From positions 1-22,216 of IMG/VR virus record IMGVR_UViG_3300025110_000147: a stretch of 22,216 nt of DNA, one strand, 5' to 3'. The stretch is from a virus. Under the pieces are notes generated by a model. That model was not told the DNA's origin, ran no database searches, and saw nothing but the letters and a program-made list of their open reading frames with translations. Position numbers and translations under genes: made by a program. Below are positions 1 through 22,216 of the stretch, in pieces (position 1 is the stretch's first letter; each line of letters begins with the position of its first letter).

Positions 1-98
1 TCAAGGCATAAACTTCCATCCGAAAAGTTCTGCTTTTTCTATTTGTTCAGATATTTTGACCAGACCTTTTAAGGAAAAGCCAATAGATCACATTCATT
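1..98 (-). other. Distal edge of window, no complete gene
   Basis: Between the end of the proline-rich membrane gene and the window edge there is no complete gene. On the minus strand an ATG at 17-19 opens a frame that starts M-E-V-Y-A-L and runs off the edge, so it could be the beginning of the next gene. Another frame, from about 87 down to a TGA at 1-3, encodes a sensible-looking short peptide with no ATG near its beginning. A 16-codon ATG frame starts at 97. None can be called with confidence from this fragment. Confidence 0.2.
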
Positions 99-854
99 CT
101 ATTTCTTCAGACTCCTCTGCTCCGCTTGGCGTTCACGAAGTGATAACACCTTCGGTTTCTTCCCCCGAATAGCAAGAAGTTTCTTTGTAATCTTCTTAGA
201 GATCTTCTTAACCTGCCCCTTCATTTGCTTCTGGAGCATCTTTGCTATTGGTTGACCCAATACAGTGACACCGATAACTGAAGTAACAGCTATCGCACTT
301 GTATTAAGTAGCGTTGTTGGTGGAGGAGTGTAAGTGTTAACAACTTCCAATACACTTCTTTCCTCGTATAGGACTTTGCATTGATTTCCATCTCGTTCAT
401 ACCCAATAATTCTTTTTGTTCCGTACTTCCCGATTGCTCCTATGGGTAAATCGTCAGGTCTAGGGCAAGGGGGAATAGGAGGCGGTGGCGGGCTAACAGG
501 TGTTTCGTTATTTGTGTTTGTCGAAGTAGAAGTCTCTGCTCTACTCGTATCAATTTTTGGTGTGGTGGGTTTGGGAGTTGGCTCTATATCCTCTGGCCTG
601 TAATCGACAGGATTATATGAGGGCATCCCTGCATCACAATATACTTGAACTCCTCTATCGTCATCTGTTTTTAATTTTTTATTGCTACCTGAGTCTGGAT
701 GTGCTTCTACACAACCAGGGATTTCAAATATTAAATTAGGCTGCTGTAAATTAAGAGTTACGGGTTGAACATTGGGGATGTTCGGAGAAACTCTGTCGAT
801 AGAATTATCAGGGATAAAAATATTATCGACTTGTATATCTGGAATTTCATCCAC
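99..854 (-). CDS. Proline-rich single-pass membrane protein of unknown function
   Basis: I do not recognise a named function. The 251-residue product has a long low-complexity, Pro/Thr/Ser/Asn-rich N-terminal part. A polyproline stretch lies near residues 121-134 and is followed by a short ordered segment (GAIGKYGTKRIIGYERDG). There is one hydrophobic segment at about residues 182-199 and then a strongly basic tail of about 50 residues rich in Lys and Arg. Four cysteines lie in the N-terminal two thirds. The start is GTG, placed directly after the TAA of the upstream gene with no in-frame ATG until about residue 77, so GTG is the only reasonable start and translation is probably coupled. It closes a run of three membrane-type genes behind the fibre genes. 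From memory, similar proteins occur near tail-fibre genes in cyanophages and are listed as virion structural proteins, so a minor virion or lysis role is possible. Neither is shown by the sequence. Confidence 0.75.
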   Translation of the reverse strand: MDEIPDIQVDNIFIPDNSIDRVSPNIPNVQPVTLNLQQPNLIFEIPGCVEAHPDSGSNKKLKTDDDRGVQVYCDAGMPSYNPVDYRPEDIEPTPKPTTPKIDTSRAETSTSTNTNNETPVSPPPPPIPPCPRPDDLPIGAIGKYGTKRIIGYERDGNQCKVLYEERSVLEVVNTYTPPPTTLLNTSAIAVTSVIGVTVLGQPIAKMLQKQMKGQVKKISKKITKKLLAIRGKKPKVLSLRERQAEQRSLKK

Positions 855-1376
855 TTAGCAATCTACGAAGTCACCGCCAATATCTTTACCAATCTGTCCT
901 GCTTTTTTAACAGCAACTGCACTAGCAATCCAGCCTATGATTGGGATGTTGGACAATGTATTAGCAGCAGGAGTGGCAGTTACTAGCGAGGTTCCAACTA
1001 TCTCTCCCTGCGATTCCGCACTGCCTTTATTTTTAATGCACTGAAGATAGTCAGCAGCTAATGTTGCATTTGCTCCAGGTTGATGAGCAACATATTCTTT
1101 CCTTGTGTAATCAGTTTTACCGTTCCATTTAGATTTTTCTGAACTAAATAAAACTGTTTTAGGTGAGTGCATGTTATGCCTTATCATCACCTCCAATCCT
1201 TTCTCGTCTTTCTTATATCGCATCTGGCTACTACTGTTTTCTGTAGTTGCTAACGATGCAAGATTAGGCAGCGAATCCCCTGACCTACTAAGTAGGACAA
1301 GGGAAAAGAAATTGCTACCGATTAATCCAAGACCGAGGAGAAGAGGAAGATAGTTACCTTCCTTCATCTGTGTCAT
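855..1376 (-). CDS. Small membrane protein with N-terminal anchor, unknown function
   Basis: The 173-residue product begins with a short polar stretch and then a clear hydrophobic segment at about residues 9-29 (YLPLLLGLGLIGSNFFSLVL). This could be a signal anchor or an uncleaved signal peptide. The middle is polar. A second apolar stretch, with the core IPIIGWIASAVAV, lies near residues 144-156 and is rich in Gly and Ala. The protein ends in a terminal Cys, and another Cys lies in LQCIKNK. The ATG overlaps the stop codon of the upstream gene as ATGA, which implies translational coupling, and the next gene starts with no gap. I recognise no enzymatic motif. Its position after the tail fibre is where T7 places its holin and spanin genes, so a lysis or membrane role is one option. 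A minor virion protein is the other. Confidence 0.75.
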   Translation of the reverse strand: MTQMKEGNYLPLLLGLGLIGSNFFSLVLLSRSGDSLPNLASLATTENSSSQMRYKKDEKGLEVMIRHNMHSPKTVLFSSEKSKWNGKTDYTRKEYVAHQPGANATLAADYLQCIKNKGSAESQGEIVGTSLVTATPAANTLSNIPIIGWIASAVAVKKAGQIGKDIGGDFVDC

Positions 1377-1561
1377 AACTTAGGCAATCCTGTTGTGGTG
1401 GGCATTGAAGGCATTGATTGTTTAACCAATTCAGGGATTTGACCCTTTACCTTATCCAAGATTGTATTCACAATCTTATCTTTATTCAAGTATGTAAAAG
1501 TTCCACCACCAACTGCTATTACAAGAAAAGCAGTATTTATGTAGGTAAGAACTTTTATCAT
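1373..1561 (-). CDS. Single-pass membrane miniprotein, holin-like position
   Basis: The product is 62 residues from the ATG at 1559-1561. That ATG overlaps the upstream TGA as ATGA, so I prefer it to the in-frame TTG two codons earlier at 1567. There is one hydrophobic segment at about residues 7-25 (YINTAFLVIAVGGGTFTYL), then a Lys-containing amphipathic stretch (KDKIVNTILDKVKGQIPELV) and a Pro/Ser/Thr-rich end. Size and topology resemble small single-span phage holins such as T7 gp17.5, which also sits just after the tail fibre. No holin family signature is recognisable, and I recall similar small proteins in cyanophages annotated only as hypothetical or structural. Its stop also overlaps the next start as ATGA, so it is translationally coupled on both sides. 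Confidence 0.75.
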   Translation of the reverse strand: MIKVLTYINTAFLVIAVGGGTFTYLNKDKIVNTILDKVKGQIPELVKQSMPSMPTTTGLPKL

Positions 1562-1869
1562 GCCCAAGGCTTGCCAGTTCCTGTTGTTGGAGTCTTCTGT
1601 TCGTTAACGCCTTTTTCTACAGCATCTTCGATAGCAGCGACAGTGCCTTCTTTATCAGCATCTAGTTTTGCTTTAACCCAACCAAGTACTGTTGATTCGG
1701 TAAGGTCAGCATAAGGAACAAGAGTGTCAGGCTTTGGAAGATCTACTTCACCTGTAGCTCTAAAGGAGTAAGTACCATCTTCTCCATTAACACGGTAGAT
1801 AACTTTTTTAACGTACCCATCCGCTAGTTCACGTTGAAGGGTATTTACTTGCCAGGTTTTTGTTGCCAT
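1558..1869 (-). CDS. Small conserved phage protein, probable virion accessory
   Basis: The product has 103 residues, no membrane segment and no signal peptide. The sequence looks like a compact alpha/beta domain. An N-terminal strand region (TWQVNTLQRELADGYVKKV, then VIYRVN) is followed by a DGTYSF turn and then a helix-forming half (LTESTVLGWVKAKLD). The C-terminus is a disordered Thr/Gly/Pro tail. From memory, proteins of this pattern are frequent in marine cyanophages near fibre genes and are annotated as hypothetical, so I give no function. The ATG follows the upstream TAA after one base, and the last codons overlap the next start as ATGA. No Shine-Dalgarno sequence is visible (the bases before the start read CTCCTTAAA), which suggests translational coupling. 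Confidence 0.8.
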   Translation of the reverse strand: MATKTWQVNTLQRELADGYVKKVIYRVNGEDGTYSFRATGEVDLPKPDTLVPYADLTESTVLGWVKAKLDADKEGTVAAIEDAVEKGVNEQKTPTTGTGKPWA

Positions 1870-1870
1870 T

Positions 1871-2158
1871 TTAAGGAGTGTTAGATTTGTTTGATACTAA
1901 GAATAGTTTATAGTCTTCCTTGACTTGTGCAGTCCACGCAGCGTTACATATTGCTTGTACGTCTGCATCTTCTCCACTGATATCTGTATCAACTAGGTTG
2001 TCACTTGCATCAAGTGTTCCGGGTGTTAATACTTTTCTATGAAAGGAACGGGTAAGTTCCACACCATCTTTTTTAATAATGGTTGCGTTTCTTACCTGTA
2101 TGTTCCATTTATTGACGACCTCTATTTTGTCGTTCTCTTGTGTTTCTGTTAATGCCAT
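1871..2158 (-). CDS. Small hypothetical phage protein downstream of fibre genes
   Basis: The product is a soluble protein of 95 residues without membrane segment. The N-terminal half is predicted mostly beta (NKWNIQVRNATIIKKDG, then ELTRSFHRKVLTPG). An acidic loop (DISGEDAD) and a helical C-terminal part (VQAICNAAWTAQVKEDYKLF) follow. I recognise no catalytic motif. It starts with the same 12 bases, encoding MALT, as the fibre-like gene just upstream. It is followed after one base by the 103-residue gene, and the two may act as a pair. Similar small proteins sit beside tail-fibre genes in marine phages, which makes a fibre-associated or assembly role possible but unproven. Confidence 0.75.
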   Translation of the reverse strand: MALTETQENDKIEVVNKWNIQVRNATIIKKDGVELTRSFHRKVLTPGTLDASDNLVDTDISGEDADVQAICNAAWTAQVKEDYKLFLVSNKSNTP

Positions 2159-2165
2159 TTAGGGA

Positions 2166-2178
2166 CGTTCTCCGAACG
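2166..2178. other. Short inverted repeat in the 69-nt gap before the small gene cluster
   Basis: CGTTC-TCC-GAACG is a perfect 5-bp stem with a 3-nt loop. It ends eight bases before the ATG of the 95-residue gene. The gap 2159-2227 is the longest intergenic space between the capsid terminator and the left edge of the window. No T-run follows on the minus strand, so it is not an intrinsic terminator. It could be a processing site or a regulator of initiation, or it may be chance. Confidence 0.3.
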
Positions 2179-2227
2179 AAACAGGTTTATGGCGTAGTTT
2201 TGAGACGTGCTAACGGTCTAGGTTTGT

Positions 2228-3658
2228 TTAAGCGTAATACATCGCTGAAAATCCTAGATATTTAGCCGTAAAAGTCGAACTAAAGCTCAATTGAGTACCA
2301 CTACCTTTTTCAAAAAAATATACAATCGCAGTCCCAGCAGTAATATAAGGATCAAAGTTAGTAATACTTGATGGCATATCATAATAAGTAATTCCACCAC
2401 TGGTATAGTTTTCTCCTGTTCCAGTTATTGGCGTAAAAGGTAATCCAGTTACGGTAACACCACCACCGATTGCACTTGCACTAATTTGTATTCTGACTGA
2501 TATAGTAACTAATTTACCAACTCTTACATATCTACCATATGACCCAAGATCTGAGTGGGTGGCACCAGTTATGACTGGAGTAAATGAACCTTCTTCATAG
2601 TTGTCTAATAGCTCACTTGTTTTACCTGTTGCATCAGAAGTAGCACTAAAGTCAATACCGTGACCGCTTGCTACGACTAGGTTGCCGTCTATAATACTTA
2701 CATCACCACCTACTTTTATTTCTAACCCTTTAGCAGTTTGATGTGTCTTGAGATATAAAGAATTATTAGTGTTGTCATGTGCTATTAAACTTTCATAGTT
2801 TCCTGTATTATTTCCAACACTGTCTCCAAAAACTATTCCAGCACCTCCACTTGTGCCTCCAGTAATAGAAACATAATTCCAATCACTACTACCAGATTTA
2901 TGGAAATATGCAGATCTATTGGTAAAATGATTTGCAAATGGAGCAACACCATGCCATAAGACTCCATTTGCAGCTATTCGCATCCGTTCTGCACTTGACG
3001 TTCTAAACATTAGATCGTGAGCACCCATTGTTCCTATTAATGAGTAATCTGCGTCTTGACCTATTAACTGAAGACCGACTGAACCTGCACTTCCTGTAAT
3101 CTGTATTTGTTGACCAGCAGAACAGTAAAGACCACCAGTTACAGTTGCTCCACTCGATGTTGTCTCAAACTTCTTAACGTTATTGTGATATAACTCTACG
3201 GCTCCATTTATATTAGCTTCAATAAATGTTTCAGCCGTTCCTGATGCGTTATATCCTGAAATAGTAAATGGACCTGCATCTGATACTCTTAATCGAACTC
3301 CATCTGTCCAGTCTGTACCATTATCAGCCCATAAAATTACGTCACAATTACTATCAACGGGACCAAATACTTTAATACCTTCAGCCGCTGTGTGTAATTT
3401 CCTATTTCCAGCATGAAACAACTCTACGGCTCCACCGTCAGTAGCTAGAATCATATTTTGAGAATTAGCAGCATTATTAACTGTAAAAACTGATGAGGTT
3501 AATAGTCTTAAATTCCCTGTTCCAGTATCTTTTATGTAAGAGTGGGAGCCATCGTGGTACAGCTCTAAATCATTCCCCGTTCCTAACCGTATCTTCTCAT
3601 TATCCAAGAGGTCGATTGGAGTCTTCAAACCTCTGTCATCTATTTTTGTTAATGCCAT
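2228..3658 (-). CDS. Second tail-fibre-like protein
   Basis: The 476-residue product is built from beta-rich modules common in marine phage fibres. After MALTKIDDRG comes a module with GTGNDLELYHDGSHSYI (about residues 26-42), then GAVELFHAGNRKL and later GAVELYHNNVKKFETTSSG, which resemble modules in the neighbouring 1218-residue tail fibre. The C-terminal roughly 120 residues (SFTPVITG, then GRYVRVGKLVTISVRI, then TGLPF) look like a beta-sandwich receptor-binding or C1q-like domain. Such ends are frequent on marine fibre proteins. There is no T7 gp17-type N-terminal tail-attachment domain and no S74 chaperone. It may therefore bind to the first fibre or form a short spike. The ATG start is separated by 31 nt from the tail-fibre gene. 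Confidence 0.85.
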   Translation of the reverse strand: MALTKIDDRGLKTPIDLLDNEKIRLGTGNDLELYHDGSHSYIKDTGTGNLRLLTSSVFTVNNAANSQNMILATDGGAVELFHAGNRKLHTAAEGIKVFGPVDSNCDVILWADNGTDWTDGVRLRVSDAGPFTISGYNASGTAETFIEANINGAVELYHNNVKKFETTSSGATVTGGLYCSAGQQIQITGSAGSVGLQLIGQDADYSLIGTMGAHDLMFRTSSAERMRIAANGVLWHGVAPFANHFTNRSAYFHKSGSSDWNYVSITGGTSGGAGIVFGDSVGNNTGNYESLIAHDNTNNSLYLKTHQTAKGLEIKVGGDVSIIDGNLVVASGHGIDFSATSDATGKTSELLDNYEEGSFTPVITGATHSDLGSYGRYVRVGKLVTISVRIQISASAIGGGVTVTGLPFTPITGTGENYTSGGITYYDMPSSITNFDPYITAGTAIVYFFEKGSGTQLSFSSTFTAKYLGFSAMYYA

Positions 3659-5099
3659 GATTGTTAATTAGTAAAGGTGATTAAAGAGGTTAAGCACTTT
3701 CTAGTGCAGCTACTTTTGTTTCTAGTGTTTCGATTTTTGTGATTGCTTCCTTTAAGGCAGCAGTTAATAAGGGTACAACTCTTGAAGCATCAGCAGTTTG
3801 ATATACAGGATCTCCAACATTCAAATCCTCTAAAGTTGGATTATTTGCTTTACTATCAGCAGTTACAACTTCATCTTTTGTTCCGTTAACTGATTCTGGT
3901 ACAACTTCCTGTAATTCATGAGCTAAAAATCCATCTTTTGTAATACCTGAATTTAATTTAAAATTAAATCTTTTTGGTTTTAAGTTCTTTAATCTTGTTA
4001 TAGCACCAGTAAGATCAACAATATTTTCTTTTAAACGATAATCAGAAGATGTTGCGTATGTAACAGTACCATCACCATCTTGTTTGATTTCTCCAATCGC
4101 TGAAGTCCCACCAACCAAATGGAGAAGAGTATAATTAGCATAACTACTTCCACTACCTGCATGTTTAATTCTTAAATAAGGCCCAGTAGCATGTTCAGTA
4201 AATGTAAACCCCGTATTATCAGCACTAGTCATATCAGATGATAGTGCCTTTATCATTACTTTACCATCATCTAATATGTTGAAATGTGTAGAAGACCCAT
4301 TACTTACATAAAACCTATCAGCACTGCGAGAAGCACCTAATATCCAATTATGTTCTGTTCCACTACTAGATTTACCTTGAATCTTTAAGCGAGTTTCTTG
4401 GTTGTTGTTTCCTGCTAATAATTGAAGTCCTCCATCGTGAGAAGGTGAAGTTACCGTTGCTCCAGTTGAAGTTGTCTCAAAATTCTTACTGCCGTCGTAA
4501 TAGAGTTCTACGGCTCCGTTTCCAATACAATTAATTGCAGTTTCATTACCTTGAACTCTTATATTTACATCATCAGCGGCTCTAAGAATTAAATCATCAC
4601 CTGGACTTTTAGCGTCTATAATAAGATCTGTACCGGAGGTAACATGATTTATATAACTAGAATCGCCATCATGGTAGATCTGGAGATCGTCACCACTTCC
4701 AAATACCGCCTTTCCTACATAACCACTACTATGATCAGGCCAAGCTGCATGAGATGACAACTCAAGTTGACCTGTAACTTTTACCCCTGCTGAGTTGGTC
4801 TCAAACTTCTTACTGTTGTCATAGTAAAGGTTTACAGCAGCACCACCTTGGAAAACTGCACTATTTACCCAAGAACCTCCATTATAATTTTGAATATTTA
4901 AGTTTCCATCAGTTCGTGCTTGGAAACTCCATTTATCAGCATTATCATCTCCATCATCAGCTACTAATCTTAGTTCTCCTTTTTGATTTTCACCACCAAT
5001 AACTTGTAATAATGCCTCACTTGTACCATTCGTGATATTTACACCGGAATTTGTAGTCGATAACTTCTTACTTGAGTCGTAAAACAAATCTACGGCTCC
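3196..5099 (-). repeat. Dispersed 10-mer in fibre modules of both fibre genes
   Basis: The plus-strand 10-mer CTACGGCTCC occurs at 3196-3205 and 3424-3433 in the second fibre gene, and at 4508-4517 and 5090-5099 in the first. In each case it encodes the Gly-Ala-Val-(Glu or Asp) core of a GAVELY-type module, in the same frame and with the same codons. The flanks diverge more. The coordinates span all four copies; the DNA between them is not itself a repeat. Confidence 0.7.
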
Positions 5100-7346
5100 G
5101 TTATTATTAAGAGCAATATGATTAACTACAGTGCCAGAATTATTCCCTTGTAGATAAAGACTACCAGTTAAGTTTTTGATATAACCATGATCGGAATTAA
5201 TTTGGTGCCAGATTTGGAGATCTGACCCTGTTCCAAATAGAGCTTTCTTGTTATCTAACCATTTAACGTCTGCATCTAAATCTTCTATATGTTCAGCACC
5301 TACTGCATCGTCTGCAATCTTAGCTCCAGTAACAGCATCAGTAGCTATCTTATCAGTATTTACTGCTAGGTTTTGTATCTTAGCTGTGCTTACTGTGTTA
5401 TCACTTGGCGTACCAATACTTACTGCTGATCCTTGCGTGGTGATAAAGTAATCAGCACCAGAAGGAGGGGCAGCAGAGAAAATGATATCGTTGCCAGAAA
5501 CTGCAAATCCCTCAGAGGGTTGTGATGATCCAGCATTAGGTTTTTGAATGACTCCGTTAACGCTAACTATTAATTGTTGAGCAGATGTAGGAGGACTACT
5601 TAAGACAAATCTGTATGCAGTACCGTTAAAGGTTGCACTACCACCACCTGTATTACCTGAACTAGATAAGGTATTAATAAAGAAGTCACCAACTGTTGCT
5701 ACGTCATCCCAAGATGAACCAGTGGCGTTATACACCTTCATCTTGTCATTAGTAGTGTCAAACCAAAGATCTCCATCATCTAATGATGAGGAAGGTGCAG
5801 AGGCAGCTACTCTATATCTATTATTAAAGTCATTTATATCGTCACTAAGACTCTTGATATCTGATTCTTTTCCTAACAGTTTATGGTAGGTATAGGTATT
5901 ACTTGAGCCAGTAGAACTGACAAGTAGACCCATATTATCTGTCAACGTGGTGCTATATAACGTTGATGGGAATCCATTAATCGTTACGTTATCACTACCA
6001 TTACCAGAGGTTCTAGCAGTTGTAGATACACCACTACCATTAACAACTATCCCACCAGCATCAGCAATACTTATTACGACACCAGACTGAGGTTGTGTAG
6101 TAGGAAAGCTATCTTCATTACTTATTACTTCTAGGCCACCTAAAGGGGCAATCTGAGCAGCAACATAGTCAACAACGGCTCCACTTGTAGGGTAGGAGCT
6201 ATCAGTATCAGAGATGGTTGTTTGTACAGACTTACCATCACATACTGTATTTATTTCAGCATTAGTAGCAGTAAGAGCTGTACTACTTGCAAGTATTGAA
6301 GCAGTAGCTGACTGCATACCAGCAAGCGTAGTTAACTCAGCATCAGCTATTTCAGAAGTTGTAACTGAGTTAGGTGCTAGGTGTGAAGCATCTAATGGAG
6401 ATCCAGCAATAAGATTTTTAATCTCAGTTATCGTTTGATCTGCTGTAGCTCCAGATTCAACACTATTTAATTTCGTATGATCAGCGTCGGTAAATACATT
6501 AGAATCACTAGCTGCTTCTACTGCTGCTCTTATTTCTGCATTAGTCTGATCAGCCGTTGCACCTGCTTCTATAGCGTTTAGCTTTGAATGGTCAGCGTCA
6601 GTAAAGACATTAGAATCTGTAGCAGCTTCTACAGCAGTTCTAATCTCAGCATTTGTTTGATCTGCTGTTGCACCAGTTTCAATACCATCTAATTTTGCAC
6701 CATCTACAGAAACATCTCTGCCATCAACTGTTCCTGTGGTAGCAATGTTTTGTGATCCAAAGTTAGGACTTATCTTCGTTCCATCTATGGCTGCACTTGC
6801 GTTTACATCTGCGTTAACAAGTGTTCCATCTTGGATCTGAGCAGAAGTAAATACCTTTGTATCGACATAGTTCTTAGTTGCTGCATCTTGTGCTGCTGTT
6901 GGATCTGCAACTTTAGTCAGTCTTAAATTACCAGCACTAGATTCTCCCATTGAAGGAAGACCAGTAGCTTCATCAACACTGACTGTTTTACCTTGGTTAT
7001 CTTTTAGTTCCTGGTCAATATATAAACTCTGTAAAGAACTTGTATCCAAGTCATTAGCAGTAAGGGTTGAACCATCTGCATAATCGACAAGAGGAGTTCC
7101 TAGTGATGAGTTTCTTCTTACTTCTACTCTTAAGTTTGCTGACGCTATACCTGTATTAAGTCGTATAAGTTTAGGGGATACGTTAGTTATTACTTGGTAT
7201 TGGGCAGATCCTGATCCTTGAGTGATCTTGTTGTAGTTGAGGAAAACCTCAATGTGCTCTTCTTTGATGTAAGGGAAGGTGAACTGAAAGTCAGTAGTAC
7301 CCTGTGCTGACGAAGAATTTACTATGTACGATGCTGTGTAACTCAT
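3690..7346 (-). CDS. 17: Tail fibre protein (T7 gp17-like) with C-terminal S74 chaperone
   Basis: This 1218-residue host-recognition fibre has several parts. Residues 1 to about 150 resemble the T7 gp17 N-terminal tail-attachment domain (FQFTFPYIKEEHIEVFLN and DYADGSTLTANDLD). A 37-residue repeat containing GATADQTNAEI follows at about 219-310. A shaft carries helix-like pseudo-repeats (AKIQNLAVNTDKI, DAVTGAKIADDAV), a DGDLWFDTTNDKMKVY element and several DLQIYHDG and GAVELYYD modules from about residue 700. The C-terminal 118 residues form a peptidase S74 intramolecular chaperone, with SSDYRLKEN at 1100-1108, FLAHELQEVVPE, and a closing coiled coil. S74 domains trimerise the fibre and then cut themselves off. 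The gene starts 3 nt after the gp16 stop. It is much longer than T7 gp17 (553 aa), as is common in marine phages. Confidence 0.95.
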   Translation of the reverse strand: MSYTASYIVNSSSAQGTTDFQFTFPYIKEEHIEVFLNYNKITQGSGSAQYQVITNVSPKLIRLNTGIASANLRVEVRRNSSLGTPLVDYADGSTLTANDLDTSSLQSLYIDQELKDNQGKTVSVDEATGLPSMGESSAGNLRLTKVADPTAAQDAATKNYVDTKVFTSAQIQDGTLVNADVNASAAIDGTKISPNFGSQNIATTGTVDGRDVSVDGAKLDGIETGATADQTNAEIRTAVEAATDSNVFTDADHSKLNAIEAGATADQTNAEIRAAVEAASDSNVFTDADHTKLNSVESGATADQTITEIKNLIAGSPLDASHLAPNSVTTSEIADAELTTLAGMQSATASILASSTALTATNAEINTVCDGKSVQTTISDTDSSYPTSGAVVDYVAAQIAPLGGLEVISNEDSFPTTQPQSGVVISIADAGGIVVNGSGVSTTARTSGNGSDNVTINGFPSTLYSTTLTDNMGLLVSSTGSSNTYTYHKLLGKESDIKSLSDDINDFNNRYRVAASAPSSSLDDGDLWFDTTNDKMKVYNATGSSWDDVATVGDFFINTLSSSGNTGGGSATFNGTAYRFVLSSPPTSAQQLIVSVNGVIQKPNAGSSQPSEGFAVSGNDIIFSAAPPSGADYFITTQGSAVSIGTPSDNTVSTAKIQNLAVNTDKIATDAVTGAKIADDAVGAEHIEDLDADVKWLDNKKALFGTGSDLQIWHQINSDHGYIKNLTGSLYLQGNNSGTVVNHIALNNNGAVDLFYDSSKKLSTTNSGVNITNGTSEALLQVIGGENQKGELRLVADDGDDNADKWSFQARTDGNLNIQNYNGGSWVNSAVFQGGAAVNLYYDNSKKFETNSAGVKVTGQLELSSHAAWPDHSSGYVGKAVFGSGDDLQIYHDGDSSYINHVTSGTDLIIDAKSPGDDLILRAADDVNIRVQGNETAINCIGNGAVELYYDGSKNFETTSTGATVTSPSHDGGLQLLAGNNNQETRLKIQGKSSSGTEHNWILGASRSADRFYVSNGSSTHFNILDDGKVMIKALSSDMTSADNTGFTFTEHATGPYLRIKHAGSGSSYANYTLLHLVGGTSAIGEIKQDGDGTVTYATSSDYRLKENIVDLTGAITRLKNLKPKRFNFKLNSGITKDGFLAHELQEVVPESVNGTKDEVVTADSKANNPTLEDLNVGDPVYQTADASRVVPLLTAALKEAITKIETLETKVAALESA
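4044..4049 (-). other. Predicted S74 self-cleavage site in tail fibre
   Basis: The codons for Ser1100 and Ser1101 lie in the motif SSDYRLK. In the endosialidase-type S74 family, cleavage occurs just before a Ser that is followed by Asp, with a Lys five residues further on as the partner of the catalytic dyad. Ser1101 and Lys1106 fit that spacing. Cleavage would release about 118 residues. This is family knowledge applied to a motif seen here. Confidence 0.75.
6437..6690 (-). repeat. Three copies of a 111-bp (37-aa) repeat in tail fibre
   Basis: The unit includes GATADQTNAEIRAAVEAA and then SDSNVFTDADH and KLN. Equivalent bases start at 6659, 6548 and 6437, a constant spacing of 111 bp. The third copy diverges after ADQTITEIK. 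The DNA copies differ mainly at third codon positions, so the array is under protein-level selection. It probably forms a rigid, regularly spaced trimeric shaft segment. Confidence 0.85.
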
Positions 7347-7349
7347 GGC

Positions 7350-10300
7350 TTAGTAGTTGACTTTCTGGTTAAATTCTGACGTATTCCCTCCATTCTGCCT
7401 TATTTCGTCTGGATGTGGATCACCAAGTTTGTATAATTCATTGGCACGTTCTTCCCTCCTTTGTTTCTGTTCTTCAATTAATACCTCTAAACGATAAGGA
7501 TTACTAGGGTCTGCTGTAAATAATGTTTTAGCTCTTCTCTTATAGTCTTCAATAATTGTATTAAGGACTGAAGCCCTTGGAGATTCAGAAAGAGATCTTC
7601 CTACGTTAGGTAAGTTTGGATTTTGATAGTCAGGAGAACTCATTCTATGGAACAAGGCATCGACTAAAATCATATTTCCGTATTCAGGATGAGGTTCTTT
7701 TGCTATGTAATCTTTGTATCTGTTATATGCGTCTGTACTAAGTGTTACTCCTTTTTGGAGATCACTAGGTCTAGGTGGCCCCCATATTGCACCGTACCCA
7801 GATAGTCTTAGCATCTCTTCCATTACATAATTATTCTTACCTTCTTGGCTATAACCTCTCTTTGCCATTGAAGGATCTAACATTGCAGGAATAGCAGTTA
7901 ACACAAAAGAAGAACTCATTCTTGCTAGCCAAGGAGCATCATCTGTTGGCATATATTCATCGCCTAAGAAGCCTGCATTTAAGTAAGGTTCTTGAGTTAT
8001 CCAATTAGTTCTAGGTGGCAGTGATTCTGACCAGCCAGGTGTAGCATTTTTAAATTCATTTAATAACTGATCTCCAAAATTTAAGAAAGCATTGTCTGTA
8101 CCTATCAAGTCATAATTCATATTCAGTCCTGTATCTTCATTAAAGAAAGTATTTTCTCCTTCTGGATTAATAATTGGTCTTTCTCCACCAGCAGGAATAA
8201 CTCTTTTCTTTGTATCAAAAGCCTGTCTGATCGTTCTTAAATGAGAAGATCTAGGCATCCAACTCAGAAGGAATCTTTGAACACCTCTAGCTAGACGACT
8301 TCTTTCACCTGGTTCTGGTGCAATCCTTCCATAACCACTACCAGCCATTCCCATTACTGTATCTAAGAAACTTGCAATCCCTTGGTAGTAGATAGATCTA
8401 TATCTTCCTGCTAAAACTCTTGATCCTAATTGAACAACTAAACCTGCACCTAGATTCTTTCTGTCGTCTTCTGTCAACATGTGTGAGAGTTCATTGTAAT
8501 CAGCTAATCCTGCAATTAATGTTGCTGCTGGTTCAAAAGCTCTGTAAGAATTCCATCTTCCATACTGTCGAACTCCGTTCTCATCAAACCATCTCATTCT
8601 CCATGACATAGGTTCACGACCTGTCCTCTTCCATTTGTCAAAAGCGAGAGGATTTAATGGCCCTGCTCCTGTAAATTCAATAGGAGAGTTTTCATTGTTA
8701 AATATAAATCCATTAAGCAATCCTATTGTTGTTGCACCTGTTGCAACTTCTGCTTTCCAATGTTTTGCAATATAACTATTTTCATCAAATATATCTCTGT
8801 AAAAACTATCAACAGTCAAGTTCCCACCAGGGATCATCCTGATTGCTTGTTTAGTAATATCACCAGGACTTCTATTGAAAGGTTGAATAGTTGTAGCAAT
8901 ATATCCATGTTTCATGTTTTGGAAACGACCCCATAAACTTGGAACAAGTGACCAGGTTATTGTTGTTCTAGGAGTCCAATCACCTTCAGCAGGTAATGTT
9001 TTATTCCCAAACCTCATTATTTCACTATATTTAGAAGCTAACTTGTTTGGTATTTGTTTTCCTTCTTTATAGCTTTGTGCGAATTCATTAATAGCATCAA
9101 AGTCTTTAGGGTCGATTCCACTTTCTATCGCTAAGTCTTGTCCATAAGAGAAAGTTCTTTTACCCATTTTGGCTCTTATATCATCTGTAAAAGTAAGCAT
9201 CCGACCTATTTGAATAGCTGCTGGATGTTTCATTACTGCATCTGCAATCGTTTCTCCATTTACAACGGCTGAACTCTTAAAGAAATTAACTTTTGCTTGT
9301 GCCCATTTTCCTGCGTAGTTATAAGCATCAATTCCTTTTAATCCTTCTTTTCCTGCTTGACTTAGACCTTCTTCAAATCCAACAGTATAAAGCAAACTAT
9401 TTCCTACTAATGCCTTTTGGAAAGTTTCAATACTTCCTTGTCCTCTTAGATCAAAAGTATTAACTCTCCAAGCCCAGTCAAGAGCAGTAGCAGGAGAACT
9501 CTTATCTATTTCTTTAGATAAAGGGAAAGTATTTAAGTCAAAAGCTCTTGCATTATTGCTTTGTTTCTTTCCTGCTTCTGAAAGTTGATGGGCTTTATCA
9601 ACTTCTTTGTAATTGTTTAAATCCCAAGCAGAAGATCTTCGGCCTGGATCGTAAAGAGTTTGTCCTAATTGGAATGATTTTGTTGCAAGTTTTAAAGCAC
9701 CATAAGCTTCGACTACATATCTTTGATACATCAATGCAGCCATTGGTATTTTATTTAATTTTGGTTTACGACTAAATACATCAACTCCTGCATAAACAAC
9801 AGGTTCTAAAGACATTCTTGCAATAGGTACTCCTGCTTGAACTGCCCATGTAAAAGGAGCAGTTAATAGTTGTGCAACTCTATAAGTTGTTAAAGTCCTT
9901 CCAATTTTTTCAAGGCTTAATTTCGGAGTTTCTTTGAGTTCTTCAACTATTATCTCTCCTGGTTTTTTTGTTCCTCCATCAACAGGGCTAGGGCCATCCA
10001 TTAAATCAGTCAATGCAATAACACCATCAGGGCCATCAGCATCAGCAGCAACTATTGCTATTTGATTTAATCCAGACTTTGCTTCAGGTGTCCAATTTCT
10101 TGTTCTCATTGCCTCTTGTACTGCTGGAGGGAAGTTCTCAAATACATCCATATCTATTTCAACTATCTCTGTCATATCCATTTTGATATTTGGAGTTGGT
10201 TCATTTGTTAATTTGATTCCTTGTAAGTCTGGTAACTGTGCCTGTGTTGTTGCTAATAATTGACCTGTTGCTCTAGTAATTGTTTGATATAACTTGACCA

Positions 10301-13300
10301 TCCTTACGGCTGCTGAGATGCTCGCTTCTAGTTCTGAAGCTGCTTGTTGATAATTAATAGTGTTAATGTTTGCTTCGTTTAATACTCTTTGAGCAGCTTT
10401 TGCTGTCTCTTGACTTGTTAATTGAACACCAATTCTAAGCTTTAAAAGGTTCTTAACATTGGTTACATTGTCTGCAAGTTTCCTTGCAAGTCCTTTATTC
10501 AAGTCAAAAATATCTTCTGCATTAACACCAAAACGTGCAGCATCTTCTATTGCTTCACTTAAAAGTTCTTGAGTATTTACAGAAGGAAGACCTGTTGAAA
10601 TAATACGGTCTAATCTATGACTAATTGCATCCCATAATATTTGTATCTCAGGAACTTCTGGCCCGTAAATCTTCTTACCAGTTGGACTTTTAACAGCCAT
10701 AACATCATCCCATAGAGATGAATCTGTAATCTTTAATTCTCCTCTTCTCCAAGCATCAAGAGCTTTTAAGAAGTCTTCTTTAAGCCCTTCTTTCTCTCCA
10801 GTAGTTGCTTCCCATCTGGAAACTCCTGGTTCATTTATCTTTTGTCTTTTAGTTTCTTCTACTAATTGTTCATCTCTTATTTCATTTTCAACTTTTGTCG
10901 TTTCAGTTTTATCTATTAATTGTTGATCTTGAATCTCATCAATTTGTTTTTTTAGTTCTGTTGCTTTTTTATTCCAATTTCTATTTTTAATTGCTTCTTT
11001 TGTTAACTTTCTTTTGCCATTAACAGTAATATAAGACTTACCTTTTTCTGGTTTTGGTGGTTCTGGCCCTAAAGCTTCTAATTCAGATTTCAAATTTTTA
11101 AGATCTGTCTCTCTTTGCTGTCTAAGAAATTGATCTTCGGGATCTAATTTTGCTTTTGTATCACTGAATCGTTCAGCAAATGCGAAAGGATCATCCATAA
11201 TCTCTCGACCTTTCGCTCTTGCTCTAGCAACACTTAACTGCATTTGTACTCTGCTTATATTACGTTGCACTTCATTTGCTTTTGTCCAATCAAGAGAATG
11301 ATCTCTAACCATCTTGATATTTCTTTGCTTTAGAAAATCGTTAAATATTTTCTTAGTTCTTGGCCCACCTAAAGAAGCATGAACACTAGCCCATAAGTCT
11401 TGGAAGAAGACACCAATTCTATATATAAGACTTTGAAAACTATCGGTAATTATAAAGTCACTACCTTTTGTAACTCCTTTGTAATTTTGTCTTAAACCTT
11501 CTTCTAATTTAGCAAAGAACGCATCAGTTAAGTTTTCAGCAAAGTATTCATCAACATCGACATATCTATAATTAGCCTCAGTATATTTTTTATTTCTAAA
11601 GGCTTTTAGTTCCTCTGCACTTGCTTTCTTTTGCCATTTTGCTTTCGCTTTTTTAAATTCTTTTTTATATCTAATTAAGTCTTTTTCAGGCAAGTACCTA
11701 GATAAAGAGTGCCATAATTCATGTACTAATGTTCTAGGTAATTCACCTTCTTTAATAATATTTTTTCTTATTTCAAGCAGGCTATTTGCAAAATTAAAAC
11801 GACCCATTGCACCTATTTTATTTGTAATACTTAAGGCGACATCATCAAACATTTGTCGGCCTATTGTATTCATAAAATCTTTTATGAGTTCAACGTCATC
11901 AGGATCTATATCTTTAACAGGGTATTTATCTCCTAATCGTTTTAATAATTTATCTGCACCTCTGTATTGTGATAAACCTCTACCACCTTCTTCTATCGTT
12001 TTAAATGGTTTAGCTTTCCGTCTAGCAGCATAATTAATAATTTCTTCGTAGGAAGAACCAAAAGAAACCTTTTCTAAAATCTCATCATCTAAAGGAATAT
12101 CGCCACGTTCTATTCCTCTAGTAATTTCTAGTGTCTTTTCATCAAGTTCTTCTAATAATCTTTTATCTTCTGCTTCTTTCGCTAGGGTTTCTTCTTCTAA
12201 TTTTCTAGCAACTGCCTGTACTCTTTCTTCTGAAACAGGTTTACCTTGTGAATCAACCCATCCAATGTCATCACCTTTCCAAGTAAACCCTTCTTCTAAA
12301 TCCAAAGCTTCATCTATGCCAGTCCATTCACCTTCATCAGCTAAACGTCCTTTGTAACCATCTACTTGGTATGCAGATTTTTTTAAAACACCGTATGCGT
12401 TAGCACTAGGTTTAACAGGCTTATTAGTTTTTAAACTCCTCCATTCAATATTAGGATCTTCGCCTAACCATTTAGCAAACAGTCTTCGTCTTTTAGGATC
12501 AGAACCTTCTAATCTATATTCACCAGGCGGTAAATAATCATAAACTTCTTCAAAGCTTCGCCTCATTAATAAAGTTCTTTTCGTTGGCCCTAGTGATGGA
12601 ATATCACTTTCTTTGATTCCTAATTGAGCAAGTTGTTCATCACCTAAATCTTCTAATCTTTGAATGTGAATTTCATTGTAAGTACCTAAATCTTCAGTAC
12701 CAGCAGCAATTCGTCTTGCATCTACAGGGTTTGATTGCTCTACAATGACTGATCCCCATTCAGCTTGATCTATATCTAAATCTTGAGGGTCGATTGTTCT
12801 TCTTACTTGCTCAATAAATTTGACAGCATCATCAGTAAAAGATGAACCGTAGCGTTCTTTGATGCTTCTACCTTGTAATGTTCTTGCTTTCTCCCATAGC
12901 TCTTGTCTCTTGGCTGGTGGAATGTGAGCCATTGATTTATCAAAGGCTGCCCTATCAAGTCTTGTTTGTACTCTTTGGAAACTAGGTTCTGTTGCTAATT
13001 CATCAGCGACAGTTTCAATCTGTTGTTGCTTGGCAACGTATTCTTTTGTTCCAGGTTCTAAATTTGCAAGATCTTCTATTAACCATTTACCTCTTATGCC
13101 TTTAAGAATCGCACCAATTCCAAAATCTATTCCCCATCCTTCAAGCATATTTTTTAATCGACCTTGTAATCCTTTGTCGTTAGGGTTGCTCTTTAAATCT
13201 TGGACTAAAGGAATAGTTTCCAGCCAACTGAAATAAGGAGTATTAGTAGCAAGATCAAAGAGGCGACCTTCGTATTGGTCAAAACCAGCAAAGTCAACAA

Positions 13301-13952
13301 TTAAACCTTTTGGATTAAGAGTCGCATTAGTTGCTGCACCAGCACCAAAACCAACAAGACTACCTACTTTTTGAGCTTTCCTTCCTCCTCCTAATGTTTT
13401 AGCAACTGTTGTTGCAGTACCTGTTTGTATTGCTTTCTCTATCTTTTTTGCTTTTTGAGTTGCAGTTGCTATCCCTGTTCCAAGCTTAGTTCCTTTAAGA
13501 CCAAGGTTTGCAACCTTCAAGGCTTTACTAAGAGTTACCCATTCAAGTCCAAACTGAAGAACTCCTGTTACAAAATCTTCAACACCACCACTACTTTTAA
13601 GCTTTTGAGGTTTCCATCCTCCCATTCCAATAATGGGTTTATCTGGTTCTTCTGCTGTAGTTCCTTCTCCTACTCCAAAGTAACCACCTATATCTCTAAT
13701 AGTGTCGCTTCCTTCTTGCAGAGCATTTATCCCTGCATTTATAACCATGCGAGGAGGGAGTGATTTATTTAATAGAGGTAGTTTTTGTAGTTGATCTCCC
13801 TCTAAAGTATTCCTAATTGAATCGACAAATGAAGTTTTCTTAGTTGGTTGAACTTCTTTTTTCTGTTCTTTCTTTGGTTCCTTTTCTTCGTATTCCTTGT
13901 ATTCAAGCTTCTGTTCACCTGTTTCAGGATCTGTAACGTAAATAATTGGCAT
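7350..13952 (-). CDS. 16: Giant internal virion (ejection) protein, gp16-like, with HExxH motif
   Basis: This 2200-residue protein occupies the gp16 slot between gp15 and the tail fibre. T7 gp16 has 1318 residues and is ejected into the cell envelope to help form the DNA-translocation channel. The N-terminus is charged and Lys/Glu-rich. Gly/Ala-rich amphipathic helices follow at about 110-320, typical of ejection proteins. An unidentified compact region lies at about 430-530 (YNEIHIQRLEDLG, PPGEYRLEG). A zincin-like segment has HELWH at 744-748 and EYFAEN with Glu806. A highly charged helical region lies at about 930-1130. The second half is long, helical and Trp/aromatic-rich, with many short conserved-looking motifs. 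I see no transglycosylase motif (catalytic Glu followed by a GLMQ-type element) at the N-terminus. The start ATG lies 35 nt after the gp15 stop, and no Shine-Dalgarno sequence is visible. The gp16 call rests on position, size rank and composition. Confidence 0.88.
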   Translation of the reverse strand: MPIIYVTDPETGEQKLEYKEYEEKEPKKEQKKEVQPTKKTSFVDSIRNTLEGDQLQKLPLLNKSLPPRMVINAGINALQEGSDTIRDIGGYFGVGEGTTAEEPDKPIIGMGGWKPQKLKSSGGVEDFVTGVLQFGLEWVTLSKALKVANLGLKGTKLGTGIATATQKAKKIEKAIQTGTATTVAKTLGGGRKAQKVGSLVGFGAGAATNATLNPKGLIVDFAGFDQYEGRLFDLATNTPYFSWLETIPLVQDLKSNPNDKGLQGRLKNMLEGWGIDFGIGAILKGIRGKWLIEDLANLEPGTKEYVAKQQQIETVADELATEPSFQRVQTRLDRAAFDKSMAHIPPAKRQELWEKARTLQGRSIKERYGSSFTDDAVKFIEQVRRTIDPQDLDIDQAEWGSVIVEQSNPVDARRIAAGTEDLGTYNEIHIQRLEDLGDEQLAQLGIKESDIPSLGPTKRTLLMRRSFEEVYDYLPPGEYRLEGSDPKRRRLFAKWLGEDPNIEWRSLKTNKPVKPSANAYGVLKKSAYQVDGYKGRLADEGEWTGIDEALDLEEGFTWKGDDIGWVDSQGKPVSEERVQAVARKLEEETLAKEAEDKRLLEELDEKTLEITRGIERGDIPLDDEILEKVSFGSSYEEIINYAARRKAKPFKTIEEGGRGLSQYRGADKLLKRLGDKYPVKDIDPDDVELIKDFMNTIGRQMFDDVALSITNKIGAMGRFNFANSLLEIRKNIIKEGELPRTLVHELWHSLSRYLPEKDLIRYKKEFKKAKAKWQKKASAEELKAFRNKKYTEANYRYVDVDEYFAENLTDAFFAKLEEGLRQNYKGVTKGSDFIITDSFQSLIYRIGVFFQDLWASVHASLGGPRTKKIFNDFLKQRNIKMVRDHSLDWTKANEVQRNISRVQMQLSVARARAKGREIMDDPFAFAERFSDTKAKLDPEDQFLRQQRETDLKNLKSELEALGPEPPKPEKGKSYITVNGKRKLTKEAIKNRNWNKKATELKKQIDEIQDQQLIDKTETTKVENEIRDEQLVEETKRQKINEPGVSRWEATTGEKEGLKEDFLKALDAWRRGELKITDSSLWDDVMAVKSPTGKKIYGPEVPEIQILWDAISHRLDRIISTGLPSVNTQELLSEAIEDAARFGVNAEDIFDLNKGLARKLADNVTNVKNLLKLRIGVQLTSQETAKAAQRVLNEANINTINYQQAASELEASISAAVRMVKLYQTITRATGQLLATTQAQLPDLQGIKLTNEPTPNIKMDMTEIVEIDMDVFENFPPAVQEAMRTRNWTPEAKSGLNQIAIVAADADGPDGVIALTDLMDGPSPVDGGTKKPGEIIVEELKETPKLSLEKIGRTLTTYRVAQLLTAPFTWAVQAGVPIARMSLEPVVYAGVDVFSRKPKLNKIPMAALMYQRYVVEAYGALKLATKSFQLGQTLYDPGRRSSAWDLNNYKEVDKAHQLSEAGKKQSNNARAFDLNTFPLSKEIDKSSPATALDWAWRVNTFDLRGQGSIETFQKALVGNSLLYTVGFEEGLSQAGKEGLKGIDAYNYAGKWAQAKVNFFKSSAVVNGETIADAVMKHPAAIQIGRMLTFTDDIRAKMGKRTFSYGQDLAIESGIDPKDFDAINEFAQSYKEGKQIPNKLASKYSEIMRFGNKTLPAEGDWTPRTTITWSLVPSLWGRFQNMKHGYIATTIQPFNRSPGDITKQAIRMIPGGNLTVDSFYRDIFDENSYIAKHWKAEVATGATTIGLLNGFIFNNENSPIEFTGAGPLNPLAFDKWKRTGREPMSWRMRWFDENGVRQYGRWNSYRAFEPAATLIAGLADYNELSHMLTEDDRKNLGAGLVVQLGSRVLAGRYRSIYYQGIASFLDTVMGMAGSGYGRIAPEPGERSRLARGVQRFLLSWMPRSSHLRTIRQAFDTKKRVIPAGGERPIINPEGENTFFNEDTGLNMNYDLIGTDNAFLNFGDQLLNEFKNATPGWSESLPPRTNWITQEPYLNAGFLGDEYMPTDDAPWLARMSSSFVLTAIPAMLDPSMAKRGYSQEGKNNYVMEEMLRLSGYGAIWGPPRPSDLQKGVTLSTDAYNRYKDYIAKEPHPEYGNMILVDALFHRMSSPDYQNPNLPNVGRSLSESPRASVLNTIIEDYKRRAKTLFTADPSNPYRLEVLIEEQKQRREERANELYKLGDPHPDEIRQNGGNTSEFNQKVNY
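11535..11723 (-). other. Metalloprotease-like active-site segment inside gp16
   Basis: On the minus strand this stretch encodes His744-Glu745-Leu-Trp-His748 through Glu806 in EYFAEN. HExxH plus a downstream Glu in an (E/D)xFAE-type helix is the zinc ligand pattern of many zincins. The residues before HELWH (GELPRTLV) and the amphipathic helix around it fit such a fold. The motif is seen; activity is inferred. Confidence 0.6.
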
Positions 13953-13987
13953 GGCGAATCAGTCTATTTAATGATGATACTTGAGCT

Positions 13988-16378
13988 TTAGACGTTTGGA
14001 AGTTCTACATTACCTCCAAGCATCCTTTTTATAGTTTCGACTTCATTTGCACTTGGATTATTTTTTAACTTGTTAAACATCTTAGATCTTCTTAAAGTTG
14101 ATCTCGAAGGATCAATGTCGAAACTAGGATTACCTGCAATTAAAACATCTTCTGAAGTAGTTAATGCTAATAGTTCTTCTAACCTTTGCATCATGGGTGC
14201 AGCTTGTTCTTGTAATCCATGAGCTTTAATCTGATAACGAATATAATCAAAGATTGTTAAACCTGATCTACTGATTATCTTCTGAGTAGAAGAACCGAAT
14301 GGGATTTGACTAAGAGGTGTTCCTTCTTCTAATTGATTTAATTGTTCGACAAATACTTCTTTACTGTATAAAGGACTTTTTTCTGTATAGGATTTTAGTC
14401 TGACATTCTCAGCAGCATCGCCTCTATTACCTCCTGCTAAGTTATAAAGAAGAGCATCAGGTGTTTCACCATAAAACTCAACAACAGTAGGAGGTTTGTT
14501 AACAGGTCTGTTTCTGTCTATTATTGGTACTCCTAATCCTCCTGAGTTATAACCTTGTATTAAGTCACCAGAATGAATACCTTGACTTACCTTTGTTGTA
14601 ATAGATAAAGAGTTTGCTATTTCTTCTTCTGCTTGTTTATATATAATACTTAGTTTTTCTATTTTCTCTTCATAAGGTATATTTAGTTCTCTGACTTTAT
14701 TAGCCTCTACTCTATATTTTCTTGTTGTAATGTTTATTAATAGTCCTTCGTTTGCACTAATAACACCTGGGCTAGATTCTCCTACCATTAATACATCATT
14801 CTCGGCTCTTTTGTTTAATAGTTTTAGAATAGAATTTTTCTCTTGATCCATTATTGCTTTTGTAAAATCTTTATCTTCTTGTGTTTTAACAGGTGCAACT
14901 TGTGATCTTAAGTAATTTCTTTGATCTCTAGTAATAAGATTATTCTTGTGATAGAACCTAATCTCAGCTAACAATTCAGTAGGGTTAGCCATTCCATTGT
15001 CAATTCTTTCTTGAAGTAAATCATTGTTTGAATCTTTCATATCAATACCTCTACCATTTCTCCATATCTCCATCCTGCTACTTAAAATATTTAATCTCCC
15101 TTCTCTTTCGTGATGGTTTGAAAGTTTATTGATTTCTTTTCTTTGCTCTCTTTCCCATTGCTGCATACCAGTTAGATCAATTTCTTGAGATATTATTCCC
15201 CCTGGGGTTTTAACTTCAAAAGGATCTAGTTCTTCTGTCTCAAGATTAGAGTCAGTAAATGTTGCTATTGCTTCATCAAATAATTGATTCTGATAATCTT
15301 CGCCTTTCTTCACTGCTCCTTGATCTGCGTACCTATCATAATTTGCTTGGATTTCTAATGTTCTAGCTTTCAAATCTTCTCTTACTTTTGCTTCACCTCC
15401 TAATTCGTTAATAAGTAATGGAGGATTATCACCAGGCCCAACCCTTGTATTTAATAATTCGCTAGTAAACAATTCAATTCTCTTTTCTAATTCATATCTA
15501 TCATCTGTACTAGCAGCTAATTGTTTTGCAAGGTTGTCTATGAAATTAGTTTTCTTAGTTGAGTAAGATTTTTTACTTGATCCACTATTTTTATGTGTAT
15601 CAAAAAGATTTTTAAAAGTAGAGCCATCACCTGTAATTAGGTTTTGATTAATTGAATTGGCTAAGTTAATATCAAAAGTTTCATTAATTCTTCGGTCTTG
15701 TTCATCTGCAAAGATAGTAGATAATGCTGCTCTACTGTTACCAATTTGAGCTTGTAGCTGTGGTGTTAATTCAGCTAACACTTCAGCGTCTGAAATATTA
15801 CTTCTAATATATTCTTGTACTGCTTCGTTAAAACGATTAGGTTCACCTTCTGGTGGGTTTGGGTTTAATATTATAGATTCTCCATTATCATCTTTTAAAC
15901 TTTTTAAGTATGGAGTTAAGCCATAAATAGCTTCTAATCCTTGACGCTTTTGTAGTGCTTTCTGGTAATAATAATCTGTTCTTGGATCTAAGTTTCTAGC
16001 TAAAGAATAACGATTCTTTGCTGATGGGTCTTGTGTTTTTTCGACTTCATCTTCTGCTTTATCTCTAACCTTATCTAAAGGTTTTAGTGTCGGTTCTTTC
16101 TTGAGATAATCTTCAGCAACATATTTTTCAGCATCTGCTTCTGCTTTCTTTTCTAGCTCTCCTTGGTATTGGAAAAATGATGATGCGACATTTTGCAGAT
16201 TAGCATTTAAAGAACTTAAGGAATTGACAAGGTTCTTTGTGTTTTGTATTTCTGCTGGTTCTGGTAATTTTGCTAACTGACCAAGTGAGACTGCTCCAGG
16301 TGCATTAGGTGAACCTGCTCTTACATAAGTATCGACAGGTGCAGCTTTAGGTTGAAGTGAAGGAATTTGTAAAGACAT
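13988..16378 (-). CDS. 15: Internal virion protein, gp15-like
   Basis: The 796-residue product is close to T7 gp15 (747 aa) and lies between gp14 and gp16 as in T7. gp15 forms a ring of the internal core and, after ejection, part of the periplasmic tunnel for DNA. The sequence is almost wholly alpha-helical and charged, without membrane segments. Its Pro-containing N-terminal arm (SLQIPSLQPKAAPVDTYVR) is followed by coiled-coil-prone stretches (QNTKNLVNSLSSLNANLQNV; YQGELEKKAEADAEKYV). Long helical-repeat sequence continues to the end, closing with NEVETIKRMLGGN. The ATG starts 3 nt after the gp14 stop, and the bases GGAAAAAATAAATC before it give only a weak ribosome site. Assignment rests on synteny, length and composition, because gp15 proteins diverge strongly. 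Confidence 0.88.
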   Translation of the reverse strand: MSLQIPSLQPKAAPVDTYVRAGSPNAPGAVSLGQLAKLPEPAEIQNTKNLVNSLSSLNANLQNVASSFFQYQGELEKKAEADAEKYVAEDYLKKEPTLKPLDKVRDKAEDEVEKTQDPSAKNRYSLARNLDPRTDYYYQKALQKRQGLEAIYGLTPYLKSLKDDNGESIILNPNPPEGEPNRFNEAVQEYIRSNISDAEVLAELTPQLQAQIGNSRAALSTIFADEQDRRINETFDINLANSINQNLITGDGSTFKNLFDTHKNSGSSKKSYSTKKTNFIDNLAKQLAASTDDRYELEKRIELFTSELLNTRVGPGDNPPLLINELGGEAKVREDLKARTLEIQANYDRYADQGAVKKGEDYQNQLFDEAIATFTDSNLETEELDPFEVKTPGGIISQEIDLTGMQQWEREQRKEINKLSNHHEREGRLNILSSRMEIWRNGRGIDMKDSNNDLLQERIDNGMANPTELLAEIRFYHKNNLITRDQRNYLRSQVAPVKTQEDKDFTKAIMDQEKNSILKLLNKRAENDVLMVGESSPGVISANEGLLINITTRKYRVEANKVRELNIPYEEKIEKLSIIYKQAEEEIANSLSITTKVSQGIHSGDLIQGYNSGGLGVPIIDRNRPVNKPPTVVEFYGETPDALLYNLAGGNRGDAAENVRLKSYTEKSPLYSKEVFVEQLNQLEEGTPLSQIPFGSSTQKIISRSGLTIFDYIRYQIKAHGLQEQAAPMMQRLEELLALTTSEDVLIAGNPSFDIDPSRSTLRRSKMFNKLKNNPSANEVETIKRMLGGNVELPNV

Positions 16379-16381
16379 GAT

Positions 16382-17083
16382 TTATTTTTTCCAAGGGTTT
16401 ATTTTTGTAGGATCTCCACCGCCTGCGTAAATACCAGAAGAAGTAGAGAAGCCAGCTTGTGCTCCACTTAAACCAGCATTTAATACTCCTAAGAATCCTG
16501 GCCCACTTACTTTTCCTCGTTTTATAGGTTTCATAGGATCTAATATCGTTCGTTCTAAGTATGGTTGTTGACTTGCAATTCGACTAGCCCTATCTGCACC
16601 TGCTCCTTTCTTCCGTTGTTGTATTTGTTGACCAGTAAAGGCTAGGTTCCTATTTGTTATGTAGTCAAATTGTGCTTGTTGTCGCCTCCAATCAGCAATT
16701 AAATTATTAACAGTATTGCCAACACGACCATCTGCAATAACTTCACCTCTACCTCTTAAGAAATCTTTTTGTGCTTCTCTTTTTGCTTGACCTGCTGCTG
16801 CCTGTTCTTGTTGTAACTGTAAATTTAATTGTGCTATATCATTCTCATAGGCTGTGTTAGCAAGGAAAGTATTTTGTTCGATTAAATCTTCTTGTAGTTG
16901 TTTTTGTTGTTCTTCTCCTGTTCTAGTTGCTTCTGTTTGCAACACATTATATTGATATTCCTGTTCTGCTACTTGGTTCTCAAATTCTATCTGTGCGTTC
17001 TGTGCTCTAGTCGCAGCGTTCTGCTGCATTATTGAAAGTCCTGCTGACAGGACTCCCATTATTATCGGAACGGGGCCGCACAT
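16382..17083 (-). CDS. 14: Internal virion protein, gp14-like
   Basis: The 233-residue product is near T7 gp14 in size (196 aa) and position. gp14 is a core protein ejected into the outer membrane at infection. The N-terminus has the Cys/Pro start and apolar segment typical of this family (MCGPVPIIMGVLSAGLSIMQ). A long Gln/Glu/Ala-rich coiled coil covers about residues 20-120. The C-terminus is Gly/Ser-rich, with a second apolar stretch (GFLGVLNAGLSGAQAGF) near 195-212, and ends in NPWKK. GAGG lies nine bases before the ATG, one of the few convincing ribosome sites in the window. The upstream gene stops 2 nt before the start. Confidence 0.9.
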   Translation of the reverse strand: MCGPVPIIMGVLSAGLSIMQQNAATRAQNAQIEFENQVAEQEYQYNVLQTEATRTGEEQQKQLQEDLIEQNTFLANTAYENDIAQLNLQLQQEQAAAGQAKREAQKDFLRGRGEVIADGRVGNTVNNLIADWRRQQAQFDYITNRNLAFTGQQIQQRKKGAGADRASRIASQQPYLERTILDPMKPIKRGKVSGPGFLGVLNAGLSGAQAGFSTSSGIYAGGGDPTKINPWKK

Positions 17084-17085
17084 AA

Positions 17086-17583
17086 TTAGATCCTCACGAA
17101 CTCATAGAACAGACGACTCTCTGGCCCATATTCTGAGTGCTTTTTAATGAATGTAAATCCCATCCATTGAAGCCATCTGACATGAACTTTGTTTCTAGCA
17201 TCTACTACATTAAATAATACAGGATACTCCTGAATAATCTTGTCTAGTTCTATCTTAGATCGTCTTAAGAACGTACGCTTATCACTTGGATCATCCAACA
17301 TTGACTGACAACCTAGCATCCATATACGACCAGATGTCTCTGATTCAGGTACAACACCCCACATACCCATTGGGTGTCCATGCCTGCTAACCATAGTCAT
17401 ACAGGGGTTACTCTTAAAGAAACAGTAGAACAAACTAGCTATAGGATCTAACCCTGACTGTGCCTTAATCTCAGCTATATCCTCATCTCTCATGTTGTCG
17501 CCAATAGTTCTAAGGTCTTCTAAATAAGTACGCCTTTGATAAGCTACTGCCTTTTCGCTCTCGTATGATAGAACCCTTCCCAT
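17086..17583 (-). CDS. 13: gp13-like protein with acetyltransferase (GNAT-like) fold
   Basis: The protein has 165 residues from the ATG at 17581-17583. An in-frame TTG at 17602-17604 would add seven residues. I prefer ATG because the first beta strand (GRVLSYES) follows it directly, but neither start has a clear ribosome site. The sequence follows the DUF2833/T7 gp13 pattern. A helix with NMRDEDIAEIKAQSG comes first, then a strand (CMTMVSRHGHPMGMWGVVPE), a segment (RIWMLGCQSM), a helix (RSKIELDKIIQEY), and the closing NKVHVRWLQWMGFTF. The last motif is characteristic of GNAT-like proteins, where the N, W and GF elements end the fold. In T7, gp13 is needed for proper virion assembly rather than known catalysis. 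The start overlaps the end of ttpB by 40 nt (61 nt with TTG). Confidence 0.85.
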   Translation of the reverse strand: MGRVLSYESEKAVAYQRRTYLEDLRTIGDNMRDEDIAEIKAQSGLDPIASLFYCFFKSNPCMTMVSRHGHPMGMWGVVPESETSGRIWMLGCQSMLDDPSDKRTFLRRSKIELDKIIQEYPVLFNVVDARNKVHVRWLQWMGFTFIKKHSEYGPESRLFYEFVRI

Positions 17584-20471
17584 TCGGCTGATTGGAATCG
17601 ACAAGGTAGTGGACTTGTAGAGGATATAACTATCTTAGTATCTATATTGCTAGTCATCACAGGTACACGGAAAGATCCTGTAAGAACTGAAGGATCTCCG
17701 ATAAGTGGAGGAGCTTCACCAACGATGATTCCGTTATATGGATAAGTGTTTGTGTCTCTACTTGCAGGGGTAACCTTTAACTCAAAGGCTGACGACTCAT
17801 CAAAGATTACAGTCCACGTTCTCATCTGTAGTTTCGGCCCTGCTGCTAATGAGACACCACCACCTTGCGGCTGTTCTTTTATATATGGAGTACTGAACTC
17901 GTAAGTCATAGTGTATCTTTCCCCAATAAAGAAGCGTGGTGTCTTGCCTCCTACTACTGTCTTTAAATCTCCAAGGACTGTGATCGTATTAGATGTTTGA
18001 GACTGTGGCTCAATAACTTGTCCATGTCTTAGGAGAGTATTACCTTCTTCAAATCTTCCTACTACAATCATGTCTGCCCCAGTGTTAATAGGGTAAGGAA
18101 GAGTGATGACAGTCTCTACACCTAAAGCACCAGCATTATTAAGACTTGTCGATGTAACTTCTGTTTCAGTAATCTTTCTATCTAGCAGTATTTCTATCTC
18201 TGTTCCTGGGTCTACTTGTTCAGGTCTTAGTGATACTTTCTCTAGGTAAGTTCCTGATTGAGATGAAGATCCATCTTCGTCATATTCAGTAAGCACATAT
18301 AAATCACTACCTTTAATTGCAGCACCTATTATTTTCTTTGCACCACTAACTTCCCAATAAGACCAAGATGATTGAAGCTTTGTATCTTCTTCAAAGAAGA
18401 ACTTATAAAGATAGATTCTCTTAGGCTGGTCAAGACTAAGCATTGCAACAGCATCTTCTGCTACAGCAGAGATAAGGTTACATAAGTTTGTCGGTATATA
18501 TCTAGGGATACTGGATGTTACGTCTTCTGATAAAGGTACTGATCCACTGGAGTCAGGCAGGAAGAACTCTCTTAGTCCACTAAAGCCTCCTTTAGTAATA
18601 GGGAAATATGTATTACGACCAACAGCTATCGGGTCAACAGATATATCCATGTCAAAGGAGGTCATCTGCGTGATGGTGGCTGTGCTAGGTGTTAAGGCAG
18701 AACCTACGTTTAACCCTGCATCTAACCTGAATTGAGCGTTCCTACTGAATAAGAGAAGAGTGTTAGCAAAGGCGACAGTAGATAGAAGAATGTTAATAGA
18801 ACTACCACCACAACTGAGATCTACTGGATCGCTATCCACCATAGTCTGAACAGTTTCAGGCCAGAACCTTCCGTGGTCATCACTAGCAGAGAGGATGACA
18901 TTCTCTTCAGATAACATTATTAATCTATTCCTAAACAGGTTTAGATTCTGGATTGTCCTTCCTACAAAGGTAGGTTCTAAGGCTGTTTTCTTATCACCAG
19001 CTATGCGACCTAACCACGTAGTTCCGTAGACTGCATTACCACTGGTGGTTTGGCTTTGACCTGCTGTGTAGGTGAATGTATTTGCAGTGACTGGTCTAAT
19101 AGAAAAAACACCAGTAGTTCCTGCACCAGAGGAGGGTCTAACAAACAAAAGATCTCCACTCTCTAGTCCATGATTTGTTTTAGTGACAGTAACTGTTGTT
19201 CCTGATTGTGCATAGGTAGCACTATTCTCTCCCTTTATATATTTCTGGAATGTGAAAGTACCATTTGAATTTCTAACTAATACGTGAGGCATTGTTGCCT
19301 CGTCAAATCTATATGTAATACCTGGGGCTACTGTTTCTTTCCATGTTCCATCACCATATATATCTGTCGGAGTAGAAGAAATGCTAGGTGGGAAGTCTGC
19401 ATTAACTACGAACTTAACGTAGTAATCGTCATACCTAGTAGCTTGAGAGCCTTGTACTTTAACAATGAAACCGTCATAAGCCTTGATAGGTAGGTCGTCT
19501 AAGTCATCGACAACACCTTTAATTACCTTCGTTCCTTCTCCTGTCTTGTCGTCTTTGCTTGTTAATGTGTAATCACTTCCATCTGTTTTAGTGATTCGTA
19601 TTATGTAGTCATCGTTGTTAACATTGAACCCACTAATTGAATTTAATTGTGTTGCTAACTCATCTGCAATCGTGATTGTTGATAGCTTTACTTTTGGTAC
19701 AACTGTGCAATTGCCAGAGTTGGCACTTGAATCGTTCTGTGTTCCTGCTGTGTAGGTGAATTGGTTTGTAGTGGAAGAAGCTACTTCATAAGTACCTGCT
19801 ACTCCACCAGATGCAGTAGGAAAGCTAATTTTAAATTCATCACCACTGACCATTCCATGTGCTGTTGCTGTAACTGTGACACTGGCACTGTTAGCTCCTT
19901 GAGAATAAGAACTTTCAATCTGTTCTCCACCAGCAGGAGGTGTTGTATATGTTTTAGTTACACCGCCTAAAGTAACGCTGTACTCAGTGTCATAGTTCGC
20001 AACCTTAATGAACACCATTGCTGTGGGGTCAGTGATTGTTGTTGGCGACAAGTCACTGGACATTGCAACAGTCTTCTCTTTGTTAACAATGAATGTGTAG
20101 TCAGCAATAGATGCAACCCTGAACATCTCTGAAGGATGACCAGTTACATCTAGATAACTAACTCCGTCTGGTGTTGAAGGGGTTACAAGTGTTCCGTCTA
20201 GGTTTGCTACCTTGATTGCACCATCTTGAATGATGATGATGTAGTTAATATCATTAGTCCTTGAAACCATGTGAACAAATGGTCGGACTGTTGATTTGTT
20301 TTCAATAAATAAACGAGCAACATTATTTAGTGGTGGCCTCTTCTTCAGTCCTTCGATTGGACTCGACATACAATTAACTACTTCCTCTGCCTGTGATGCC
20401 AGCCTCAATGCAGGCGGCTGTTGGCTAACTCCATTAATGAGGTTAGGTATAGAAGAAGTAATTAAAGGCAT
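17544..20471 (-). CDS. 12: Tail tubular protein B (nozzle), gp12-like, with two inserted domains
   Basis: The 975-residue nozzle protein of the short tail matches T7 gp12 (794 aa) in position and in its ends. The N-terminus SIPNLINGVSQQPPALRL is a hallmark of this family, and the C-terminus carries WEGFYHTRAKR. The core includes the conserved TFVGRTIQNLNLFRNRLIML and VDLSCGGSSI regions typical of the propeller-like body. The extra length is explained mostly by two related beta-domains at about residues 189-257 and 420-483, each with an HG(M or L)-SGD turn and a FTYTAG strand. The gene starts 2 nt after the ttpA stop and has no visible ribosome site, which suggests coupling. Its 3' end is shared with the gp13-like gene in another frame. 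Confidence 0.95.
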   Translation of the reverse strand: MPLITSSIPNLINGVSQQPPALRLASQAEEVVNCMSSPIEGLKKRPPLNNVARLFIENKSTVRPFVHMVSRTNDINYIIIIQDGAIKVANLDGTLVTPSTPDGVSYLDVTGHPSEMFRVASIADYTFIVNKEKTVAMSSDLSPTTITDPTAMVFIKVANYDTEYSVTLGGVTKTYTTPPAGGEQIESSYSQGANSASVTVTATAHGMVSGDEFKISFPTASGGVAGTYEVASSTTNQFTYTAGTQNDSSANSGNCTVVPKVKLSTITIADELATQLNSISGFNVNNDDYIIRITKTDGSDYTLTSKDDKTGEGTKVIKGVVDDLDDLPIKAYDGFIVKVQGSQATRYDDYYVKFVVNADFPPSISSTPTDIYGDGTWKETVAPGITYRFDEATMPHVLVRNSNGTFTFQKYIKGENSATYAQSGTTVTVTKTNHGLESGDLLFVRPSSGAGTTGVFSIRPVTANTFTYTAGQSQTTSGNAVYGTTWLGRIAGDKKTALEPTFVGRTIQNLNLFRNRLIMLSEENVILSASDDHGRFWPETVQTMVDSDPVDLSCGGSSINILLSTVAFANTLLLFSRNAQFRLDAGLNVGSALTPSTATITQMTSFDMDISVDPIAVGRNTYFPITKGGFSGLREFFLPDSSGSVPLSEDVTSSIPRYIPTNLCNLISAVAEDAVAMLSLDQPKRIYLYKFFFEEDTKLQSSWSYWEVSGAKKIIGAAIKGSDLYVLTEYDEDGSSSQSGTYLEKVSLRPEQVDPGTEIEILLDRKITETEVTSTSLNNAGALGVETVITLPYPINTGADMIVVGRFEEGNTLLRHGQVIEPQSQTSNTITVLGDLKTVVGGKTPRFFIGERYTMTYEFSTPYIKEQPQGGGVSLAAGPKLQMRTWTVIFDESSAFELKVTPASRDTNTYPYNGIIVGEAPPLIGDPSVLTGSFRVPVMTSNIDTKIVISSTSPLPCRFQSAEWEGFYHTRAKRQ
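19023..19214 (-). repeat. Second inserted beta-domain of ttpB
   Basis: Codons for residues 420-483 encode YAQSGTTVTVTKTNHG, then LESGD, and FTYTAG near the end. The domain parallels the one at 19701-19907. An 18-base sequence coding for part of FTYTAG is identical in both (19060-19077 and 19744-19761). Confidence 0.75.
19701..19907 (-). repeat. First inserted beta-domain of ttpB
   Basis: Codons for residues 189-257 encode YSQGANSASVTVTATAHG, then MVSGD, and FTYTAGTQN. The pattern V-T-V-T-(x)-HG-x-SGD, then TYEV or FSI, then NxFTYTAG is shared with the domain at 19023-19214. The resemblance is at protein level, with local DNA identity. It looks like an old internal duplication or two insertions from one family. 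Confidence 0.75.
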
Positions 20472-20473
20472 GA

Positions 20474-21082
20474 CTATCTAAGAACAGTACGACTTGGTTG
20501 GTAAGTCTGGAATACTCCTGTGTGATTAGGATTACCTCTAATCATATTGTGATCTCCTGCATTAGTTTCTTCTTCTAAGAACTGTGCTCTTGCTTCTGCT
20601 TCTGCTGTGATATTTATCTGACTTAGATCTGCACTACCTAGTATCTGTTCTTGTAGTGTGCGACCTGCCTTCGTCATTATGTATTGACGAGCGTGTTCAG
20701 GTAGGTCAGTCCAATCAAGAATGTAAGTTACATCTGCTGTTAAATCTTCTTCAAAGATAGAAGTATTCTTTCTTCTGTCGTATAACTTCAATCCTCTTTG
20801 GACCACCTCATTGTCTGGGTATTCATAAGGATCAATTTTTACTCTGCTTATATCTGAACTTAAATCAATTTCATTAGTGCCAGCAGTACGAGTCAGAGTT
20901 CTCTCGTAGTCAGTATTAAATGACCACCCTTCTGATTGGATTGTTCTGCTTACTTCTTTAAGAGTATCGTTTGCTTGCTTTGCAAGACCGAACTGACCAG
21001 CCAAGGAGTTAACAGGTGCTTCACCCATCATCCTTAATACTTTGTTGACTGCTTCTAGTTCTGAAGTGAGGTTAAGACCCAT
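20474..21082 (-). CDS. 11: Tail tubular protein A (adaptor), gp11-like
   Basis: The 202-residue product is the ring that joins portal to nozzle, matching T7 gp11 (196 aa) in size and place. Family features include an N-terminal helix (SELEAVNKVLRMMGEAPVNS), the SEGWSFNTDYE segment after residue 50, a basic middle (QRGLKLYDRRKN), a strand region (DLTADVTYILDWTDLPEHARQYI) and a long C-terminal helix (AEARAQFLEEETNAGDHNM). The start codon lies directly behind the T-run of the capsid terminator, so there is no Shine-Dalgarno sequence (upstream bases read CCCCTCTTTTCTT). Expression must come from read-through transcripts and should be much lower than capsid. Confidence 0.95.
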   Translation of the reverse strand: MGLNLTSELEAVNKVLRMMGEAPVNSLAGQFGLAKQANDTLKEVSRTIQSEGWSFNTDYERTLTRTAGTNEIDLSSDISRVKIDPYEYPDNEVVQRGLKLYDRRKNTSIFEEDLTADVTYILDWTDLPEHARQYIMTKAGRTLQEQILGSADLSQINITAEAEARAQFLEEETNAGDHNMIRGNPNHTGVFQTYQPSRTVLR

Positions 21083-21110
21083 AAGAAAAGAGGGGGCATA
21101 TAGCCCCCAC
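21083..21110 (-). terminator. Intrinsic terminator after the capsid gene
   Basis: On the minus strand GGGGGC-TATAT-GCCCCC forms a 6-bp all-GC stem with a 5-nt loop, followed at once by TCTTTTCTT. It lies 5 nt after the capsid stop codon and ends at the ttpA start codon. T7 has its T-phi terminator at the same place after gene 10, where it is partly read through. The same role is likely here: high capsid output and reduced downstream tail gene transcription. Confidence 0.92.
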
Positions 21111-21115
21111 GGTAA

Positions 21116-22081
21116 TTAGCTGGTTGCCCAGTAGATTTCGATAGCACAGTCTGGACGTAGAACTCCAGTACCATGAGCCATAGATCCGACCATGAATGTA
21201 CCTTGCCATAAAGCATGTACGTCTGATCCTGTCTGTTCCATCTTCAAGTCCATCAACTTAACAGTACCAACAGCTTGCTTGTTGAATACAAGTCCAACGC
21301 TGTCTGTGTAGTTAGCGTGGTATGTGTTGTTCTCACCAGTTACAGCAGAACGGTTTGTAGTTGGTAGATGGTTTGACTTGATGATGCTGATGCCAGCTAC
21401 CTTCAAGACTGTTCCATCTGCGTATGCTCCAGAACCACCCCAGTCTCTGTTGAGTACGTCTGTTGTCTGAGCTAACTTGTAGTACTCAGTTGGGCCAAGC
21501 ACAAGATGACGACCTTCTGATGGGACATTGTTGATGTCCATCTGCTCGGCTGCTGACCACATAGCAGCAACTAAGTTTGCACCAGTGATAGCTGCTTTGT
21601 TAGCAGCAACAATCTTGATGCGAGTACCACCAGGTAGGTCAGTGTTTGGGTTAGTAGAAGTACGTGCTGCTTGTGCAACAGTAGCTGCTACGTTCTTATC
21701 AAATGTGTACGCTAATGCGTTACCCATTTCTGTGGTGTACTGGCTACGAACGTCATAATGGTTCTTGGCCTCATCAATGTCAGCAACGAATACGTTTGAT
21801 ACGAGCTTGTCATCGATGTTGATAACAGCTTCAGCATGCTTGATAGCATTACCTGTAAGCTGTGTACCAGGTGTATGGTATGCTGTGCTGCTTAATCCAA
21901 TGATAGGGAACTGAGCAGACTTACCAGATGATATCGTGCGTACGGTATGTAACGCCTCGAACACGGTTGCCTTGCGGAAAGCACTCAGTACTTCACCACT
22001 AAAGGTCTTAAGAAACAGAGCGTCATAGCTAGTTCCTGTAGCGTTTACAAGACCTAGCCGTGAGCTAGTAAAATTAGCCAC
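21116..22081 (-). CDS. 10: Major capsid protein, gp10-like
   Basis: The 321-residue product is the HK97-fold shell protein of T7-like phages (T7 gp10A has 345 aa). The N-terminus MANFTSSRLGLVNATG, the region KTFSGEVLSAFRKATVFEAL, the SSGKSAQFPIIG segment, the DEAKNHYDVRSQYTTEMGNAL helix and the closing GVLRPDCAIEIYWATS are typical of cyanopodovirus and T7-like capsid proteins. The start is GTG, read as Met. No in-frame ATG lies between it and the upstream stop, and the nearest SD-like bases (GAAGGG) are too far upstream, with a pyrimidine-rich stretch between. No slippery run or extended second frame is seen at the 3' end, so a T7-type gp10B frameshift product is not supported. The gene is followed immediately by a strong terminator. 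Confidence 0.96.
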   Translation of the reverse strand: MANFTSSRLGLVNATGTSYDALFLKTFSGEVLSAFRKATVFEALHTVRTISSGKSAQFPIIGLSSTAYHTPGTQLTGNAIKHAEAVINIDDKLVSNVFVADIDEAKNHYDVRSQYTTEMGNALAYTFDKNVAATVAQAARTSTNPNTDLPGGTRIKIVAANKAAITGANLVAAMWSAAEQMDINNVPSEGRHLVLGPTEYYKLAQTTDVLNRDWGGSGAYADGTVLKVAGISIIKSNHLPTTNRSAVTGENNTYHANYTDSVGLVFNKQAVGTVKLMDLKMEQTGSDVHALWQGTFMVGSMAHGTGVLRPDCAIEIYWATS

Positions 22082-22118
22082 GGAAAAACAAAAGAAAGGT
22101 TGCCCTTCACTATCTGTT

Positions 22119-22150
22119 CAACGCAGGGTATCCCTCGCAAGGGGCCGTTG
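22119..22150 (-). promoter_or_regulatory. Foldable element in the capsid mRNA leader
   Basis: The ends CAACG and CGTTG can pair and enclose a GC-rich part that offers two mutually exclusive hairpins. AGGG at 22125-22128 can pair with CCCT at 22132-22135, or that same CCCT can pair with AGGG at 22140-22143. It begins about 38 nt upstream of the GTG start. No T-run follows, so it is not a terminator. Leader stabilisation, RNase processing or chance are possible. Confidence 0.4.
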
Positions 22151-22179
22151 TTTATACGAGAATGTTTAGGTTGTTTATA
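22147..22179 (-). promoter_or_regulatory. Tandem 10-mer and AT-rich candidate promoter before the capsid gene
   Basis: On the minus strand TATAAACAAC occurs at 22170-22179 and again at 22147-22156, a spacing of 23 bases, inside an AT-rich stretch (GGGGTATTATATAAAC). TATTAT or TATAAA could serve as a -10 box, but no good -35 lies at normal distance. A phage RNA-polymerase promoter with a lineage-specific consensus is the other reading. The rest of 22082-22216 holds no gene that I can see. Confidence 0.35.
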
Positions 22180-22216
22180 TAATACCCCTTACAACACTTT
22201 TGAGCGACTAAGTTTT

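What the first reader, a model, noticed from the sequence alone, without database searches (positions are those of the whole stretch)
11535..11723. Zinc-metalloprotease-like motif embedded in a DNA-ejection protein
gp16 residues 744-748 read HELWH, and a candidate third ligand, Glu806, sits in EYFAEN 58 residues later. T7 gp16 is known for a peptidoglycan-cutting transglycosylase, not a peptidase. A protease carried in the ejected core could cut cell-wall peptides or periplasmic/host proteins, or mature the core itself. The motif is seen directly; zinc binding and activity are inferred. HExxH alone occurs by chance, but the distal Glu pattern and the helix context strengthen it.
Basis: partly seen in the sequence, partly recalled or inferred. 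Interest (0 to 1): 0.62.

Follow-up and report, generated by a model that had tools for sequence, protein, structure and literature searches.

The report
Zinc-protease domain in phage injection protein
A marine virus of bacteria carries, inside the huge protein it injects ahead of its DNA, what looks like a complete zinc-protease active site, kept unchanged in about a hundred relatives, so the first thing entering the cell probably includes a protein-cutting enzyme whose target is unknown.

Summary
The HELWH motif is real (gp16-like protein, residues 744-748) and not chance. Among 93 non-identical domain copies, every one keeps HExxH followed by Y-x6-E-[YFW]-F. In gp16 homologues collected only by their C-terminal core, all 23 whose upstream part is held have an HExxH there. 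E802 is invariant, whereas E806 is Met in one intact homologue. Tyr795, seven residues before E802, is also invariant, giving H-E-H plus Y-x6-E, the active-site signature reported for the MtfA/lethal-factor type of gluzincin. The one structure prediction was weak overall but good over residues 740-819: an HExxH helix, then a short helix at Y795, a turn and the E802 helix. Its best fold match was Klebsiella MtfA (Z 5.0, weak). Predicted zinc-protease domains in injected phage proteins are already described (Iyer 2017: N4 vRNAP, P1 DdrB). New here are this subfamily, which no Pfam, PHROG or NCBIfam model detects, and its carrier, the gp16-type ejection protein of marine T7-like phages, with a divergent version in cultured Prochlorococcus phage P-SCSP1. 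Activity and substrate are untested.

The parts
7350..13952 (-). gp16-like internal virion / ejection protein, 2200 aa (P0001), carrier of the domain
   Evidence: C-terminal core matches P-SSP7 gp16 (E 3.7e-22) and other marine internal virion proteins D; gene order gp11-gp12-gp13-gp14-gp15-gp16-gp17
11253..11906 (-). predicted gluzincin domain, about residues 683-900
   Evidence: conserved block in 83-93 homologues; boundaries inferred from conservation
11709..11723 (-). HELWH, residues 744-748: zinc ligands H744 and H748, general base E745 (roles inferred)
   Evidence: invariant HExxH
11568..11570 (-). Y795, predicted transition-state tyrosine of the Y-x6-E motif
   Evidence: invariant in 83/83 aligned and 93/93 copies; motif described for MtfA/LF
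11547..11549 (-). E802, predicted third zinc ligand
   Evidence: invariant; counterpart of E211 of E. coli MtfA by motif and by hhalign
11535..11537 (-).
   Evidence: conserved in 92/93, Met in L112
8253..9302 (-). part of the conserved C-terminal gp16 core (residues 1551-1900)
   Evidence: present in 76/76 domain-bearing ORFs longer than 1300 aa
13988..16378 (-). gp15-like gene by position; homologues beside several domain-bearing gp16s
16382..17083 (-). T7_gp14-family internal virion protein
   Evidence: Pfam PF24072, E 6.7e-15

Best explanation
Residues about 683-900 of the gp16-like ejection protein are a zinc-dependent endopeptidase domain of the gluzincin type. H744, H748 and E802 bind Zn, E745 activates the water, and Y795 stabilises the transition state, as in MtfA and lethal factor. 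The domain sits in an exchangeable middle part of gp16 between conserved N- and C-terminal parts, so it would be packaged in the internal core and ejected with gp16. It most likely acts after ejection as a protease, either on a host protein in the periplasm or cytoplasm or in cis on gp16 and its channel partners to release domains. The sequence evidence does not separate these two substrates. Shown: motif, invariance, carrier identity, gene order. Inferred: zinc, catalysis, timing, substrate.
For: All 93 non-identical copies keep HExxH...Y-x6-E-[YFW]-F. H, E, H, Y and E are 5 of only 12 invariant columns in an 85-sequence alignment. No homologue loses HExxH: the 5 hits without it all start at a contig edge. 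In a retrieval based only on the gp16 C-terminal core, all 23 proteins with the region present have an HExxH. HExxH + E + Y in a YX6E motif is the reported MtfA/lethal-factor signature (PMC6356308). E. coli MtfA reads HEVAH...Y204-x6-E211, and 3dl1 is a close MtfA homologue. The rank 1 VIA match of the model is 3dl1 (Z 5.0, 99 aa). In the confident part of the model (block pLDDT 70-97) HExxH lies in a helix, and a short helix 795-797, a turn and the E802 helix follow. hhalign aligns both HExxH and Y-x6-E with MtfA in one alignment. Pfam ATLF is a weak hit in 3 of 40 members. In 76/76 ORFs over 1300 aa the domain lies with the gp16 core.
Against: The model is poor overall (mean pLDDT 59.5, pTM 0.50) and shows no proper beta-sheet. 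The fold match is weak: Z 5.0, rmsd 6.2, below the level the tool calls informative. hhalign probability against MtfA is only 3.7%, and one of 100 shuffled profiles scored higher. No Pfam, PHROG or NCBIfam family is matched above threshold. N4 vRNAP carries an MPTase region yet is packaged unprocessed. No activity, metal or proteomic data exist.
Confidence: 0.72

Rival explanations
1. Self-processing only: the domain cleaves gp16 (or gp14/gp15) in cis during assembly or on ejection and has no host target.
For: Iyer 2017 proposes processing as a main role of MPTases in polyvalent proteins, with the P1 DdrB precedent (PMC5512222). The carrier is long, with exchangeable middle segments.
Against: No cleavage data. 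N4 vRNAP stays full length in the virion.
Confidence: 0.35
2. Host-directed effector protease: after ejection it cuts one or more host proteins (defence, transcription or envelope).
For: Gluzincins of the same signature class are known effectors. The module is variable around an invariant active site. It is present in all large gp16s with the region held.
Against: No substrate known. Gp16s of about 1200 aa in related marine phages work without it.
Confidence: 0.35
3. Cell-wall peptidase that replaces the T7 gp16 transglycosylase.
For: No muralytic Pfam domain was found in the window's gp16, gp15 or gp14.
Against: P-SSP7 and CRP-804 gp16s also show no such domain yet have no HExxH. The signature matches the protein-cutting MtfA/LF enzymes.
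Confidence: 0.08
4. Chance HExxH in a helical structural segment, or a dead structural zincin.
For: T7 gp16 has an unrelated HERLH at 559 without Y-x6-E nearby, so isolated motifs do occur. The model is poor outside 740-819.
Against: Invariance of all five catalytic positions, E745 included, across copies about 40% identical; background 0.048 per 1000 aa.
Confidence: 0.07

Closest known systems
Zincin-like MPTase domains of phage and plasmid polyvalent proteins (Iyer et al. 2017; N4 vRNAP, P1 DdrB)
   Same: HExxH helix plus distal Glu helix with variable insert between them, embedded in a large multidomain protein that enters the host
   Different: Carrier is the gp16-type ejection protein of T7-like marine phages; it has Y-x6-E, which N4 gp50 and P1 DdrB lack by my reading; no significant profile match to either
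MtfA (Mlc titration factor A, peptidase M90, PF06167)
   Same: HExxH and Y-x6-E-x-F-A; similar spacing (59 against 54 residues from second His to Glu); best fold match of the model
   Different: Free-standing bacterial protein; no PF06167 match; homology not demonstrated by profile-profile score
Lethal-factor-type gluzincins (ATLF, PF07737)
   Same: Reported HExxH + Y-x6-E signature; sub-threshold Pfam hits in 3 of 40 members
   Different: Secreted effector of an animal pathogen; not fetched or compared directly here
gp16-like protein of Prochlorococcus phage P-SCSP1
   Same: Same gp16 core and an HExxH zincin-like segment (HESFH, residue 1204)
   Different: Divergent subtype without the Y-x6-E motif; also a weak ParB-like segment; the P-SCSP1 paper could not annotate its putative internal virion genes (PMC9860041)
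T7 gp16 (internal virion protein D)
   Same: Gene position in the gp14-gp15-gp16-gp17 order
   Different: T7 gp16 has an N-terminal endolysin/transglycosylase domain and no zincin; no sequence similarity detected to the core profile

Membership tests
MtfA / lethal-factor-type gluzincin | HExxH in a helix | tested here: met
   93/93 copies; helix 740-751 in the confident part of the model
MtfA / lethal-factor-type gluzincin | Y-x6-E with catalytic Tyr and third-ligand Glu | tested here: met
   Y795-x6-E802 in 93/93; definition from PMC6356308; sequence pattern only, roles inferred
MtfA / lethal-factor-type gluzincin | 3-10 helix, turn, helix carrying the YX6E motif | tested here: inconclusive
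   model shows short helix 795-797, turn, helix 800-825, block pLDDT 93, 86 and 74 over 790-819; one model, coordinates not available
MtfA / lethal-factor-type gluzincin | overall zincin fold with beta-sheet | tested here: inconclusive
Peptidase M90 (PF06167) | match to the family profile | tested here: not met
   no match in the window record
Zincin-like MPTase of polyvalent proteins | HExxH helix followed by a Glu-bearing helix, variable insert between them | tested here: met
   H748-E802 equivalent spacing 53-155 residues; both helices in the model
Zincin-like MPTase of polyvalent proteins | N-terminal helix and three-stranded sheet | tested here: inconclusive
Zincin-like MPTase of polyvalent proteins | delivered into the host inside a large virion protein | not testable with these tools
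   inferred from gp16 identity and gene order
gp16 / internal virion protein D of T7-like phages | shared C-terminal core with named marine gp16s | tested here: met
   P-SSP7 E 3.7e-22, CRP-804 2.9e-44 and others (E-values for a database of eight proteins)
gp16 / internal virion protein D of T7-like phages | gene order gp12-gp13-gp14-gp15-gp16-gp17 | tested here: met
gp16 / internal virion protein D of T7-like phages | sequence similarity to T7 gp16 itself | tested here: not met
   no match of the core profile with hmmsearch or hhalign
Any catalytic zincin | zinc bound and peptide bond cleaved | not testable with these tools
   needs experiment

The most novel reading that the evidence does not exclude
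Marine T7-like phages carry in their ejection-channel protein an injected MtfA/lethal-factor-like protease that cuts a specific host protein in the first moments of infection, and the module around it is swapped between phages while the active site is kept.
Probability: 0.28. Interest if true: 0.8.

Novelty: new variant of a known kind. Interest (0 to 1): 0.58.

Why it matters
Ejection proteins are the first phage proteins inside the host, and those of abundant marine podoviruses are mostly unannotated; the P-SCSP1 paper could assign no function to its putative internal virion proteins (PMC9860041). A conserved protease active site there makes a testable statement about what these proteins do besides forming a channel, and a cultured phage with a related domain exists.

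Tried and rejected
Whole-protein Pfam, PHROG, NCBIfam and PDB sequence searches gave no usable family. A profile of 40 domains against PDB sequences gave only chance hits. Searches of named phages with three domain sequences gave no convincing relative (the Arthrobacter lysin hits at E 0.06 start downstream of HExxH and look like chance helical similarity). Searches with the distant copy L143 found no further relatives. The profile-profile test against MtfA alone is not significant. A blind hhalign scan of 163 tiles ranked the P-SCSP1 and N4 HExxH regions on top, but with low probabilities. E806 as third ligand was rejected because L112 has Met there. Cell-wall cutting was disfavoured because related gp16s without HExxH also lack muralytic Pfam domains. 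The presence/absence scan with a broad core alignment could not run, and a narrower one was used. The MtfA structure paper (PMC3370624) is not held; its YX6E statement is taken from a review.

Full report
WHAT IS THERE. The window is a 22.2 kb, 38% GC virus record holding the virion genes of a T7-like phage with marine relatives on the minus strand, from tail tube gp11 and gp12 through gp13, gp14, gp15 and a 2200-aa gp16-like protein to a tail fibre with the T7 gp17 N-terminal domain. Residues 744-748 of the gp16-like protein read HELWH and 802-807 read EYFAEN, exactly as reported.

NOT CHANCE. The closest relative, L001, is 88-100% identical in 50-residue bins outside residues about 350-1000 and 0-94% identical inside them, yet HELWHSLSRYLP and DEYFAENLTDAFFAK are untouched. 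A scan of viral contigs gave 42 loci, most at about 40% identity over the domain; none of its search patterns covered HELWH. A scan with the part downstream of both motifs gave further loci, and scans with the upstream half and with divergent members gave more. In 83 aligned copies H744, E745, H748, Y795, D801, E802 and F804 are invariant; W747 is Leu once; E806 is Met once (L112). In 93 non-identical copies, including the very distant L143 from a bacterial assembly, the pattern HExxH...Y-x6-E-[YFW]-F is complete, with both synonymous codons at all five positions. A profile search over 2652 ORFs gave 193 hits; the five without HExxH all begin at a contig edge.

THE ACTIVE SITE. E802 is better: it is invariant while E806 is not, and the invariant Y795 stands seven residues before it. 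A review of MtfA and lethal factor states that their catalytic residues are HExxH + E + Y, with a helix carrying HExxH followed by a 3-10-helix-turn-helix carrying a YX6E motif (PMC6356308). E. coli MtfA shows HEVAH at 148-152 and Y204-x6-E211. All five catalytic positions are among the 12 invariant columns of the 85-sequence alignment.

STRUCTURE. One AlphaFold2 run with 40 sequences gave mean pLDDT 59.5, but residues 740-819 have block means of 70-97. There HExxH lies in a helix (740-751), and Y795-Y797 form a short helix followed by a turn and the helix 800-825 that holds E802, which is the order described for MtfA/LF. No beta-sheet was formed. VIA-align ranked 3dl1 first (Z 5.0, rmsd 6.2, 99 residues); 3dl1 is Klebsiella MtfA by sequence. 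This is weak on its own and I use it only as agreement. hhalign against ten MtfA-family sequences aligned HExxH with HExxH and Y-x6-E-x-F-A with its counterpart, but scored only second against 100 column-shuffled controls. I therefore claim the active-site type, not demonstrated homology.

CARRIER. Every domain-bearing ORF longer than 1300 aa (76/76) also holds the C-terminal core shared with P-SSP7 gp16, CRP-804 and pelagiphage internal virion proteins D. Neighbours are gp12, gp13, gp14, gp15 and a tail fibre. T7 gp16 itself shows no detectable similarity to this core, so the name gp16 rests on the marine relatives and gene order. Gp16s of about 1200 aa (P-SSP7, CRP-804, HTVC041P, S-TIP28, Gjalp, ctgrD200, HTVC200P) have no HExxH. 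When proteins were collected only by their C-terminal core, 29 loci were returned. In 23 the region is held and all 23 have an HExxH: 19 of this family, three of a divergent HELWH type (L217-L219) and one HEAFH (L220). The other six are cut by a contig end, one of them (L202) keeping the Y-x6-E part. These loci were not de-duplicated and include close relatives. The cultured phage P-SCSP1i carries a divergent version, HESFH at residue 1204 of a 2563-aa protein; L217, L220 and P-SCSP1i share low but detectable similarity over this segment. Its link to the window's own subtype is weaker (E 0.004-0.013 for L217-L219 at a nominal 20,000 sequences), and the third ligand of these divergent types is not resolved.

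HOW IT PROBABLY WORKS. A zinc endopeptidase packaged in the core and ejected with gp16. After ejection it cuts either a host protein or the ejection proteins themselves. Precedent exists for both readings: Iyer et al. 2017 found zincin-like MPTases to be the commonest domain in phage and plasmid polyvalent proteins, discussed autoprocessing (P1 DdrB) and host targeting, and noted that N4 vRNAP is packaged unprocessed (PMC5512222). Cell-wall cutting is the least likely of the enzymatic options.

NOVELTY. The kind is known (MPTase in injected phage proteins). The subfamily, its MtfA/LF-type signature and the gp16 carrier were not found in the libraries or papers searched (the main text of the Iyer paper does not mention cyanophage, Pelagibacter or gp16). 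Absence from an open-access library is not proof of novelty.

Noticed in passing
window 12354-12854 (gp16 residues about 367-533): Segment of about 160 aa missing from the otherwise near-identical relative L001 and with hardly any detected homologue in the other fetched loci; the middle of gp16 is a hot spot of exchange.
   Followed up: partly
L178:1793-9481 (P-SCSP1i, residues 502-617): Weak ParB-like match (TIGR00180, E 0.0042, below cut-off) in the gp16-like protein of a cultured Prochlorococcus phage; the segment is shared with L220. With the zincin this looks like a polyvalent protein.
   Followed up: partly
L143:3954-6854: Distant copy of the domain in a 967-aa ORF of a bacterial metagenome-assembled contig, without neighbouring phage virion genes detected.
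   Followed up: partly
L112:8110-13173: Intact 1688-aa homologue with Met in place of E806 and Glu in place of D810, a natural test of which Glu is the ligand.
   Followed up: yes
window 3690-7346 (-): Tail fibre with T7 gp17 N-terminal domain, repeated TNAEIR...ADHxKLNxIExGATADQT-like units and a C-terminal S74 chaperone-type peptidase domain.
   Followed up: no
window 1558-1869 (-): Small protein matching DUF7936 (E 1.9e-29), function unknown.
   Followed up: no
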